Origin: Mycobacterium barrassiae
GTDB taxonomy: Bacteria > Actinomycetota > Actinomycetes > Mycobacteriales > Mycobacteriaceae
Direction of reading: 5' to 3'
NCBI RefSeq assembly: GCF_025822765.1
Contig: NZ_JACKUK010000025.1
Span: forward strand, 63,084 to 127,083
DNA length: 64,000 nucleotides
Shown here: positions 1-64,000 of the stretch, in pieces
How the letters are laid out: the number at the start of each line of letters is the position of its first letter
How positions within the stretch are numbered: position 1 is the first letter of the stretch
Translations under genes and position numbers: made by a program
The notes under the pieces: generated by a model
Told to the model about the DNA's origin: nothing
What the model saw: the letters and a program-made list of their open reading frames with translations, nothing else
Database searches by the model: none

Positions 1-62
1 CTGAGTGCCATCGAAGATTCGGTGGTTTTACTGACCGTGTCGAAACCGGTTGGGCCGCATAC
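1..62. other. Unassigned window edge
   Basis: Short edge before the first stop codon. In the M. tuberculosis order fadB would lie to the left, but too little sequence is present to show a fadB end, so no gene is called. Confidence 0.3.
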
Positions 63-1721
63 CTAGATCGCGGGGCCGAGCAGATCGTCGGCGTCCTTGA
101 TGATGTAGCCGTAGCCCTGCTCGGCCAGGAACCGCTGACGGTGTGCGGCGTACTCCGCGTCGAGGCTGTCTCGCGAGACCACCGAATAGAAGATCGCGCC
201 GCCGCCGTCGGCCTTGGGCCTCAGCAGCCTGCCCAGCCGCTGCGCCTCTTCCTGGCGGGACCCAAAGGTGCCCGAAACCTGCACGGCCACATTGGCTTCC
301 GGTAGGTCGATGGAGAAGTTGGCGACCTTGGACACCACCAGCGTGGGGATCTCGCCGCGTCGGAATTGATCGAACAGCGCCTCACGCTCGGCGGTTTTGG
401 TCGACCCCTGGATCACCGGAGCGTTGAGTTCGGTTCCCAATTCGTCGAGTTGGTCGAGGTATGCACCGATCACCAGGGTCTGATCGCCCGGGTGCTTGGC
501 CAGAATCGACTTCACCACCGCGATCTTGGAGTGCACCGTCGAGCAGAGCTTGTACCGCTCGTCCGGTTCGGCGACGGCGTAGAGCATCCGCTCGTTGTCG
601 GTCATCGTGACCCGTACCTCGACGCACTCGGCGGGCGCGATCCAGCCCTGCGCCTCGATGTCCTTCCACGGGGCGTCATATCGCTTCGGCCCGATCAGCG
701 AGAACACGTCACCCTCGCGCCCATCCTCGCGGATCAGCGTGGCGGTCAGGCCGAGCCGTCGCCGCGACTGCAGGTCGGCGGTCATCCGGAACACGGGAGC
801 GGGCAGCAGATGCACCTCGTCGTAGATGATCAGCCCCCAGTCGCGGCTGTCGAACAGTTCGAGGTGTTTGTACTCGCCCTTGGTGCGACGGGTGATGACC
901 TGATAGGTGGCGATGGTGACCGGGCGGATCTCCTTCTTTTCGCCCGAGTACTCGCCGATCTCGTCCTCGGTCAACGAGGTGCGGTTGATCAGCTCGCGTT
1001 TCCATTGCCTGCCCGCGACCGTGTTGGTGACCAGGATGAGTGTGGTCGCGGACGCCTTGGCCATCGCCGCCGCTCCGACGAGCGTCTTGCCCGCACCGCA
1101 CGGCAACACCACGACACCGGATCCGCCCTCCCAGAACGACTCGGTGGCCATCTCCTGGTAGTCGCGCAGGTGCCAACCGTCCTGCGCGAGGCTGATCGGA
1201 TGCGCCTCACCGTCGACATATCCCGCGAGATCCTCTGCGGGCCAACCGATCTTGAGAAGCATCTGTTTGACGCGCCCGCGTTCGCTGTTGTGCACCTGGA
1301 CCGTGTCGTCGTCGATGCGCGCGCCGAGCATGGGGGCGATCTTCTTGTTGCGCAACACCTCCTCGAGCACCGCGCGGTCCAGGCTCACCAGCGTCAGACC
1401 GTGCGCCGGATGTTTGACCAACTGCAGGCGCCCATAGCGGGCCATGGTGTCGACGATGTCGACGAGCAGCGGCTGCGGCACCGCGTATCGCGAGAACGAC
1501 ACCAATGCGTCGACCACCTGCTCGGCGTCGTGCCCCGCGGCACGGGCGTTCCACAGCGCCAGCGGGGTGATCCGGTAGGTGTGGACGTGCTCGGGCGCAC
1601 GCTCCAGTTCGGCGAACGGGGCGATCGCGGCCCGGGCCGCACCGGCCTGAGGATGGTCGACTTCGAGCAGCACGGTCTTGTCGGACTGCACGATCAGGGG
1701 GCCGTCGGTCATTTTGTCCAT
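63..1721 (-). CDS. XPB/Ssl2-type DNA repair helicase
   Basis: Superfamily 2 DNA helicase of the bacterial XPB group (ortholog of Rv0861c/Ercc3), an ATP-dependent 3'-5' unwinding enzyme linked to repair. A Walker A motif (PCGAGKT, about residue 205), a DEVH box (YDEVH, about 300), the XPB-typical RED motif (TLIREDGR) and motif VI (QRLGRLLRP, about 494) are all present in order; length 552 aa is normal. An N-terminal XPB domain precedes the ATPase core. A second in-frame ATG at 1712 sits 7 nt after a GATAAT -10-like hexamer, so a leaderless 549-aa start is equally plausible. The gene belongs to a minus-strand group with the 2490-4736 helicase-domain gene, an SDR gene intervening. Confidence 0.93.
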   Translation of the reverse strand: MDKMTDGPLIVQSDKTVLLEVDHPQAGAARAAIAPFAELERAPEHVHTYRITPLALWNARAAGHDAEQVVDALVSFSRYAVPQPLLVDIVDTMARYGRLQLVKHPAHGLTLVSLDRAVLEEVLRNKKIAPMLGARIDDDTVQVHNSERGRVKQMLLKIGWPAEDLAGYVDGEAHPISLAQDGWHLRDYQEMATESFWEGGSGVVVLPCGAGKTLVGAAAMAKASATTLILVTNTVAGRQWKRELINRTSLTEDEIGEYSGEKKEIRPVTIATYQVITRRTKGEYKHLELFDSRDWGLIIYDEVHLLPAPVFRMTADLQSRRRLGLTATLIREDGREGDVFSLIGPKRYDAPWKDIEAQGWIAPAECVEVRVTMTDNERMLYAVAEPDERYKLCSTVHSKIAVVKSILAKHPGDQTLVIGAYLDQLDELGTELNAPVIQGSTKTAEREALFDQFRRGEIPTLVVSKVANFSIDLPEANVAVQVSGTFGSRQEEAQRLGRLLRPKADGGGAIFYSVVSRDSLDAEYAAHRQRFLAEQGYGYIIKDADDLLGPAI

Positions 1722-1749
1722 TATCCAGAAGTCGCGGACACGGGCGGCT

Positions 1750-2445
1750 TCAGCGGGTGGCGACCGATCCCCGGTCGGCCGAAAGACCAGCCTTGACCTG
1801 GCGCGTCAGCTCGTCGCCGAGGACCTCGACCAGACCGGCCTCCACACCGTCGAGCGCCGCCGCGGCCACCGTCGCGGGGTCGCTCTTGGGGGCGTCGACG
1901 TCGGCGACCATGTCGGTGTCCATATAGCCGACGTGCAGCGCGGTCACCGCCACCCCGCGCGGTGCGAGCTCGTCGCGCACGGTGTCCGTCTGCGCCCACA
2001 GGGCGGCCTTCGCCGCGCTGTATGAGCCCGCGCTCGGTGGATGGATCCACGACAGCACCGACAGCACGTTCAGCACCGCGGCCGGCGCGTTGGCGATGAG
2101 GTGCGGGGCGAACGCCCTTGTGACCGACAGCGTGCCGAAGAAGTGGGACTCCATCTGCGCGCGGATGTCCTCGATCGGTGCGTCGAGCAGGGCGTTGAAC
2201 GACGCGATGCCCGCGTTGTTGACCAGCAGTGTGGTGTCGGTGGCGATCTCCGCGGCGGCCGCCACCGATGCGGGGTCGGTGATGTCGATCCGCACCGGCA
2301 CCACGTTCGGCTGGTCGATGGTCTCCGGTCTGCGGGCCGCCGCGTACACCTTGGCGGCGCCGCGGGCGACCAGTAGTTCGGCGAATTGCCGTCCGAGGCC
2401 GCGGTTGGCTCCAGTGACAAAGGCGACCGCTCCACGGATCTGCAC
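1750..2445 (-). CDS. Short-chain dehydrogenase/reductase
   Basis: Classical SDR of about 231 aa that should use NAD(P)H; substrate unknown. The protein opens with a Rossmann motif (VTGANRGLGRQ), has the NNAG segment (LLVNNAGIAS), a catalytic Ser region (LNVLSVLSWI) and the YSAAK active-site motif. The start is placed at the GTG directly before QIRGAVAFVTG because longer extensions are shadow sequence from the neighbouring gene and the SDR fold begins within ten residues. It sits between two helicase genes on the same strand, an insertion relative to the M. tuberculosis order that I recall, with no evident functional link to repair. Confidence 0.85.
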   Translation of the reverse strand: MQIRGAVAFVTGANRGLGRQFAELLVARGAAKVYAAARRPETIDQPNVVPVRIDITDPASVAAAAEIATDTTLLVNNAGIASFNALLDAPIEDIRAQMESHFFGTLSVTRAFAPHLIANAPAAVLNVLSVLSWIHPPSAGSYSAAKAALWAQTDTVRDELAPRGVAVTALHVGYMDTDMVADVDAPKSDPATVAAAALDGVEAGLVEVLGDELTRQVKAGLSADRGSVATR

Positions 2446-2489
2446 CCTCGAAGTGTGCACCCTCGGCCGGGAAATATCAGGCCGAAATA

Positions 2490-4736
2490 TCAAGCGGAGT
2501 CCGCAGACACCACCGACGTGACCCGGTGGATCGCGAACTCGCGCACCCGGCCGGAGGCCGGATCGTAGGCCGTCAACTGCCCGCCACGGACGTTGATCGG
2601 CGCGACCACCCGCTGGGTGGCCACGCCCGCCGGGTCGACGTAGCCGATCACGACGGACGCCTGCGTGTGAGCGGCCTCCTGCAGCTGGGTGATCGCGACG
2701 GTCGGATCCAGCCGCATACCGCTGGACGGCGCCGCCGCCACCTTGCGCAGCACCGCGACGATCGCGCCGAGCGTCTGGCTGGTGGGGCTCTGCGTCCGAT
2801 AGGCGCGGCGCCGCGGCAGGGCGGGCACCCTGGCGCCGCGGGCTCGGAGATCGACGATGGTGCCCGTCGAGTCCTCGGCCGCGGGCGCGAAGCCGGCCTC
2901 GCGCAGGGTGGCGAGCACCTCGGAGATCGGTGCCTGCGACACCGCGACCGTCGGTGCGAGCAGCCTCATCTCCCACTGTTCCATCGCGGGCGCGCCGATC
3001 GCCTGGGCCAGCAGGGCGGGGTCTTCGCAACGCACGAAGGAGGCGGCCATGCCGACGCGCAACTGTCCGTGTCGACGGGCCACGTCATCAATGAGGTAGG
3101 TCAGTCCTTGTGGCACAGGAGTTTTCGAGTGCCGCGCAAAGAACGCGTGTAGCTCGCCCGCCGTACGCCCGGTGTCGAGGGCGCGGCGGATGGACGCTTC
3201 GCTGACGCGGTAGACCATCGCTGCGCCGGCCGACTCGACGCTCGCCACTGCGCCCAGCTGCTCGGCCAGGTCGCGTTCCAATGGGCCGGGCACCACGACG
3301 GTGAGGTCGGCCTGCAGCAGAAAATGGTCGATCGGCTGCGGCAGCACCTTGTCCATCGCCTTGACGACGTCGTCACCTTCGCCGCCGGCGAGCAGGGCCC
3401 TGGCCGGGGTGGTGATCGCGCCGCGGCCGACAACGCCGATCGCGTGCGCTTCGGTGAGCAGTGCGCCCACGGGGCCGGGCTGGAGCCGAACCGCCCAGCG
3501 GGGCCGACGCCAGATCATCGCCCGCGAGGCCTGGGTCGCGTCCACCCCCGCGCCGGGCGGGAGGTCGGCGAGCATGTCGAGTAGCAGTCGGCGATCAAGC
3601 GGCGCGGCGGTGGAGTACAGCGAATCCGACAGTGCCGCATAGGGTTTGCCGTCGGGGCCGCGGCTGCCGACCAGGCTCGGCCTACCCGGTAGGTCGAGCC
3701 ACGTCGACGCCAGCAGATGCCACTTGTGCGCTGTCGGGGATTCGAGGAATCGGTCGGCGGCCACCGTCGGCGCCCAATACGGTCCCGAGCCGTCATGCGG
3801 TTCGGGTTCCGGCATGCCCGTCGCGATCAACCCGGCCCCCGCGGCCACCTCGAGTATCAGCCCGAGTCGGCTCTCGTCGATCCCGGTCAACTTCGTCAGC
3901 CGCTTGACGTCACGCACGCCCAGCCCGCCGCTGCGGAGCTCGGGAACCGGTGTGGTGCCCAGGGTTTCGAGGACCACCTCGACCTCGCGCAGCAGGTCGA
4001 TTACCGCGCCGGCCGCCACCGCATCCACGTCGGCGGCGGTTGTCGTCGACACCACGGGGTCGGGCGGTGTCAGCCCGACCGGCCCGGGGAGTTCCCCGCG
4101 CAGTGCCCGCCCGACCAGCCTCGGCAGGATCACCGTTTCGTCGTCGACCTGTCGCAGCAGCCCCGCCGCCAGCAGCCGCTGCACCGGGCGGTCCGGCGGC
4201 GTGCCCGGAGCGGCGTCGCGGGTGCGTCCGACGGGGGAGCCCTCCAGCAGCTTGTGCAGCAGGTCGGACTGCGCCTCGTCGATACCGGCGAGCCGGTCGG
4301 CGATATCCGTCGGCTCGGCGGCTTCGACGGTGGCCTGACCGGGATACCAGGGCAGGCCCGCTGCGGCCTCGGTGGTGACCCGCACCGACGCGTCGCCCCA
4401 TACGAGCGCGCGCTCACGCAGATCGTCGACAGCCGCGATGACCGCCGCCTCGGCGGTGGGGTCGCCGATCAGCTCCAGGAGCTTCGACACTGGGACCGCA
4501 GTGGTGTCGGCGTGCAGGACCAGCAGCCCGTCGATCACCGCGAGATGACGAAAGTCCAGGTCATCGGTGGCAGCCTTGACCGATTGGCGGGCCTGGGCGC
4601 GTGCGGCCAGGGCGGCAATACTGCCGGGCGGCGGCTGGGTCAGGTCGGGCCGCAACTCCAGCAGCCGGATCAGCCGCTCATCGGAGAGTTCGGCCAGCCA
4701 GGCGCCCAGAGGGATGCCCGGGGCGTTTTCGGTCAT
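2490..4736 (-). CDS. Helicase C-terminal-domain protein (Rv0862c-like)
   Basis: Large conserved actinobacterial protein (748 aa; the M. tuberculosis homolog is about 756 aa) with the helicase_C_3/XPB-associated domain. No Walker A motif is seen, so it probably is not an independent ATPase; association with the XPB helicase encoded downstream on the same strand is an inference from conserved neighbourhood. The N-terminus starts MTENAPGIPLGAWLAELSD. A TACCCT hexamer lies 8 nt upstream of the ATG, compatible with a leaderless transcript. A longer open frame runs through the start into the divergent gene and is not coding. Confidence 0.85.
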   Translation of the reverse strand: MTENAPGIPLGAWLAELSDERLIRLLELRPDLTQPPPGSIAALAARAQARQSVKAATDDLDFRHLAVIDGLLVLHADTTAVPVSKLLELIGDPTAEAAVIAAVDDLRERALVWGDASVRVTTEAAAGLPWYPGQATVEAAEPTDIADRLAGIDEAQSDLLHKLLEGSPVGRTRDAAPGTPPDRPVQRLLAAGLLRQVDDETVILPRLVGRALRGELPGPVGLTPPDPVVSTTTAADVDAVAAGAVIDLLREVEVVLETLGTTPVPELRSGGLGVRDVKRLTKLTGIDESRLGLILEVAAGAGLIATGMPEPEPHDGSGPYWAPTVAADRFLESPTAHKWHLLASTWLDLPGRPSLVGSRGPDGKPYAALSDSLYSTAAPLDRRLLLDMLADLPPGAGVDATQASRAMIWRRPRWAVRLQPGPVGALLTEAHAIGVVGRGAITTPARALLAGGEGDDVVKAMDKVLPQPIDHFLLQADLTVVVPGPLERDLAEQLGAVASVESAGAAMVYRVSEASIRRALDTGRTAGELHAFFARHSKTPVPQGLTYLIDDVARRHGQLRVGMAASFVRCEDPALLAQAIGAPAMEQWEMRLLAPTVAVSQAPISEVLATLREAGFAPAAEDSTGTIVDLRARGARVPALPRRRAYRTQSPTSQTLGAIVAVLRKVAAAPSSGMRLDPTVAITQLQEAAHTQASVVIGYVDPAGVATQRVVAPINVRGGQLTAYDPASGRVREFAIHRVTSVVSADSA

Positions 4737-4800
4737 TGCTGACCAGGGTAAGCGCTGAGTGGTGTCGCCACTGTTCACGGTGCCTGCCACAATGTCAGGC

Positions 4801-4995
4801 GTGGCTGACAACAAACGGCAGAAGAAGCAATATGTCGACCCGGGGTGGCCCGCGACCGACGGCGAGGACGACCACGCCGTCAGCGAGCTCGCCGCCGACC
4901 GCACCGGCGCGTTGTCGCCGTTCGGAGACCTGACGTTCCCGCTGTCGGTCGACGACGTTCCGTACGTCCATCCAGTTACGGTCGTCAACAGGTAG
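4801..4995 (+). CDS. Small conserved protein (Rv0863-like)
   Basis: Short hydrophilic protein of about 64 aa, beginning [15 protein letters not shown] after a GTG; an in-frame ATG nine bases upstream is an alternative start. No motif indicates function. Its TAG stop overlaps the GTG start of moaC by one base (TAGTG), so it is translationally coupled to the molybdopterin genes. The position and coupling match M. tuberculosis Rv0863. A CACAAT hexamer seven bases before the chosen GTG would suit leaderless initiation. Confidence 0.7.
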
Positions 4996-5501
4996 TGACC
5001 GATCCGGCTGGGGCAGCGTCGCCGCGCCCCGCCAAGCCCGCGCTCTCGCACATCGACGAAGCAGGCGCGGCGCACATGGTCGACGTCACCGCCAAGGACC
5101 CCACCACGCGCATCGCCGTCGCGGCGGGTGCCGTGCACACCACCACCGATGTGGTCGAGATGATCGCGGCGGGCGGGCTGCCCAAGGGCGACGCGTTGGC
5201 CACCGCGCGAGTGGCCGGGATTCTGGCGGCCAAGCGCACCAGCGACCTGATTCCGCTGTGCCACCAGCTTGCGCTGACCGGAGTCGACATCGACTTCATC
5301 GTCGACGGCGCTCAGGTGACCATCGCCGCGACGGTGCGGACCACCGACCGCACGGGTGTGGAGATGGAGGCGTTGACCGCGGTGAGCGTCGCGGCGCTGA
5401 CGCTCTACGACATGATCAAGGCGGTGGATCCCGCCGCACGCATCGACGACATCCGGGTGCTCCGCAAAGAGGGCGGTAAAACCGGCACATGGTCGAGATG
5501 A
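4995..5501 (+). CDS. moaC: Cyclic pyranopterin monophosphate synthase MoaC
   Basis: Molybdenum cofactor biosynthesis protein C, which converts the MoaA product into cyclic pyranopterin monophosphate. At 168 aa it matches the family, with the diagnostic [17 protein letters not shown] start, the [16 protein letters not shown] stretch and the [21 protein letters not shown] signature region. The start is a GTG overlapping the previous gene. It heads moaC-mog-moaE; the partner genes moaA and moaD lie beyond rpfA on the other strand. It corresponds to moaC2 (Rv0864). Confidence 0.95.
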
Positions 5502-5974
5502 GGTCGGGCCGGGTCGTCATCGCGTCCACCCGTGCCGCGGCGGGGGTGTACGAGGACCGCTGCGGACCGATCATCGTCGACTGGCTCAATCAGCGCGGTA
5601 TCGCCGCGCCTGCGCCATCGGTCGTGGCCGACGGCGCCGACGTCGGTGCGGCGTTGGCCGCCGCGGTCGGCGAGAGAGTCGACGTCGTCATCACATCCGG
5701 CGGCACCGGGATATCGCCGACCGACGGGACCGCTGAGGCGACCGCGAACATCGTCGACTACCAGATCCCCGGCCTGGCCGACGCCATCCGCCGAGCGGGG
5801 GAGGACAAGGTGCCGACGTCGGTGCTGTCCCGCGGCGTGTGCGGCGTCAGCGGCCGGACCCTGATCGTCAACCTGCCCGGCTCCCCAGGCGGCGTCAAGG
5901 ACGGATTGGCGGTGCTGGACAAGGTGCTCGAGCATGCGCTGGATCAGCTTGCCGGAGGGGACCATTCACGATGA
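5489..5974 (+). CDS. mog: Molybdopterin adenylyltransferase-type protein Mog/MoaB
   Basis: MogA/MoaB-fold protein (161 aa) that activates molybdopterin by adenylylation before metal insertion. The [14 protein letters not shown] motif and the [13 protein letters not shown] motif, both nucleotide/MPT-binding signatures of the family, are present. It overlaps the end of moaC by 13 bases and is followed by moaE with a small overlap, giving a coupled moaC-mog-moaE unit equivalent to Rv0864-Rv0866. Confidence 0.93.
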
Positions 5975-6390
5975 CAGTCGTCCTGCGCGCAGAGCTCACC
6001 GAGCATCCGATCGAGCTCGTTGAGCACGAGGCGCTCGTCGGGCACGAGGCCGCGGGTGCAGTCGTGAGTTTCGCGGGCGTCGTCCGCGACCACGACGGCG
6101 GTCGCGGGGTGACGAGGCTCGAGTATTCGGCGCACCCCATCGCGCAGCAGACGCTGGCCGACGTGGCCGCCGAAGTCGCCGCCGAGTGTCACGGCGTGCG
6201 GGCCATCGCCGTCAGCCACCGCATCGGTGTATTGGCCATCGGCGACGCCGCGCTTGTGGCGGCCGTGTCCGCAGACCATCGAGGCGCGGCATTCGAGACC
6301 TGCCAACGGCTGGTGGACACCGTCAAGGAGCGGCTACCGGTGTGGAAGCACCAGTTCTTCTCGGACGGCACCGAGGAGTGGGTCGGCTCT

Positions 6391-6396
<6 letters not shown>
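5971..6396 (+). CDS. moaE: Molybdopterin synthase large subunit MoaE
   Basis: Large subunit of molybdopterin synthase (141 aa, the same length I recall for MoaE2, Rv0866), which with thiocarboxylated MoaD puts two sulfurs into the pterin. Recognisable family features are [14 protein letters not shown] near residue 30, the YSAHPIAQQ segment and the conserved [11 protein letters not shown] end with its active-site-region lysine. Its TAA stop lies inside the first copy of a 14-bp tandem repeat. Its start overlaps mog. Confidence 0.94.
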
Positions 6397-8040
<1,644 letters not shown>

Positions 8041-8280
8041 TGGCTGGGTCCCGACTGGACGGAGCTCGGCGCGATCGGGGCACAGCGGCCCACTCGATTG
8101 GGGTCGAGGGGCTTGGGGTGACCGTAACGGCTGTGCCCGCGAGCGTCATCTTTTGCCGATAACGGCGTTTTCGGCTACGGCAAATCCTAAAGAAGCTCTA
8201 AACCCGCAGGAGTTTTCGTCGTTCTCGCAGGTGCTTGCGGCGCACCACCGCGCCGTAGCCAGTTTGTGACCATTCCGTTA

Positions 8281-8296
8281 TGTGACGTATATCACG
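8281..8296. promoter_or_regulatory. CRP-type binding site upstream of rpfA
   Basis: The sequence tgtgacgtatatcacg matches the mycobacterial CRP/Rv3676 consensus TGTGA-N6-TCACA at 9 of 10 half-site positions. M. tuberculosis rpfA is a known CRP-regulated gene. A second TGTGAC lies 16 bases away at 8265-8270 in the same orientation. Confidence 0.7.
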
Positions 8297-8297
8297 A

Positions 8298-8564
8298 TTA
8301 CCCGCCGGCGAATGGCGGAAGAACATCGATCGTCTGCGCGTTGCCGAGCGCCACATCCGTGTCGCGGACCGCGACGCCGTCGCACAGGAACGAGCAGCGC
8401 ATCAACACTTTTGCGAGTTTCGCGTCGCGATCGCTGAGCTGATCGACGAGTTCGGCGAGCGTCGTTCCCGGCTGAATCCGGATCGTCTCCACTTCGTTAC
8501 CCGCTGCGGCCCTGGCCGCGGCATAAAACCGCACGGTCACCTCAACGGTCGTGGTGGTCGTCAT
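8298..8564 (-). CDS. moaD: Molybdopterin synthase small subunit MoaD
   Basis: Ubiquitin-like sulfur carrier (88 aa) of molybdopterin synthase. The beta-grasp sequence VTVRFYAAARAAAG and the C-terminal VLPPFAGG end with the essential Gly-Gly that is adenylylated and thiocarboxylated, so it should be functional. The ATG is chosen because longer frames run into moaA. It lies 14 bases after moaA in a yccF-like gene-moaA-moaD unit and corresponds to moaD2 (Rv0868c). Confidence 0.92.
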   Translation of the reverse strand: MTTTTTVEVTVRFYAAARAAAGNEVETIRIQPGTTLAELVDQLSDRDAKLAKVLMRCSFLCDGVAVRDTDVALGNAQTIDVLPPFAGG

Positions 8565-8578
8565 CTGCTTATCCGCCT

Positions 8579-9628
8579 CTACCCGCCGATTGCGCTCATC
8601 GGGCGGTCCGGCTGCACGAAGCCGGGGTCGTTGATGCCGTGGCCGGCGGCCTTGGCCCACATCGCCGCCCGCCACGCCGCCTCGAGGGCGTCGTCATCGC
8701 CGCCGGTACGCATCAGCCTGCGCAGGTCCGTTTCCTGCCGGGCGAACAGGCAGTTGCGGACCTGGCCGTCCGCGGTGAGGCGGGTGCGGTCGCACGCCGC
8801 GCAGAAGGCATGCGAGACCGAGGCGATGATGCCCACCGAGCCGCGACCGCCGTCGACCCGCCACAGTTCGGCGGGCGCCGATCCCCGCGGCGCCGGGTCC
8901 GGTGTCAGGTCGAAATGTCTGCGCAGCGCCGCGAGGACGTCGTCGGCGGCAATCGCCTCGCCGCGCTGCCACTGGTGCTCCGCGTCGAGCGGCATCTGCT
9001 CGATGATCCGCAGCTGGTACCCGTGGTCGACACAGAACCGCAGCAGTTCGACGGCGTCATCGAGACCGGTGACCGGATCGAGCACCGCATTCACCTTGAC
9101 CGGATTAAGCCCGGCGGCCTTGGCGGCCTCCAGTCCGGCGAGGACGTCGTGCAGGCGGTCGCGGCGGGTGATGCGGCTGAATCGCGCGGCGTCGACGGTG
9201 TCCAGCGAGACGTTGATCCGGTCCAGCCCGGCCTGCTGCAATGCCGCCGCACGTTTGGCGAGTCCGATGCCGTTGGTGGTCAAGGTGATTTCGGGCCGCG
9301 GCCGTAGCGCGGCGGTGGCCGCGACGATGCCCTCCAGGTTCTTGGCGACCAACGGCTCGCCGCCGGTGAAACGCACGCTGGTGATCCCCAGCCTGGTCAC
9401 CGCGATGCGCAGGAGCCGGGTCAACTCCTCCGGTGTCAGCAGCTGATCACCGGGCAGCCAGTCCAGACCCTCGGCGGGCATGCAATAGGTGCAGCGCAGG
9501 TTGCAGCGGTCGGTGAGCGACACGCGCAGGTCGGTGGCGATACGGCCGAACGTGTCGACGAGCGGGCCGTCCGCGGGTGCGGGAACCGCCGGGCCCAGCG
9601 ACGGCACACCCAGGTCGATGACCGTCAT
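8579..9628 (-). CDS. moaA: GTP 3',8-cyclase MoaA
   Basis: Radical SAM enzyme starting molybdenum cofactor synthesis from GTP (349 aa). The N-terminal cluster motif DRCNLRCTYCMP binds the SAM-ligating 4Fe-4S cluster; the C-terminal second cluster is formed by CAACDRTRLTADGQVRNC; and the protein ends in the conserved GG (MSAIGG) required for activity. The ATG start overlaps the stop of the upstream YccF-like gene (ATGA). It matches moaA2 (Rv0869c). Confidence 0.95.
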   Translation of the reverse strand: MTVIDLGVPSLGPAVPAPADGPLVDTFGRIATDLRVSLTDRCNLRCTYCMPAEGLDWLPGDQLLTPEELTRLLRIAVTRLGITSVRFTGGEPLVAKNLEGIVAATAALRPRPEITLTTNGIGLAKRAAALQQAGLDRINVSLDTVDAARFSRITRRDRLHDVLAGLEAAKAAGLNPVKVNAVLDPVTGLDDAVELLRFCVDHGYQLRIIEQMPLDAEHQWQRGEAIAADDVLAALRRHFDLTPDPAPRGSAPAELWRVDGGRGSVGIIASVSHAFCAACDRTRLTADGQVRNCLFARQETDLRRLMRTGGDDDALEAAWRAAMWAKAAGHGINDPGFVQPDRPMSAIGG

Positions 9629-10029
9629 ACGGCGACCCCGACAGGGCGGTTGACAGCGTCCACCGGAACGATCTCCTTGCCCAACGGCACCAACGAGATG
9701 GGCACCATCTTGAGATTGGCCAACGCCAGGGGGATGCCGATGATCGTGACCGCCATCGCCACCGACGTGATGATGTGGCCGACGGCCAGCCAGATGCCGA
9801 ACAGGATGACCCAGATGACATTTCCGATCAGCGCGCCCGGACGCGTCCCGGGTTTCTCGACGACCGTGCGGCCGAACGGCCACAACGCATAGGACGCGAT
9901 CCGCAGCGCGGCGAACCCGAACGGGATCGTGATGATCAGAACGAAACAGATCAGGGCCGCGAGCAGGTAGCCCAGAGCCAGCCAGAGACCGCCGAAGAGC
10001 AACCATATGACGTTCAGGATCAGACGCAT
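9625..10029 (-). CDS. YccF-domain membrane protein
   Basis: Small integral membrane protein (134 aa) with two related YccF-type halves: MRLILNVIWLLFGGLWLALGY and a later GNVIWVILFGIWLAVGH, each followed by a hydrophobic ITIPFG/ITIIGIPLA helix and a short polar segment. Function is unknown; it corresponds to Rv0870c. An excellent ribosome site (CTGGAGGAAAG) immediately precedes the ATG, which fixes the start over a longer frame. It is coupled to moaA by an ATGA overlap, but a role in molybdenum metabolism is not established. Confidence 0.85.
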   Translation of the reverse strand: MRLILNVIWLLFGGLWLALGYLLAALICFVLIITIPFGFAALRIASYALWPFGRTVVEKPGTRPGALIGNVIWVILFGIWLAVGHIITSVAMAVTIIGIPLALANLKMVPISLVPLGKEIVPVDAVNRPVGVAV

Positions 10030-10174
10030 CTTTCCTCCAGCGGTGGCTCCAGGGTACCGAGTAAAGGGGGTGAGGCAGGGTGGAGGGCCGAGTAAGATCA
10101 CGATCGACGCGTCCCGGCGCACGGGACGCTTTCCTTATGTTCAGTGCTCTTAGAAGACAAGCAGGTGAGGACCA

Positions 10175-10585
10175 GTGCCGACCGGCCGGGTTAAGTGGTA
10201 CGACGCCGAAAAAGGCTTCGGGTTTCTGTCGCAGGAAGAGGGCGAGGACGTTTACGTCAGGTCCTCCGCGCTCCCTGCCGGTGTCGAGGGGCTGAAGGCC
10301 GGACAGAAGGTCGAGTTCGGCATGGCCGCCGGCCGTCGCGGACCACAGGCGTTGAGCGTGAAGATCATCGACTCGCCGCCGAGCCTGACGCGCACCCGGC
10401 GGGAGGCCGCCGCCGCGGAACACAAGCACACGCCCGACGAGCTGCACGGCATGGTCGAGGACATGATCACGCTGCTGGAGAGCGCCGTGCAGCCCGAGCT
10501 GCGCAAGGGCCGCTACCCCGACCGCAAGGTTGCGCGGCGGGTGTCCGAGGTGGTCCGCGCCGTCGCACGCGAACTCGACGCCTGA
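10175..10585 (+). CDS. cspB: Cold-shock-domain protein CspB
   Basis: Nucleic-acid-binding protein with an N-terminal cold-shock domain (residues 1-65): [18 protein letters not shown] contains the RNP-1 motif KGFGFL, while RNP-2 reads DVYVRSSAL instead of the usual VFVHxSA. A C-terminal extension of about 70 residues, Arg- and Glu-rich and predicted helical, makes the protein 136 aa, twice the size of a simple Csp and as in M. tuberculosis CspB (Rv0871). The GTG start has AGGTGAGG seven bases upstream. Confidence 0.9.
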
Positions 10586-10612
10586 TCTTCGGCCTCCGGG
10601 CATGCTGGAGGC

Positions 10613-11617
10613 ATGAGCTATGTCGCCAGCGGAGGCGAGTTCAACCGCGATACCAACTACATCACCACGCGAATCACCGCCGACGGCCGCGACGGATATC
10701 CCGTCGAGTCCGGCAGATACCGGTTGGTGGTCGCACGGGCCTGCCCGTGGGCCAACCGGACGATCATCGTGCGTCGGCTGCTGGGCCTGGAAGACGCTCT
10801 CTCCATTGGCTTTTGCGGTCCCACGCACGACCAGGACAGCTGGACGTTCGACCTTGACCCCGGCGGTGTCGACCCGGTCCTGAAGATTCCGCGGCTGAAG
10901 GACGCCTACCTCAAGCGGTTCCCGAACTACGAGAAGGGCATCACCGTGCCCGCGATCGTCGACGTGCCGACCGGTGAGGTGGCAACCAACGACTTCGCCC
11001 AGATGACGCTGGACTTCTCCACCGAGTGGACCGAATTCCACCGTGACGGCGCGCCGCAGCTGTACCCCGAACCACTGCGCGACGAGATCAACGACGTCGC
11101 CCAGCGCATCTACACGGAGGTCAACAACGGCGTGTATCGGTGCGGCTTCGCCGGCTCCCAGGACGCCTACGAAAAGGCCTACGACCGGTTGTTCACCGCG
11201 TTGGATTGGCTGTCGGAGCGGTTGCAGAATCAGCGATACCTGATGGGCGACACCATCACCGAGGCCGATGTGCGGTTGTTCACCACGCTGGCCCGGTTCG
11301 ACCCCGTGTACCACGGCCACTTCAAGTGCAACCGGAACAAGCTCTCGGAGCTACCGGTGTTGTGGGCCTACGCCCGCGACCTGTTCCAGACCCCGGGATT
11401 CGGGGACACCATCGATTTCGTGCAGATCAAACAGCACTACTACATCGTGCACTCCGACATCAATCCGACGCAGATCGTGCCGAAGGGCCCGGACCTGTCG
11501 AACTGGCTCACCCCGCACGGCCGGGACGCGTTGGGCGGCAGGCCGTTTGGCGATGGCACCCCGCCGGGTCCCACGCGCGAGGGCGAGCGGGTGCCCGCCG
11601 CTCATTCCGCGGGCTGA
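10613..11617 (+). CDS. Glutathionyl-hydroquinone reductase-like GST (Xi class)
   Basis: Member of the YqjG/ECM4 (Xi-class) transferase family (334 aa). The catalytic cysteine motif ACPWANR of these glutathionyl-(hydro)quinone reductases is present near residue 43, followed by the thioredoxin-like VPAIVD segment and a helical C-terminal domain containing LMGDTITEADVRLFTTLARFD. The family reduces glutathionylated quinones, but mycobacteria make mycothiol rather than glutathione, so the physiological thiol is uncertain. A GGAGGC site precedes the ATG. The 3' end overlaps the convergent DUF2771 gene by 16 bases. Confidence 0.88.
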   Translation: MSYVASGGEFNRDTNYITTRITADGRDGYPVESGRYRLVVARACPWANRTIIVRRLLGLEDALSIGFCGPTHDQDSWTFDLDPGGVDPVLKIPRLKDAYLKRFPNYEKGITVPAIVDVPTGEVATNDFAQMTLDFSTEWTEFHRDGAPQLYPEPLRDEINDVAQRIYTEVNNGVYRCGFAGSQDAYEKAYDRLFTALDWLSERLQNQRYLMGDTITEADVRLFTTLARFDPVYHGHFKCNRNKLSELPVLWAYARDLFQTPGFGDTIDFVQIKQHYYIVHSDINPTQIVPKGPDLSNWLTPHGRDALGGRPFGDGTPPGPTREGERVPAAHSAG

Positions 11618-12096
11618 GGCCAGAGCGTTCGGACCGACCACTCCGCGTGCCACGACGGATGCTCGTTGCCCTCCTCGTCGACGACGATGGTGGGCAGCTG
11701 CACGACGAAGCCGGTCAGCTTGCCGCGATGCGGGTCGACGGTGGGAATGGTCACCGCCAGTGTGGTGTCCGGCGGAAACTCCTCGAGCACGTCGGACCCT
11801 TCGTACTGGCGACCCAGGAGCCAGGGCGCTTTGGAAATCTCCTGCGGCACGGACAACTGCACCGGGTGCCGTCCGTCGACGCTGAGTTCGCCTACGGTTT
11901 CCGGGTTTTCGCAATCGTTGAGGTCGACGACGTTGCAGAAGCTGTAGGGCCCGACGCGCACCAGCTGGCCATCGGCGTAGGCGCTGATCTCGGGGTGCTT
12001 CGGCGGCGGATGTTGTGCGAGCCGCCAGATCAGCACCCCGGTCGCAGAGGACGCGACAATTACGACGGCCGCCAGCGCGGCCACGACGCGTTTCAC
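11602..12096 (-). CDS. DUF2771 exported protein (Rv0875c-like)
   Basis: Conserved mycobacterial protein of 164 aa with an N-terminal hydrophobic segment (VKRVVAALAAVVIVASSATG) acting as signal anchor or signal peptide and an extracytoplasmic domain containing two Cys (SFCNVVDLNDCEN) that could form a disulfide. Function unknown. The GTG start overlaps the stop of the upstream MFS gene by four bases (GTGA), so the two are coupled and may act together. Confidence 0.8.
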   Translation of the reverse strand: MKRVVAALAAVVIVASSATGVLIWRLAQHPPPKHPEISAYADGQLVRVGPYSFCNVVDLNDCENPETVGELSVDGRHPVQLSVPQEISKAPWLLGRQYEGSDVLEEFPPDTTLAVTIPTVDPHRGKLTGFVVQLPTIVVDEEGNEHPSWHAEWSVRTLWPQPAE

Positions 12097-13790
12097 TCCC
12101 GCGTCACCGCCGCACCGTCGGGGCGCCGCCCGCCCTCCTGCTCTGCGAGCACCGGACGGTTGCCGCCGAGCCCCGGTATCAACGAATCTCCGCGGTAGCT
12201 CACCACCGTCTGCGCGAGCCCGACGATCAAGACCGCGCTGACACCGGTGAACCCGACCCACAACTGGGTGTAGATCAGCACGCCGATCGCGCCGCCGGCC
12301 ACCCAGGCCAACTGCAGCAACGACTCCGAACGGCCGAAGGCCGATGCGCGTGATCGTTCGGGCAGATCGTCCTGCAAGGACGCGTCGAGTGACGCCTTGG
12401 CGATGGCGCTGGCACCGGAGGTGAACAGGGTGGCCACCGCGGCCACCAGGAGGTTGCCGGTGACGGCGGTGATCAGCGCGCTCGCGGTGACCACGAAGGT
12501 GCAGCGGACCACCATCTGCGCCGGGTGGCCGAGCTTCATGCGCGCACTGGTGAAGTTGCCCGCGAAGTTGCCGATCGCGGCGGCCGCGCCGATGAGGCCG
12601 AGGATGCGCAGCTGCTCCCAGCCGCTGGCGTCGTGCGCCTTGGCCACAAAGGCGGGGTAGAGGAAGAGGAAGCCCACCATCACCTTGATGGTGCAGTTAC
12701 CCCACAGCGCGGTGATGATGTTGCGGCCCAGTGGTTGTCGTGCAGACGACGAACCCCTGTGCGGTTCGGGATGGCGGCGCGGCTCACCCGTGCGGCCGTG
12801 GTAGCTCAGCGTCGCGGGCACTTCCCCTTCAGTGACCTCGACCCACTTGGGGATCCGCATGGACAGTGCCGCACCGACCACCGAGACGGCGACGACGACG
12901 TACAGCGCGCCGGGCAGCTCAACCACGCGGAAGAGGTACTGGGCGGCCGCGGCGACGGCGCCGCCGACCATGGTCCCGCCGAGCAGGCCGAACGTCGTCA
13001 GGCGGGAGTTCACCCGCACCAGGTCGATGGTCGGCGGCAGCACACGCGGCGTCATCGCGCTGCGCAGGACGCTGAATGACTTGGACAGCACCATCATTCC
13101 CAGGGCGCAGGGGTAGAGCACCCACGACGGGAAGCTGCCGGTGGCGCCGTCGAAGTTGCCGATCAACACCAGCACGAGGACGGTGCGCAGAATGAACGAG
13201 GTGGCAAGTGCGAGGCGGCGGCCGTGCTGCAGCCGGTCCAGGGCGGGTCCGATCAGCGGGGCGATGACGGCGAACGGTGCGATGGTGATGAGCAGGTACA
13301 GCGCCACCTTGCCCTTGCTCTCGCCGGAGGCCGCGGCAAAGAACAGGGTGTCGGCCAGCGCGATGGCCATGGCGGCGTCGACGGCGAAGTTGGCGACGAC
13401 GGGCCACGTCAGCGCGGTCAGCCCGGACTTGTCGGCGCCGTCGGCGGTGGCGGCGCGGTGCACCAGGCCGTACATCTTGGAGCCCATCTCGCGGCTGCGC
13501 TGCGCGGCGGCGCGCGTCACGGTGACCCGTTGGCCCGCCCCGGCTCCGACCGAATGCGGCGGCGGCGCGGACGTGTGCGGCCGTGCCGGTTCGTCCAGCG
13601 GTGGTAGCCACCGGTTGGCGCTCGGCGTGGGGTTGGACCGGCGCGACCGGCGGTAGCCGCCGTCGATGGGATCACTCGGGTAGTTGGCCATCCCGGGGTG
13701 TTCGCGCGCATCGGACGGTGGGCGCGGTGGGTAGTAGCGAGGGTCACGCCGACCCGCCGGGTCCCTGTCGTCTCGGCGCGGTCCGGTCAC
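12093..13790 (-). CDS. MFS-type multi-pass transport protein (Rv0876c-like)
   Basis: Membrane protein of 565 aa with about 115 residues of N-terminal Pro/Arg-rich cytoplasmic sequence, then some 12 hydrophobic helices; the first hydrophobic run is ALTWPVVANFAVDAAMAIALA and later ones include LYLLITIAPFAVIAPLIGPAL. The DRLQHGRR stretch between early helices resembles the MFS motif A loop. Substrate unknown. The start is a GTG. It is coupled to the DUF2771 gene and is divergent from the DUF3027 gene. Confidence 0.85.
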   Translation of the reverse strand: MTGPRRDDRDPAGRRDPRYYPPRPPSDAREHPGMANYPSDPIDGGYRRSRRSNPTPSANRWLPPLDEPARPHTSAPPPHSVGAGAGQRVTVTRAAAQRSREMGSKMYGLVHRAATADGADKSGLTALTWPVVANFAVDAAMAIALADTLFFAAASGESKGKVALYLLITIAPFAVIAPLIGPALDRLQHGRRLALATSFILRTVLVLVLIGNFDGATGSFPSWVLYPCALGMMVLSKSFSVLRSAMTPRVLPPTIDLVRVNSRLTTFGLLGGTMVGGAVAAAAQYLFRVVELPGALYVVVAVSVVGAALSMRIPKWVEVTEGEVPATLSYHGRTGEPRRHPEPHRGSSSARQPLGRNIITALWGNCTIKVMVGFLFLYPAFVAKAHDASGWEQLRILGLIGAAAAIGNFAGNFTSARMKLGHPAQMVVRCTFVVTASALITAVTGNLLVAAVATLFTSGASAIAKASLDASLQDDLPERSRASAFGRSESLLQLAWVAGGAIGVLIYTQLWVGFTGVSAVLIVGLAQTVVSYRGDSLIPGLGGNRPVLAEQEGGRRPDGAAVTRE

Positions 13791-13879
13791 AGTGAAGATT
13801 CTCCCCTATCGGGGCGACTGTGCGCGTGCAGCCGACCGGTGTGGCTAGCCGACCCGTGCGTGGGGCAAAATTGGGGGCA

Positions 13880-14677
13880 ATGGACAGCGTGACGGAATCT
13901 GCCGAGCAGGGCGCGGCGTCTCCGGCGGAGAATCCGTCGGCTCGCCCGGACCTGGAATCGGTGCTGCTGGGCGCCGTCGACCTGGCACGCGCTGCCGTCG
14001 TCGAATTCAGTGGTGAGGACACCGTCGGGGAGTACCTCGGCGCCGGCTTCGAGGATCCGACCGCGGCCACCCACCGGTTTCTCGCCGACATGCCCGGCTA
14101 CCGCGGCTGGCAGTGGGCCGTCGTCGTGGCCGCATGTCCCGGCGCAGACCACGCCACGATCAGCGAGGTCGTCCTGGTCCCCGGTCCGACCGCACTGCTC
14201 GCCCCGAAGTGGGTGCCCTGGCAGGACCGGGTCAAGCCCGGCGACCTGAGCCCAGGCGATCTGCTCGCACCGCCCGTCGACGACCCCCGGCTCGTGCCCG
14301 GCTACATGTCCAGCGGGGACCCGGCGGTTGACGAGGTCGCGGCCGAGGTCGGCTTCGGCCGCAGGCAGGTGCTCAGCCCGTGGGGCCGCGCCGACGCCGC
14401 CCAGCGGTGGCATGACGGCGAGTTCGGTCCCGGTTCGGCGATGGCGCGGTCGACGCGTCGCGTGTGTCGGGACTGCGGCTTCTATGTCCCGCTGTCGGGA
14501 TCGCTGGGGCTGATGTTCGGCGTGTGCGCGAACGAGATGTCCGCCGACGGTCATGTGGTCGACTCCGAATACGGCTGCGGCGCCCATTCCGATACCCCGC
14601 AGCCACAGGGCAGCGGGTCGCCGCTTTTCGATCCCTACGACGACGGCGTACTCGACCTGACCGAACCGGTCGACTAG
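13880..14677 (+). CDS. DUF3027 protein (Rv0877-like)
   Basis: Conserved actinobacterial protein of 265 aa, function unknown. It has an N-terminal alpha/beta region (YRGWQWAVVVAACPGAD), a central KWVPWQDRVKPGDLSPGDLL segment typical of DUF3027, and a C-terminal cluster of four cysteines (CRDCGFYVPL, then VCANEMS and GCGAHSD) that could bind zinc. The ATG with the GGGGGC upstream is preferred to a start 60 bases earlier that adds a low-complexity lead. Its TAG stop overlaps the stop of the convergent SRPBCC gene (CTAG). Confidence 0.8.
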   Translation: MDSVTESAEQGAASPAENPSARPDLESVLLGAVDLARAAVVEFSGEDTVGEYLGAGFEDPTAATHRFLADMPGYRGWQWAVVVAACPGADHATISEVVLVPGPTALLAPKWVPWQDRVKPGDLSPGDLLAPPVDDPRLVPGYMSSGDPAVDEVAAEVGFGRRQVLSPWGRADAAQRWHDGEFGPGSAMARSTRRVCRDCGFYVPLSGSLGLMFGVCANEMSADGHVVDSEYGCGAHSDTPQPQGSGSPLFDPYDDGVLDLTEPVD

Positions 14678-15129
14678 CTTTCGGCCGCGGCCTTGATCCG
14701 CGACAGCGATTCGTTCATCCCGTCGACGAGTTCGCGCTCAAAATTCGGCACGCCGCCCATCAATGCGTTGACCGACAGGTTGGAGAACGCAGACACCCCG
14801 TTTTCGGCATGGCGGCTTTCGATGACCCGGGTGCCGTTCTCGGTCGGCTCCAGCTCGTAGGACCAGACGGTCCCGTTCTGGTCGACGCGGAATGCCAGCT
14901 TCTTCTCGGGGATGAACTCCGTGATACGGCTCGTCGTCGGCCAGAAGAGGAACTTGCGGCGGTTGAAATTCAGTGTCCTGCTGCCTTGCCGCAACGGCCC
15001 GCCCAGCGCCTTCATCAATCGGCACTGCGGGCTCCACTGCGGCATCAGTCGTAGATCGGAGATCAACGACCAGACCTTCGTGACGGGGGCATTGATTTCA
15101 ATCTGCGCTTGCAACAGCGGCTCTGCCAT
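14674..15129 (-). CDS. SRPBCC/START-like lipid-binding family protein
   Basis: Protein of 151 aa with the polyketide cyclase/dehydrase (SRPBCC) fold: an IEINAPVTKVWSLISDLRLMPQWSP start, a central beta-rich part and a C-terminal helix (FERELVDGMNESLSRIKAAAE) that closes the hydrophobic cavity. The ligand is unknown; mycobacteria have many paralogs. A strong ribosome site AAGGAGGT precedes the ATG. Confidence 0.85.
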   Translation of the reverse strand: MAEPLLQAQIEINAPVTKVWSLISDLRLMPQWSPQCRLMKALGGPLRQGSRTLNFNRRKFLFWPTTSRITEFIPEKKLAFRVDQNGTVWSYELEPTENGTRVIESRHAENGVSAFSNLSVNALMGGVPNFERELVDGMNESLSRIKAAAES

Positions 15130-15157
15130 CGCTACCTCCTTGGTGCGTCAAGCGAAT

Positions 15158-15397
15158 TCAGTCGAGTCCGGTCTGTGCGCCGCGTGACCCGCGCCGCACC
15201 GCCCGACGCTGCCACAGAAAGATTGATGTGCCAAGCACGCCGACGCCGAGACCGGCCACCGTGAACGGCCGGCACTCGTGTAAATCCGGCACCGTGAACG
15301 CCAGCACCGTGGCGATCAACCAGCCCGCTGTGATCGCGATGATCACCGGCCACTGCTTGAGCAGGGCGGGCGGCAGGGGCGGGGGTTGTGGCGTCAT
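15158..15397 (-). CDS. DUF2530 membrane protein (Rv0879c-like)
   Basis: Small membrane protein (79 aa) with two hydrophobic helices, WPVIIAITAGWLIATVLAF and VAGLGVGVLGTSIFLWQ, followed by an Arg-rich cytoplasmic tail. Function unknown; size and position match Rv0879c. It is divergent from the MarR gene. Confidence 0.75.
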   Translation of the reverse strand: MTPQPPPLPPALLKQWPVIIAITAGWLIATVLAFTVPDLHECRPFTVAGLGVGVLGTSIFLWQRRAVRRGSRGAQTGLD

Positions 15398-15444
15398 CGC
15401 CTTCGAACGTAGTCCATTACGGCCATATCCAGAGGCCCACTAGG

Positions 15445-15450
15445 TACTCT
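15445..15450 (+). promoter_or_regulatory. -10 element, leaderless marR start
   Basis: TACTCT ends 7 bases before the GTG, a typical TANNNT-to-start spacing for a leaderless mycobacterial transcript. Confidence 0.55.
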
Positions 15451-15457
15451 TTGCCTC

Positions 15458-15889
15458 GTGAAAGACCTCGACGGTCGCCTGGCGAACGATCTTTCGCTTG
15501 CCGTCATCCGGTTGGCTCGTCAATTGCGCTTCCGGCGCCCGGATTCCCACGTTTCGCTTTCGCAACTGTCGGCGCTCACCACGCTCGCCAAGGAGGGCGC
15601 GATGACGCCGGGTGCGTTAGCCGAGCGGGAGCGGGTCCGGCCGCCGTCGATGACCCGCGTGATCGCCTCCCTGTGCGAGTTGGGACTTGTTGCGCGCACG
15701 GCACATCCGGTCGACCGGCGTCAGATCCTGGTGTCGCTGTCGCCTGCGGGCAGCGAGCTGATCGAGGCGGAGCGCCGCGCGAGCCAGGAGTGGTTGACGC
15801 AGCGGCTGGCCAAGCTCGACTCCGAACAACGCGAGGCGCTGTTGACCGCCGCTGATCTGATGACGGCCATAGTCGACGAAAGCGCGTGA
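15458..15889 (+). CDS. MarR-family regulator (Rv0880-like)
   Basis: Winged-helix transcription factor of 143 aa, the same length I recall for Rv0880. The core is [25 protein letters not shown] (helices), [25 protein letters not shown] (recognition helix and wing with the conserved DRR motif) and a C-terminal dimerisation helix. The ligand is unknown. It overlaps the following RNA methyltransferase by four bases (GTGA), so the two are co-translated; there is no obvious efflux target beside it. Confidence 0.9.
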
Positions 15890-16704
15890 GCGCCAACGTC
15901 ATCGACGTCGACGATCCCGCAGACCCGCGGCTGGACGACTTCCGTGATCTCAACAGCGTCGACCGCAGACCCGACCTGCCCACCGGCAAGGGTTTGGTGA
16001 TCGCCGAGGGGGTCCTGGTGGTGCAGCGGATGCTGGTGTCGCGGTTTGCGCCGCGAGCGATGCTGGGCACCGACCGACGCCTGACCGAGTTGGCCGCCGA
16101 CCTGGATGGCGTTGCGGCGCCGTACTATCGCGTGACCGCCGAGGTGATGGCCGACGTCGTGGGGTTTCACCTCAATCGTGGTGTGCTGGCCTCGGCGTCG
16201 CGCCCACCCGAGTTGTCGGTCCCGCAGGTGCTCGACGGCGCGCACACGATCGCCGTCCTCGAAGGGGTCAACGATCACGAGAACCTCGGCGCCATCTTCC
16301 GCAATGCCGCCGGCCTCAACGTCGATGCGATCGTATTCGGCAGCGGATGTGCGGACCCGTTGTACCGCCGCGCCGTTCGCGTGTCGATGGGCCATGCACT
16401 GCTGGTGCCGTACGCGTGGGCGGCGGACTGGCCGCAAGATCTGGAGCTGCTGCGGGACAACGGCTTTCGCCTGTTGGCGATGACTCCGGATCCGGCCGCC
16501 CGCACGTTGGCCGACGCGATGGCCGACGTCGTCGACCAACGGCTGGCTGTGCTCGTGGGCGCCGAAGGGCCGGGGTTGTCCGAACGTGCCATGCGCGCCA
16601 GTGACATGCGGGTGCGCATCCCCATGTCGCGGGGCACCGACTCGCTCAACGTCGCCACCGCAGCGGCCCTCGCGTTCTACGAACGGGCGCGGCTCGCAAG
16701 CTAG
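15886..16704 (+). CDS. TrmH/SpoU-family RNA 2'-O-methyltransferase
   Basis: SPOUT-class methyltransferase (272 aa) expected to methylate a tRNA or rRNA ribose. An N-terminal substrate-binding region ([14 protein letters not shown]) precedes the knotted catalytic domain, which shows the three SpoU motifs: [31 protein letters not shown] and [22 protein letters not shown]. The target base is not predictable. It corresponds to Rv0881. Confidence 0.92.
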
Positions 16705-16707
16705 ATT
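16702..16707 (+). promoter_or_regulatory. -10 element for the DUF2537 gene
   Basis: TAGATT followed by 6 bases and then GTG; overlaps the stop of the upstream methyltransferase gene and would give a leaderless mRNA. Confidence 0.55.
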
Positions 16708-16713
16708 GAACCG

Positions 16714-16986
16714 GTGACCGACGAATCGACCCCGTGGGCGATGGGCCTGACGGTCGCCGCGTTCGTCGCCGCGGTCATCGCGGCAGCCATCGTGGTGCTG
16801 AGCCTGGGGCTGTTGAAGGTGCATCCGCTGCTGGCCATCGGGCTCAACCTGGTCGCCGTCGGCGGGCTGGCCCCGACCGTGTGGGAATGGCGCAAGCGAC
16901 TGGTGTGGCGGTGGTTCGTGCTTGGTGCCGCCGTCGGCGTGGTCTGTGCGTGGATCGCGGTGTTCGCCATCGCGATCGGGCAGTAA
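16714..16986 (+). CDS. Small membrane protein, DUF2537 type (Rv0882-like)
   Basis: Protein of 90 aa with three to four hydrophobic helices (LTVAAFVAAVIAAAIVVLSL, LAIGLNLVAVGGLAPTVW, FVLGAAVGVVCAWIAVFAIA) and a basic loop EWRKRLVWR. No functional motif. It probably has its own promoter, although it follows the methyltransferase gene by only nine bases. Confidence 0.75.
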   Translation: MTDESTPWAMGLTVAAFVAAVIAAAIVVLSLGLLKVHPLLAIGLNLVAVGGLAPTVWEWRKRLVWRWFVLGAAVGVVCAWIAVFAIAIGQ

Positions 16987-16996
16987 CCGATTTAGC

Positions 16997-17782
16997 TCAG
17001 CGCTGCCCGCCGGACCGCACGCCCAGCAGCACGTCCTCCCACGCAGGCACCGCCGGCTTACCCTTGCGGGCCCGCGGCTTCGGGGCGGCAGCCGGCGCCG
17101 GTTCGGGCTCGAGGTCGAGTTCCGGCTCGGGGAGCGGTTCTGGCTGCGGCTCGGCATCCAGCTGCGGGACCGCGGCAACCGGTCGCAGCGGACGCGCGAA
17201 GTTCGGGTCGATGAGTTCGGCCGCCGAGTCGTCGAGCGCGGTCACCGTGCCACCGTGGGCGCCGGGGGTGAACCGGAAGTGCGCCATGTTGTCGGACAGG
17301 CCCGCCTTCCACGCCATCTGCACGGTCCAGCGTCCGTCCTCGTTGCGCCAGGCGTCCCAGTTGGTGGCCTCGGCGCCGAGTCCGCGGGCGATCAACGACG
17401 TTGTCACCGTCTCCAATAGCGTCAGCACCGACGGACCGTCGGCCAGCACGGGATGCGCCGCGGTTGCCAGCTCGGCTGCTCTCGACCGCTCGAGCAGCAC
17501 CGGATGAGCGAACCTCTCGACGCGTGCCACGTCGACACCGGATGCCGCGGCGACCTGCTCGACCGAGGCGCCCGCGCGGATCTTGGCCTGAATCTCTTTC
17601 GGGCGCAACGTGCTTGGCGCCTCGTCGGTCGTCTTGGAAGTGTCCCGCGTAGGACTCTCGCCGCGCGCGGCGGCGCGCAACCGGTCGTCGGGCAGCAAGA
17701 GGAACTTCTCGCCGGAGTCGTCGGCTTCGCAGATGATTTGTTTGCCGTCGACGTCGAGCCCAACGACTTTGAGTTTCCGCAT
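16997..17782 (-). CDS. sepH: Septation protein SepH
   Basis: Actinobacterial cell-division protein (DUF3071 family, 261 aa; Rv0883c-like). In Streptomyces SepH binds FtsZ and promotes Z-ring assembly. The N-terminal domain starts MRKLKVVGLDVDGKQIICE, contains a helix-turn-helix-like segment (IQAKIRAGASVEQVAAASGV) and FAHPVLLERSRAAELA, and the second conserved block is WDAWRNEDGRWTVQMAW. The C-terminal third is a disordered Pro/Glu linker ending in a conserved basic VPAWEDVLLGVR tail. A GGAGGAGGT ribosome site precedes the ATG. Confidence 0.9.
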   Translation of the reverse strand: MRKLKVVGLDVDGKQIICEADDSGEKFLLLPDDRLRAAARGESPTRDTSKTTDEAPSTLRPKEIQAKIRAGASVEQVAAASGVDVARVERFAHPVLLERSRAAELATAAHPVLADGPSVLTLLETVTTSLIARGLGAEATNWDAWRNEDGRWTVQMAWKAGLSDNMAHFRFTPGAHGGTVTALDDSAAELIDPNFARPLRPVAAVPQLDAEPQPEPLPEPELDLEPEPAPAAAPKPRARKGKPAVPAWEDVLLGVRSGGQR

Positions 17783-17868
17783 GTCGACCTCCTCCGGGCG
17801 TCCACGATGCCCGATCAGAGCGACCCTACTGCGTTATCTGCCTGTTACCAGGTAGACACGCGGGCAGG

Positions 17869-19014
<1,146 letters not shown>

Positions 19015-19130
19015 TCAGTGGGGAGCGGCCTTGAGAGACGTGAAGCACAAATTCCAGGAAAAGTGGGTAAACGACCCACGCTGGAACCATTTTGTATCCA
19101 TAATGTGATCTGTCGGGGACTGACCTTGGG

Positions 19131-19604
19131 GTGTACATGATCAGTCTTGGGAAAGTCTGCACGTTCGTGCCGCTGTGCGCGGCGGTGATGCTTACCGTTG
19201 CGCCGGCTCAGGCCGATGACGGCGGCCAACTGCTCAATGAGATCAATGCCACGCGTGCGGCGAACGGTTGCGGACCCGTCGCGCCGAATCCGCAGCTGAC
19301 CGCATCTGCGGCGCGACAAGCCAACGACATGCTGCGCACCGGTGTGGCCGCCCACACCGGTTCGGACGGTTCCACGCTGGCGCAGCGCGTTGCGGATGCC
19401 GGGTACGCCGGCTATGCCAATCTCGGCGAGGTCGTCTTCTGGGGAACCGGGTTGGCCAGTAACCCGTCCGCGGCCGTCAACTGGTGGATGAACAGTCCCG
19501 GACACCGCGCGATCATCACCAACTGCGGGTTGACCGAAGCGGGATTCGCCGCGGTGCGCGGCGGCGGCAAGATGACCGCGGCGGTCGACTTCGGGACGCG
19601 CTAG
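19131..19604 (+). CDS. Secreted CAP/SCP-domain protein
   Basis: Exported protein of 157 aa with a signal peptide (about residues 1-28, ending VAPAQA) and a CAP domain of the bacterial SCP/YkwD type. Characteristic parts are LLNEINATRAANGCGPV, ASAARQANDMLRTGVAAHTG and WWMNSPGHRAIITNCGLTEAGF, holding the two His and Glu positions typical of the family. Function of mycobacterial members is not established. An ATG six bases after the GTG is an alternative start. It is convergent with map and the stops overlap (CTAG). Confidence 0.85.
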   Translation: MYMISLGKVCTFVPLCAAVMLTVAPAQADDGGQLLNEINATRAANGCGPVAPNPQLTASAARQANDMLRTGVAAHTGSDGSTLAQRVADAGYAGYANLGEVVFWGTGLASNPSAAVNWWMNSPGHRAIITNCGLTEAGFAAVRGGGKMTAAVDFGTR

Positions 19605-20365
19605 TTCGTCAGGATCCGGGCGCCGTCGGAGGTGACGGCGACGGTGTGTTCGCTGTGCGCGGCGCGGGCACCTGACAACGTTCGCAGCGTCCACCCGTCG
19701 GGGTCGTGCCGGTAATCCTCGGTGCCGTCGCCGATCACCATCGGCTCGATCGCGATCACCAGGCCGGGACGCAGCTTCATACCCTTGCCGGGCCTGCCCT
19801 CGTTGGGCACATCCGGCTCCTCGTGCATGGTGCGCCCGATGCCGTGGCCGCCGTGGTCGGCGAGCAGTCCGAAGCCCGCCTCGTGCACCGTCGACGAGAT
19901 CGCGTGGCCGACGTCGCCGAGCCGGTTGCCCGGGCGCACCGCCGCGATGGCCGCGGCCAATGCCGCGTCGGCGGCCTCGATCAGTGCGACGTCCTCCGGA
20001 CGCGGCGTGCCGACGACGAAGCTGCGCGCCGCATCGCCGGTCCAGCCGCGCAGGGTGGCACCGAAGTCGATCGAGACCAGGTCGCCATCTTTGAGCTCAT
20101 AGTCGTTGGGGATGCCGTGCACGACGGCATCGTTGACGCTGACGCACAGCACCGCCGGGAAGGGCGTCGGCGCCCAGCGCGGGTGGTAGTTCAGGAACGG
20201 CGACGACGCGCCGTGGCGCGCGAGCACGTCTGCGGCGATGCGATCCAGATCGGCAGTGGTCATACCGGGTTTCGCGGATTCGGCGACCGCGCGCAGCGCC
20301 TCCGCGACGACGGCTCCTGCCGCGGCCATCGCGTCGATCTCGGCGCTCGTCTTCAGCTCAACCAC
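19601..20365 (-). CDS. map: Methionine aminopeptidase, type I
   Basis: Cytosolic metallopeptidase removing N-terminal Met from nascent proteins (254 aa). The five metal ligands appear in the usual places: the Asp of VSIDFGATLRGWTGDAARSF (two), His of DHGGHGIGRTMHEEP, Glu in IAIEPMV and the Glu of AHSEHTVAVT. It lacks the long N-terminal SH3-binding extension of MapB and resembles MapA. The GTG chosen has CAGGAG six bases upstream; another in-frame GTG six codons earlier lacks this. Confidence 0.9.
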   Translation of the reverse strand: MVELKTSAEIDAMAAAGAVVAEALRAVAESAKPGMTTADLDRIAADVLARHGASSPFLNYHPRWAPTPFPAVLCVSVNDAVVHGIPNDYELKDGDLVSIDFGATLRGWTGDAARSFVVGTPRPEDVALIEAADAALAAAIAAVRPGNRLGDVGHAISSTVHEAGFGLLADHGGHGIGRTMHEEPDVPNEGRPGKGMKLRPGLVIAIEPMVIGDGTEDYRHDPDGWTLRTLSGARAAHSEHTVAVTSDGARILTN

Positions 20366-20410
20366 TGTGTGCTCCTGGGCCACATCCCGGAATCGGGTCT
20401 GTTCAATATG

Positions 20411-20427
20411 CAGTACCGGCGGTACTG
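20411..20427. promoter_or_regulatory. 17-bp operator-like palindrome
   Basis: CAGTACC-GGC-GGTACTG is a perfect 7-bp inverted repeat around a 3-bp centre, placed in the divergent interval between map and the AurF-like gene. The form suits a TetR-type dimeric repressor, but no regulator gene is adjacent. Confidence 0.55.
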
Positions 20428-20472
20428 TGTACGCGAGCCGGGTAAATGTAAACGTCACGTAGGGGGCGCCGA

Positions 20473-21498
20473 ATGGCTGTCAAAGAAGCCAAGACACGCA
20501 TCGTCAGGCGCTGGCGCCGCAACATGGACGTCAGCGACGACATGGCATACGTCGACATGCTCACCACATTGTCCGAGGGGTCGGTGCGACGCAACTTCAA
20601 TCCGTACACCGACATCGATTGGGATTCCCCGGAGTTCGAGGTCGTCGAGAACGACGAGCGCTGGATTCTTCCTGGGACCGACCCATTCGGCCGGCACCCG
20701 TGGTACCAGGCGCAACCACCGGAACGTCAGATCGAGATCGGGATGTGGCGTCAGGCCAATGTCGCGAAGGTCGGCCTGCATTTCGAGTCGATTCTGATCC
20801 GCGGCCTGATGGAGTACGCCTTCTGGACGCCCAACGGCTCACCGGAATACCGGTACTGCCTGCACGAGGCCGTCGAAGAGTGCAACCACACCATGATGTT
20901 CCAGGAGATGGTGAACCGCATCGGCGCCGACGTGCCCGGCATGCCGCGGCTGCTGAAGTGGATCCAGCCGGTCATACCGCTTGTTGCGGGGCCGCTGCCC
21001 ATTCCGTTCTGGTTCGGCATCCTCGCGGGCGAGGAACCGATCGACCACACGCAGAAGAACGTGCTGCGCGAGGGCAAGACGCTGCATCCGATCATGGAGC
21101 GCGTCATGGCAATCCACGTCGCCGAGGAGGCGCGCCACATCTCCTTCGCGCACGAGTATCTGCGCAAGCGCGTTCCGCACCTGCCGAGGCGCAAGCGGTT
21201 CTGGTTGTCGCTGTATGTCCCCGTGGTGATGCGCGTGCTGTGTTCGGCGATCATCGTTCCCCCGCGCGCCTTCTGGAAGGAATTCGACATTCCGCGCTCG
21301 GTGCGTAAGGACGTGTTCTTCCGTTCGCCGGAGTCCAGGCAGATGTTGCGCGACATGTTCGGTGACGTCCGAATGCTTTGCAGCGAGACCGGTTTGATGA
21401 ATCCGGTCGCAAAGCTGATCTGGCGCATCTGCAGGATCGACGGCCGCCCGAGCCGCTACCGCAGCGAGCCTGCCCGACAGCACGTGATCGCCGCTTAG
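20473..21498 (+). CDS. AurF-like diiron oxygenase (Rv0885-like)
   Basis: Protein of 341 aa in the AurF family of non-haem diiron oxygenases. The iron-binding signature is visible in two helices: YCLHEAVEECNHTMMFQEM, a carboxylate/His helix, and MAIHVAEEARHISFAHEYL. A further metal-site Glu is likely in LHFESILIRGLMEYAFW. The substrate is unknown; AurF itself oxidises an arylamine to a nitro group. FprB, a ferredoxin-NADP reductase, begins eight bases after the stop and is an obvious candidate electron donor. It corresponds to Rv0885. Confidence 0.85.
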   Translation: MAVKEAKTRIVRRWRRNMDVSDDMAYVDMLTTLSEGSVRRNFNPYTDIDWDSPEFEVVENDERWILPGTDPFGRHPWYQAQPPERQIEIGMWRQANVAKVGLHFESILIRGLMEYAFWTPNGSPEYRYCLHEAVEECNHTMMFQEMVNRIGADVPGMPRLLKWIQPVIPLVAGPLPIPFWFGILAGEEPIDHTQKNVLREGKTLHPIMERVMAIHVAEEARHISFAHEYLRKRVPHLPRRKRFWLSLYVPVVMRVLCSAIIVPPRAFWKEFDIPRSVRKDVFFRSPESRQMLRDMFGDVRMLCSETGLMNPVAKLIWRICRIDGRPSRYRSEPARQHVIAA

Positions 21499-21505
21499 GA
21501 CGCCT

Positions 21506-23191
21506 GTGCCGCACGTGATCACCCAGTCGTGTTGCAGCGACGGGTCCTGTGTCTACGCCTGTCCGGTGAACTGCATCCACCCGACACCGGACGAGCCGGG
21601 CTTCGCCACCGCGGAGATGCTCTACATCGATCCGGCCGCGTGTGTGGACTGCGGCGCGTGTGTGTCGGCGTGCCCCGTCGGCGCCATCGCGCCCGACAAC
21701 CGGCTGGAGCCCAGCCAGCTTCCGTTCGTCGAACTGAACGCGGCGTTCTACCCGGAGCGGGCGCCGGACGAAAAGCTGCCTCCCACATCGAAACTCGCGC
21801 CGGTGCTCGACGCACCGCTGGTCCGGCCGCGGCCCGGTGGACCGTTGACGGTGGCGATCGTCGGCTCCGGGCCTGCGGCGATGTACGCCGCCGATGAACT
21901 GCTGACCCAGCGCGGGGTGCGCGTCAACGTCTTCGAAAAGCTACCCACGCCATACGGGCTGGTGCGCGCCGGGGTCGCTCCTGATCACCAGCGCACCAAA
22001 CGGGTGACGAAGCTGTTCGACAAGGTGACGCGGTTGCCAGGGTTCACGTTCTACCTCAATGTCGAGGTGGGTGCGGACCTGACGCACGCCGAATTGCTGG
22101 CCCACCATCACGCCGTGCTCTACGCCGTCGGCGCGCCCAACGATCGACGGCTCGACATCGACGGGATGGGCCTGCGCGGCACGGGCACCGCGACCGAGAT
22201 GGTGGCGTGGTTCAACGGTCATCCCGAATTCACGGCTACACCAGTCGATTTGAGTCACGAGCGGACGGTGATCATCGGCAACGGCAACGTGGCGCTGGAT
22301 GTCGCCCGCATCCTGACCACCGATGCCGACGCCCTGGCGCAGACCGATATCGCCGATCACGCGCTCGCTGCGCTGCGCAGGTCCAAGGTCACCGAGGTCG
22401 TCATCGCCGCCCGCCGCGGCCCCGCGCAGTCGGCCTTCACGTTGCCCGAACTGATCGGGCTGACGTCGACGTGCGACGTGGTGCTCGACGATGCCGACCG
22501 TGAGTTGGTCATCCGCGACCTCGCGACCGAGAACGATCCGCTGACCCGCAACAAGCTGCAGATCCTGTCGACGCTGGGCGCCTCGTCGGCGCCGGCCACC
22601 CGACCCCGCATTCGGCTGGCCTATCGGCTGACCCCGACACGCGTCGTGGGCGAGCATCGTGTCGACGGTGTGGAGTTCACCGTAACCGGGACCCAGGAGG
22701 TTCGCCGGATCGACGCCGGACTGGTGCTGACGTCGATCGGCTACCGCGGCAAGCCGATTCGCGATCTGCCGTTCGACGACGACACCGCCGTGGTGCCGAA
22801 CGTCGGCGGCCGGGTCGTCGATCCGGAAACCGGCGAGGCCGTTGGCGGCAGCTATGTCGCGGGCTGGATCAAACGCGGCCCCACCGGCTTCATCGGCACC
22901 AACAAGTCATGCGCGGCGGAGACCGTGCACCACCTGGTGGCCGACTACAACGCGGGCCTGCTCGCAGATCCGGTCGGCAAGCCGGCCGGACTGGATAAGC
23001 TCGTGCGCCGCAGGCGGCCCGAGGTGGTCGACGCCGCGGGATGGCGCGCGATCGACGCCGCGGAGGTCGAGCGCGGCGGCGACCATCGGCCCCGCGACAA
23101 GTTCACCTCCGTCGCCGACATGTTGGCCGCGGCCGCCGCCGCACCCGCGGCGTCGATCCGGGAACGGGTGCTCGCCGGGCTACTGCGCTAG
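21506..23191 (+). CDS. fprB: Ferredoxin/NADP+ reductase fusion FprB
   Basis: Flavoprotein of 561 aa joining an N-terminal bacterial ferredoxin domain (residues 1-75) to an adrenodoxin-reductase-like NADPH:ferredoxin reductase. The cluster motifs are SCCSDGSCVYACPVNC and CVDCGACVSACPVG. FAD binding is indicated by VAIVGSGPAAMYAADELL, NADP binding by IIGNGNVALDVARIL, and the C-terminal WIKRGPTGFIGTNKSCA is typical of the family. The start is a GTG. It likely passes electrons to the adjoining diiron oxygenase or to P450 systems; it corresponds to Rv0886. Confidence 0.94.
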   Translation: MPHVITQSCCSDGSCVYACPVNCIHPTPDEPGFATAEMLYIDPAACVDCGACVSACPVGAIAPDNRLEPSQLPFVELNAAFYPERAPDEKLPPTSKLAPVLDAPLVRPRPGGPLTVAIVGSGPAAMYAADELLTQRGVRVNVFEKLPTPYGLVRAGVAPDHQRTKRVTKLFDKVTRLPGFTFYLNVEVGADLTHAELLAHHHAVLYAVGAPNDRRLDIDGMGLRGTGTATEMVAWFNGHPEFTATPVDLSHERTVIIGNGNVALDVARILTTDADALAQTDIADHALAALRRSKVTEVVIAARRGPAQSAFTLPELIGLTSTCDVVLDDADRELVIRDLATENDPLTRNKLQILSTLGASSAPATRPRIRLAYRLTPTRVVGEHRVDGVEFTVTGTQEVRRIDAGLVLTSIGYRGKPIRDLPFDDDTAVVPNVGGRVVDPETGEAVGGSYVAGWIKRGPTGFIGTNKSCAAETVHHLVADYNAGLLADPVGKPAGLDKLVRRRRPEVVDAAGWRAIDAAEVERGGDHRPRDKFTSVADMLAAAAAAPAASIRERVLAGLLR

Positions 23192-23204
23192 ATGCCCTGA
23201 GCCG

Positions 23205-23657
23205 TTAGTGGCTCTGCTTCATCGCCTCTTCGATCTCTTCCATCGACACCTCACGCATTGGCTGGCCCATCGACCACTGGTGGCCGAACGGATCGCGCAC
23301 GACGCCGTATCGATCGCCCCAGAAGGCGTCCTCCAGCGGGTGGACGACCGTCGCCCCGGCGTCCACGGCCTTCTGGAACTTGGTGTCGACGTCGGTGACG
23401 GTCAGGTGGATTGTCACCGGCGTTCCGCCGAGTGCTTTGGGCGTCAGCGACTTGCCCTCGCTCATCTCGGGGAAGTCGTCGTTGAGCATCACCGTCGAGC
23501 CGTTGATGTTCAGCGCGGCGTGCACGAGCTTGCCGTCGGGGCCGGGAACGCGGCCGTACTCCTCGGCGCCGAACGCCTTGACGTAGAAGTCGATGGCGGC
23601 GGCAGCGTCGTCAACGGTGAGGTGGGCGGATACGGACGGCTGAACTTCGATCGCCAT
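23205..23657 (-). CDS. VOC (glyoxalase/PhnB-like) protein (Rv0887c-like)
   Basis: Protein of 150 aa with the vicinal-oxygen-chelate fold, nearest to PhnB-type members. It starts IEVQPSVSAHLTVDDAAAAIDFYVKAFGAEEYGRV and has the central MLNDDFPE and the C-terminal FWGDRYGVVRDPFGHQWSM motif. The reaction is unknown. A ribosome site (GAGGAGT) precedes the ATG. It is divergent from the GT-C gene, with a large palindrome between. Confidence 0.87.
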   Translation of the reverse strand: MAIEVQPSVSAHLTVDDAAAAIDFYVKAFGAEEYGRVPGPDGKLVHAALNINGSTVMLNDDFPEMSEGKSLTPKALGGTPVTIHLTVTDVDTKFQKAVDAGATVVHPLEDAFWGDRYGVVRDPFGHQWSMGQPMREVSMEEIEEAMKQSH

Positions 23658-23749
23658 GAGCGGACTCCTCGAATAGTGGTTGTGCCCTTATGGGCTAGAG
23701 GTACGACTCGTCGGGCGGACCGAACTCATCGCACCGACAACTTCTTTTT

Positions 23750-23802
23750 GCGATTTGGGCGTGCGCAGTCACGCTGAGCGTGACGCAGCACGCCGAAATC
23801 GC
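23750..23802. repeat. 53-bp intergenic palindrome, family A copy 1
   Basis: Inverted repeat with 25-base arms around TGA; arms pair at 21 of 25 positions. The ends are GCGATTT and AAATCGC. The ends and the total length are the same as those of the element at 52801-52853, so the two form a small family. Here it lies between divergent genes. Confidence 0.75.
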
Positions 23803-23828
23803 CGCCGCGCGTCTGGCAACATAGCGGC

Positions 23829-25361
23829 GTGCTTGGGCGGGAGGTCCTGACGAGACCGCGGGTGGTCGCGCTCGACCCCCTCGTCGTGGGAGTCTTCGCG
23901 ACCGTCGTCAGCCTCGTCGGGGCCGGTCGCCCGTCGTTCTGGTACGACGAGGCCGCGACGATCTCGGCGTCATACAGTCGCACCCTGGGCCAGCTGTGGC
24001 AGATGGCGGGCAACGTCGACGCCGTCCACGGCCTCTACTACGTGCTCATGCACGCCTGGTTCAGCGTCTTCCCGCCGACGGAGTTCTGGTCCCGCGTGCC
24101 GAGCGCGCTCGCGGTCGGCGGAGCCGCGGCGGGCGTCGTCGTACTGGCGAGACAGTTCTCGTCGCGCACGGTCGCGCTGAGCGCCGGAGTGCTCTGCGCG
24201 ATTCTGCCCCGTGCGACGTGGGCGGGCATCGAGGCGCGACCGTATGCGCTGACGATGTTGGCCGCCGCGTGGACGTGCGTGGTGTTCGTATACGCCGTGC
24301 GCCGCGACAGCGAGTGGATATGGCTCTGGTACGGCGTCGCGATGGTGACGTCGGTCCTGCTCGACATCTACCTCGCGCTGATGTTCGGCGCCCACGCGGT
24401 TTACTTGTGCGTCAATCGGCCAGGACGTGCCGTCGTCGCGCGCTTCGCCGCCGCCGCGGCGGGTGCATGCGTCGCCGTGGCGCCGTTCGTGTGGTTGGTC
24501 GTCGGTCAAGCACATCAGATCGTCTGGATCTCGCCGGTCGGTGGCAGGACGGTCGAAGACGTGGCCGTCCAGCAGTACTTCGAACGAAGTCCGTGGTTTC
24601 TGATCGTGTCGGCCTGCGTCGTGGTGACGGCTGTTGTCTTGTGGCGCTTCACATCTGCGCAACTGAGCACGCCGGATCGTCAGCTGTTGACCCTGGCGAT
24701 CGCGTGGCTACTCGTTCCCACCGTGTTGATCCTCGGCTACTCGGCACTGATCCATCCGATCTATACGCCCCGCTACCTGTGTTTCACCGCGCCGGCGATG
24801 GCACTGGTGCTGGGTGTGTGCGTCGGCGCGCTGGCGGTGCGGCAGTGGGTCGCGGCGGCCGTGCTGATCGTGTTCGCGGCAGCGGCGGTGCCGAATTATC
24901 TACTGGTACAGCGGAGTCCGTATGCCAAGTATGGAATGGACTACAGCCAGGTGGCCGATCTGATCGCCGCGAACGCCAAAGGTGAACCGGGTGAGTGCCT
25001 GTTGGTGAACGACACCGTGACGTTCATGCCGGCCCCGATGCGTCCGCTGCTGGCGGCGCGGCCCGATGCCTATGAGAACGTGGTCGATATCAGCCTGTGG
25101 CAGAAGGCCACTGAACGTCACGACGTCTTCGACACCAACCTCATCCCGGAGGCGTCGGTGGGCCCACTCAACGTCTGCCGCGTCCTGTGGATCATCACCC
25201 AGGCCGATCCGTCGCGGCCCGCCCACGAGCAGGCCGAATTGATGGAGCCCGGACCGCTTTTCGGCGGCACCCCCGCATTCGCGGTGATCCGCGACACCGG
25301 CTACCGGCTCCAGGAACGCTGGCAGTTCAACCTGGTTCAGGTCATCAGGGCGACGCGCTGA
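23829..25361 (+). CDS. GT-C-type multi-pass glycosyltransferase-like membrane protein
   Basis: Integral membrane protein of 510 aa with about ten hydrophobic helices and a C-terminal soluble part. The first luminal loop contains GRPSFWYDEAATIS, the WxDE/YDEA acidic motif that marks GT39/GT-C (polyprenyl-phosphate sugar using) transferases, and IEARPYALTMLAAAW follows, as in this family. It probably transfers a sugar from a lipid-linked donor on the outer face of the membrane; the acceptor is unknown. The start is a GTG. It ends one base short of the convergent GH16 gene's stop. Confidence 0.75.
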   Translation: MLGREVLTRPRVVALDPLVVGVFATVVSLVGAGRPSFWYDEAATISASYSRTLGQLWQMAGNVDAVHGLYYVLMHAWFSVFPPTEFWSRVPSALAVGGAAAGVVVLARQFSSRTVALSAGVLCAILPRATWAGIEARPYALTMLAAAWTCVVFVYAVRRDSEWIWLWYGVAMVTSVLLDIYLALMFGAHAVYLCVNRPGRAVVARFAAAAAGACVAVAPFVWLVVGQAHQIVWISPVGGRTVEDVAVQQYFERSPWFLIVSACVVVTAVVLWRFTSAQLSTPDRQLLTLAIAWLLVPTVLILGYSALIHPIYTPRYLCFTAPAMALVLGVCVGALAVRQWVAAAVLIVFAAAAVPNYLLVQRSPYAKYGMDYSQVADLIAANAKGEPGECLLVNDTVTFMPAPMRPLLAARPDAYENVVDISLWQKATERHDVFDTNLIPEASVGPLNVCRVLWIITQADPSRPAHEQAELMEPGPLFGGTPAFAVIRDTGYRLQERWQFNLVQVIRATR

Positions 25362-25362
25362 C

Positions 25363-26217
25363 TCACCAGACGCGGATGTAGTCCACCAGCATCGCGGCCG
25401 GGAACACTCCAAGTGCCGGATCGCCACCGCCGGGTCCGCCGACCGCGAGGGTGAACATCGGCTGCATCCAATAGCCGGGGTTGTTGAACGGCCAGCGCCA
25501 GTCGCCGGGCCTGCCGGACACCTGGATCGGCTTCGGCGGCACACTGAAGTACGGCTCGGCGCCGTCGACATAATCGCGCCAGAACTTGAAACCGTCCTCA
25601 TCCCAACGCATCCGCCAGGTGTGCCACGCGCCATCGACGAGACCGGGGATCGACTTGCCCTCCCATGTCTTGCCGTTGGACGCCGCGTGCACGGTCGTCC
25701 CCGGTGGCCAACTGTTGTTGCCGTACCACTCGAAGATGTCGACTTCACCGTCGGGCAGCGGATCCTCGTTCACCGCCCAGAACGCAGGCCAGCAACCTGG
25801 GGTCAGGCAGTCGAGTTTGATCCGCGCTTCCCACGTCTGGTTGATCATGCCCCGCCAGATGCCGCGCAGCTTCCCGCCGTAGTAGGTGCCCATATCGTGG
25901 GTGGCGAGCAGGACGAGGTTGGAATTGCCGTCGAGGAAAACATTTCGGCGGTCGTCGCGGTAGATCCCCGCCACCGGCGGATAGACGTCGTCCTGCCAGG
26001 TCTGCACGATCCACTTGGAGCGATCGGGGGCCGAACCCGCCGGACCGTCGAACTCGTCTTGGAAGATGTATCCGCCGCCCGGGTCGCCGCTGGGCGGCTG
26101 TTCCGGTTTCGGCACCCGGTCCAACGGGGTGGCCTGAGCTGGGGCTAGGGGCATCGTGGCGGCCAAAAAACCAAGGCCTGCCATCATCATCATGTTGCGG
26201 CGATCCATCTGGGTCAC
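25363..26217 (-). CDS. Secreted glycoside hydrolase family 16 protein (Rv0315-like)
   Basis: Exported beta-glucanase-fold protein of 284 aa. The GH16 catalytic motif is DGEVDIFEWYG, with the nucleophile and acid/base Glu on either side of Asp. A twin-arginine type signal (MDRRNMMMMAGLGFLAATMP) ends near PAQATP, so Tat export is likely. GYIFQDEFDGPAGSAPD and the C-terminal AAMLVDYIRVW are typical of the family. The displayed start is GTG; an ATG three codons later is about as good. Confidence 0.88.
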   Translation of the reverse strand: MTQMDRRNMMMMAGLGFLAATMPLAPAQATPLDRVPKPEQPPSGDPGGGYIFQDEFDGPAGSAPDRSKWIVQTWQDDVYPPVAGIYRDDRRNVFLDGNSNLVLLATHDMGTYYGGKLRGIWRGMINQTWEARIKLDCLTPGCWPAFWAVNEDPLPDGEVDIFEWYGNNSWPPGTTVHAASNGKTWEGKSIPGLVDGAWHTWRMRWDEDGFKFWRDYVDGAEPYFSVPPKPIQVSGRPGDWRWPFNNPGYWMQPMFTLAVGGPGGGDPALGVFPAAMLVDYIRVW

Positions 26218-26285
26218 CCGCCCACCTTAAAAGGACGGCTCAGCGTTTAGGTTCATTTCGGGGGCCGCTCGTGTTGTATCTAACT

Positions 26286-26897
26286 TCACACCACGGAGAA
26301 GTTTGGCGGCAGCGGGCCCCGTCCCGTCAGCGCGAGAAGCACCGTCTGGCCGTGCCCGGTGAGCGCCGCGGTTCGGGTGGCCACGTCCAGGGCCTCGGCG
26401 AGCACCGCGGCGGGCGGCTCGAACGACAGGTCGAGAGCCCGAGCGATGTCCATCCCATGCACCGCCAGTTCGAAAGTCCGGGTGGGCAGATAGCTGTGTA
26501 GCCGAATGCCCAGTCCGCCGATCACCTCGATCAACGGATTGTCGTCGACGGCCGCTAGGTCGTCGAGCACGCCGGCGACCAGCTCATCGACCGCGGCGGC
26601 TGGATCATCGCCGAGGGCGGTCCCGGCCTGCCTGCCGCGTTCGGCGACGTCCGCGGGGTCGATGCCCAGCGCCGACGGCGTCACGCGCACGTAGTACTCC
26701 TCGGGGGTCGCGATGTCGACCCGCTCGGCGGTGGTGCGCAGGTAGGTGCGCACCGTGGTCAGCGATCGCGAGGTATGCCCGACCAACGAGCGGACATCCC
26801 AGTCGCCGAGGCCGGGTCTACTCCATGCGTCGACCGGTATGTCGTGCACCAATGCGGCGAAACTCGTTGCCGCCGAAACGTATGTCGCCGTCGTCAC
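26286..26897 (-). CDS. Maleylpyruvate isomerase-N/DinB-like protein
   Basis: Protein of 203 aa of the mycothiol-dependent maleylpyruvate isomerase N-terminal family (DinB-like four-helix bundle). It has the typical SRPGLGDWDVRSLVGHTSRSLTTV segment with metal-site His, and ELAVHGMDIARAL bearing the second His. Members often use mycothiol or metal; the substrate is unknown. The GTG start overlaps the citA stop (GTGA), so it is expressed with citA. Confidence 0.8.
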   Translation of the reverse strand: MTTATYVSAATSFAALVHDIPVDAWSRPGLGDWDVRSLVGHTSRSLTTVRTYLRTTAERVDIATPEEYYVRVTPSALGIDPADVAERGRQAGTALGDDPAAAVDELVAGVLDDLAAVDDNPLIEVIGGLGIRLHSYLPTRTFELAVHGMDIARALDLSFEPPAAVLAEALDVATRTAALTGHGQTVLLALTGRGPLPPNFSVV

Positions 26898-28021
26898 GAC
26901 CGCTTGACTTGGTCCCAACCCTCGACGGATTCGGGGCTGCGCGGCTCCGGACCCACATAGATCGCCGCCGGCCGCACCAGCTTGCCGAGCCGCTTCTGCT
27001 CGAGGATGTGCGCGCACCAGCCCGCCGTCCGGCCGCAGGTGAACATCGCAGGCATCATCTTGGTCGGCACCTGCGCGAAGTCCAGGATCACCGCCGCCCA
27101 GAACTCGACGTTGGTCTCGATCGCGCGGTCGGGGCGCCGTTCACGCAGCTCCGCGAGCGCGGCCTGTTCCAGCGCGGCGGCCACCTCGTAGCGCGGTGCG
27201 TCGAGCCGCTTGGCGGTGGCCCGCAGCACGCGTGCCCGCGGATCCTCGGCCCGGTAGACGCGGTGTCCGAACCCCATCAGCTTTTCCTTGCGATCCAGGA
27301 TGCCCTTGACGACCGCGCTCGCGTCGCCGGTCTTCTCGACCTCCTCGATCATCGGGATCACCCGCGCGGGCGCGCCGCCGTGCAGCGGGCCGCTCATCGC
27401 GCCGATCGCGCCCGACAGCGCCGCCGCCACGTCCGCGCCCGTCGACGCGATCACGCGCGCGGTGAACGTCGACGCGTTCATGCCGTGCTCGGCGGCCGAC
27501 ACCCAGTAGGCGTCGATGGCCTCGATGTGCCGCGGGTCGGGCTCACCCTGCCACCGGGTCATGAAACGTGCTGTCACGGTGGAGCATTCGTCGACAAGAC
27601 GCTGGGGGACCGCCGGCTGGTAGATGCCACGCGCGGACTGTGCGACGTAGGACAGCGCCATCACCGACGCCCGGGCGAGCTGGTCGCGCGCGGTCTGCTC
27701 GTCGATGTCCAGCAGCGGTGCGTAGCCCCAGATCGGGGCCAGCATCGCCAGGCCTGCCTGCACGTCGACGCGCACGTCGCCGCTGTGGATCGGCAGCGGG
27801 AAGGGCTCTGCGGGCGGCAGCCCGTGGCCGAACTTGCCGTCGACCAGCAACGCCCAGACGTCACCGAAGGTGACGTGTTGATTGACCAGGTCCTCGATGT
27901 CGACACCGCGATACCGCAGGGCGCCGCCATCCTTGTCGGGTTCTGCGATCTCGGTGGTGAAGGCGACGACGCCTTCCAGTCCGGGTACGAAATCCTCGGG
28001 CACCACTGACGTCGTAGTCAT
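26894..28021 (-). CDS. citA: Citrate synthase 2-type CitA
   Basis: Citrate synthase-family enzyme (375 aa; CitA, Rv0889c) condensing acyl-CoA with oxaloacetate. The catalytic elements are HGMNASTFTARV (His), GPLHGGAPARVIPM (His) and [16 protein letters not shown]; the final Asp lies in VEFWAAVILDF in the shorter actinobacterial form. It is a second paralog beside gltA2, 2.9 kb away, and may favour 2-methylcitrate or another role. It is divergent from pdxH and coupled to the downstream MDMPI-like gene. Confidence 0.93.
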   Translation of the reverse strand: MTTTSVVPEDFVPGLEGVVAFTTEIAEPDKDGGALRYRGVDIEDLVNQHVTFGDVWALLVDGKFGHGLPPAEPFPLPIHSGDVRVDVQAGLAMLAPIWGYAPLLDIDEQTARDQLARASVMALSYVAQSARGIYQPAVPQRLVDECSTVTARFMTRWQGEPDPRHIEAIDAYWVSAAEHGMNASTFTARVIASTGADVAAALSGAIGAMSGPLHGGAPARVIPMIEEVEKTGDASAVVKGILDRKEKLMGFGHRVYRAEDPRARVLRATAKRLDAPRYEVAAALEQAALAELRERRPDRAIETNVEFWAAVILDFAQVPTKMMPAMFTCGRTAGWCAHILEQKRLGKLVRPAAIYVGPEPRSPESVEGWDQVKRS

Positions 28022-28070
28022 GGGCAGATTCTCGCACCCGGCCCTACCTCGGCGACCACCCGGCGGGGCG

Positions 28071-28076
28071 TAGCGT
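28071..28076 (+). promoter_or_regulatory. -10 element, leaderless pdxH start
   Basis: TAGCGT followed by 6 bases and GTG. Confidence 0.5.
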
Positions 28077-28082
28077 GATCGC

Positions 28083-28775
28083 GTGGTATCTCGCGACGAC
28101 GACCACCTGGCCAGGATGCGGGTGGAATACGGTTCGGTGGAGAAAGACGGCAGCGTCGACCTCGATGTCGATTGGCTCGCGGACGGCTGGGTTGCGCTGC
28201 TGCGCAACTGGTTAGCCGACGCCGAGCGGGCGGGGGTCGCCGAACCCAACGCGATGGTCGTGGGCACCGTCGACGCCCGTGGACGTCCGGCCACCCGTTC
28301 GGTGCTCTGCAAGAGTGTCGACGAGCGCGGCATCACCTTCTTCACCAACTACGACTCCGCCAAGGGCAGGGATCTGGCAGCCATGCCCTATGCGTCGGCG
28401 ACGTTCCCCTGGTACCTGCTCGGCAGGCAGGTCCACGTCCGCGGCCCGGTCACCAAGGTGTCGGCGCAGGAGACCGCCGACTACTGGTCCAAACGCCCCC
28501 GCGGTTCGCAGCTGGGCGCGTGGGCGTCACACCAGTCCCAGCCGATCGCCTCGCGCGCTGCCCTGCTTCAGCAGTTGGCCGACGTGACAGCGCGATTCGC
28601 CGACTTCGACAAGGTCCCCGTGCCGCCGAACTGGGGTGGTTACCTGATTGCGCCCGAAGTCGTCGAGTTCTGGCAGGGCCGGGAGAACCGGGTGCACAAC
28701 AGGATTCGTATCGTCACCGATGCCGAGCTGCCGGTGACCGTGCACAACAGCCGCATCGAGCGGCTGCAGCCCTAG
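28083..28775 (+). CDS. pdxH: Pyridoxine/pyridoxamine 5'-phosphate oxidase
   Basis: FMN-dependent oxidase making pyridoxal 5'-phosphate (230 aa). The family features are present: [16 protein letters not shown] at the N-terminus, [28 protein letters not shown] (FMN/PLP binding), [32 protein letters not shown] and the C-terminal [23 protein letters not shown] with the conserved HxR-like end (VHNRIRI). The gene starts with GTG; the exporter gene begins at the base after its stop. Confidence 0.94.
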
Positions 28776-30065
28776 GTGCGGCGGCGGGTTCCCCGGTCAC
28801 AGGGGCGGCTCTTCGCGGATATCACACCCCTACGCACCCCGGACTTCCGGCGGCTGTGGTTGGCGGGCACCGTCACCGTCATCGGCGCCAATCTGACGAT
28901 CTTCGCGGTGCCGGTTCAGCTGTACGCACTCACGCAGAACTCCGCGTACGTCGGGCTGTCCGGGGTGTTCGCGCTCGCTCCGCTGATCGTGTTCGGACTG
29001 TGGGGCGGGGCCTGGGCCGATGCGATGGACCGCCGCGTGCTGCTGATCATCGCGTCCATCGGGCTGGCGTTGGCGTCGGTGCTGCTGTGGCTGCAGGCCG
29101 CGCTGCACCTCAACAACGTCTGGGTGGTGCTGTGCCTGTTGTCGGTGCAGCAGGCGTTCTACGCGATCAACTCGCCGACCAGGGCCGCGGCGATCCCGCG
29201 AATGCTGCCGGGCGATCAGCTGGCGGCGGCGAACTCGCTGAACATGACGGTGATGCAGTTCGGCGCGATCGTCGGGCCACTGCTGGCCGGGGTCATGCTG
29301 CATTGGGTCGACCTGTCAACGCTGTATCTGATCGACGCGATCCTGTGCGTCGCCCCGATATGGGCGACGTGGCGCCTTGCGTCGATGCCGCCCACCGGGG
29401 GAGGGGGCGCCGGACTGGGCGCGGTACTGGACGGCTTTCGCTACCTGTCGGGCAATCAGGTCGTGTTGATGTCGTTCGTGGTGGACCTGATCGCGATGAT
29501 CTTCGGAATGCCCCGCGCACTGTTCCCGCAGATGGCGCACGAGAGTTTCGGTGGACCGGTCGAGGGCGGCGTCACGATGGCACTGCTGGCCGCGTCGATG
29601 TCGGTGGGCGCCGTCGCGGGTGGCGTGTTCTCCGGCTGGTTGCCGGGGATCCGTCGCCAGGGTCTGGCCGTCGTCGGCGCGATCGTGGTGTGGGGTGTCG
29701 CGATGATCGGTTTCGGTGTCGCGAGCGGGTTCGCACACGGTGCCGCGGGTGTCTTCCTCTGGATCGCATTGGCCTGTCTGGTGATCGGCGGCGCCGCCGA
29801 CATGGTGTCTGCCGCCTTCCGGTCGACGATCCTGCAGCAGGCCGCGTCCGACGATCTGCGCGGCAGACTGCAGGGGGTGTTCACGGTGGTCGTCGCCGGG
29901 GGACCGCGACTGGCGGACGCCGCCCACGGGGCGACCGCCGCGGTCGTCGGCACCACGGTCGCCGCGGCCGGAGGCGGGACGCTGGTGGTGATCGGGATGG
30001 TGGCCTGCACGCTGTTGGTGCCGGCGTTCGTCCGCTACCGGGTGACCGACGCGGACAAAGTCTGA
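28776..30065 (+). CDS. MFS exporter, EntS-like
   Basis: Major facilitator of 429 aa with about 12 helices. TPDFRRLWLAGTVTVIGANLTIFAVP, the motif-A loop GGAWADAMDRRVLL, and the middle FRYLSGNQVVLMSFVVDLIAMIFG are typical of the EntS-type subfamily (siderophore or drug exporters). The substrate cannot be told from sequence. The GTG start immediately follows the pdxH stop, so the two are in one transcript; a TetR gene follows 68 bases downstream and may control it. Confidence 0.87.
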   Translation: MRRRVPRSQGRLFADITPLRTPDFRRLWLAGTVTVIGANLTIFAVPVQLYALTQNSAYVGLSGVFALAPLIVFGLWGGAWADAMDRRVLLIIASIGLALASVLLWLQAALHLNNVWVVLCLLSVQQAFYAINSPTRAAAIPRMLPGDQLAAANSLNMTVMQFGAIVGPLLAGVMLHWVDLSTLYLIDAILCVAPIWATWRLASMPPTGGGGAGLGAVLDGFRYLSGNQVVLMSFVVDLIAMIFGMPRALFPQMAHESFGGPVEGGVTMALLAASMSVGAVAGGVFSGWLPGIRRQGLAVVGAIVVWGVAMIGFGVASGFAHGAAGVFLWIALACLVIGGAADMVSAAFRSTILQQAASDDLRGRLQGVFTVVVAGGPRLADAAHGATAAVVGTTVAAAGGGTLVVIGMVACTLLVPAFVRYRVTDADKV

Positions 30066-30120
30066 CGCGGCCAAGTGTCGGAGGGTGCCACATTCTCAGT
30101 GGGCTCTTAGCTTGGCTGGC

Positions 30121-30126
30121 TAGCAT
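30121..30126 (+). promoter_or_regulatory. -10 element, leaderless tetR start
   Basis: TAGCAT lies 7 bases before the GTG. The surrounding gctagcatccgac string also occurs before the gene at 38712. Confidence 0.5.
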
Positions 30127-30133
30127 CCGACTC

Positions 30134-30784
30134 GTGCCTGAAATCAGGGGGGAGGCCTCCCTCGGCCTGCGAGAACGCAAGAAGCAGCGGACACGAGCAA
30201 CCCTCATCGATGCCGCCGTCGAACTGTGCGAGCGGCAGGGGTTCGACCGCACCACCGTCGACCAGATCGCCGCGATCGCCGACGTGTCGCCGCGCACGTT
30301 CAGCCGGTACTTCGCCACCAAAGACGCCATCGCACTGGCCCTGATCGACGAGGTGCTCGACAGGACTGCCGTCGAGCTGACCCGTCAACCGGACGACCTC
30401 AACGAATTCGAGGCATTGCTGAGAGCCCATCTCGCGATGGCAGATTCGGCCAAGACCGCCCCGGCCGGGGAGCTGACGGCGGACCGGGTGATGTGCATCG
30501 TTCGGATCATCCTGTCGTCGCCGACCTTGCGTCAGGCGGTGTTGGAGTATCGCGCCAACTCCGTCGAGGTCGAGCTGGCCAGGCGAATGGGGGCGGGTGT
30601 CGGCGATCGTCGCCCCAGATTGGTGTCGGCCATCTGGGGTTCGCTGCTCATGACGGCGCTGACTGATCTGGCTTCCGATGACCGCGATTTATCGCAGCTG
30701 ACCATCGACGACGTCATCGAGCGTCTGGGCGAGACATTCGTCGAGTTCATCGGCCTCACGGCAGGCAATCGACAGACAGTGTGA
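30134..30784 (+). CDS. TetR-family regulator
   Basis: Repressor of 216 aa. The DNA-binding domain is RERKKQRTRATLIDAAVELCERQGFDRTTVDQIAAIADVSPRTFSRYFATKDAIA, the classic TetR helix-turn-helix; the rest is an all-helical ligand domain. The GTG start, downstream of a leaderless-type -10, is used, because the open frame runs on upstream through the whole MFS gene as a shadow. The nearest candidate targets are the upstream exporter and itself. An intergenic operator is not obvious. Confidence 0.87.
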   Translation: MPEIRGEASLGLRERKKQRTRATLIDAAVELCERQGFDRTTVDQIAAIADVSPRTFSRYFATKDAIALALIDEVLDRTAVELTRQPDDLNEFEALLRAHLAMADSAKTAPAGELTADRVMCIVRIILSSPTLRQAVLEYRANSVEVELARRMGAGVGDRRPRLVSAIWGSLLMTALTDLASDDRDLSQLTIDDVIERLGETFVEFIGLTAGNRQTV

Positions 30785-30877
30785 CCATCTGGCAACCCCC
30801 CCGCGGGCGGGAGTGCTGGAATGGGACTACCTTTTGAAGGGCAACCCCGCATTCCTTGCAACGTAGAAGGGATCCCA

Positions 30878-32173
30878 GTGGCCGAAAAAGACGAGCACGC
30901 CACCCTCAGCTACCCCGGTGGCGAGCTTGAATTGGACGTCGTCCACGCGACCGAAGGTGCCGACGGCGTCGCGCTGGGTTCGCTCTTGGCCAAGTCCGGC
31001 TACACCACGTATGACGAGGGCTTCGTCAACACCGCCTCGACCAAGAGCGCCATCACTTACATCGACGGTGACGCCGGGATCCTGCGTTACCGGGGCTATC
31101 CGATCGAGCAGTTGGCGGAGAAGTCGAACTTCATCGAGGTCAGCTACCTGCTGATCTACGGCGAGCTGCCGACGGCCGATCAGCTCGAGGCGTTCACCAC
31201 CCAGATCCAGCGGCACACCCTGCTGCACGAAGACCTCAAGCGGTTCTTCGACGGCTTCCCGCGCAATGCGCACCCGATGCCGGTGCTGTCGAGTGCGGCC
31301 AATGCGCTGAGCGCCTACTACCAGGACTCGCTGGACCCGTTCGACGACGAGCAGGTCGAGCTGTCCACCATCCGTCTGCTGGCCAAGATGCCGACCATCG
31401 CGGCGTACGCGTACAAGAAGTCGGTCGGTCAGCCGTTCCTGTACCCGGACAACTCGATGAGCCTCGTCGAGAACTTCCTGCGGATGACGTTCGGTCTGCC
31501 CGCCGAACCGTACGAGGTCGACCCCGAGCTCGTCCGCGCGCTGGACATGCTGTTCATCCTGCACGCCGACCATGAGCAGAACTGCTCGACGTCGACGGTG
31601 CGGCTGGTCGGGTCCTCGCAGGCCAACCTGTTCACGTCGATCTCCGGCGGCATCAACGCGCTGTGGGGCCCGCTGCACGGCGGCGCCAACCAGGCGGTGC
31701 TCGAGATGCTGGAGAAGATCCGCCAGGCCGACGGCGATGTTCACGACTTCGTCAAGAAGGTCAAGAACAAGGAAGACAACGTCAAGCTGATGGGCTTCGG
31801 CCACCGGGTCTACAAGAACTACGACCCGCGGGCGCGCATCGTCAAGGAGCAGGCCGATAAGATCCTGGGCAAGCTCGGCGGCGACGACGAACTGCTGGAC
31901 ATCGCGAAGTCACTTGAAGAGGTCGCTCTCACCGATGACTTCTTCATCGAGCGCAAGCTCTACCCGAACGTCGACTTCTACACCGGCGTGATCTACCGGG
32001 CCATGGGCTTCCCGACGCGCATGTTCACCGTGCTGTTCGCGCTGGGCCGGCTGCCCGGATGGATCGCCCACTGGCGTGAGATGCACGACGAGGGCAGCGG
32101 CAAGATCGGCCGTCCGCGCCAGATCTACACCGGGTACACCGAACGCGACTACGTCGACCAGGGCTCGCGCTAG
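30878..32173 (+). CDS. gltA2: Citrate synthase GltA2
   Basis: Main TCA-cycle citrate synthase (431 aa, equal to Rv0896). An N-terminal beta-domain ([22 protein letters not shown]) is characteristic of the type II hexameric form. Active-site signatures are [36 protein letters not shown] and [18 protein letters not shown], with the catalytic Asp in [10 protein letters not shown]. The GTG preceded by GAAGG is chosen; an upstream ATG adds a 19-residue extension without family support. A hairpin follows the stop. Confidence 0.95.
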
Positions 32174-32183
32174 GCGCATTTAC

Positions 32184-32203
32184 TGCGAGGTATTTCACTC
32201 GCA
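32184..32203 (+). terminator. Hairpin after gltA2
   Basis: TGCGAG-gtatttca-CTCGCA forms a perfect 6-bp stem 11 bases after the stop, without a U-tract. It is a plausible terminator of the mycobacterial type or a processing hairpin. Confidence 0.4.
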
Positions 32204-32234
32204 ATCGGCCTTGCCCTCCGGATAGTTGTAGTTT

Positions 32235-32247
32235 CACAATAGTTGTG
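32235..32247. promoter_or_regulatory. MarR-type operator before the DHA2 efflux gene
   Basis: CACAATAGTTGTG is a perfect 13-base palindrome (extended partly by TTT...TGAA) that overlaps the GTG start. The octamer ATAGTTGT also occurs as a direct repeat at 32222-32229 and 32239-32246. The position suits repression by the MarR protein encoded at the end of this operon. Confidence 0.6.
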
Positions 32248-33731
32248 TGAATGAAACCGTCGTCCGGTCGTCCCCGGCTTCGCGTGGGCCCAGAGCAGCT
32301 ACGCGGCGCAAGGCCATCATCTTGGTGTCCTGCTGCCTGAGCCTGCTGATCGTGTCGATGGACGCGACGATCGTCAACGTCGCCATTCCGAACATCCGCG
32401 CGGATCTCGGTGCGTCGCCGTCGCAGTTGCAGTGGGTCATCGACATCTACACGCTGGTGCTGGCGTCTCTGTTGCTGTTGGCGGGTGCGGCCGCGGACAG
32501 GTTCGGTCGTCGGCGCACGTTCCAGCTGGGTCTCACGGTCTTCGCGGTCGGCTCCCTGATGTGCAGCCTCGCGCCGAACATCGAGACCTTGATCGCTGCG
32601 CGGTTCCTGCAGGCGGTCGGCGGGTCGATGATGAACCCGGTCGCGATGTCGATCATCACCCAGGTCTTCACCGGACGGGTCGAGCGGGCCCGCGCGATCG
32701 GCATCTGGGGTGGTGTCGTCGGCATCTCGATGGCACTCGGTCCGATCGTCGGCGGCACGCTCATCGAGTACGCCAGCTGGCGCGCGGTGTTCTGGATCAA
32801 CCTGCCGATCTGTGCGATCGCGATCCTGCTGACCGCGATCTTCGTCCCCGAGTCCAAGTCGGTCACGATGCGCGACGTCGACCCGGTCGGCCAGGGTCTG
32901 GGCATGGCCTTCCTGTTCGGCATCGTCTACGTCCTGATCGAAGGGCCGAACTTCGGGTGGGGCGATGCGCGCACGATCGGGGTGGCGGTCGTCGCGGTCC
33001 TCGCGTTGGTGGCCTTCCTGGTCTACGAGTCACGTCGCCACGACCCGTTCATCGATCTCCGGTTCTTCCGCAGCGTCCCGTTCGCATCCGCGACCATGAT
33101 CGCGGTCTGTGCGTTCGCCGCGTGGGGCGCGTTCCTGTTCATGATGTCGCTGTATCTGCAGGAGGAACGCGGTTTCTCGGCCATGAAGACCGGGCTGATC
33201 TATCTGCCGGTAGCCATTGGCGCGCTTGTCTTCTCGCCGCTGTCGGGCCGGATGGTCGGCCGGTACGGCGGCCGGCCGTCGATCGTCATCTCGGGTGTGT
33301 TGATCACCGCGTCGACAGGGGCGCTCGCGGCGCTGACCGCGACGACGCCGGTCTGGCAGCTGCTCGTGATCTTCGCGGTGTTCGGCATCGGGTTCTCGAT
33401 TGTCAACGCGCCGATCACCACCGCGGCCGTCAGCGGCATGCCGACCGACCGGGCCGGGGCCGCGTCGGCGATCGCCTCCACCAGTCGACAGGTCGGCGTG
33501 AGTCTCGGTGTGGCGCTGTGTGGTTCGCTCGCTGGGACGGCGCTGGGGACGATGGGGGCGGACTTCGCCGCGGCCGCGCGACCGCTGTGGTTGATCTGCG
33601 CGGTGCTGGGGCTGACGATCACCGCGCTCGGTATCTACTCGACGTCGGCGCGCGCACTGCGTTCGGCCGATCGTCTCGCACCGCTGATTGCAGGAACCGA
33701 TGCGCGACGGGAGGTCGCTGATGTCGCCTGA
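32247..33731 (+). CDS. DHA2-family drug efflux MFS (EmrB/QacA type)
   Basis: Proton-driven exporter of 494 aa with about 14 helices. The N-terminal motif SMDATIVNVAIPNIRADLGAS (D1 motif), WVIDIYTLVLASLLLLAGAAADRFGRRR (motif A) and the antiporter motif C region IWGGVVGISMALGPIVGG are clear. Substrates are probably toxic organic compounds. The MarR gene overlaps the 3' end by 11 bases, so the pump and its likely repressor are one unit. Confidence 0.92.
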   Translation: MNETVVRSSPASRGPRAATRRKAIILVSCCLSLLIVSMDATIVNVAIPNIRADLGASPSQLQWVIDIYTLVLASLLLLAGAAADRFGRRRTFQLGLTVFAVGSLMCSLAPNIETLIAARFLQAVGGSMMNPVAMSIITQVFTGRVERARAIGIWGGVVGISMALGPIVGGTLIEYASWRAVFWINLPICAIAILLTAIFVPESKSVTMRDVDPVGQGLGMAFLFGIVYVLIEGPNFGWGDARTIGVAVVAVLALVAFLVYESRRHDPFIDLRFFRSVPFASATMIAVCAFAAWGAFLFMMSLYLQEERGFSAMKTGLIYLPVAIGALVFSPLSGRMVGRYGGRPSIVISGVLITASTGALAALTATTPVWQLLVIFAVFGIGFSIVNAPITTAAVSGMPTDRAGAASAIASTSRQVGVSLGVALCGSLAGTALGTMGADFAAAARPLWLICAVLGLTITALGIYSTSARALRSADRLAPLIAGTDARREVADVA

Positions 33732-34137
33732 CCCGCTGACCGACGAGGTCTGGGGCGCCATGGCCGCGCTGGTGATGGACAACCGCGACAGCTGGAAGCG
33801 GGCGGTGGTGGAGCAATCGGGCTTGCCGTTCAGCAGGATTCGCATCCTCAAGCGGTTGAGCCGGCGCCCGATGTCGGTGAAGGAGCTGGCGCACGCGGCG
33901 ACCATCGATGCGCCCGCGGCCACGGTCGCGGTCAACGATCTGGAGGACCGCGGACTGGTGGTGCGCGAGATCGATCCGGCGAACCGGCGGTGCAAGATCG
34001 TGTCGCTCACCGAGCAGGGCTACGCGGTCGTTCGCAAGATCGACGCGATCGACGACCCGGCGCCGGACGTGTTCGCTGCGTTGGGCGATGCGGAACTCAA
34101 GCAACTGCAAGAGATTCTGCGAAAGCTACGCGCTTAA
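33721..34137 (+). CDS. MarR-family regulator of the efflux operon
   Basis: Winged-helix repressor of 138 aa. The HTH/wing is FSRIRILKRLSRRPMSVKELAHAATID, VNDLEDRGLVVREIDPANRRCKIVSLTEQGY. The ATG with GGGAGGT at a good distance inside the efflux gene is chosen over an upstream in-frame ATG. Overlap with the pump gene indicates translational coupling; the palindrome at the operon start is its probable binding site. Confidence 0.88.
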   Translation: MSPDPLTDEVWGAMAALVMDNRDSWKRAVVEQSGLPFSRIRILKRLSRRPMSVKELAHAATIDAPAATVAVNDLEDRGLVVREIDPANRRCKIVSLTEQGYAVVRKIDAIDDPAPDVFAALGDAELKQLQEILRKLRA

Positions 34138-34185
34138 CGGGTTAATCGCCTGCACCTGGTGCGTGGAATCAACCGATTAGCGCGC

Positions 34186-35733
34186 TCACGGGCTCTCCAG
34201 CACCGCCATCGCGGCGTTGTGCCCGCCGATCCCCGACACGGCCCCGCCGCGACGCGAACTCGAGCCGCACAGCAGGATTCGATCATGGTCGGTGGCGACG
34301 CCCCACCGTCGCGCGGGAGTGTCGAGTGACTCGTCGTCCTCGGCGAACGGCCACGACAGCGCGCCATGGAAGATGTTGCCCGCCGTCATACCCAGCGTGT
34401 GTTCGAGATCGACCGTCGTCTTCGTCTCGATGCACAGCCGGCCCGCCGCGTCCTGCATCAGCACATCCTGAATGGGTTCGGCCAGTACAGAGTTCAGCGA
34501 ATTGAGCGCCGCCGAGGTCAACGTGTCCCGCATCCGGCCCGGATCGCCCGTCGCGATCAGCGAGTGCGGTGTGTGCAGGCCGAACACCGTCAGCGTCTGC
34601 GCGCCGGATGCGCGCAGTTCATCGGACAGGATGGTGGGATCGGTCAGCGAGTGGCAGTAGATCTCGCACGGCAGCGGATCGGGCACCACCCCGTGGTCGG
34701 CGCGGGTGTAGGCCGTATCGAGTTGGCGGTAGGTCTCGTTGATGTGGAATGTCCCGCCGAACGCCTGCTCGGGCGTCACGGTGTCGTCGCGCAATCGGGG
34801 GAGCCGGCGCAGCATCAGATTGACCTTCACCTGCGCACCTGGCGCCTGGGTGGGGGCGGGTTCGCCGAGCAGGGTGGCCAGCACCGTCGGAGTCACGTTC
34901 GCCAGCACGTGCGTGGCGTTGACTCGCTGGTCGTTGCCGTCGCTTCGGTAGTACACCTGCCCGTCTGGATCGAGACGGTAAACCTCTGCAGCGCAAACGA
35001 TTTCGGCGCCGTATCCGGTAGCGGCGGCGGCCAGCGCACCGCTGACCGCGCCCATGCCGCCGATCGGAACGTCCCAGTCGCCGGTGCCGCCGCCGAGCAG
35101 GTGGTACAGGAAGCAGATGTTCTGCATCAGCGACGGGTCGTCGAGGCGGGCGAACGTTCCGATCAACGCGTCGGTCGCCATCACACCGCGCACGAGGTCG
35201 TTGGACACCGCCGAGGTGATGGCATGGCCGATCGGCTCGTCGATCACCGAGCGCCACGCGGCGTCGTCGCCCACCTGTTTACGTGCCTCCTCACGGGTGC
35301 ACAGCGGCTGCAGCAAGGTCGGCCATAGCCGCGACGTGAGCCCCCGCGCGCGTTGGTAGAACTCCTCGAAGCCTGCCTGGTCACCGTCCGCGCCCACCGC
35401 GCCGAACGTCGACGACGGCCCGATCAGCAGCCCGGTCCGTCCGGCGGTCGCGGGGTCTGGGGTGTAGGACGAGTAGCGCCGCCGCAACAGCCGCACCCGG
35501 GCGCCGAGGTCCTCGACGATGCGCCGGGGCAGCAGGCTCACCAGATACGAGTAGCGGGACAACCGCGCGTCGACGCCGTCGAAGGCGTGTGCCGACACGG
35601 CCGCACCGCCGACATGGTCGAGCCGCTCGAGCACCTGCACCCGTCGTCCCGCGCGGGCCAGGTACGCCGCGGCCACCAGCCCGTTGTGCCCGCCGCCGAC
35701 CACGACGACGTCATATGTCGCTGACGAGCTCAG
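34186..35733 (-). CDS. Phytoene-desaturase-like FAD oxidoreductase (Rv0897c-like)
   Basis: FAD-dependent amine oxidase/phytoene-desaturase-type protein of about 515 aa. The dinucleotide-binding start YDVVVVGGGHNGLVAAAYLARAG, the VLERLDHVGG segment and the C-terminal GSSSRRGGAVSGIGGHNAAMAVL motif identify the family; the substrate is unknown. No ATG or GTG lies upstream of the first beta-strand; the first GTG (35703) would remove it. A CTG that overlaps the TGA of the upstream gene (CTGA) restores the complete fold, so a rare CTG start is inferred. GAGGG lies nine bases before it. Confidence 0.85.
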   Translation of the reverse strand: MSSSATYDVVVVGGGHNGLVAAAYLARAGRRVQVLERLDHVGGAAVSAHAFDGVDARLSRYSYLVSLLPRRIVEDLGARVRLLRRRYSSYTPDPATAGRTGLLIGPSSTFGAVGADGDQAGFEEFYQRARGLTSRLWPTLLQPLCTREEARKQVGDDAAWRSVIDEPIGHAITSAVSNDLVRGVMATDALIGTFARLDDPSLMQNICFLYHLLGGGTGDWDVPIGGMGAVSGALAAAATGYGAEIVCAAEVYRLDPDGQVYYRSDGNDQRVNATHVLANVTPTVLATLLGEPAPTQAPGAQVKVNLMLRRLPRLRDDTVTPEQAFGGTFHINETYRQLDTAYTRADHGVVPDPLPCEIYCHSLTDPTILSDELRASGAQTLTVFGLHTPHSLIATGDPGRMRDTLTSAALNSLNSVLAEPIQDVLMQDAAGRLCIETKTTVDLEHTLGMTAGNIFHGALSWPFAEDDESLDTPARRWGVATDHDRILLCGSSSRRGGAVSGIGGHNAAMAVLESP

Positions 35734-35978
35734 TTGAGGTAGCCCTCGACCTCGTCGGGCGGACGCACGCTGGCCGATCCCGGATCGCCGCCGGTCTCAC
35801 GCAGCGCCCGGCGCTGGCGCAGCAGGTCCCAGCACTGGTCCAGCTGGACCTCGAGTGCGCGCAGACGTTTGTGTTCCTCGGACTCATCGATGTCGCGGTT
35901 CTGCAGCTGCTCCCGCAGCCGCTGCTCCTCTGCGACCAGCTCGTTGACCTGATCGAGAATGTCTTGGTCCTTCGCCAT
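35730..35978 (-). CDS. DUF2630 small coiled-coil protein (Rv0898c-like)
   Basis: Charged 82-aa protein of the DUF2630 family: AKDQDILDQVNELVAEEQRLREQL and EEHKRLRALEVQLDQCWDLLRQRRA form two helices predicted to be coiled coil; the tail ends VRPPDEVEGYLN. Function unknown. A longer frame upstream overlaps the divergent FKBP gene and is dropped. Its stop is shared with the proposed CTG start of the downstream oxidoreductase. Confidence 0.85.
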   Translation of the reverse strand: MAKDQDILDQVNELVAEEQRLREQLQNRDIDESEEHKRLRALEVQLDQCWDLLRQRRALRETGGDPGSASVRPPDEVEGYLN

Positions 35979-36009
35979 GGGTTCAGTCTGCCCGACTACG
36001 GTGAGTACG

Positions 36010-36384
36010 GTGACTTCCACTTCAGGGCAGAAGCCCGAGATCGAGTTTCCCGACGGACCCGCTCCGGCCGAACTGGTCATCAAGGACCTGGTCGTCGGCG
36101 ACGGCGCTGAGGCGGTGCCGGGTGGCACCGTCGAGGTGCACTACGTCGGGGTCGAGTACGACACCGGCGAGGAGTTCGACAGCTCGTGGGCCCGCAACGA
36201 GTCGATCGAGTTCCCGCTGCGCGGTCTGATCCAGGGCTGGCAGGACGGCATCCCCGGCATGAAGGTCGGCGGCCGGCGCCAGCTCGTCATCCCGCCGGAG
36301 CAGGCCTACGGGCCGGCGGGCGGTGGGCACCGGTTGTCCGGTAAGACGCTGATCTTCGTGATCGACCTGCTCGGCACGCGCTAG
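36010..36384 (+). CDS. FKBP-type peptidyl-prolyl isomerase
   Basis: Single-domain FK506-binding-protein-type prolyl isomerase of about 124 aa. GGTVEVHYVGVEYDTGEEFDSSW, IEFPLRGLIQGWQDGIPGMKVGGRRQLVIPPEQAYG and the C-terminal LIFVIDLLG show the complete FKBP core, with the aromatic/Asp active-site residues in place. No signal peptide is seen. A GTG nine bases upstream is an alternative; the chosen one has a TACGGT -10-like hexamer eight bases before it. Confidence 0.92.
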   Translation: MTSTSGQKPEIEFPDGPAPAELVIKDLVVGDGAEAVPGGTVEVHYVGVEYDTGEEFDSSWARNESIEFPLRGLIQGWQDGIPGMKVGGRRQLVIPPEQAYGPAGGGHRLSGKTLIFVIDLLGTR

Positions 36385-36417
36385 TTCCCCCGCGGGTAAG
36401 GGTGACGCGTGCCGGCG

Positions 36418-37758
36418 CTAGCTCGGGCCGGGCAGCTTCAGCAACAGGCGCGCGCCGCCGAGTGGGCTCTGCTCCAGAGACGCTGTGCCGCCGTGCAATT
36501 CGGCCTGCTGGGCGACCAGCGCGAGGCCCAATCCCGAGCCGGAGTGCGACGCGGTCGAGCCGCGGGAGAACCGGTCGAACACAACCCGACGCTCGTCTTC
36601 GGGAACGCCGACTCCGTCGTCGTCGATCGCGATCTCCACACCCTCGCGCGAACTGACCGCCGACAGCTGCACCCGCTTCGCGCCACCATGCTTGACGGCG
36701 TTGGCGATCGCGTTGTCCACCGCCAACCGCAGGCCTGCGGGCAGCCCGACGATGATCACCGTCGGTGCGGGCACCAACGAGACATCAAGGTCCGGGTACA
36801 CCCGCATCGCATCGTGTGCCGCGCGATCCAGCAGTTCGGTGATGTCGACCGGCACGTGGTCGTCCGCCGTCGTCAGCTCGCCCTGGGCCAGCCGCTCGAG
36901 CGCCGAAAGCGTCGCCTCGATGCGCGACTGCGTGCGGATGACGTCGTTGACGACCCCCTTGCGCTGGTCCTCGGGCAGATCCAGCGTCGACAGCACCTCG
37001 AGGTTGGTTCGCATCGCGGTCAGCGGAGTCCGCAGTTCGTGCGCCGATACCGAGGCGAAGTCGCGGGCCGATGTCAGCGCGGCCTTGGTCTTTTCCTGCT
37101 CGTTCCACACCCGCTCGACCAGCCCCTGCACCGCCTCGGCGATCTCGACGGCTTCGGTGGCGCCGCGCACGTCGATGTCGGGATCCTCGTCGCCCGCCTC
37201 GATCTGGCGGGTCTGCTGAGCGAGCCGTTTGAAGGGACGCACGGCGAACGCCGCCAGCACCCAGCCGCCGACCGTCGCCGCACCGATCGCCAGCGTGCAG
37301 ATGATGATCACCCGGCGATGCAGGTTGTTGATGTCCGCGATGGTCGCGTCGTACGTCGCCCCGACGGCCACCGACATCGGCTCGGGATACCGGATGTCGA
37401 CCGTGCGCACCCGATAGCGCACGCCGTCGATATAGGTGTCGGCGTAGCCCGGCTCCAGCTGTGGCAGGACGACGTTGGAGTTCGACGTCACCTGACCGTC
37501 TTTGCGGACCGTGATGACGGCATCCTGGTCGTTTGGCGACTTCGGGATCTCGTCGAGGCCGCGCGGCAGGAACGGAACCGCGAACCCCGCCGCCTCGTCG
37601 AGCCTGCGGTCGAGGCGCTCGTTCCAGGCGTCGGTGATGCCGAACCAGACCACGGTCCCCGCGATGACCACGACGATCGCCCCGGCGATCGCGCTGGTGA
37701 ACGCCACTCGCTGTCGAAGTGACGGAGTCCTGCGGAAGATCCGGGTCAGCAGGCTCAT
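36418..37758 (-). CDS. prrB: Sensor histidine kinase PrrB
   Basis: Membrane sensor kinase of 446 aa, the same length as M. tuberculosis PrrB (Rv0902c). It has two transmembrane helices (about 16-40 and 150-170) around an extracytoplasmic sensor, a HAMP domain (AVRPFKRLAQQTRQIEAGDED), the H-box SAHELRTPLTAMRTN (His near residue 240) and ATP-binding N, G1 and G2 boxes (VDNAIANAVKHGGA, DDDGVGVPEDE, SGSGLGLALV). It should phosphorylate PrrA. It is separated from prrA by 92 bases holding two coupled mini-ORFs. Confidence 0.95.
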   Translation of the reverse strand: MSLLTRIFRRTPSLRQRVAFTSAIAGAIVVVIAGTVVWFGITDAWNERLDRRLDEAAGFAVPFLPRGLDEIPKSPNDQDAVITVRKDGQVTSNSNVVLPQLEPGYADTYIDGVRYRVRTVDIRYPEPMSVAVGATYDATIADINNLHRRVIIICTLAIGAATVGGWVLAAFAVRPFKRLAQQTRQIEAGDEDPDIDVRGATEAVEIAEAVQGLVERVWNEQEKTKAALTSARDFASVSAHELRTPLTAMRTNLEVLSTLDLPEDQRKGVVNDVIRTQSRIEATLSALERLAQGELTTADDHVPVDITELLDRAAHDAMRVYPDLDVSLVPAPTVIIVGLPAGLRLAVDNAIANAVKHGGAKRVQLSAVSSREGVEIAIDDDGVGVPEDERRVVFDRFSRGSTASHSGSGLGLALVAQQAELHGGTASLEQSPLGGARLLLKLPGPS

Positions 37759-37762
37759 CGAG

Positions 37763-37795
37763 TCACTGCTGTCTGTTCTTCGCGCAAGCGCTCAT
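37763..37795 (-). CDS. Mini-ORF 2 in the prrA-prrB junction
   Basis: A 10-codon frame encoding MSACAKNRQQ. Its ATG overlaps the stop of mini-ORF 1 (TGATG) and its TGA lies four bases before the prrB ATG. It resembles the end of mini-ORF 1 (ACARTRRQ), reflecting an imperfect duplication of the DNA. Its role may simply be to keep ribosomes moving to prrB. No protein evidence is available. Confidence 0.4.
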   Translation of the reverse strand: MSACAKNRQQ

Positions 37796-37822
37796 CACTG
37801 CCGTCTGGTCCTCGCGCAAGCG
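37763..37822 (-). repeat. Imperfect direct repeat in the prrA-prrB junction
   Basis: Two 28-base copies at 37763-37790 and 37795-37822 match at 25 positions (period 32). Each contains CGCTTGCGCGA and GCAGTGA on the minus strand and ends in the junction used by a start codon ATGAGC. Confidence 0.8.
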
Positions 37823-37851
37823 TCCCCCGCAAGTGGGCGGTGCCCCCACAT
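37795..37851 (-). CDS. Mini-ORF 1 in the prrA-prrB junction
   Basis: An 18-codon frame encoding [18 protein letters not shown]. Its ATG shares the A of the prrA stop (TGATG), and its own TGA is overlapped in the same way by mini-ORF 2. This arrangement mirrors the small ORFs of MIRU elements between senX3 and regX3 in M. tuberculosis. It is called from sequence only. Confidence 0.4.
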   Translation of the reverse strand: MWGHRPLAGDACARTRRQ

Positions 37852-38552
37852 CACTGCGTCCTCAGGACGAATCCCACTCCCCGCACCGTGTGCAGAAGTC
37901 GGGGGGCGCCGCCGGCCTCGAGCTTGCGGCGCAGGTACCCGATGAACACGTCGACGACGTTGGTGTCGGCGGCGAAGTCGTAACCCCACACCAGCTCGAG
38001 CAGCTGGGCCCGCGACAGCACCGCGGTCTTGTGCTCGGCCAGCACCGCGAGCAAATCGAACTCGCGCTTGGTGAGGTCGACGTCGACGCCGTTGACCCTG
38101 GCGCGGCGGCCGGGGATGTCGACCTCCAACGGTCCGACTTGGATGGTCTCCGACGAGAACGTGGCCGTGGACCCGCGCCGACGCAGCAGCGCCTTCACGC
38201 GCGCGACGAGTTCCTGCAGGACGAACGGTTTGACCAGGTAATCGTCTGCCCCGGCTTCCAGGCCCGCTACCCGGTCGTCGACCGAACTGCGCGCGGACAG
38301 CACGCAGACGGGCACATCGTTGTCCATGGCCCGCAGCGCGGTGACCACGCTGACGCCGTCGAGGACCGGCATGTTGATATCGAGCACGATGGCGTCGGGC
38401 CGGGTCTCCGTGGCGCTGCGCAGCGCCTCCGCGCCGTCGATCGCGGTGGACACGTCAAAGCCGGACAGCCGTAGTCCACGCTCGAGAGAGGCGAGCACGT
38501 CGGGGTCGTCGTCGACCACGAGCACCCGGGGTGAGGCTGCTCCACTGTCCAT
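37851..38552 (-). CDS. prrA: Response regulator PrrA
   Basis: OmpR-type regulator of 233 aa, partner of PrrB (Rv0903c). The receiver domain has [14 protein letters not shown], phospho-acceptor Asp58 in [12 protein letters not shown], and the conserved Lys in DDYLVKPF; the C-terminal winged helix carries [31 protein letters not shown] and [15 protein letters not shown]. PrrA is essential in M. tuberculosis and needed early in macrophage infection. The ATG is preferred to a GTG some eleven codons earlier that is not part of the family. Confidence 0.95.
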
Positions 38553-38696
38553 GAGCACAATCTTGCCTGATGGCGCCGCCCACATGTGTCAGGCGCGTAA
38601 GTGACGTGGTCTCGCCGTTGCGGCGGTCTTGTCACCGCTGGGTCACGCCCGCTGAAACGATCGCGTGATAGCAAAGCGAGCAAATTCGTCCGCTGC

Positions 38697-38702
38697 TAGC
38701 AT
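38697..38702 (+). promoter_or_regulatory. -10 element for the PLD-like gene
   Basis: TAGCAT lies nine bases before the GTG and is in the same context (gctagcatccgac) as the element at 30121. Confidence 0.45.
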
Positions 38703-38711
38703 CCGACACTT

Positions 38712-39701
38712 GTGCCAGTGCCACCTCCCCGGTTGATCGTCGAGCCCGACGACGGTGTGGAACCGGTGCGCGAACTGATCGCCTCGGCACAGAGTTCACT
38801 CCTCATCAAGCAGTTCACCTTCACCGAAGAGAGCCTGATCGACGCGGTCATCGAACGCCGCGACGCCGGTGTCGATGTGCGGGTCATGCTCAACCCCGCG
38901 CGCTCGGGCGGTGACCGGGCCAACGACGAGACCTTCCAGAAGTTCGCCGACGCCGGCATCGCGGTGAAGTGGTCGAACCCGAAGTTCTATGTGACGCACG
39001 AGAAGTCGATCGTGGTGGACAACCAGGCCGCGCTGGTCGCCACCTTCAACCTGTGCACGAAGTACTTCACGCTGACCCGTGACTACGGTGTGATCACCCA
39101 CGACCCCCTGCACGTCGCGCAGATCGTCGAAGTGTTCGACGCCGACTGGCAGGAACTGGACTGGACGTGCTCGGCGTACGAAGGTCTGCTCTGGAGCAAT
39201 TCCAATTCCCGCTACCACATGGCGCAGTTCATCGACACCGCCAAGTTCCGGCTCGATATTCAGCACCCCAAGTACGTCGACGCCGTCATTCTCGAGCGCA
39301 TCGCGGCCGCGGCCGATCGCGGCGTGAAGGTGCATGTCCTCTGTGGGGGCAGGCACGGAATCAGCGAATGGGACATCCTCGACACGTTCGCCTCGCTGCG
39401 CACCCTGCGGCGGTTCGGTGTGAAGGTGCACAAGCAGAAGAACCTGCGGGTGCACGCCAAGCTGTTGCTGGTCGACGACGAGCGTGCGCTGGTCGGCTCG
39501 ATGAACATCGACCGCAGCGCCTTCGACCTACGCCGTGAGCTGGGAATACAGATATCGGACGCGCCGACGGTGGCACGCCTGAGGCAAGTGTTCGCCGCCG
39601 ACTGGGAGCTTTCGCACCACTACGACCCGCCGGACCCGCTGCAGCCGGCGCACCACCACGAGGACGACTTTCCGCACGACCACGAACTCATGCATGAGTG
39701 A
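38712..39701 (+). CDS. Phospholipase D-like protein with two HKD motifs
   Basis: Protein of 329 aa with two phosphatidyltransferase (PLD) half-sites: THEKSIVVDNQAALVATFN (HxK about residue 96) and VHAKLLLVDDERALVGSMNID (about 248). A complete HxKx4D and downstream Asn in each suggests a catalytically competent phosphodiesterase or transferase, acting on phospholipid or nucleic acid. No signal peptide. The end is His-rich (HHYDPPD, AHHHEDDFPHDHELMHE), which might bind metal. The 3' end overlaps the chromate transporter gene by eight bases. Confidence 0.88.
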   Translation: MPVPPPRLIVEPDDGVEPVRELIASAQSSLLIKQFTFTEESLIDAVIERRDAGVDVRVMLNPARSGGDRANDETFQKFADAGIAVKWSNPKFYVTHEKSIVVDNQAALVATFNLCTKYFTLTRDYGVITHDPLHVAQIVEVFDADWQELDWTCSAYEGLLWSNSNSRYHMAQFIDTAKFRLDIQHPKYVDAVILERIAAAADRGVKVHVLCGGRHGISEWDILDTFASLRTLRRFGVKVHKQKNLRVHAKLLLVDDERALVGSMNIDRSAFDLRRELGIQISDAPTVARLRQVFAADWELSHHYDPPDPLQPAHHHEDDFPHDHELMHE

Positions 39702-40257
39702 GGCGCGCGAGAAGGTCTCGCTGGTCGAACTGGCGTGGACGTTCAACCACATCGCGCTGGCCTCGTTCGGGGGCGGTCTGTCGGCCTGGTCGCGCGAGGT
39801 GCTCGTCGTCGAGAAGCAGTGGCTCGGCGAGGAGGAGTTCCTCTCGGCCATGACGATGTGCCGCATCCTGCCCGGCGCCAATCAGGTGAACATGGCCGTG
39901 TTCGCGGGCAGCAAGATGCGCGGTCTGCCCGGCGTGCTCGCTGCGCTGTTCGGTCTGTGCTTTGTGCCCGTCGTCATCGTCCTCGTGATGGCGTTCCTGT
40001 ACTTCCGGTTCAAGGAGCAGGCCGCCGTCAAAGGTGTGCTGCACGGCGCATCGGCCGCGGCCGTCGCACTGACCCTGGCGATGGTGATCCAGACCGGCAG
40101 GAAGTGTCTGACGGGGGTTGTGCCCGTCGCGCTGTTTCTGGCGGCGTTCGTGTTGAACGGGCTCATGCGGTTGCCGCTGCCTCTGACGCTGCTGATCGTG
40201 GCCCCGCTGTCTCTGTTGTGGGCCTGGCCGAGAAACCGTGCGGCACAGGCAGAATGA
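39694..40257 (+). CDS. Chromate transporter half, ChrA N-type
   Basis: Short-chain CHR protein (187 aa, about five helices) representing one half of a chromate ion transporter. The family motif near the start is SFGGGLSAWSREVLVVEKQWLGEEEF and the PGANQVNMAVFAG segment follows. In split systems the two short proteins form a heterodimer; the other half overlaps the stop by four bases (ATGA). Whether chromate or another oxyanion is exported cannot be told. Confidence 0.88.
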   Translation: MSEAREKVSLVELAWTFNHIALASFGGGLSAWSREVLVVEKQWLGEEEFLSAMTMCRILPGANQVNMAVFAGSKMRGLPGVLAALFGLCFVPVVIVLVMAFLYFRFKEQAAVKGVLHGASAAAVALTLAMVIQTGRKCLTGVVPVALFLAAFVLNGLMRLPLPLTLLIVAPLSLLWAWPRNRAAQAE

Positions 40258-40799
40258 GCACATATCTCCAGATTGCCGGAATGTTCGCGGCGTTGTCGCT
40301 GCTCTCGATCGGCGGCGGCAACGCGGTACTGCCCGACATGCATCGGCAGGCGGTCGCCGGTCATCACTGGCTGACCAACGCCCAATTCGCCGATGTCTTC
40401 TCCATCTCCCAGACCGCGCCGGGGCCGAGCATCCTGATCGTGACGCTCGTCGGGTACGGCGCCGGGTTGACGGTCGGCGGAGTCCCCGGCGCGATCCTCG
40501 GCGGACTCATCGCGACGGTCGCGATGATCGTTCCGGCAGCCTCACTGATGTACACGGTGACGCTGTTCTGGCAGAAGGCGCAGAAGTCGAAATGGCGGAT
40601 CGCCGTCGAGAAGGGCTTCGCACCGTTGACCGTCGGTCTGATCATGGCCACCTCGCTGGTGATGAGCCGGACGGCGGACCACGACTGGCGGGCCTATCTG
40701 CTCACGGCGATCTGCACCGCGATCTTCGTCTTCACCAAGACCAACCCGCTGCTCGTGGTGTTGGCGGCCGGTGTCATCGGCTACTTCGGAATTGTTTGA
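40254..40799 (+). CDS. Chromate transporter half, ChrA C-type
   Basis: Second short CHR protein (181 aa). It repeats the family motifs with LSIGGGNAVLPDMHRQAVAGHHWLTNAQFADVF and ISQTAPGPSILIVTLVGY, and about five helices. It is translationally coupled to the first half, as in other split CHR pairs. Its 3' end is followed by two palindromes before the ion-channel gene. Confidence 0.88.
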   Translation: MSTYLQIAGMFAALSLLSIGGGNAVLPDMHRQAVAGHHWLTNAQFADVFSISQTAPGPSILIVTLVGYGAGLTVGGVPGAILGGLIATVAMIVPAASLMYTVTLFWQKAQKSKWRIAVEKGFAPLTVGLIMATSLVMSRTADHDWRAYLLTAICTAIFVFTKTNPLLVVLAAGVIGYFGIV

Positions 40800-40819
40800 C
40801 GCAGCCGCAAAAAAAGACT

Positions 40820-40847
40820 GCGGTAACCGCGCAGATACGCGATCTGC
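40820..40847. promoter_or_regulatory. Two adjoining palindromes before the channel gene
   Basis: GCGGTAACCGC (11 bases, perfect) is directly followed by GCAGAT-ACGCG-ATCTGC (17 bases, 6-base arms). They may terminate the chrA transcript or be an operator for the channel gene, whose ATG lies 14 bases downstream. Confidence 0.45.
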
Positions 40848-40860
40848 CTGCTATCTACAT

Positions 40861-41742
40861 ATGGTGACGGTCAAATCGCCCGATTCCGTCGGGGCCCCGC
40901 CGCCGGAACGGGCACCAGAACCGGCCTCTAACTCGCATTCGATCCCGGACGTCTGTCGCTCGCTGATCTCGGATCGCAAGTTCGAGCTCACCATCGTCGC
41001 GGTGATCGTCGTCAACGCGATCGTGCTGGGCATGGGAACCTACGCCGACATCGCGAGTCGGTACGAATCCCTGTTCAACACCATCTACAACGTCATCCTC
41101 GGCATCTATGTCGTCGAATTGCTGATCCGGTTGACGGCCTACCGGTGGAACCCCCGCGAGTTCGTCAAAGACGGTTGGAACATCTTCGACTTCATCGTCG
41201 TCGTCGCATCGTTCGTACCCATGCTGCGGGCGAATGCGATGTTGTTGCGACTGGTGCGGTTGCTGCGCATTGTGCGTCTTGTCCGCTTCCTGCCCGACCT
41301 GCGCCTGCTCGTCATGGCGGCCGGCAAGAGCGTGCCGGGGATCGCGTCGCTGGCGGGCGCCACTTTCGTGCTCATCTTCATCTACGGGATGGGCGGCTGG
41401 GTGCTGTTCTCCGCTCACGATCCGGCGTCGTACGGCAACGTGGGACAGGCGATGCTGACGATGTTCGTCATGCTGACCCTGGAGAACTTCCCGGACAACG
41501 TCGCGATGGGCCAACAGATTTCGCAGTGGACGATCCTGTACTTCATCAGCTACGTGCTGCTGGCCAGCTTCCTGATCTTCAACCTCTTCATCGGCATCGT
41601 GCTCAACGCCATGGAGCAGGCCAGGGAGTCCGACCGCAAGGAGCACGAGACCGACGACCTGCTGTCTCGGCTACGGGCCGCGCGGGAAGCGCTGGAGCAG
41701 GCCGAAGAGGAACTGCAGAAGAGTCATCGCGACGATCGGTAG
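40861..41742 (+). CDS. Voltage-gated cation channel, BacNav-like single domain
   Basis: Six-helix ion transport protein of 293 aa. S1 begins FELTIVAVIVVNAIVLGMGT; S4 (about 126-150) has Arg at every third position (LLRLVRLLRIVRLVRF), so it should sense voltage; the pore segment has TLENFPDN (about residue 205) where NaChBac has TLESWAS. Four subunits would form a channel. The C-terminal tail (about 255-293) is strongly predicted coiled coil (DDLLSRLRAAREALEQAEEE), as in other bacterial channels. The selectivity is likely Na+ or Ca2+ but the filter is unusual. Confidence 0.88.
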   Translation: MVTVKSPDSVGAPPPERAPEPASNSHSIPDVCRSLISDRKFELTIVAVIVVNAIVLGMGTYADIASRYESLFNTIYNVILGIYVVELLIRLTAYRWNPREFVKDGWNIFDFIVVVASFVPMLRANAMLLRLVRLLRIVRLVRFLPDLRLLVMAAGKSVPGIASLAGATFVLIFIYGMGGWVLFSAHDPASYGNVGQAMLTMFVMLTLENFPDNVAMGQQISQWTILYFISYVLLASFLIFNLFIGIVLNAMEQARESDRKEHETDDLLSRLRAAREALEQAEEELQKSHRDDR

Positions 41743-41840
41743 TCCTGGGCCGCGCGGAAGCAATTGACCTCAAGAATTGTTGAGGTTTTACGGTGCCTGC
41801 AGCAGGTTAACCACTTGCACGCAATGGGAAGATGTTCTAA

Positions 41841-43769
41841 ATGACCGACTCGCTGAACGCGCTCCGCGCGGCGCCTGCGATTGCGCCGCCACCCAAGCGC
41901 GTCAGGCCGAGCTCGGATCTGTGGCGCATGCTGCCCTACCTCATGCCCTACCGCGTGCGCTGGATCGCGATGATCGTGATCGCCCTGTTGAGCCTCGTTG
42001 CCACCGTGGCGATCCCGTTGATGACCAAGGCCGTGATCGACGGCCCGGTGCGTAATCAGGATCAGCAAGGGCTGTGGCTGCTCGGCGCCGCCGCGATGGG
42101 CGTCGGCATCTCCGAGGCCGTGCTCTGGTTCATCCGGCGGTGGCTGGTGTCGCGGGCCACCATGGGTGTGGAAGCCGACATCCGCAAGGACCTCTACGCC
42201 CAGCTGCAGATCCTGCCGATGTCGTTCCACGACCGATGGCCATCGGGCCAACTGCTGTCGCGAATCATGAACGACCTCGGCACGATTCGCCGGTTCATGT
42301 CCTTCGGCCTGATCTTCCTGCTGCTCAACACGATCCAGATCACCGTGGTGACCGGAATCCTGCTCGTGATGTACTGGCCGCTCGGTGTGGTGGTGCTGCT
42401 GTCGATCGTGCCGATCGCCGCGACCGTGCTGCACTTCCAGCGGGAGTACGTGCGGCTGTCGCGGCTGGCGCAGGACCAGGCGGGTCACGTGGCCACCCAC
42501 GTCGAGGAATCCGCGTTGGGTCTTCGGGTGGTGAAGTCGTTCGGCCGCGAGAAGTACGTCTACGACCGGTTCGACGAACAGCTCACCGCCCTGTACGACA
42601 CCCAGGTCGAGAGGGTGTCGGTGTCGGCGAAGTTCTGGACGCTGCTGGAGGTCATTCCCAACCTGACGCTGATGGTGGTGCTCGGTTTCGGCGCCTACGC
42701 CGCGGGTGAGGGGCACGTGACGATGGGGACGCTGGTCGCCTTCATCACGATGATGCTGTCGCTGGTCTGGCCGATCGCCTCTCTGGGATTCCTGTTGTCG
42801 ATGACGCAGGAGTCGTTCACCGCAGCCAACCGCATCGCCGAAATCTTCGATGCACCAGTGGATATCGTCGACGGACCCGAGAGCGAAGCGCCGAAGGGCG
42901 GCAGGCTGGAACTGATCGATGTCGGGTTCCGGTTCCCGGACGCGAAGCCGGATGATTGGGCCCTACGCCATGTCAGCGTGACCGTCGAACCGGGGGAGAC
43001 GCTGGCGCTGGTGGGCGCGACCGGGTCGGGCAAGTCCGTGTTGGCCTCGCTGCTGTCGCGGCTCTACGACGTCACCGAGGGCTCGATCCGCATCGACGGC
43101 ACCGATATTCGGGATCTGTCGCTGCCTGCGCTGCGCGAGACGGTGGCCACCGCGTTCGAGGATCCGACGCTGTTCTCCATGTCCGTCGCCGAGAATCTGC
43201 GGCTGGGACGGCCCGACGCGACGAACGAGGAGATGGCCCAAGCCATCGAGATCGCCGCCGCCGGATTCGTCTACGACCTGCCGTGGGGCCTGGACACCCG
43301 CATCGGCGAGCAGGGTATGAGCCTGTCCGGTGGTCAGCGGCAACGGCTTTCGCTCGCACGTGCCATCCTGGCTTCGCCGCGAATCCTGGTGCTCGACGAC
43401 ACGCTGTCCGCGCTGGACGTGCACACCGAGGCCATCGTCGAGGAGGCGCTGCGCCGGGTGCTGCACTCGGTGACCGGCATCGTCGTCGCGCATCGGGCAT
43501 CCACGGTGCTGCTCGCCGACAAGGTTGCATTGCTGGACGACGGCGTCATCACCCATGTGGGCACCCACGCCGAGTTGCTCGCCACTGTCCCGCAATACCG
43601 TTACCTGCTGGCCGCCGACGATGAACTCGACGACGGCTGTGAGCGTGCGTGCGACTGGCAGGAGGACGAGGACCGTCAGCGGCTCGACCAGGCCTACGAC
43701 GAACAGGAAGCGCTGGAACGCGAACGCGTGGCGCGGCGGTTCGTCACGACGGAGGCCGAAGGCCGATGA
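41841..43769 (+). CDS. ABC exporter subunit 1 (degenerate-site NBD)
   Basis: Type IV (B-family) exporter half of 642 aa: six transmembrane helices (about 35-330) followed by an ATPase domain. Walker A is GATGSGKSV (about 391), the signature is canonical LSGGQRQRLSLAR (about 494), but Walker B reads ILVLDDTLSALD with Asp in place of the catalytic Glu, and the Q-loop has Glu (AFEDPTLF) in place of Gln. Such a subunit pairs with a partner to form one degenerate ATP site. The partner gene overlaps by four bases. A charged C-terminal tail (DEDRQRLDQAYDEQEALERE) is additional. Substrate unknown. Confidence 0.9.
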   Translation: MTDSLNALRAAPAIAPPPKRVRPSSDLWRMLPYLMPYRVRWIAMIVIALLSLVATVAIPLMTKAVIDGPVRNQDQQGLWLLGAAAMGVGISEAVLWFIRRWLVSRATMGVEADIRKDLYAQLQILPMSFHDRWPSGQLLSRIMNDLGTIRRFMSFGLIFLLLNTIQITVVTGILLVMYWPLGVVVLLSIVPIAATVLHFQREYVRLSRLAQDQAGHVATHVEESALGLRVVKSFGREKYVYDRFDEQLTALYDTQVERVSVSAKFWTLLEVIPNLTLMVVLGFGAYAAGEGHVTMGTLVAFITMMLSLVWPIASLGFLLSMTQESFTAANRIAEIFDAPVDIVDGPESEAPKGGRLELIDVGFRFPDAKPDDWALRHVSVTVEPGETLALVGATGSGKSVLASLLSRLYDVTEGSIRIDGTDIRDLSLPALRETVATAFEDPTLFSMSVAENLRLGRPDATNEEMAQAIEIAAAGFVYDLPWGLDTRIGEQGMSLSGGQRQRLSLARAILASPRILVLDDTLSALDVHTEAIVEEALRRVLHSVTGIVVAHRASTVLLADKVALLDDGVITHVGTHAELLATVPQYRYLLAADDELDDGCERACDWQEDEDRQRLDQAYDEQEALERERVARRFVTTEAEGR

Positions 43770-45589
43770 CGACCACCGAATGGCGCGGCAAGTTCGACGA
43801 GGACCAGACCGACGACCTGCCCATCGACGAAAGTGTGCCGCGCGGTCGCGAGGCCCGTGCGCTGCTTGGCTCGCTGCTGCGACCGTACAGCGCCACGGTC
43901 GTGTTGCTTGCGTTGGTCGTTGTCGTGGAAAACGCTGCGCGCCTTTCCGTTCCGATCCTGGTGCAGCGCGGCATCGACCGTGGCATTCCGCCGATCATCG
44001 AGGGCGGTTCGGCGCGGACACTGATGACGATCGTGGCGATACTGGGCGCGGTGGTGCTGCTGCAGGCCCTCAGCAGGATGTTCTTCCTGCGACGGTCGGG
44101 CCGGGTCGGACAGAAGGTCCTGCTGGAGTTGCGGCGTCGGCTGTTCCGGCACTTCCAGCGACTCGATATCAGGTTCCACGATCGCTACACGTCGGGCCGG
44201 GTCGTGAGCCGGTCCACCAACGACGTCGAAGCCATCCAGGACATGCTGGAGACGGGTTTCGACAGCCTGATCACGGCGGCGCTGACTCTGGTCGGCACGT
44301 CGATTCTGCTTGTGACGCTGGATGTTCGGCTCGGGCTGATGTGCCTTGGCGCATTCCCGATCCTGGTGGCACTGGTGTGGTGGTTCAGCAACGAGTCGAC
44401 CAGGGTCTACCGCAAGGTGCGGGAGAGCGCCGCGCTGGTGATCGTCCAGTTCGTCGAGACGATGACCGGTATCAAAGCGGTGCACGCGTACCGGCGTGAA
44501 CCCCGCAACCAGGAGATCTTCGAGGACGTCGCCGACGGCTACCGCGAGATCAACGAGAAGACCTTCCGGCTGCTCGCAATCTTCATGCCCGGTGTGAAAC
44601 TGGTCGGCAACATCACCACCGGTGTGGTCCTGCTCTACGGCGGCTTTCGCGTGCTGCACGGCGAGATGACCATCGGCACGCTGGCGGCGTTCCTGCTCTA
44701 TCTGCGGATGTTCTTCGAACCGATGCAGGAGATTTCGCAGTTCTTCAACACGTTCCAGTCGGCCTCGTCAGCGCTGGAGAAGCTGGCGGGCGTGCTCGCC
44801 GAGCGACCGGGCATCGAGGATCCGCGCCAGCCCGTTCACCTCGACACCGTGCGTGGTGAGGTCGCCTTCCACGACGTGCAGTTCTCATACGTGGAGGGGC
44901 GACCGGTGTTGACGGACTTGGACTTCGCGGTACCCGCGGGCCAGACCGTCGCCCTCGTGGGCACCACCGGGGCCGGCAAGACGACGATCGCGAAACTCAT
45001 TGCCCGCTTCTATGACCCGATCGCGGGTTCGGTGACGCTGGACGGTGTCGACCTTCGTGACTTCACGCAGAGTGAACTGCGGCGCCATGTCGTGATGGTC
45101 ACCCAGGAGAACTTCATGTTCGACGGCACGGTCGCCGATAACATTCGGTTCGGCCGACCCGACGCGACCGATGCCGAGGTCGTCGCGGCAGCGGCGGCCG
45201 TCGGCGCGGACCGGTTCATCGACACGCTTCCCGACGGCTACGACACCGACGTCGCCAAACGCGGTGGCCGGCTGTCGGCGGGGCAGCGACAGCTGGTCGC
45301 CTTCGCCAGGGCGTTCCTGGCGGACCCTGCGGTGCTGATCCTCGACGAGGCGACGTCGTCGCTGGACATCCCCAGCGAGAGGATGGTGCAGCGGGCGCTG
45401 GAGACGGTGCTGGCCGACCGGACCGCACTCGTGATCGCGCACCGGCTGTCCACCGTCCAGGTCGCCGATCGCGTGCTGGTGCTCGAGCAGGGCCGCATCA
45501 TCGAGGACGGGGCGCCCGACGACCTGATCGCCAGCGGTTCGGGTCGGTACGCGGCGCTGCACCGCGCATGGGTGGAATCCCTCGCCTAA
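43766..45589 (+). CDS. ABC exporter subunit 2 (catalytic-site NBD)
   Basis: Exporter half of 607 aa, with a transmembrane domain and an ATPase domain. Walker A is GTTGAGKTT (about 398), the Q-loop Gln is present (VTQENFMF), Walker B is LILDEATSSLD with the catalytic Glu, and the H-loop is AHRLS. The signature, however, is LSAGQRQLVAFAR, Ala for the first Gly. Combined with subunit 1 this gives one normal and one degenerate composite site, as in TM287/288-type exporters. It is followed by a palindrome that may end transcription. Confidence 0.9.
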   Translation: MTTTEWRGKFDEDQTDDLPIDESVPRGREARALLGSLLRPYSATVVLLALVVVVENAARLSVPILVQRGIDRGIPPIIEGGSARTLMTIVAILGAVVLLQALSRMFFLRRSGRVGQKVLLELRRRLFRHFQRLDIRFHDRYTSGRVVSRSTNDVEAIQDMLETGFDSLITAALTLVGTSILLVTLDVRLGLMCLGAFPILVALVWWFSNESTRVYRKVRESAALVIVQFVETMTGIKAVHAYRREPRNQEIFEDVADGYREINEKTFRLLAIFMPGVKLVGNITTGVVLLYGGFRVLHGEMTIGTLAAFLLYLRMFFEPMQEISQFFNTFQSASSALEKLAGVLAERPGIEDPRQPVHLDTVRGEVAFHDVQFSYVEGRPVLTDLDFAVPAGQTVALVGTTGAGKTTIAKLIARFYDPIAGSVTLDGVDLRDFTQSELRRHVVMVTQENFMFDGTVADNIRFGRPDATDAEVVAAAAAVGADRFIDTLPDGYDTDVAKRGGRLSAGQRQLVAFARAFLADPAVLILDEATSSLDIPSERMVQRALETVLADRTALVIAHRLSTVQVADRVLVLEQGRIIEDGAPDDLIASGSGRYAALHRAWVESLA

Positions 45590-45655
45590 TTCGCCGAAAC
45601 TGCTGGCAGATCGTGAATTTACGTAATTTCGCGATCTGTGAGCGGTCTCGGCGAG
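45590..45655. repeat. Intergenic palindrome, family B copy 1
   Basis: A 66-base inverted repeat with 27-base arms (22 of 27 pair) beginning TCGCCGAAACTGCT and ending AGCGGTCTCGGCGA, round a 10-base TTTACGTAAT-type loop. The right arm contains TTTCGCGATCTGT. It separates two convergent genes, so it could terminate both. Confidence 0.75.
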
Positions 45656-45657
45656 TT

Positions 45658-47034
45658 CTAGGCCTGCGCCAGCAGCTTTTCCAGCTTCTCGTTGACGGCG
45701 GGAAGCTGCGACGTCAGCACCGAGATGATCTTCTCTCGCGCGCGCTCGCTGACACCCGCCGACACGTGATGCAACACGTTGAGCCGGGATCTGTCGACCC
45801 ACGCCATCATGTCGGGGTCGGAGAACCAGTGCACCTGATTCTTGTTGAACGCCAACATCATGCGCAGCCAGTCGGCGGGCTCGGACGGATACGGCACGGG
45901 ATTGCAGTACGCATTTCGCGTCTCGTCGTCGGGGTACGTCGCTTCGACGTGGCCGATCACAGCGGCGCTGAACGCCGGCTGGCACGTGCGCACCGCCTGC
46001 AGCGCGATCCGCTCGTCGGTGAACACCGTCGCCGGCTCGATGTGCGCGAAACCATCTGCGCTGCAATCGATATAGAGCGCCGAGCCGTCGATGTCGCGCG
46101 TTCCCCCCTCGAGCGTGATCCGACCCGGTTCGATCGACTCGACATGGCCCATCCGCACGACATCATCGATGCGGCGCAACTGCTCGAGTTCACCCTGGGA
46201 CAGGATCGCGCAGCGGTACATCGTCGGCTCGATCGACCGGTCGATACGCATCAGGCAGCCCTTGGCCTCCAGCCGGTCGAACAGGTCGGGCAGCGACTCC
46301 GCGTCGATGACGGCGTTGAGCTGGTTGGAGAAATCGCGCAGCACGCGCTTGGCGAACTGCGATCCCGGCTGAACCGTGGCGCGATCCAGAATCCAGGAGT
46401 CGCGCGGCTTGATCCACGTCAGTCGTTGCGGTGCGACACCGTGCCGCAGCAGCCACACGCATGTGTCCATCCCCGTCTTGCCCGCGCCCACGATGACGTA
46501 GCGATCGCGGCCCTCGCGGATGCGCGGTAGCTCGTTGGGCGGTACGCACTCGACACCGGGAGCGACGGCGTAGGACGGCCCCCGCATGGACGGCACGATG
46601 ATCTCGACGTGCGTGGTCACCAGGCGTCGCGCGGACACCTCGATGTGCTCACCGCCGAGCGTGCGCACCAGGCCGTCGCCCAGATACTCGGCCATCGGCA
46701 GGTACGTCACCCGGCCAGTCGGCAGCAACTGGTGGCGCATCACGTTGTCGAAGTACGCGCACACTTCGGCGCCGCTGGCCAACTCGTAGAAGCCGGCGTT
46801 GAAACCGGTCTGATCGATGGTGTCGCTACCGAGGTGGCGAGAGTTCACGCCGTAGTAGGCCGACGGCTGATGCAGCCGCACAAATGAATAGGCGGTGGTC
46901 CAGTGACCTCCGGGCCGGTCGTTTCGATCGACCACCACGACCGTGGCGTCGGATTCTGCGACCAGCGTGTCGATGAATGCGAGCCCCATCGCGCCCGCAC
47001 CCACCACGAGGTAGTCCGCCTCGATGGCTGCCAT
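45658..47034 (-). CDS. FAD/NAD(P)-dependent oxidoreductase, monooxygenase-like
   Basis: Flavoprotein of 458 aa with an N-terminal FAD motif (DYLVVGAGAMGLAFIDTLV), RPGGHWTTAYSFVRLHQPSAYYG, and a second dinucleotide motif (RYVIVGAGKTGMDTCVWLL) in the middle. This two-Rossmann pattern resembles flavin-dependent monooxygenases, but the typical Baeyer-Villiger fingerprint is not seen. Substrate unknown. The epoxide hydrolase gene lies six bases upstream in the same orientation, so a shared transcript is likely. Confidence 0.75.
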   Translation of the reverse strand: MAAIEADYLVVGAGAMGLAFIDTLVAESDATVVVVDRNDRPGGHWTTAYSFVRLHQPSAYYGVNSRHLGSDTIDQTGFNAGFYELASGAEVCAYFDNVMRHQLLPTGRVTYLPMAEYLGDGLVRTLGGEHIEVSARRLVTTHVEIIVPSMRGPSYAVAPGVECVPPNELPRIREGRDRYVIVGAGKTGMDTCVWLLRHGVAPQRLTWIKPRDSWILDRATVQPGSQFAKRVLRDFSNQLNAVIDAESLPDLFDRLEAKGCLMRIDRSIEPTMYRCAILSQGELEQLRRIDDVVRMGHVESIEPGRITLEGGTRDIDGSALYIDCSADGFAHIEPATVFTDERIALQAVRTCQPAFSAAVIGHVEATYPDDETRNAYCNPVPYPSEPADWLRMMLAFNKNQVHWFSDPDMMAWVDRSRLNVLHHVSAGVSERAREKIISVLTSQLPAVNEKLEKLLAQA

Positions 47035-47040
47035 GGGCTC

Positions 47041-48144
47041 CTAACGTACGCCGCCGAAGAACTTGGCCACGTCGTCGACGAAGAGTTCGGGCTGTTCGAA
47101 CGCCGCGAAGTGGCCACCGCGCGGCATATCGGTCCAGTGCGTGATGTTGTACCCCGCCTCGCACCAGTTACGCGGCGCCTTGAGGATCTCCCTGGGGAAC
47201 GCGGCGACCCCGGTGGGCAACTCGACGCGGTCGAAGCCGCCGAATGAATTGAAACTCTCCCAGTACAGCCGCGCCGACGATGCGCCCGACGCGGTCAGCC
47301 AGTAGAGCATGACGTTGTCGAGCATCTCGTCCTTGGTCAACACGTTCTCCGGGTCGCCGTCGCTGTCCGTCCACGACCAGAACTTCTCGACGATCCACGC
47401 GAGCTGGCCGACGGGGGAGTCCACCAACCCGTAGCCGAGGGTCTGCGGTCGCGTGGACTGCTGTTTGGAGTAGCCCGAATCCCACTTCTGGTAGTACTCC
47501 GCCCGCTCCAGCGCAGCCTTCTCGTCGTCGGTGGGATTCTTCAGTTCACCGGGCGGAAAACCGAGCGGCATGTTCAGGTGGATCGCCACGCAGCGTCCGC
47601 CGTTGCGGCCGATCTGGGTGGTGACGGCGGCGCCCCAGTCGCCGCCCTGCGCGCCGAAGCGCTCGTAGCCGAGTTCACCCATCAGGGTGTCCCACGCCGT
47701 CGCGATCTTCTCGATACCCCAGCCGGCGGTCGTGGGCTTGCCGGAGAAGCCGTAGCCCGGAAGTGACGGGCACACCACGTCGAAGCCCTGCTCGGTGAGC
47801 GGCTCGATGACCTTGTGGAATTCGACGATCGATCCGGGCCAGCCGTGGGTGATCAGCAACGGGAACGCGTCCTCGCGCCCGGAGCGCTGGTGGATGAAAT
47901 GGATGTCCAGGCCGTCGATTTCGGTGGTGTAGTGATCGAAGCGGTTCAGCGCTTCTTCCCGTGCGCGCCAGTCGTACTCGTTGGCCCAGTAGTCGGCGAG
48001 TCGCTGGGTGTAGGCCAACGGGATGCCCTGGGTCCAGTCGTCGACGCATTCGGCGTCCGGCCAGCGGGTGCGTGCGAGTCGGGATTTCAGGTCGTCGAGG
48101 TCGGCGTCGGGGATCGCGATGCGGAAGGGCTTGATCGTGGCCAT
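47041..48144 (-). CDS. Epoxide hydrolase with EHN domain
   Basis: Alpha/beta hydrolase of 367 aa of the microsomal-type (EHN) epoxide hydrolase group. The N-terminal EHN domain (residues 1-100) has FRIAIPDADLDDLKSRLARTRWP; then oxyanion motif HGWPGSIVEFHK, nucleophile Asp in GAQGGDWGAAV (about 165) and catalytic His in MPRGGHFAAFEQPE. It should open epoxides of lipophilic compounds. The gene lies next to a flavoprotein monooxygenase that could make the epoxide. Confidence 0.9.
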   Translation of the reverse strand: MATIKPFRIAIPDADLDDLKSRLARTRWPDAECVDDWTQGIPLAYTQRLADYWANEYDWRAREEALNRFDHYTTEIDGLDIHFIHQRSGREDAFPLLITHGWPGSIVEFHKVIEPLTEQGFDVVCPSLPGYGFSGKPTTAGWGIEKIATAWDTLMGELGYERFGAQGGDWGAAVTTQIGRNGGRCVAIHLNMPLGFPPGELKNPTDDEKAALERAEYYQKWDSGYSKQQSTRPQTLGYGLVDSPVGQLAWIVEKFWSWTDSDGDPENVLTKDEMLDNVMLYWLTASGASSARLYWESFNSFGGFDRVELPTGVAAFPREILKAPRNWCEAGYNITHWTDMPRGGHFAAFEQPELFVDDVAKFFGGVR

Positions 48145-48166
48145 GCCCTCATCCTTACCAAGACCC

Positions 48167-48236
48167 TCGCCGAGACTGCTAGGAGTGCGGATATTTCTGC
48201 GGCGATTTCGCGATCTGTCCGCAGTTTCGACGCGAC
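48167..48236. repeat. Intergenic palindrome, family B copy 2
   Basis: The right half, TTTCGCGATCTGT-cc-GCAGTTTCGACGCGA, closely matches the right arm of the element at 45590; the left half starts TCGCCGAGACTGCT and is less well conserved. It lies between divergent genes (epoxide hydrolase and acyl-CoA synthetase). Confidence 0.6.
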
Positions 48237-48245
48237 GATGAGGCG

Positions 48246-49865
48246 ATGAAGTCCCAAGACGCAGGGCCCACCGATACCGCCATCCTCGAGGAGACGATCG
48301 GCGCGAACTTCGAGCGCACGGTCGCCGCCCATCCCGACGGGGACGCGCTGGTCGACATGGCAAGTGGCCGACGGTGGACGTACGCCGAACTCAACGAGGA
48401 CATCGACGTCATCGCGCGCGGCCTCATGGCCCTCGGTATCCAAGTAGGGGACCGGATTGGCATCTGGTCGCCGAACTGTGCGGAGTGGACGATCGTGCAG
48501 TACGCCACCGCGAAGATCGGCGCGATCCTGGTCAACATCAACCCGGCCTATCGCACACACGAACTCGCCTACGTGCTCAAGCAGTCGGGCATCCGGACGC
48601 TGATCTCCGCGACGTCGTTCAAGACGTCGGACTACGTGGGCATGGTCGACGAGGTGCGTGCCGAGACTCCCGACCTAGCCGAGGTGCTGTACCTCGGCAC
48701 CGATGACTGGCGCGAACTCCAACAGCGCGCCGACGAAGTACCGGTCGACGGGCTGCGGAAGTGCATGGAGTCGTTGGACAACAACCAGCCGATCAACATT
48801 CAATACACTTCGGGCACAACGGGTTTCCCGAAGGGCGCGACGCTCTCGCACCGAAACATCCTCAACAACGGATATTTCACCACCGAGCTGATCAACTTTG
48901 GCCCGGACGACCGGCTGTGTATTCCGGTGCCGTTCTATCACTGCTTCGGCATGGTGATGGGCAATCTCGGCTGTACCAGCCACGGGACCACCATGGTCAT
49001 TCCCGCGCCGGCATTCGACCCGGGGCTCACCCTGGATGCCATCGAATCCGAAAGGTGCACAGCTGTTTACGGGGTACCGACGATGTTCATCGCGATGCTC
49101 GGTCAGCCCGACCTGGCGCAGCGTGACCTGTCGTCGCTGAGAACGGGCATCATGGCTGGAGCGGTCTGCCCCATCGAGGTCATGAAGCGCTGCGTCAACG
49201 ACATGAACATGACCGAGGTCGCGATCGCCTACGGGATGACCGAGACGTCGCCGGTGTCCTGCCAGACACTCATCGACGACGACCTCGAACGCCGCACCAG
49301 TTCAATAGGCCGGGCCCATCCGCACGTTGAGATCAAGATCGTCGACCCCGAAACCGGCGAGGTCGTCGAACGCGGGAAGCCCGGCGAATTCTGCACGCGC
49401 GGTTACTCGGTGATGCTCGGCTACTGGCAGGACGAGGCCAAGACGAACGAGGCGATCGACACCGAGGGTTGGATGCACACCGGCGACCTCGCCGTCATGC
49501 GCGACGACGGCTACTGCAACATCGTCGGCCGCATCAAGGACATGGTGATCCGCGGCGGCGAGAACATCTACCCGCGCGAGATCGAGGAGTTCCTGTACAC
49601 GCATCCCGACGTCGACGACGCGCAGGTCATCGGCGTGCCCGACGCGAAGTACGGCGAGGAGGTCTGCGCGTGGGTGCGGATGAAGCCGGGCAGGAGTCCG
49701 CTGGACGCACAGGCGTTGCGTGACTTCGCCAACGGCAAGCTGGCCCACTACAAGATCCCGCGGTACGTCCACGTGGTCGACGAGTTTCCGATGACCGTCA
49801 CAGGCAAGGTGCGCAAGGTCGAGATGCGTGCTGAAATGGTGAAACTTCTCGGCCTCGACTCCTGA
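48246..49865 (+). CDS. Fatty-acyl-CoA synthetase, FadD35-like
   Basis: AMP-forming acyl-CoA synthetase of 539 aa. The ATP-binding P-loop [18 protein letters not shown] (about 195), the [10 protein letters not shown] motif, the hinge [27 protein letters not shown] and the C-terminal catalytic Lys in [11 protein letters not shown] are present. It activates a carboxylic acid, probably medium or long chain, for degradation or synthesis. It resembles FadD35 (Rv2505c). No fatty-acid operon surrounds it. Confidence 0.93.
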
Positions 49866-49877
49866 GAGGGATGAATT

Positions 49878-50330
49878 TTGGCGACCGCCGGAGTCCCTAT
49901 CTATGTGACTTCTGTACCGACCGTGGCGCGTCGCGCTTGCGCAACGCTTGCGGCTACTTCGGCGACGCTGCACGCGGCGATGCTCGGCCACGCGTCCAGC
50001 GTGGTCGCGGCCGGCCTGCTCGCCACGATGATCGCCGCGTGCCTGTATTGCGCCCGCGAGCTGTGGCGCGACGGCACGGCGCGGGCCTGGGTGATCGTCG
50101 CCCTGATGAACCTCGCCATGATCGCGCTGCACCTGCCTGCGCCCGCTCATCACCACGGCGCTCCGAGCGCAGCGGCTCCGCCGTCGACGCTGATGGCGGT
50201 GGCCACCCTGCTGGCGCTCACCGAGGTCGCCGCCGCGGCTGCCGCACTGTACGTCGGCAGCCGCGGGCAGCTCGCGCGGCTAGCGGTACACCAGGCCGCT
50301 GAGCCTGCGCGCCAACGCCAGCCGAACTGA
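49878..50330 (+). CDS. Small membrane protein of unknown function
   Basis: Protein of 150 aa that starts with TTG (AGAGGG seven bases upstream). Three to four hydrophobic helices are present (AAMLGHASSVVAAGLLATMIAACLYCA, RAWVIVALMNLAMIALHL, TLMAVATLLALTEVAAAAAALYVG) with a His cluster PAPAHHHGAP between. No family is recognised with confidence; a metal role for the histidines is speculation. The alternative frame with an ATG seven bases earlier lacks hydrophobic character. It overlaps the convergent FAD gene by 51 bases. Confidence 0.6.
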   Translation: MATAGVPIYVTSVPTVARRACATLAATSATLHAAMLGHASSVVAAGLLATMIAACLYCARELWRDGTARAWVIVALMNLAMIALHLPAPAHHHGAPSAAAPPSTLMAVATLLALTEVAAAAAALYVGSRGQLARLAVHQAAEPARQRQPN

Positions 50331-51416
50331 CGGCACCCGCCCGACGACGCTGATCGCGGCGTTGCGAACCGGTCGTGCCGCGCGTGGCAGCGTGGCCAGC
50401 CGGGTCAGCCGATCCGTCATTGCCACAACGTCTTCGGCGATCGGACGGCGAGCCGCACTGTAGTCGTCGAGCACACTGTCCGGCGCTCCGCCGAGTACGG
50501 CGGCGAGCGCGTCGCTCAACGCGACGGCGTCCTGGATGCCCAGATTCATGCCCTGCCCGCCGGCCGGGCTGTGTACATGCGCCGCGTCGCCGGCGAGCAG
50601 CAGACGGCCCGCGCGGAAGGTGTCGGCGACGCGATGATGGACCCGGAATCGCGAACCCCAGATGACGTCGGTGACCACCATGCGGTCCGTGCCGACGCGC
50701 GCGTCGAGGATCTGCTGGACGAATTCCGCGGAGGGCTCCTCCGGAGCGTCGGCGACCGGCGCCACGATTCGGTGGATGCCGTCGGGCAGCGGCGCGACCA
50801 CGGTCAGGCCCGCCGTCGCCCAGAACAGGATGACCTCGTCGTCGGGTGCGTCGCCGACCAGCCTGACGTCGGCCAGCATGAACGACTCGTCGTATACGTC
50901 GCCCTCGAACCCGATGCCCGCCTGCTCGCGCACGACGCTGCGAATGCCGTCGGCGCCCACGGCGTAGCGCGCCCGGATGACGTCGCCGTCCTCGAACGTC
51001 GCCGTCACCCCGTCGCGATCCTGGGCGATCGCCGTCACGGTCTTGGGCCGCAGTACCGAGCCGCCGAGTTCGACGAGCCTGTCGAGCAGCAGCCGTTCGG
51101 TCGTCGACTGCGGAACCATCAGCGAATACGGATACTCGGTCGGCAACCCGCTGAAGTCGATCGGGATCAGCGTGCGGCCCCGGTCGCGGATCGTGAACAC
51201 CGGCGCCTCGACGCCCTCCTTCACCAGTCGGCGCGCGACGTCCAGCGGTTCCAGGACCTCCAGCGAGCGGGCGTTCACTACGGCCGCCCGTGAGGTGTTG
51301 GCGCCCGCGGGCGCGCGGTCGACCACCGTCGTCGCGATGCCCTTCGCGACCAGTGAGGCGGCGAGCGTCAACCCTGTCGGACCTGCCCCGATCACGAGAA
51401 CTTGTGTGTCGTACAT
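50280..51416 (-). CDS. FAD-dependent aromatic hydroxylase
   Basis: Class A flavin monooxygenase of 378 aa. It has the FAD motif VLVIGAGPTGLTLAASLVAKGI, the DG motif YAVGADGIRSVVRE and the second FAD motif RLLLAGDAAHVHSPAGGQGMNLGIQDA. These enzymes hydroxylate phenols or polyketides with NAD(P)H. The ATG is preferred to a TTG four codons earlier. It is divergent from a TetR gene, with two matching operators between them, so its substrate may be the repressor's inducer. Confidence 0.9.
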   Translation of the reverse strand: MYDTQVLVIGAGPTGLTLAASLVAKGIATTVVDRAPAGANTSRAAVVNARSLEVLEPLDVARRLVKEGVEAPVFTIRDRGRTLIPIDFSGLPTEYPYSLMVPQSTTERLLLDRLVELGGSVLRPKTVTAIAQDRDGVTATFEDGDVIRARYAVGADGIRSVVREQAGIGFEGDVYDESFMLADVRLVGDAPDDEVILFWATAGLTVVAPLPDGIHRIVAPVADAPEEPSAEFVQQILDARVGTDRMVVTDVIWGSRFRVHHRVADTFRAGRLLLAGDAAHVHSPAGGQGMNLGIQDAVALSDALAAVLGGAPDSVLDDYSAARRPIAEDVVAMTDRLTRLATLPRAARPVRNAAISVVGRVPSVRLALARRLSGLVYR

Positions 51417-51440
51417 CTGCCTCTCCAATCACTTGCTCAT

Positions 51441-51464
51441 CTATGTCAACGCTTGTTGGCATAG
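51441..51464. promoter_or_regulatory. TetR operator 1
   Basis: Palindrome with 10-base arms and 4-base centre, core ATGTCAAC-gctt-GTTGGCAT flanked by CT/AG. It lies near the start of the hydroxylase gene, and its core is repeated at 51486. Confidence 0.75.
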
Positions 51465-51485
51465 ATGATTCCCCTTCTCGGGCGC

Positions 51486-51509
51486 CAATGTCAACACTTG
51501 TTGGCCTAC
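51486..51509. promoter_or_regulatory. TetR operator 2
   Basis: ATGTCAAC-actt-GTTGGCCT is the second copy of the palindrome, centred 45 bases from the first. A third half-site GTTGGCAT overlaps the TetR ATG. Confidence 0.7.
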
Positions 51510-51512
51510 AAT
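51507..51512 (+). promoter_or_regulatory. -10 element, leaderless tetR start
   Basis: TACAAT seven bases before the ATG; overlaps operator 2, which would allow direct autorepression. Confidence 0.6.
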
Positions 51513-51519
51513 CGTTGGC

Positions 51520-52062
51520 ATGCGCAGATCGTCGGAGCAGACCAAGGCTCAGATCCTGGCGGCGGCCAGGGAGAGGTTCGCCGAATCCGGCTTCGAGAGG
51601 GCCACCATCAGGGCCATCGCGGCGGACGCGAACATCGACCCCTCGATGGTGATGCGGTACTTCGGCAGCAAGGACCAGCTGTTCGCCGCGGCAGCCGATT
51701 TCGATCTGGAGCTTCCGGATCTGTCCGACGTCGACCGCGACCAGTTGGGGGCTGCCCTCGTCGACCACTTCATGAACAGGTGGGAACGCGACGAGGTGCT
51801 CATCGTGCTGCTACGGGCCAGCGCCACCAATGCCGAAGCGGCGGAACGCATGCGGGCGTTGTTCGCCAGTCAGCTGTTGCCGGCCGTCGCAAAGATCAAC
51901 CCCGATGCGCCGGAACGCCGCGCGGCATTAATCGCCACGCAGACACTCGGCCTCGCCCTGTGCCGTTATGTGCTGCAGCTGCCACCGATCGTCGCCATGT
52001 CACGCGACGAGGCGGTCGCCTGGTTGGGACCCACCGTGCAGCGCTACCTCGACGGGCCTTAG
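51520..52062 (+). CDS. TetR-family repressor of the hydroxylase gene
   Basis: Regulator of 180 aa with the HTH RRSSEQTKAQILAAARERFAESGFERATIRAIAADANIDPSMVMRYFGSKDQLFAAA and a helical ligand domain of the TetR_C type (WERDEVLIVLLRASATNAEAAERM). The divergent arrangement and the two palindromes with its -10 embedded show probable control of itself and of the FAD hydroxylase gene. The ligand is unknown, probably an aromatic substrate. Confidence 0.88.
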   Translation: MRRSSEQTKAQILAAARERFAESGFERATIRAIAADANIDPSMVMRYFGSKDQLFAAAADFDLELPDLSDVDRDQLGAALVDHFMNRWERDEVLIVLLRASATNAEAAERMRALFASQLLPAVAKINPDAPERRAALIATQTLGLALCRYVLQLPPIVAMSRDEAVAWLGPTVQRYLDGP

Positions 52063-52072
52063 ATAATCGGCG

Positions 52073-52525
52073 GTGATGTGGACCCCGACGCTCGTCCTGA
52101 TCGCCGCCGCCACCCTCGTCGCCTGCGTACTTCTCGGTGGCGGTCTCTACGAGACTGCTGTCGTCGATCCGGCGTGGCCGAAGCGGCCCGGCATCATCCA
52201 GGCGCACAACGGGGGAATCTCCCGGCGGCGGTTCTGGATTCCTGCACACACGTTGTTCGAGGTGCTGCTGATCGTCGCGCTCATCGCCGCGTGGCAAGAC
52301 GCCGACGTGCGGGTTGCGCTGCTGGTGGCGCTGGTCAGTCATACCGTGATGCGGGTGTGGTCGCTCGTCGACTTCATACCGAAGGCGGTGGAGTTCGAGA
52401 AGGCGGATCCGGCGGCCGTCGACGAGCGCGCGGCGGTGGCATGGACCCGGCGCAGTCTGTTGCGGTTGCCGCTGGATTTCGTCACGTGTGTGGCGTTGCT
52501 CTGGGCGGTGGCGGGGTATGCCTGA
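52073..52525 (+). CDS. DUF1772-like membrane protein
   Basis: Protein of about 150 aa with four hydrophobic helices (PTLVLIAAATLVACVLLGGGLYE, PAHTLFEVLLIVALIAAW, VRVALLVALVSHTVMRVW, FVTCVALLWAVAGY) and a GGGLYETAVVDPAW segment typical of small DUF1772-like anthrone oxygenase-related proteins. Function unknown. GTG and ATG are adjacent start options; GATAAT lies shortly before. It follows the TetR gene by ten bases. Confidence 0.7.
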   Translation: MMWTPTLVLIAAATLVACVLLGGGLYETAVVDPAWPKRPGIIQAHNGGISRRRFWIPAHTLFEVLLIVALIAAWQDADVRVALLVALVSHTVMRVWSLVDFIPKAVEFEKADPAAVDERAAVAWTRRSLLRLPLDFVTCVALLWAVAGYA

Positions 52526-52548
52526 CCGAAGGCTGAAGGGAGCCGTAG

Positions 52549-52794
52549 ATGATTTCGCCCGATGATTTGCGCCGGCTGCTGGGAGCCGACGAGAAGGACG
52601 CGATCCTGGTGTTGGTGGAAGGCCGCATCGAGGTGATCGGCGCCGGCAAGCTCGCGTCCGAGCCGTACCGGGGCGCATTGGAGATCGTGTCGCGCGACGA
52701 TCTCGTCCGACGCGTCGGCGAGGAGCCGTCGGATCTGGATCTCACCTCCCAAGCGGTCGCGCTCGACACGGCGGTCGCGGAGCTGGGCGGCTGA
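52549..52794 (+). CDS. Small hypothetical protein
   Basis: Hydrophilic 81-aa protein (MISPDDLRRLLGADEKDAILVLVEG...), with a good ribosome site (GAAGGGAG) before the ATG. It looks like a small alpha/beta domain with no recognised family. It is directly followed by a large palindrome. Confidence 0.6.
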   Translation: MISPDDLRRLLGADEKDAILVLVEGRIEVIGAGKLASEPYRGALEIVSRDDLVRRVGEEPSDLDLTSQAVALDTAVAELGG

Positions 52795-52800
52795 CCCCGG

Positions 52801-52853
52801 GCGATTTGTGTGCGTTTGAGAGCGCTCAGCGCTCCTCGATGCACACAAATCGC
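52801..52853. repeat. 53-bp intergenic palindrome, family A copy 2
   Basis: Arms of 26 bases around one C, with GCGATTTGTGTGC at one end and GCACACAAATCGC at the other and a second block AGCGCT/AGCGCT near the centre. It separates convergent genes and could end both transcripts. The ends and overall length match the element at 23750. Confidence 0.8.
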
Positions 52854-52858
52854 GGGTG

Positions 52859-54328
52859 TTACAACCCGATCCGGCGATAGCGGGCCAGCCGAGCGGTCAG
52901 GCGCTCGGCGTCGGGTATCGACCGCAGCGCGTGCAGTTCGTTGGCGATCGTCGCCGACAGTCGCTGCGTGAACGCCAGTGGTTCGTCGGCCGCATCCGGA
53001 CGTTCGGGCACGATGGCGTCGACGATTCCGCTGGCCAACAAATCCGCCGATCGAATCCCTTGCGCCTCAGCGAGTTCCGGCGCATGGGCGGTGTCGCGGA
53101 ACACGATCGCACTCGCCCCTTCCGGCGGCAGCGGCGCCAACCAGCCATGCAATGCTGCCAACACTCGATCGGCGGGCACCATCGCCAGCGCAGGCCCGCC
53201 ACTGCCCTGGCCGAGCAGCACCGACACTGTCGGCGTGTCCAGCGTCACGAGATCGGCCAGGCACCTTGCGATTTCGCCGGCCAGGCCATCCTGTTCGGCC
53301 TCGACCGTGAGCGCCGGTCCGGCAGTGTCGATCACGAGTACGAGCGGCAACTTCAGGCCCGCCGCCAATGCCATGCCCCGTCGCGCCTCGCGCAGTGCCG
53401 CCGGCCCGACCATCCCGCCGAGCACCCGCTGTTGGCCGAGTACCACCGCCGGTTGTCCGCCGAACCTGGCCAACGCCAGCAGCGTGGTGGCGTCCTCGCC
53501 GCGGCCGGTGCCCGACAGCAGCACCCGCTCGGTTGTCCCGTGCCGCAACAGATAACCGACGCCCGGGCGGTCCGGTCGGCGTGACGCCAGAACCGAGTTC
53601 CATGCGGGCACGTCCGGAACCGCGGCGGCATCCGGGGGCGGCGGCGGCGAATCGGGCGGGTCGGCAAGAACCTTCAGCGTGCGGTCGAGTGTCCTGCGCA
53701 CCGCCTCCAACGGGATCACCCCGTCGATGACGCCGTGGCGCTCCAGGTTCTCCGCGGTCTGGACGCCCGAGGGAAACGGCTCGCCGTAGAGATGCTCGTA
53801 CACCCGCGGGCCGAGGAACCCGATGAGCGCGCCCGGCTCGGCGGCGGTGACATGCCCCAGCGAACCCCACGACGCGAACACCCCGCCCGTCGTCGGATGC
53901 CGCAGGTACACCAGGTACGGCAGATGCGCCCGCTTGTGCAGCTCGACGGCCGCGGCGATCTTCACCATCTGCAGGAACGCGACGGTGCCCTCCTGCATGC
54001 GGGTGCCCCCGGAGCTGGGCGACGCGACCAGCGGCAGCCGCTCGGCCGTCGCCCTGGCCACCGCGGTGGTGATCCGCTCGGCCGCGGCCACCCCGATCGA
54101 GCCGGCCAGGAAGTCGAACTCGCAGGCCACCAGCGCCACCCGCCGGCCGAACACGGTGCCCTCGCCGGTCAGCACCGCTTCGTCGAGCCCCGTCTTGGCG
54201 GCCGCAGCGGCCAGTTCGCGCTGGTACTCCTCGCTGCCGCCGACCACCAGTGGCGCCGTGTCCCAGCTTCGGAACGAGTCTGCGTCCAGGACGGCATCGC
54301 GCAGGTCAAGCGCACCAATCCGGCTCAT
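52859..54328 (-). CDS. accD3: Acyl-CoA carboxylase carboxyltransferase AccD3
   Basis: Biotin-dependent carboxyltransferase beta-subunit (489 aa; AccD3, Rv0904c). It consists of two crotonase-like halves: the N-half has SSGGTRMQEGTVAFLQMVKIAAA and HPTTGGVFASWGSLGHVTAAEPGALIGFLGPRV; the C-half has LALARFGGQPAVVLGQQ, LVLVIDTAGPALTVEAEQDG and VLLGQGSGGPALAM. It transfers CO2 from carboxybiotin to an acyl-CoA. Its alpha partner is not in the window. A zinc domain, as in E. coli AccD, is absent. Confidence 0.92.
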   Translation of the reverse strand: MSRIGALDLRDAVLDADSFRSWDTAPLVVGGSEEYQRELAAAAAKTGLDEAVLTGEGTVFGRRVALVACEFDFLAGSIGVAAAERITTAVARATAERLPLVASPSSGGTRMQEGTVAFLQMVKIAAAVELHKRAHLPYLVYLRHPTTGGVFASWGSLGHVTAAEPGALIGFLGPRVYEHLYGEPFPSGVQTAENLERHGVIDGVIPLEAVRRTLDRTLKVLADPPDSPPPPPDAAAVPDVPAWNSVLASRRPDRPGVGYLLRHGTTERVLLSGTGRGEDATTLLALARFGGQPAVVLGQQRVLGGMVGPAALREARRGMALAAGLKLPLVLVIDTAGPALTVEAEQDGLAGEIARCLADLVTLDTPTVSVLLGQGSGGPALAMVPADRVLAALHGWLAPLPPEGASAIVFRDTAHAPELAEAQGIRSADLLASGIVDAIVPERPDAADEPLAFTQRLSATIANELHALRSIPDAERLTARLARYRRIGL

Positions 54329-54346
54329 TTGCCGAGGCTATCTGGC

Positions 54347-54352
54347 TACTGT
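54347..54352 (+). promoter_or_regulatory. -10 element, leaderless start
   Basis: TACTGT followed by six bases and then the GTG of the next gene. Confidence 0.55.
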
Positions 54353-54358
54353 GTGCGC

Positions 54359-54730
54359 GTGGAAACAGAACTTCGCTACGAGCGATGGTTCCTTCCGTTT
54401 TCGGTGCCACTCGGTTTGGGGCCGAAGCAAAGCGAGGTCTATATCGCGGACGACACCCTGCACGTCAAGTTCGGTTGGGGCTTTCGTACCTCGGTGCCGT
54501 TGTCCTCGATCGCCAAAGCGGAAGAAAACCACGACCGGGTGTACGCCTGGGGCGCGCACGGGTGGCGTGGCCGCGGGCTGGTGAACGGCTCGTCGAAAGG
54601 GATCGTCGAGCTCACCATCGACCCTCCGACCAAGGCTCATGTCATGGGGGTGCCGATCACGTTGAGGATGCTCTGGGTCAGCGTCACCGAGCCGGAGGCA
54701 TTGATCGGGGCCTGCACCCCCGAGGATTGA
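54359..54730 (+). CDS. Conserved hypothetical protein, possible PH-like fold
   Basis: Protein of 123 aa, beta-rich (RYERWFLPFSVPLGLGPKQSEVYIADDTLHVKFGWGFRTSVPLSSI), with no signal peptide or membrane segment. The pattern of a surface-exposed beta-barrel resembles PH-like proteins of actinobacteria, but this is not certain. The GTG is chosen on the basis of the leaderless -10; the open frame extends upstream only as a shadow of accD3. It lies between accD3 and echA6, where M. tuberculosis has nothing that I recall. Confidence 0.6.
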   Translation: METELRYERWFLPFSVPLGLGPKQSEVYIADDTLHVKFGWGFRTSVPLSSIAKAEENHDRVYAWGAHGWRGRGLVNGSSKGIVELTIDPPTKAHVMGVPITLRMLWVSVTEPEALIGACTPED

Positions 54731-54745
54731 CCGGGAATCTCCCGC

Positions 54746-54751
54746 TAGGGT
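54746..54751 (+). promoter_or_regulatory. -10 element, leaderless echA6 start
   Basis: TAGGGT followed by six bases and ATG. Confidence 0.55.
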
Positions 54752-54757
54752 GGCGCC

Positions 54758-55492
54758 ATGATTGGTGTGACCCGCGACGGCGATGTGATGACGCTGGAAA
54801 TGCAGCGCGCCGATCGCCGCAATGCGCTCAACGGCGCGCTCGTCGACGGACTCCGCGAGGCGGTCGAGAAGGCCGCGAGTGAAGACATCCGGGCCATCGT
54901 GCTGACCGGCCAGGGCCATGTCTTCAGTGCGGGTGCCGACCTGTCGGATGCGGCGGGAGTGGCCGAGGAGCTGCCCGACAAGGCCAAGGCGTTGAACTTT
55001 GCGATCGACAAGGCGCCGGTCCCGGTCATCGGCGCCATCAACGGTCCCGCGATCGGCGCCGGTGTCATTCTCGCGATGATCTGCGATCTGCGGGTCGTCG
55101 CGACCGAGGCGTACTTCCAGTTTCCCGTCGCGAAATACGGTCTGGCACTCGATAACTGGAGCATTCGACGACTGACGTCGCTCGTCGGTGCCGGCCGTGC
55201 CAGGGGCATGCTGCTCGGGGCGGAAAAGCTCACGTCAGCGGCCGCACTGCACACCGGCATGGCCAACCGCATCGGCACGCTGGCCGATGCTCAGGCCTGG
55301 GCCGCCGAACTCGCCGGCTACGCACCGCTGGCCCTGCAACACGCCAAGCGGGTGCTCAACGACGACGGCGCCTACGAGGAGCCGTGGCCCGAACACCAGG
55401 AGCTGTTCGATCGGGCCTGGGCCAGCCAGGACGTCATCGAGGCGCAGGTGGCGCGCATCGAGAAGCGGCCGCCGAGGTTCACGGGCGCCTGA
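54758..55492 (+). CDS. echA6: Crotonase-fold acyl-CoA binding protein EchA6
   Basis: Enoyl-CoA hydratase-like protein of 244 aa (EchA6, Rv0905, 243 aa). The CoA-binding fold is intact ([24 protein letters not shown]), but both catalytic Glu are absent: the usual GGGCELAMMCD-type site reads [11 protein letters not shown], and FxxPE reads FQFPVAKYG. In M. tuberculosis EchA6 has been reported to bind acyl-CoA and pass it to the FAS-II/mycolate system rather than hydrate. The stop overlaps the following metallo-hydrolase (TGATG). Confidence 0.92.
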
Positions 55493-56601
55493 TGATCGGG
55501 GCGGCCCTACGCATCGGCTTTGGGACGGCGACGCTCCTGGCCGGTGGCTTGGCGTTACGTGCGCTGCAGGGCACCCCGTCCGCGCTCGGCGCATCACCGG
55601 CCGAGATCGACGGTGTCGCCAAGGGGTCCCCGAACTATCAGGACGGCGCGTTCGTCAACCTGGAACCGGCAAGCCCGATGAGCCTGACCCGGCAGGAGCA
55701 GTTCCTGCTGGTCCGTGAGGTCATCGGCAACAGCGCCAGCCAGCAGCCGGCCCAACCCGTCCCGCTGGTCACTCCCGATCCGAGCCTGGCGGCCGGCGAC
55801 CTGGCCGTCACCTGGTACGGCCACTCGTCGGCGGTCATCGAGGTCGACGGCTACCGCGTGCTGGCCGATCCCGTCTGGAGCGACCGCTGCTCCCCGTCCC
55901 GCACCCTCGGCCCGCGGCGGCTGCACCCGGTGCCGGCCCCGCTGGAGGCGATGCCCGCGATCGACGCGGTCATCATCAGCCACGACCACTACGACCACCT
56001 CGACGTCGATACCGTCAAACAGCTTGCCCTCACGCAGCGGGCCAAGTTCTTCGTGCCGCTGGGCATCGGCGCTCACCTGCGGTCCTGGCACATTCCCGCC
56101 GACCGCATCGTCGAACTCGACTGGAACGAAAGCGCCCAGCTCGGCGAACTCACCCTGGTGTGCACGCCCGCTCGGCACTTCTCCGGACGGTTCCTGACCA
56201 GGAACACCACCCTGTGGTCGTCGTGGGTACTTATCGGCCCCAGCCACCGCGCGTTCTTCGGCGGCGACACCGGATACTCGAAGAGCTTCGGCGATATCGG
56301 TGCAGAACATGGCCCGTTCGACCTCACCCTGATGCCCGTGGGCGCATACCACCCCGGTTGGCCCGACATCCACATGAATCCCGAGGACGCGGTCCGCGCC
56401 CACCGCGACGTCACCGATGCGGGGCTGCTGGTCCCGATCCACTGGGCGACGTTCCGCCTCGCACCGCATCCGTGGTCCGAGCCGGTGGAGCGGCTGATCA
56501 AAGCCGCAGACTCCGAGCGCGTGCTGGTCGAGGTGCCGAAGCCGGGACAGCGGGTGCAGCCCGACGAGGCACTGGCGAACGACCCGTGGTGGCGCCTCTA
56601 G
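55492..56601 (+). CDS. MBL-fold metallo-hydrolase, NAPE-PLD-like (Rv0906-like)
   Basis: Protein of 369 aa. A hydrophobic N-terminus ([25 protein letters not shown]) may be a signal or anchor; the hydrolase domain has WYGHSSAVIEVDG and the zinc-binding SHDHYDHLD (about 162), FFGGDTGYS and the last His in VPIHWATF. This pattern matches the NAPE-phospholipase D/UlaG-like class, so a phosphodiester of a lipid is a plausible substrate. It is coupled to echA6 and is the ortholog of Rv0906. Confidence 0.88.
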   Translation: MIGAALRIGFGTATLLAGGLALRALQGTPSALGASPAEIDGVAKGSPNYQDGAFVNLEPASPMSLTRQEQFLLVREVIGNSASQQPAQPVPLVTPDPSLAAGDLAVTWYGHSSAVIEVDGYRVLADPVWSDRCSPSRTLGPRRLHPVPAPLEAMPAIDAVIISHDHYDHLDVDTVKQLALTQRAKFFVPLGIGAHLRSWHIPADRIVELDWNESAQLGELTLVCTPARHFSGRFLTRNTTLWSSWVLIGPSHRAFFGGDTGYSKSFGDIGAEHGPFDLTLMPVGAYHPGWPDIHMNPEDAVRAHRDVTDAGLLVPIHWATFRLAPHPWSEPVERLIKAADSERVLVEVPKPGQRVQPDEALANDPWWRL

Positions 56602-56673
56602 CCGTTCGCCGAGTGCATGCTTGGTGACGGACCTATTCGCGATTCGTGTACAACATGCGTGCAGTCGACGGGA

Positions 56674-56679
56674 TACGGT
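56674..56679 (+). promoter_or_regulatory. -10 element for the beta-lactamase-like gene
   Basis: TACGGT seven bases before the chosen ATG, compatible with leaderless start. Confidence 0.45.
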
Positions 56680-56686
56680 GCACGTC

Positions 56687-58273
56687 ATGAATGCACTGGC
56701 CAGGCTCGCGGTCGTGGGGTTGATCGCGCTGCTGCCGGGCTGCGCAACGGACAGGCCGGCCGACCCGGCGCCGCCGTCGACGCCGACCCAGGCCGACGTT
56801 CCGCCGCCGCTGGTGCCCGCGATGCCGTTGCCGGAGAACGCCGTCGACAAAGCCGTCGCCAAGCTCGACGGCATCGCCGAGGAGCTGATGCGCAAGTCCC
56901 GCATCCCCGGAATGGCCGTCGCCGTCGTGCACAAGGGGAAGACCGTGTACGCGAAGGGGTTCGGCGTCAAAGATGTGAAAGCCGGCGCCTCCGAGGCAAA
57001 CCGCGTGGACGCGGACACGGTCTTTCAGCTGGCGTCGGTGTCGAAGTCGATCTCCGCAACGGTGGTCGCCCACCAGGTCGGCGTGAACGCGATCGGTTGG
57101 GACGCCCCGATCGTGTCGAAGCTGCCGTGGTTCGCGCTCTCGGATCCGACAGTGACGCAACTGGTCACCGTCGGTGACATGATGTCGCACCGGTCCGGTC
57201 TTCCCGACCATGCCGGCGACATGCTCGAAGACATCGGACACGACCGGCGCTACGTGCTCGAACATCTGCGGGATTTCCCGCTGGATCCGTTCCGAATCTC
57301 CTACGCCTACACCAACTATGGGTACACCACGGGCGCCGAGGCGGTCGCGGCGAGCGCAGGCAAGCCGTGGGAGGTGCTGGCCGACGAGGTGTTGTTCGAC
57401 CCCGTTGGGATGGCGTCGACGAGTTTCCGGTTCACGGACTACGAGTCGAGGCCCAACCGCGCCATCGGCCATATCCACATCGACGGTTCCTACGAGCCGC
57501 TCTACGTCCGCAACGCGGACGCCCAAGCGCCTGCGGGCGGGGCCAGTTCGTCGCTCAACGACATGACCCGCTGGCTCGCGATGGTGCTCGCGAACGGCAA
57601 GCACGATGACACGCAGATCGTCGACGCCAATGCGCTGCTGCCCGCCCTGACCCCGCAGATCGTCTCGAGCCCCGCGTCGGAACCTGCGATGCGGTCCGGG
57701 TTCTACGGCTTCGGCTTCAACGTCGGGACAACGTCGGCGGCCCGCACGGAACTCAGTCACTCGGGCGCCTTCGAACTCGGCGCGGGCACCAACTTCGTCG
57801 TCCTGCCGTCGGCCGACGTGGCCATCGTCGCGCTCACCAACGCCACGCCATCGGGTGTGCCCGAGACGCTGACCGCCCAGTTCGCGGACCTGGTGCAGTT
57901 CGGCGAAGTGCGTGAGGACTGGTACGGCCTGTACAGCGCGGCCTTCGCCAAGATGGAGAAACCGGTCGGGTCACTGGTGGGCAAGCAGCCACCGCCGAAT
58001 GCGGCGCCCCCGGCGCCGTTGTCGACGTACGTCGGGACCTATCGGAACGACTTCTGGGGTCCGGCCCGAGTCACCGAGAAGAACGGGACGCTGATGCTGG
58101 CGCTCGGCTCGAAGCTGAACGTTCCGCTCGACCACTGGGACGGCAACGTGTTCACCTTCAAGTTCGTCACCGAAAACGCCCCGCCGGGAACGATTTCGAT
58201 GGCCACCTTCGACGGCGACAAGCTGGTGCTCGAGTATTACGACGAGTTCGGTAAGGGGACGTTCACCAAATGA
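56687..58273 (+). CDS. Beta-lactamase-family lipoprotein (Rv0907-like)
   Basis: Serine-hydrolase of the class C beta-lactamase/penicillin-binding type (528 aa). A lipoprotein signal with lipobox LLPGC lies at about residue 20. The active-site Ser-Lys is in [12 protein letters not shown] (about 117), the YxN motif is YTNYGYTT (about 207) and the third motif HSGAFE (about 357). A C-terminal domain (about 440-528) is beta-rich. It may be a peptidase or esterase of the cell envelope rather than a true beta-lactamase. Its TGA overlaps the ATG of ctpE. Confidence 0.88.
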
Positions 58274-60660
58274 CCACCATCCCAGGCGTCAACATCGCCG
58301 GGCTCTCCGATGCCGAAGTCGCACAGCGTGTTTCCGAAGGAAAGACCAACGATGTGCCGACTCGTGCGGCACGCAGCGTCTCCGAGATCGTGCGGGCCAA
58401 CGTGTTCACCCGCATCAACGCCATTCTCGGTGTCCTGCTGGTCATCGTGCTGTCCACCGGGTCGGTGATCAACGGCGCGTTCGGGTTGCTCATCATCGCC
58501 AACAGCGCGATCGGCATCATCCAGGAGCTGCGAGCCAAGCAGACACTGGACAAGCTGGCGATCGTCGGGCAGGCGAAACCCTTGGTGCGCAGGCAATCCG
58601 GCACCAAGGCGGTGCTTCCCGGCGAGATCGTGCTCGACGACATCATCGAGCTCGGGCCGGGCGACCAGATCGTCGTCGACGGTGAAATCGTCGAGGAGGC
58701 CAATCTCGAGGTCGACGAGTCGCTGCTCACCGGTGAGGCCGACCCGATCGCCAAGGACGTCGGGGACGGGGTGATGTCGGGCAGCTTCGTCGTCGCGGGC
58801 AGCGGCGCGTACCGCGCCACCAAGGTCGGCCGGGAAGCCTATGCGGCCAAGCTCGCCGAGGAGGCCAGCAAGTTCACTCTGGTGAACTCGGAACTGCGCA
58901 GCGGTATCAACAAGATCCTGCAGTTCATCACCTATCTGTTGATCCCCGCGGGTCTGCTGATCATCTACACGCAGCTGTTCACCACCGGCGCGGACTGGCG
59001 GCAGGCCGTGTTGCGGATGGTCGGTGCATTGGTGCCGATGGTGCCCGAAGGCCTGGTGCTGATGACGTCGATCGCGTTCGCCGTCGGCGTGATCCGGCTG
59101 GGCCGCAGGCAGTGCCTGGTCAACGAATTGCCCGCTATCGAGGGATTGGCCCGCGTCGACGTCGTATGCGCCGACAAGACCGGCACCCTCACCGAAAACG
59201 GCATGAGGGTCTCGGATCTGAAGAAGCTGGACGACCGCGCCGTCGCCGACATCCTCGCGCAACTCGCCGCCGACGACGCCCGACCCAACGCGAGCATGCA
59301 GGCCATCGCGGAGGCCTACAAGATGCCGCCTGGGTGGGAACCCACGGCGATCGCACCGTTCAAGTCCGCCACCAAGTGGAGCGGCGCGTCGTACGGAGAA
59401 CACGGCAACTGGGTGATCGGCGCGCCCGACGTGCTGCTCGAGCCGGGATCCGAAATCGCCCAGCAGGCAGAGGAAATCGGCGCGAAGGGGTTGCGGGTGC
59501 TGCTGCTCGGCTCTTCGGATCTGTCCGTCGACCACCCGGACGCGCCGGGATGTGTCACACCGGCGGCGCTGGTGGTGCTCGAGCAGCGTATCCGGCCCGA
59601 CGCCCATGACACTCTGGATTACTTTGCGGATCAGAAGGTTTCGATCAAGGTGATCTCGGGTGACAACGCCGTGTCGGTCGGGGCGGTGGCGGGCTCGCTC
59701 GGGCTGACCGGCGAGACGATGGACGCGCGTCAGCTACCCGACGACCCCGAACAGCTGGCCAACACCCTGGAGGAGTACACCACTTTCGGCAGGGTCCGGC
59801 CGGATCAGAAGAGGGCCATGGTGCACGCCCTGCAGTCGCGCGGCCATACCGTCGCGATGACCGGCGACGGCGTCAACGACGTGCTCGCGCTCAAGGACGC
59901 CGACATCGGCGTGGCGATGGGCTCAGGCAGTTCGGCTTCGCGCGCGGTGGCCCAGATCGTGTTGCTGGACAACAAGTTCGCGACGCTGCCGCACGTCGTC
60001 GGTGAGGGCCGCCGCGTCATCGGCAACATCGAACGCGTCTCGAACCTCTTCCTCACCAAGACGGTGTACTCGGTGCTGCTCGCGATCCTCGTCGGCCTGG
60101 GCGGGTTGTCGTCCAAGCTGTTCGGCACCGATCCACTGCTGTTCCCGTTCCAGCCGATTCACGTGACGATCGCAGCGTGGTTCACCATCGGCATCCCGGC
60201 CTTCATCCTGTCGCTCGCGCCCAACAACGAGCGCGCGCACCCGGGGTTCGTGCGCCGGGTCATGACGGCGGCGCTGCCATCGGGCATCGTGGTGGGGATC
60301 GCGACGTTCACCTCGTACCTGGTGGCGTATCAGGGGCGCACGGCCACCCCCGTCGAGCAGACGCAGGCGTCGACGGCGGCACTGATCACACTGCTGGTGA
60401 CGGGGGTGTGGGTGCTTGCGGTCGTGGCACGGCCGTACCAGTGGTGGCGAGTGGCGCTGGTGGTGTCGTCCGGCCTGGCGTATGTGGTGATCTTCTCGAT
60501 CCCACTGGCTCGAAAGGCGTTCATGCTCGACCCGTCGAACCTCAAAACCACGTCGATCGCCCTGCTCATCGGGATCATCGGGGCGGCGGCCGTCGAGGTC
60601 ATCTGGTGGGTTCAGGGAGCGGTTCTGGGCGAACGCCGGCGGCTGTGGCGCTCGGAGTAG
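58270..60660 (+). CDS. ctpE: Calcium-type P-type ATPase CtpE
   Basis: P-type cation ATPase of 796 aa (CtpE, Rv0908, about 797). The phosphorylation motif is [12 protein letters not shown] (Asp301 or nearby), the ion-binding M4 motif [10 protein letters not shown], the actuator TGEAD and the hinge [22 protein letters not shown]. The pump has been shown in mycobacteria to import calcium. The gene is the last of the echA6-Rv0906-Rv0907-ctpE string, with overlaps at two of three junctions. Confidence 0.95.
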
Positions 60661-60663
60661 GCT
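60658..60663 (+). promoter_or_regulatory. -10 element, leaderless antitoxin start
   Basis: TAGGCT overlaps the ctpE stop and lies six bases before the antitoxin ATG, so the toxin-antitoxin pair can be made independently of ctpE. Confidence 0.5.
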
Positions 60664-60669
60664 GGCCAC

Positions 60670-60852
60670 ATGGCAATCCTCGACAAGGTGAAGAATCTGC
60701 TGGCCAAGAACGCCGACAAGGTGGACACCGCGATCGACAAGGCCGGTGACATCGTCGACCAGAAGACGCAGGGCAAATACACCCAGCACGTCGATAAGGT
60801 GCAGGAGGCCGCCAAGAAGGCGGTCGACAAGAGCAACCCGCAGAACCCCTAG
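60670..60852 (+). CDS. Antitoxin, MT0933-like (Rv0909-like)
   Basis: Helical, Lys-rich 60-aa protein of the MT0933 antitoxin family (MAILDKVKNLLAKNADKVDT, then QGKYTQHVDKVQEAAKKAVDK). In M. tuberculosis Rv0909-Rv0910 is listed as a toxin-antitoxin pair. It precedes the SRPBCC-fold gene by eight bases. Confidence 0.88.
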   Translation: MAILDKVKNLLAKNADKVDTAIDKAGDIVDQKTQGKYTQHVDKVQEAAKKAVDKSNPQNP

Positions 60853-60860
60853 ACACACCT

Positions 60861-61307
60861 ATGGCCAAACTTTCCGTCTCCGTCGACGTCCCCCTTCCGC
60901 CGGAGAAGGCGTGGGAGTGCGCGTCTGATCTGCCCCGCTACCAGGAGTGGCTGAGCATCCACAAGGTGTGGCGGAGCAAGCTGCCTGAAACCCTTGAGAA
61001 GGGCACGGCCATCGAGTCGATCGTCGAAGTCAAGGGCATGCCCGTGCGGATCAAGTGGACCATCGTCCACTTCAAGCCGCCAGAGACCATCACCCTGGAC
61101 GGTAAGGGTGAGGGCGGCGTCAAGGTCAAGCTCATCGGCAAGGTGAAGCCCTCCAAGAAGGTCAACGAAGGGTCGAGTGTGTCCTTCGACGTGCACCTCG
61201 GCGGTCCTGCGTTGTTCGGACCGATCGGGATGGTGGTCGCCGGCGCGTTGAAGAGCGACTTCCGAGAGTCGTTGGACCGCTTCCAGGCCGTGTTCGCCCC
61301 CGCCTGA
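60861..61307 (+). CDS. SRPBCC-fold toxin (Rv0910-like)
   Basis: Protein of 148 aa with the SRPBCC fold (LSVSVDVPLPPEKAWECASDLPRYQEWLSIHKVW and a long C-terminal helix ADFRESLDRFQAVF-like). It is the ortholog of Rv0910, reported as the toxin partner of Rv0909. No nuclease motif is visible, which is unusual for a toxin, and the mechanism is unclear. Confidence 0.85.
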   Translation: MAKLSVSVDVPLPPEKAWECASDLPRYQEWLSIHKVWRSKLPETLEKGTAIESIVEVKGMPVRIKWTIVHFKPPETITLDGKGEGGVKVKLIGKVKPSKKVNEGSSVSFDVHLGGPALFGPIGMVVAGALKSDFRESLDRFQAVFAPA

Positions 61308-61354
61308 ACAACTAACCCCGCCAGCGGTTTTCGCGTCTGCTCGCGAGTGGAGGG

Positions 61355-61921
61355 TTACCGGCGAAGTTGGCGACGCACCAGCTTCGCGAACTCGACCGTC
61401 GAACGGCGCACCGACTCGAATTCCAGTGACACCAGCAGGGTGTCCACCATCGCGAACGGCAGGGTGGTGGCCACCGCGCCTCGGCCGTACTCGATGTGCC
61501 ACGAGCCGGGATGGATGGTCATGCCTCGGGCTTGACCCCGCACCATGTGTGCGTGTTCGCCGGGTAACAGCGTCGAGGCGGTGAGGTCGTCCGATTCGAC
61601 GTCATACCAGTCGATCTGACCCGCGATCAGGAACTTGTGCACGTCCACATGCTTGTAGCGGCCCGAAAAGCCTTGAGTACCAGTGGGTGAGCCGAAGATG
61701 ACGATGTACTCCCGTGGGCTGAAGTAGAGAAACCTGACCTTGCCGAGGATGCCTCCCGCCTTACTGCCCACCCACCGTCCCGGCGCGGGATCGATGAGAT
61801 CGGGATACTCGTCGGCCAGCGCCTCGACGGCCCGGGTGATCAGCTCACCGTCCTCCAGCGGCAAGCCGACAACCTGCTTGGCCACCCTGCCCAGCACGTC
61901 CGGATCGATCTTGTACGCCAT
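61355..61921 (-). CDS. ERG2/sigma-1 receptor-like protein
   Basis: Protein of 188 aa that follows the eukaryotic ERG2 (sterol C8-isomerase)/sigma-1 receptor family over its full ligand-binding domain: LGRVAKQVVGLP, WVGSKAGGILG (about 50), EYIVIFGS and GTQGFSGRY (about 71-89), LLPGE (118-122), and HIEYGRGAVATTLPFAMVDT (142-161), including Glu144 where sigma-1 has its ligand-binding Glu172. The second ligand carboxylate (Asp126 in sigma-1) is not clearly kept. The N-terminal membrane helix of the eukaryotic proteins is absent. The ATG overlaps the P450 stop (TGATG); it is the last gene of the operon. A sterol or amphiphilic amine ligand is an inference. Confidence 0.85.
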   Translation of the reverse strand: MAYKIDPDVLGRVAKQVVGLPLEDGELITRAVEALADEYPDLIDPAPGRWVGSKAGGILGKVRFLYFSPREYIVIFGSPTGTQGFSGRYKHVDVHKFLIAGQIDWYDVESDDLTASTLLPGEHAHMVRGQARGMTIHPGSWHIEYGRGAVATTLPFAMVDTLLVSLEFESVRRSTVEFAKLVRRQLRR

Positions 61922-63147
61922 CAGCCGAACTCTATCCGCAGGCTCGTCGGCCCGCTGAGCCCCAGCAGCGGTTTCCAGGGCACCGATTCGGTGCGGGACG
62001 GGTTGGGCAGACGCTGGGACAGGATCTTCAGCGCCTCGGCGAGTTCCAGCCGCGCCAGGTTGGCGCCGAGGCAGTAGTGCACCCCGCCGCCGAAGGTCAG
62101 GATCGGCGGCGGGTCGTCGCGGGTGATGTCGAAGCGTTCCGGATCGTCATAGATCGCGCTATCACGGTTGGCCGCATAGGTATTGACGATGATGAACGTC
62201 TCTGCGGGGAACGTGTAGTCGTCGATCACGACGTCCTCGGCGACGCTCCGCACCGTGCTGCACATGGACGGTGAATGGCGCATCGTCTCTTCGACAGCGC
62301 GCATCGCCAACTCCGGCCGCTCCCGTAGCAGCGACCACTGCTCCGGGTGATCGCAAAGAACCTGCATCGACGCGGCGAGCTGGCTTCGCGTTGTATCCGT
62401 GCCCGCCACCAGAATGCTGAACGCCAGCATCCGCAATTCGCCGGTGTCGAGGCGATCGCCGGCATCCTCGATCCGGATGAGTTCGGAGAGCAGGTCGTCG
62501 GTCAGGTTTTGCCGCCGTGCCGCAACCATATCGTCGATGTAGGAGTCGAATTCGTCCCACGCCTTGAGGACGACGGGCTCCTCCTCGGCCAGGTTGCAGT
62601 CGAAGCTGACGATCTTGAAGATGTCGTCGGCCCAACGTGAGAACTGCCGCCAGTCCTCACGCGGCGCGCCGAGCAGCGCGCAGATGACCGGAATGGGGTA
62701 GGGGCGGGCGATATCCGCGACGAACTCGCAGCCCCCTGAGTCGGCCACCGCGTCGATGAGCTCGTTCACCACTGTGTGGATGGTGTCGTGCATCCGTGCG
62801 GTCGCCCGCGGCGTGAATGCCCGTGAGACCAACCCGCGCAGCCGGCGATGCTCATCGCCCTCCATGTTCAAGATGCTGCGAGTCACCCTGTCCCACAGCG
62901 GTCCTGACGTGATGCCGTGGGCGGAGAGGTGGATGCCCTTGGGTACGACGAACCGGGGGTCGCGCAGCACGGTGCGGGCCAGTTCGTACGAGAGCACTTC
63001 GGGGCCGATCGGCCCCAGCGCGATCGGGGCGGCCTGTTGCGCCGCGCGGAACTGCGGGTAGATCTCCTGCGGTGTGGCGGTGATGTCGTACTGCAGGGTG
63101 GGCAGGTCCGCGTCGAACACACTGGGTTTGGCGGCGTCGACGGTCAT
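61921..63147 (-). CDS. Cytochrome P450
   Basis: Soluble bacterial class I P450 of 408 aa. The I-helix oxygen motif is VAGTDTTRSQLA, the K-helix ExxR is EETMR, and the haem ligand is Cys359 in FGGGVHYCLGANLARLE. The N-terminal LNMEGDEHRRLRGLVSRAFTPR and its general form place it near steroid/terpene-oxidising mycobacterial P450s, but the subfamily is not named. The ATG overlaps the VOC gene (ATGA) and its stop overlaps the ERG2-like gene, a strong sign of a single pathway. Confidence 0.94.
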   Translation of the reverse strand: MTVDAAKPSVFDADLPTLQYDITATPQEIYPQFRAAQQAAPIALGPIGPEVLSYELARTVLRDPRFVVPKGIHLSAHGITSGPLWDRVTRSILNMEGDEHRRLRGLVSRAFTPRATARMHDTIHTVVNELIDAVADSGGCEFVADIARPYPIPVICALLGAPREDWRQFSRWADDIFKIVSFDCNLAEEEPVVLKAWDEFDSYIDDMVAARRQNLTDDLLSELIRIEDAGDRLDTGELRMLAFSILVAGTDTTRSQLAASMQVLCDHPEQWSLLRERPELAMRAVEETMRHSPSMCSTVRSVAEDVVIDDYTFPAETFIIVNTYAANRDSAIYDDPERFDITRDDPPPILTFGGGVHYCLGANLARLELAEALKILSQRLPNPSRTESVPWKPLLGLSGPTSLRIEFG

Positions 63148-63557
63148 GGCACGTTGGTGTCCAAGAGGGTCAGCGGAAGACCGAGCACGGACAGGTCGAT
63201 CTCTTCCAGGTGTGTGCCGTCGCCCGCCAGCTTCTGTCGGAATCGGATTGCTGCGCCGTACCTCTCGGCGACGGACTCCGCAGCCGAGGCCTCGGGGATC
63301 TGCAGCACGACGGTGTAGATCCCGTCACCCTTCTCGTCGAGAAACGTCTGCACATTAGCGGCGACGGCAACCGTCGATCCCGGAATCGGGCTGATCAACT
63401 CGACCCCTCGGTCCCAGTCCAAGCTCACGCGGACACCGAGCTCGGTCAGCTCCGCCGGCTGCAATGTGAAGCCGAGGTCGGTGAACATCCGCGCGACGGT
63501 CTCGTGCCGCTCAGGAGCAACGGCGAAAACAACGTGATGAAGCCGAGATTCGGTCAT
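63144..63557 (-). CDS. VOC-family protein
   Basis: Glyoxalase/vicinal-oxygen-chelate protein of 137 aa (LHHVVFAVAPERHETVARMFTDLGF, GVELISPIPGS, EKGDGIYTVVLQIPEASAAES). The usual metal His and Glu residues are partly visible (His in LHHVV, Glu in GVELISP). Its reaction is unknown. The start overlaps the stop of the upstream gene, and its stop overlaps the P450 start, so it is part of the same unit. Confidence 0.85.
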   Translation of the reverse strand: MTESRLHHVVFAVAPERHETVARMFTDLGFTLQPAELTELGVRVSLDWDRGVELISPIPGSTVAVAANVQTFLDEKGDGIYTVVLQIPEASAAESVAERYGAAIRFRQKLAGDGTHLEEIDLSVLGLPLTLLDTNVP

Positions 63558-64000
63558 TTCCGCACCAGACCGCGGGGCCGGACGAGGCCGAGGTCGAAAT
63601 GGGTGACCCAACCGGGCTGGGCGTCGCACACGTCGGGGATTGCGTTGATGGCCCCCATCGCGGTCCAGTCATACCCGGGATGGCGCATCGTTCCGTCGGG
63701 CCGGTCGACACCCTCGAGCGTGAGTTCGGTGGGAGGATCCCCTTCGATGACGATCCGGTACCGCGTCTTGCCCCAGTCCCACGACGGGTCGATCTTGTCG
63801 GGCTCGCTGGTCAGGTAGATGGCGTGGAAGACGATGAGGGGAGCGCCGTCGACCCATGCTGTCCATTCGTGATGCTGGGCTGCGACGGTTCCGCGCGGTA
63901 TCGCTCCCAGCTGGTGCGGAATGTCCTCGGTCGCGACGGCCGCCTTGACGTCGGCCGCCGTGACGTCATCAATGGTCACCCCGAGACCGTCGGCGATCAT
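63554..64000 (-). CDS. DapB-fold NAD(P)H oxidoreductase, 5' end beyond window
   Basis: The C-terminal part (148 aa) of a dihydrodipicolinate-reductase-like or diaminopentanoate dehydrogenase-like protein, usually about 350 aa. IADGLGVTIDDV, VAAQHHEWTAWVDGAPLIVFHAIYLT and the MGAINAIPDVCDAQPGWVTHFDLGLVRPRGL tail are recognised features of these NAD(P)H-dependent enzymes in mycobacteria. The reading frame continues beyond base 64000, so the start and Rossmann half are missing from the window, not from the gene. It overlaps the VOC gene by four bases. Confidence 0.8.
   Translation of the reverse strand: MIADGLGVTIDDVTAADVKAAVATEDIPHQLGAIPRGTVAAQHHEWTAWVDGAPLIVFHAIYLTSEPDKIDPSWDWGKTRYRIVIEGDPPTELTLEGVDRPDGTMRHPGYDWTAMGAINAIPDVCDAQPGWVTHFDLGLVRPRGLVRK

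Follow-up and report, generated by a model that had tools for sequence, protein, structure and literature searches.

The window, i.e. the whole stretch of 64,000 nucleotides of Mycobacterium barrassiae DNA that was analysed, ends in a set of overlapping genes on the reverse strand (Table 1), and the product of the gene at its downstream end belongs to the ERG2/sigma-1 family. The reading frame of 188 residues with its family motifs in order, as proposed in the first-pass annotation, is present, and the family assignment is upheld by the profile search. PF04622 matches residues 3-186 with 110.7 bits (E 8.1e-32, curated cut-off 21 bits) over most of the profile (positions 22-206 of 210), and phmmer finds the human sigma-1 receptor (5hk1) among the PDB sequences at E 9.8e-19. 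Membership in the Pfam family as such is already evident to anyone running Pfam. The coupling to the neighbouring genes is also real, with an overlap of one base (61921) between the ERG2-like and the P450a gene and of four bases (63144-63147) between the P450a and the VOC-like gene. The latter starts at a GTG at 63629 according to the list of open reading frames; a start at the ATG at 63557 gives a protein of 137 residues and a four-base overlap with the DAP1 gene. From the annotated pair of a VOC and a DapB-fold protein the DapB-like part stands, whereas the VOC label is weak, the Glyoxalase_3 match scoring 19.8 bits against a cut-off of 25.1. DAP1 is 355 residues long in the genome, where its continuation was read as locus L002.

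Table 1. Features of the ERG2-like gene and its neighbours; positions are those of the window.
Feature	Position	Strand	Evidence or remark
ERG2/sigma-1-family protein (clade A)	61355..61921	-	188 aa, ATG start
E144 codon, sigma-1 E172 position	61490..61492	-	E in 114/114 aligned rows
H142 codon, two residues ahead of E144 on the same predicted strand	61496..61498	-	H in 27/27 clade-A rows
K96 codon, sigma-1 D126 position	61634..61636	-	K in 27/27 clade-A rows
Cytochrome P450 (P450a), 408 aa	61921..63147	-	PF00067, 112.2 bits
VOC/glyoxalase-like protein, 137 aa from ATG at 63557	63144..63557	-	translation
DapB-like/DAP_DH_C oxidoreductase (DAP1), truncated by the window end	63554..64000	-	PF19328, 46.6 bits (whole protein)

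The operon continues past the window for about 3.3 kb, through one more DapB-like gene and one more P450 (P450b), to a membrane protein of 143 residues (smMEM), and for about 8.7 kb if the preceding cassette is included. Its order was derived from 20 kb around the gene and from 46 wide loci of relatives, for which the window's genes served as markers. In the fullest version a TetR, a membrane protein, another TetR, a VWA protein, a MoxR/NorQ-like ATPase, and a further membrane protein are followed by smMEM, P450b, two DapB-like proteins, the VOC-like protein, in some loci another P450, P450a, and the ERG2-like protein, whose gene is usually the final recognised one. This arrangement is accompanied by a divergently placed SDR gene and by one further DapB-like gene, the third. 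Pfam supports the MoxR-like ATPase (AAA_5/CbbQ_C), the DapB-like proteins, the SDR, and one TetR; the VWA match remains below its cut-off (20.4 versus 23.8 bits), the second TetR was assigned by eye, and P450b was assigned from PDB matches. The two membrane proteins of the cassette, which we had taken to be AveC-like (AveC1 and AveC2), do not match any Pfam or NCBIfam model at E 0.001, and for AveC2 there was no match in the PDB sequences and a single, non-significant one in Pfam at E up to 10. An AveC identity is thus without support in Pfam or NCBIfam. The nearest solved structures to the operon P450s include CYP125-type enzymes, CYP142, and others, and these are too distant for naming a substrate from them. 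DAP1 aligns from end to end with 6g1h, a native amine dehydrogenase of the DapB-like type (E 7.4e-18), but lacks the glutamate at the position where 6g1h reads IAEEMAFP. This glutamate is presumably the catalytic one. DAP1 may therefore not aminate ketones, and its assignment as an amine dehydrogenase is doubtful.

PF04622 matches were found in 46 of 198 genomes of the window's genus, in 13 of 397 genomes of the order, all of them within one of 85 genera, and in 5 of 396 genomes sampled from the phylum. The 46 genomes comprise 41 with a gene of the window's type (clade A), three with class B, and two with another type, the class assignments of G162, which has a broken copy, and of G175 resting on weak evidence. 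The class-B protein L003, which comes from the same genus, shares about 91% identity with records named as Mycobacterium, and the genus was taken to be Mycobacterium for this reason. Clade A was encountered here solely in the window's own genus, and its 14 rows in a tree of 64 rows split off with 100/100 support on a stem of 1.16. By similarity to the window protein, 33 loci fall into those with at least 172 bits (clade A together with the deeper L006 and L007) and those with at most 93 bits; class-B loci examined later reach up to 120 bits. A single scan with a mixed alignment query over one genome per species (84,980 species) yielded 144 bacterial relatives. Among the 80 listed of these, seven belong to Mycobacterium or the Mycobacteriaceae and 73 to other groups, with many Myxococcota and "Deltaproteobacteria" but also Chloroflexota, Methylococcales, Acidobacteriota, Bacillota, Planctomycetota, and more. 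The family therefore extends far into the bacteria, and its earlier description as mainly eukaryotic is not borne out by this count, which covers the bacterial side. Relatives of the window protein were absent from the plasmid and phage collections, as were relatives of the class-B protein L003 from plasmids and viral contigs, and an origin from mobile elements was rejected on these grounds. A transfer from a eukaryote to a mycobacterium is not supported either, the window's clade lying among bacterial rows of the tree. The tree constrains the direction of transfer weakly, however, since its rows do not include fungal ERG2 and sigma-1 is joined by a long branch (1.68) at a fork with a support of just 82/90.

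The check for conserved P450, VOC-like, and DapB-like neighbours that the first-pass annotation proposed had a supportive outcome. Among the 41 clade-A loci other than the window, the cassette of VWA, MoxR, and membrane proteins is present in 30, P450a in 22, the VOC-like gene in 23, DAP1 in 28, and P450b in 26. The ERG2-like gene overlaps the preceding gene in 22 of the 41 loci, by one base in 12 and by four bases in ten, and the partner is P450a in 19 and another P450 in two of these; in some loci P450a is swapped for another P450 or missing and the ERG2-like gene is retained. The smMEM marker of the cassette occurs in 103 of the 198 genomes of the genus, namely in 40 of 41 clade-A genomes and in 63 of the remaining 157 (p 1.2e-12 by Fisher's test, kinship ignored), and the lone clade-A genome without it is G162, whose copy is in two pieces. 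Although 11 of the 41 clade-A loci lie outside the cassette, ten of these are in genomes with smMEM elsewhere. Orthologues of the VOC-like protein, defined by matches of at least 175 bits (48 genomes; 63 genomes at E 0.001), are found in 29 of 41 clade-A and in 19 of 157 other genomes (p 4.2e-13, kinship ignored), so that 19 of the 48 do not have clade A. Ten neighbour regions were read from genomes that lack clade A or belong to a different genus. Three of them (L166-L168) contain the cassette, P450b, both DapB-like genes, the VOC-like gene, and P450a with no ERG2-like gene following, and in L167 the gene after P450a, no more than 30 bases away, is the Rv0910-like one that comes next in the window. 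Since the operon is found without the ERG2-like gene, the respective step is optional or replaceable, and we regard it as an optional addition to the pathway. Damaged clade-A copies also occur: that of G139 is split by an insert of about 1.7 kb containing an ORF of 468 residues, and that of G180 covers just profile positions 10-166.

In the predicted structure of the window protein, a cupin-like barrel is flanked by N-terminal helices and by two helices at the C-terminus, as expected for a sigma-1-like fold. The sigma-1 receptor has an N-terminal transmembrane helix, which, in agreement with the initial reading, is missing from the window protein and its relatives: no 19-residue segment within the first 45 residues exceeded a mean hydrophobicity of 1.6 in any of 27 clade-A and 85 other bacterial rows. 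Because the other bacterial proteins do not have this helix either, its absence does not distinguish clade A within the bacteria. That the protein would be a soluble version is doubtful given its fairly hydrophobic C-terminal helices, whose best 19-residue mean is 1.55 in the window protein and above 1.6 in eight of 27 clade-A rows. To judge from these helices, it may rest on the membrane surface and need not be freely soluble.

Clade A differs from the other aligned members of the family in the pocket. In the sigma-1 receptor the ligand amine is bound by E172, with D126 as the hydrogen-bond partner of this glutamate, according to the part of PMC6555132 available to us. The glutamate corresponds to E144 and is invariant across the 114 aligned rows. 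The pair of D126 and E172 is not retained in clade A, where K96 replaces the aspartate: all 27 clade-A rows have a lysine at this position; the aspartate is found in both sigma-1 rows and, of the 85 other bacterial rows, in 74. Among 43 loci read at greater width, from which the broken genes L153 and L154 were excluded, 39 have the K/E and four the D/E pair. The second change is H142, at the position of M170 in sigma-1; no other bacterial row has a histidine there (M in 47, A in 34, I in three, and F in one), and H142 is the sole histidine among the fixed polar residues that are specific to clade A. K96, H142, and E144 are each present in 40 of 40 sequences of a second set, which largely overlaps the first and includes the window. 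Compared to sigma-1 (SIGMAR1; 5hk1, 7w2b), H116 is also changed (F85), whereas the pocket positions Y72 (sigma-1 Y103), F76 (F107), Y89 (Y120), and L154 (L182) are unchanged. H142 and E144 are two residues apart on one predicted strand (140-148), so that both should face the interior of the barrel as E172 does, and a contact between K96, H142, and E144 would follow from the alignment together with the fold match. The clade-A genes are under purifying selection with a median dN/dS of 0.16 (665 pairs, 37 genes), and the pocket therefore looks remade rather than decayed. A lysine at this place would predict weak or absent binding of cationic sigma ligands.

Sterol synthesis by the host is unlikely. 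None of 27 genomes of the window's genus, 24 of which belong to the 41 clade-A genomes, matched the oxidosqualene cyclase model TIGR03463, which in a control set gave matches in two of 14 known genomes, below its cut-off. Because of these 24 negative genomes, sterol synthesis by the clade-A hosts seems improbable and was rejected; this leaves room for an exogenous sterol. The situation differs for class B, where 24 of 42 genomes (L046 left out) match the model with at least 390 bits and four pass the curated cut-off of 851. One Mycobacterium reached via a class-B locus (L040, G584) has a match of 200 bits, below the cut-off, a level that we take to represent a squalene-hopene-type cyclase. Bacterial members of PF04622 are thus also found in genomes with probable sterol synthesis. 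Class B with its aspartate and glutamate fits the role of a sterol isomerase, whereas clade A is at odds with sterol synthesis by the host. In the portions of the literature available to us, Enhygromyxa salina is described as a cholesterol producer with homologues for nearly all steps of the eukaryotic pathway (PMC10202945), a Calothrix cluster contains a homologue for C-8 isomerisation, named by its step only (PMC10202945), and an EBP homologue is reported for Nannocystis (PMC10152446). With regard to the initial interpretation, the idea of an ERG2-type sterol isomerase with affinity for sigma drugs is accordingly weakened, the aspartate being a lysine in 27 of 27 rows and 39 of 39 loci and no cyclase being found in the 24 genomes.

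What could such a pocket do? The chemistry of ERG2 is thought to proceed through a carbocation. A lysine next to the glutamate would disfavour such an intermediate, so that an enol or enolate is the better guess. Oxygenases and an SDR in the operon make ketones likely intermediates, and structures of sigma-1 in complex with progesterone and DHEA sulfate are available (titles of the PDB entries), which means that the fold admits steroid ketones. The substrate might thus be a hydrophobic ketone or aldehyde of terpenoid or steroid size, made by the P450 and SDR enzymes of the operon. K96 would grip the substrate oxygen, or form an imine, and thereby lower the pKa of the adjacent C-H; placed opposite E144 it would stabilise the enolate or hold the imine, and E144 and H142 could relay the proton across the barrel, with a double-bond shift or the inversion of a carbon as result. 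The protein would then be a keto double-bond isomerase or an epimerase acting on a hydrophobic ring. Our leading reading, at a little under even chances, is that of an enzyme which probably isomerises a hydrophobic ketone made by the operon P450s, moving a proton in the process. K96 could also have a role in binding instead of catalysis.

It is conceivable, though unlikely, that the protein has kept the action of ERG2. E144 would then be the base and some other residue the acid in shifting a carbon-carbon double bond of an exogenous sterol or triterpenoid via a carbocation, and the product would be oxidised by the P450s. The predicted fold and the glutamate are shared, most other bacterial members retain both the aspartate and the glutamate, and the cyclase matches in the class-B genomes point in the same direction. 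In clade A, however, the invariant lysine would put a positive side chain unfavourably beside the forming cation, and none of the 24 genomes searched gave a cyclase match. A non-catalytic lipid binder or carrier that delivers a hydrophobic substrate to the P450s, comparable to the ligand-binding sigma-1 without a known reaction, must be considered improbable as well. Steroids and drugs are among the ligands in the solved sigma-1 structures (entry titles), and 21 of the 22 gene overlaps are with P450s, but a fixed trio of a basic, an imidazole, and an acidic residue is seen more typically in active sites than in carriers, and the gene is retained at the 19 of 41 loci that have no P450a.

Another enzyme built on the same pocket is quite improbable; it could be a lyase, dehydratase, retro-aldolase, or decarboxylase with K96 as Schiff base, or a metal enzyme with H142 and E144 as ligands in the cupin barrel. 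Cupin metal sites usually require three or four ligands, and a lone clade-specific histidine argues against the latter. It is hard to imagine that the gene is a mere passenger without a function in the pathway. Its presence in about a fifth of the genomes (41 of 198) and the damaged copies in G139, G162, and G180 would be in line with this, but the low dN/dS, the fixed pocket residues, the coupling by one or four bases, and the almost complete co-occurrence with smMEM oppose it, and the only clade-A genome without the marker has a broken copy. The full picture of a sigma-1/ERG2 fold rebuilt in mycobacteria, with a K-H-E pocket that converts a terpenoid- or steroid-like ketone through an enolate or imine as one step in an undescribed pathway of P450s and a MoxR/VWA-dependent membrane oxygenase, is a tentative proposal that we consider doubtful as a whole.

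In contrast to sigma-1, the window protein comes with bacterial operon partners. With the fungal sterol C-8 isomerase ERG2 it shares the Pfam family PF04622 and the glutamate present in every aligned row; clade A differs from ERG2 in that the 24 host genomes searched gave no cyclase match. The change from aspartate to lysine refers to the comparison with sigma-1 and the bacterial rows. The solved structures at the match level of sigma-1 are all sigma-1 receptors and none is labelled ERG2. Class B and a third type (Myxococcota, Methylococcales, and others; L003-L005, L032-L113) agree with clade A in the glutamate and in lacking the N-terminal helix, but keep the aspartate in 74 of 85 rows and have the histidine in none. 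Their surroundings differ as well, at least for class B, where 83 loci (44 longer than 15 kb) show a P450a-like neighbour once (L155), an SDR in ten cases, and a DAP or VOC match in none. Among the matches listed, mostly from open-access literature, there was no paper on a mycobacterial ERG2-like protein or on the D-to-K and M-to-H changes; the isomerase terms searched for do not appear in PMC12004948, and no bacterial ERG2 was found in the part of PMC8172173 available to us.

An old fold has seemingly been turned to a new chemical use here, combining the shape of sigma-1 and ERG2 with an altered pocket and an operon of oxidising enzymes. If true, an enzyme with a K-H-E pocket would be the third activity of a fold known as sterol isomerase and receptor. 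The role of the sigma-1 pocket beyond drug binding is still debated. A compact bacterial relative that has no N-terminal membrane helix, with a naturally swapped pocket and a genomic context hinting at the substrate class, offers a direct probe of the fold's glutamate, and also of the question if the barrel acts in general as an acid-base site. The 144 bacterial relatives, finally, bear on the origin of the eukaryotic ERG2 and sigma-1 proteins.

Besides clade A, the Mycobacterium clade of the ERG2-like gene with lysine at the column of sigma-1 D126, the genus contains a further, highly divergent PF04622 type (loci L033 and L148, genome G053), which has an end branch of 2.34 in the tree and retains the equivalents of both D126 and E172. 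A neighbouring ORF, TetR-like by eye, is common to nine of the ten Mycobacterium loci of class B, a group of other bacterial PF04622 proteins (L034-L039 and L155-L157, the exception being L040), and no DAP or VOC matches were found near any of these class-B loci. Among the 85 other bacterial rows of the alignment, 11 have F, A, or M at the D126 column (L048, L052, L057-L059, L063, L067, L081, L082, L084, and L087). In each of these an Asp is located a few residues before the column, and the substitution perhaps represents either an alignment shift or an additional pocket type.

The clade-A gene of genome G139 is split by an insert of about 1.7 kb with a 468-aa ORF that resembles an IS1380-type transposase, and the pieces of the gene were read separately. 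In the window, the adjoining antitoxin and toxin genes converge on the ERG2-like gene, and an Rv0910-like match is close to 21 of the 41 other clade-A loci.

Features of the window and of related loci
Feature	Position	Strand	Evidence or note
MT0933-like antitoxin, small	window 60670-60852	+	PF14013, 72.4 bits
Rv0910-family toxin	window 60861-61307	+	NF047960, 180.9 bits
Cassette: VWA-like protein, MoxR/NorQ-like ATPase, pair of similar membrane proteins, 143-aa membrane protein	L002 (wider region) 9961-15120		upstream of the window's end
Insert in G139 clade-A gene	L153 12776-14454		

The two similar membrane proteins of the cassette, one of which (working label AveC2) has 246 aa, have no match in Pfam or NCBIfam at E 0.001. 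The 143-aa membrane protein is present in 103 of the 198 genomes of the genus, its best copies being 79-93% identical in most and 53-70% in others. At L171 and L165 the cassette is present without matches to the P450 and DapB markers of the ERG2-like operon. Speculatively, the cassette may encode an undescribed metal-dependent membrane oxygenase together with its assembly proteins.
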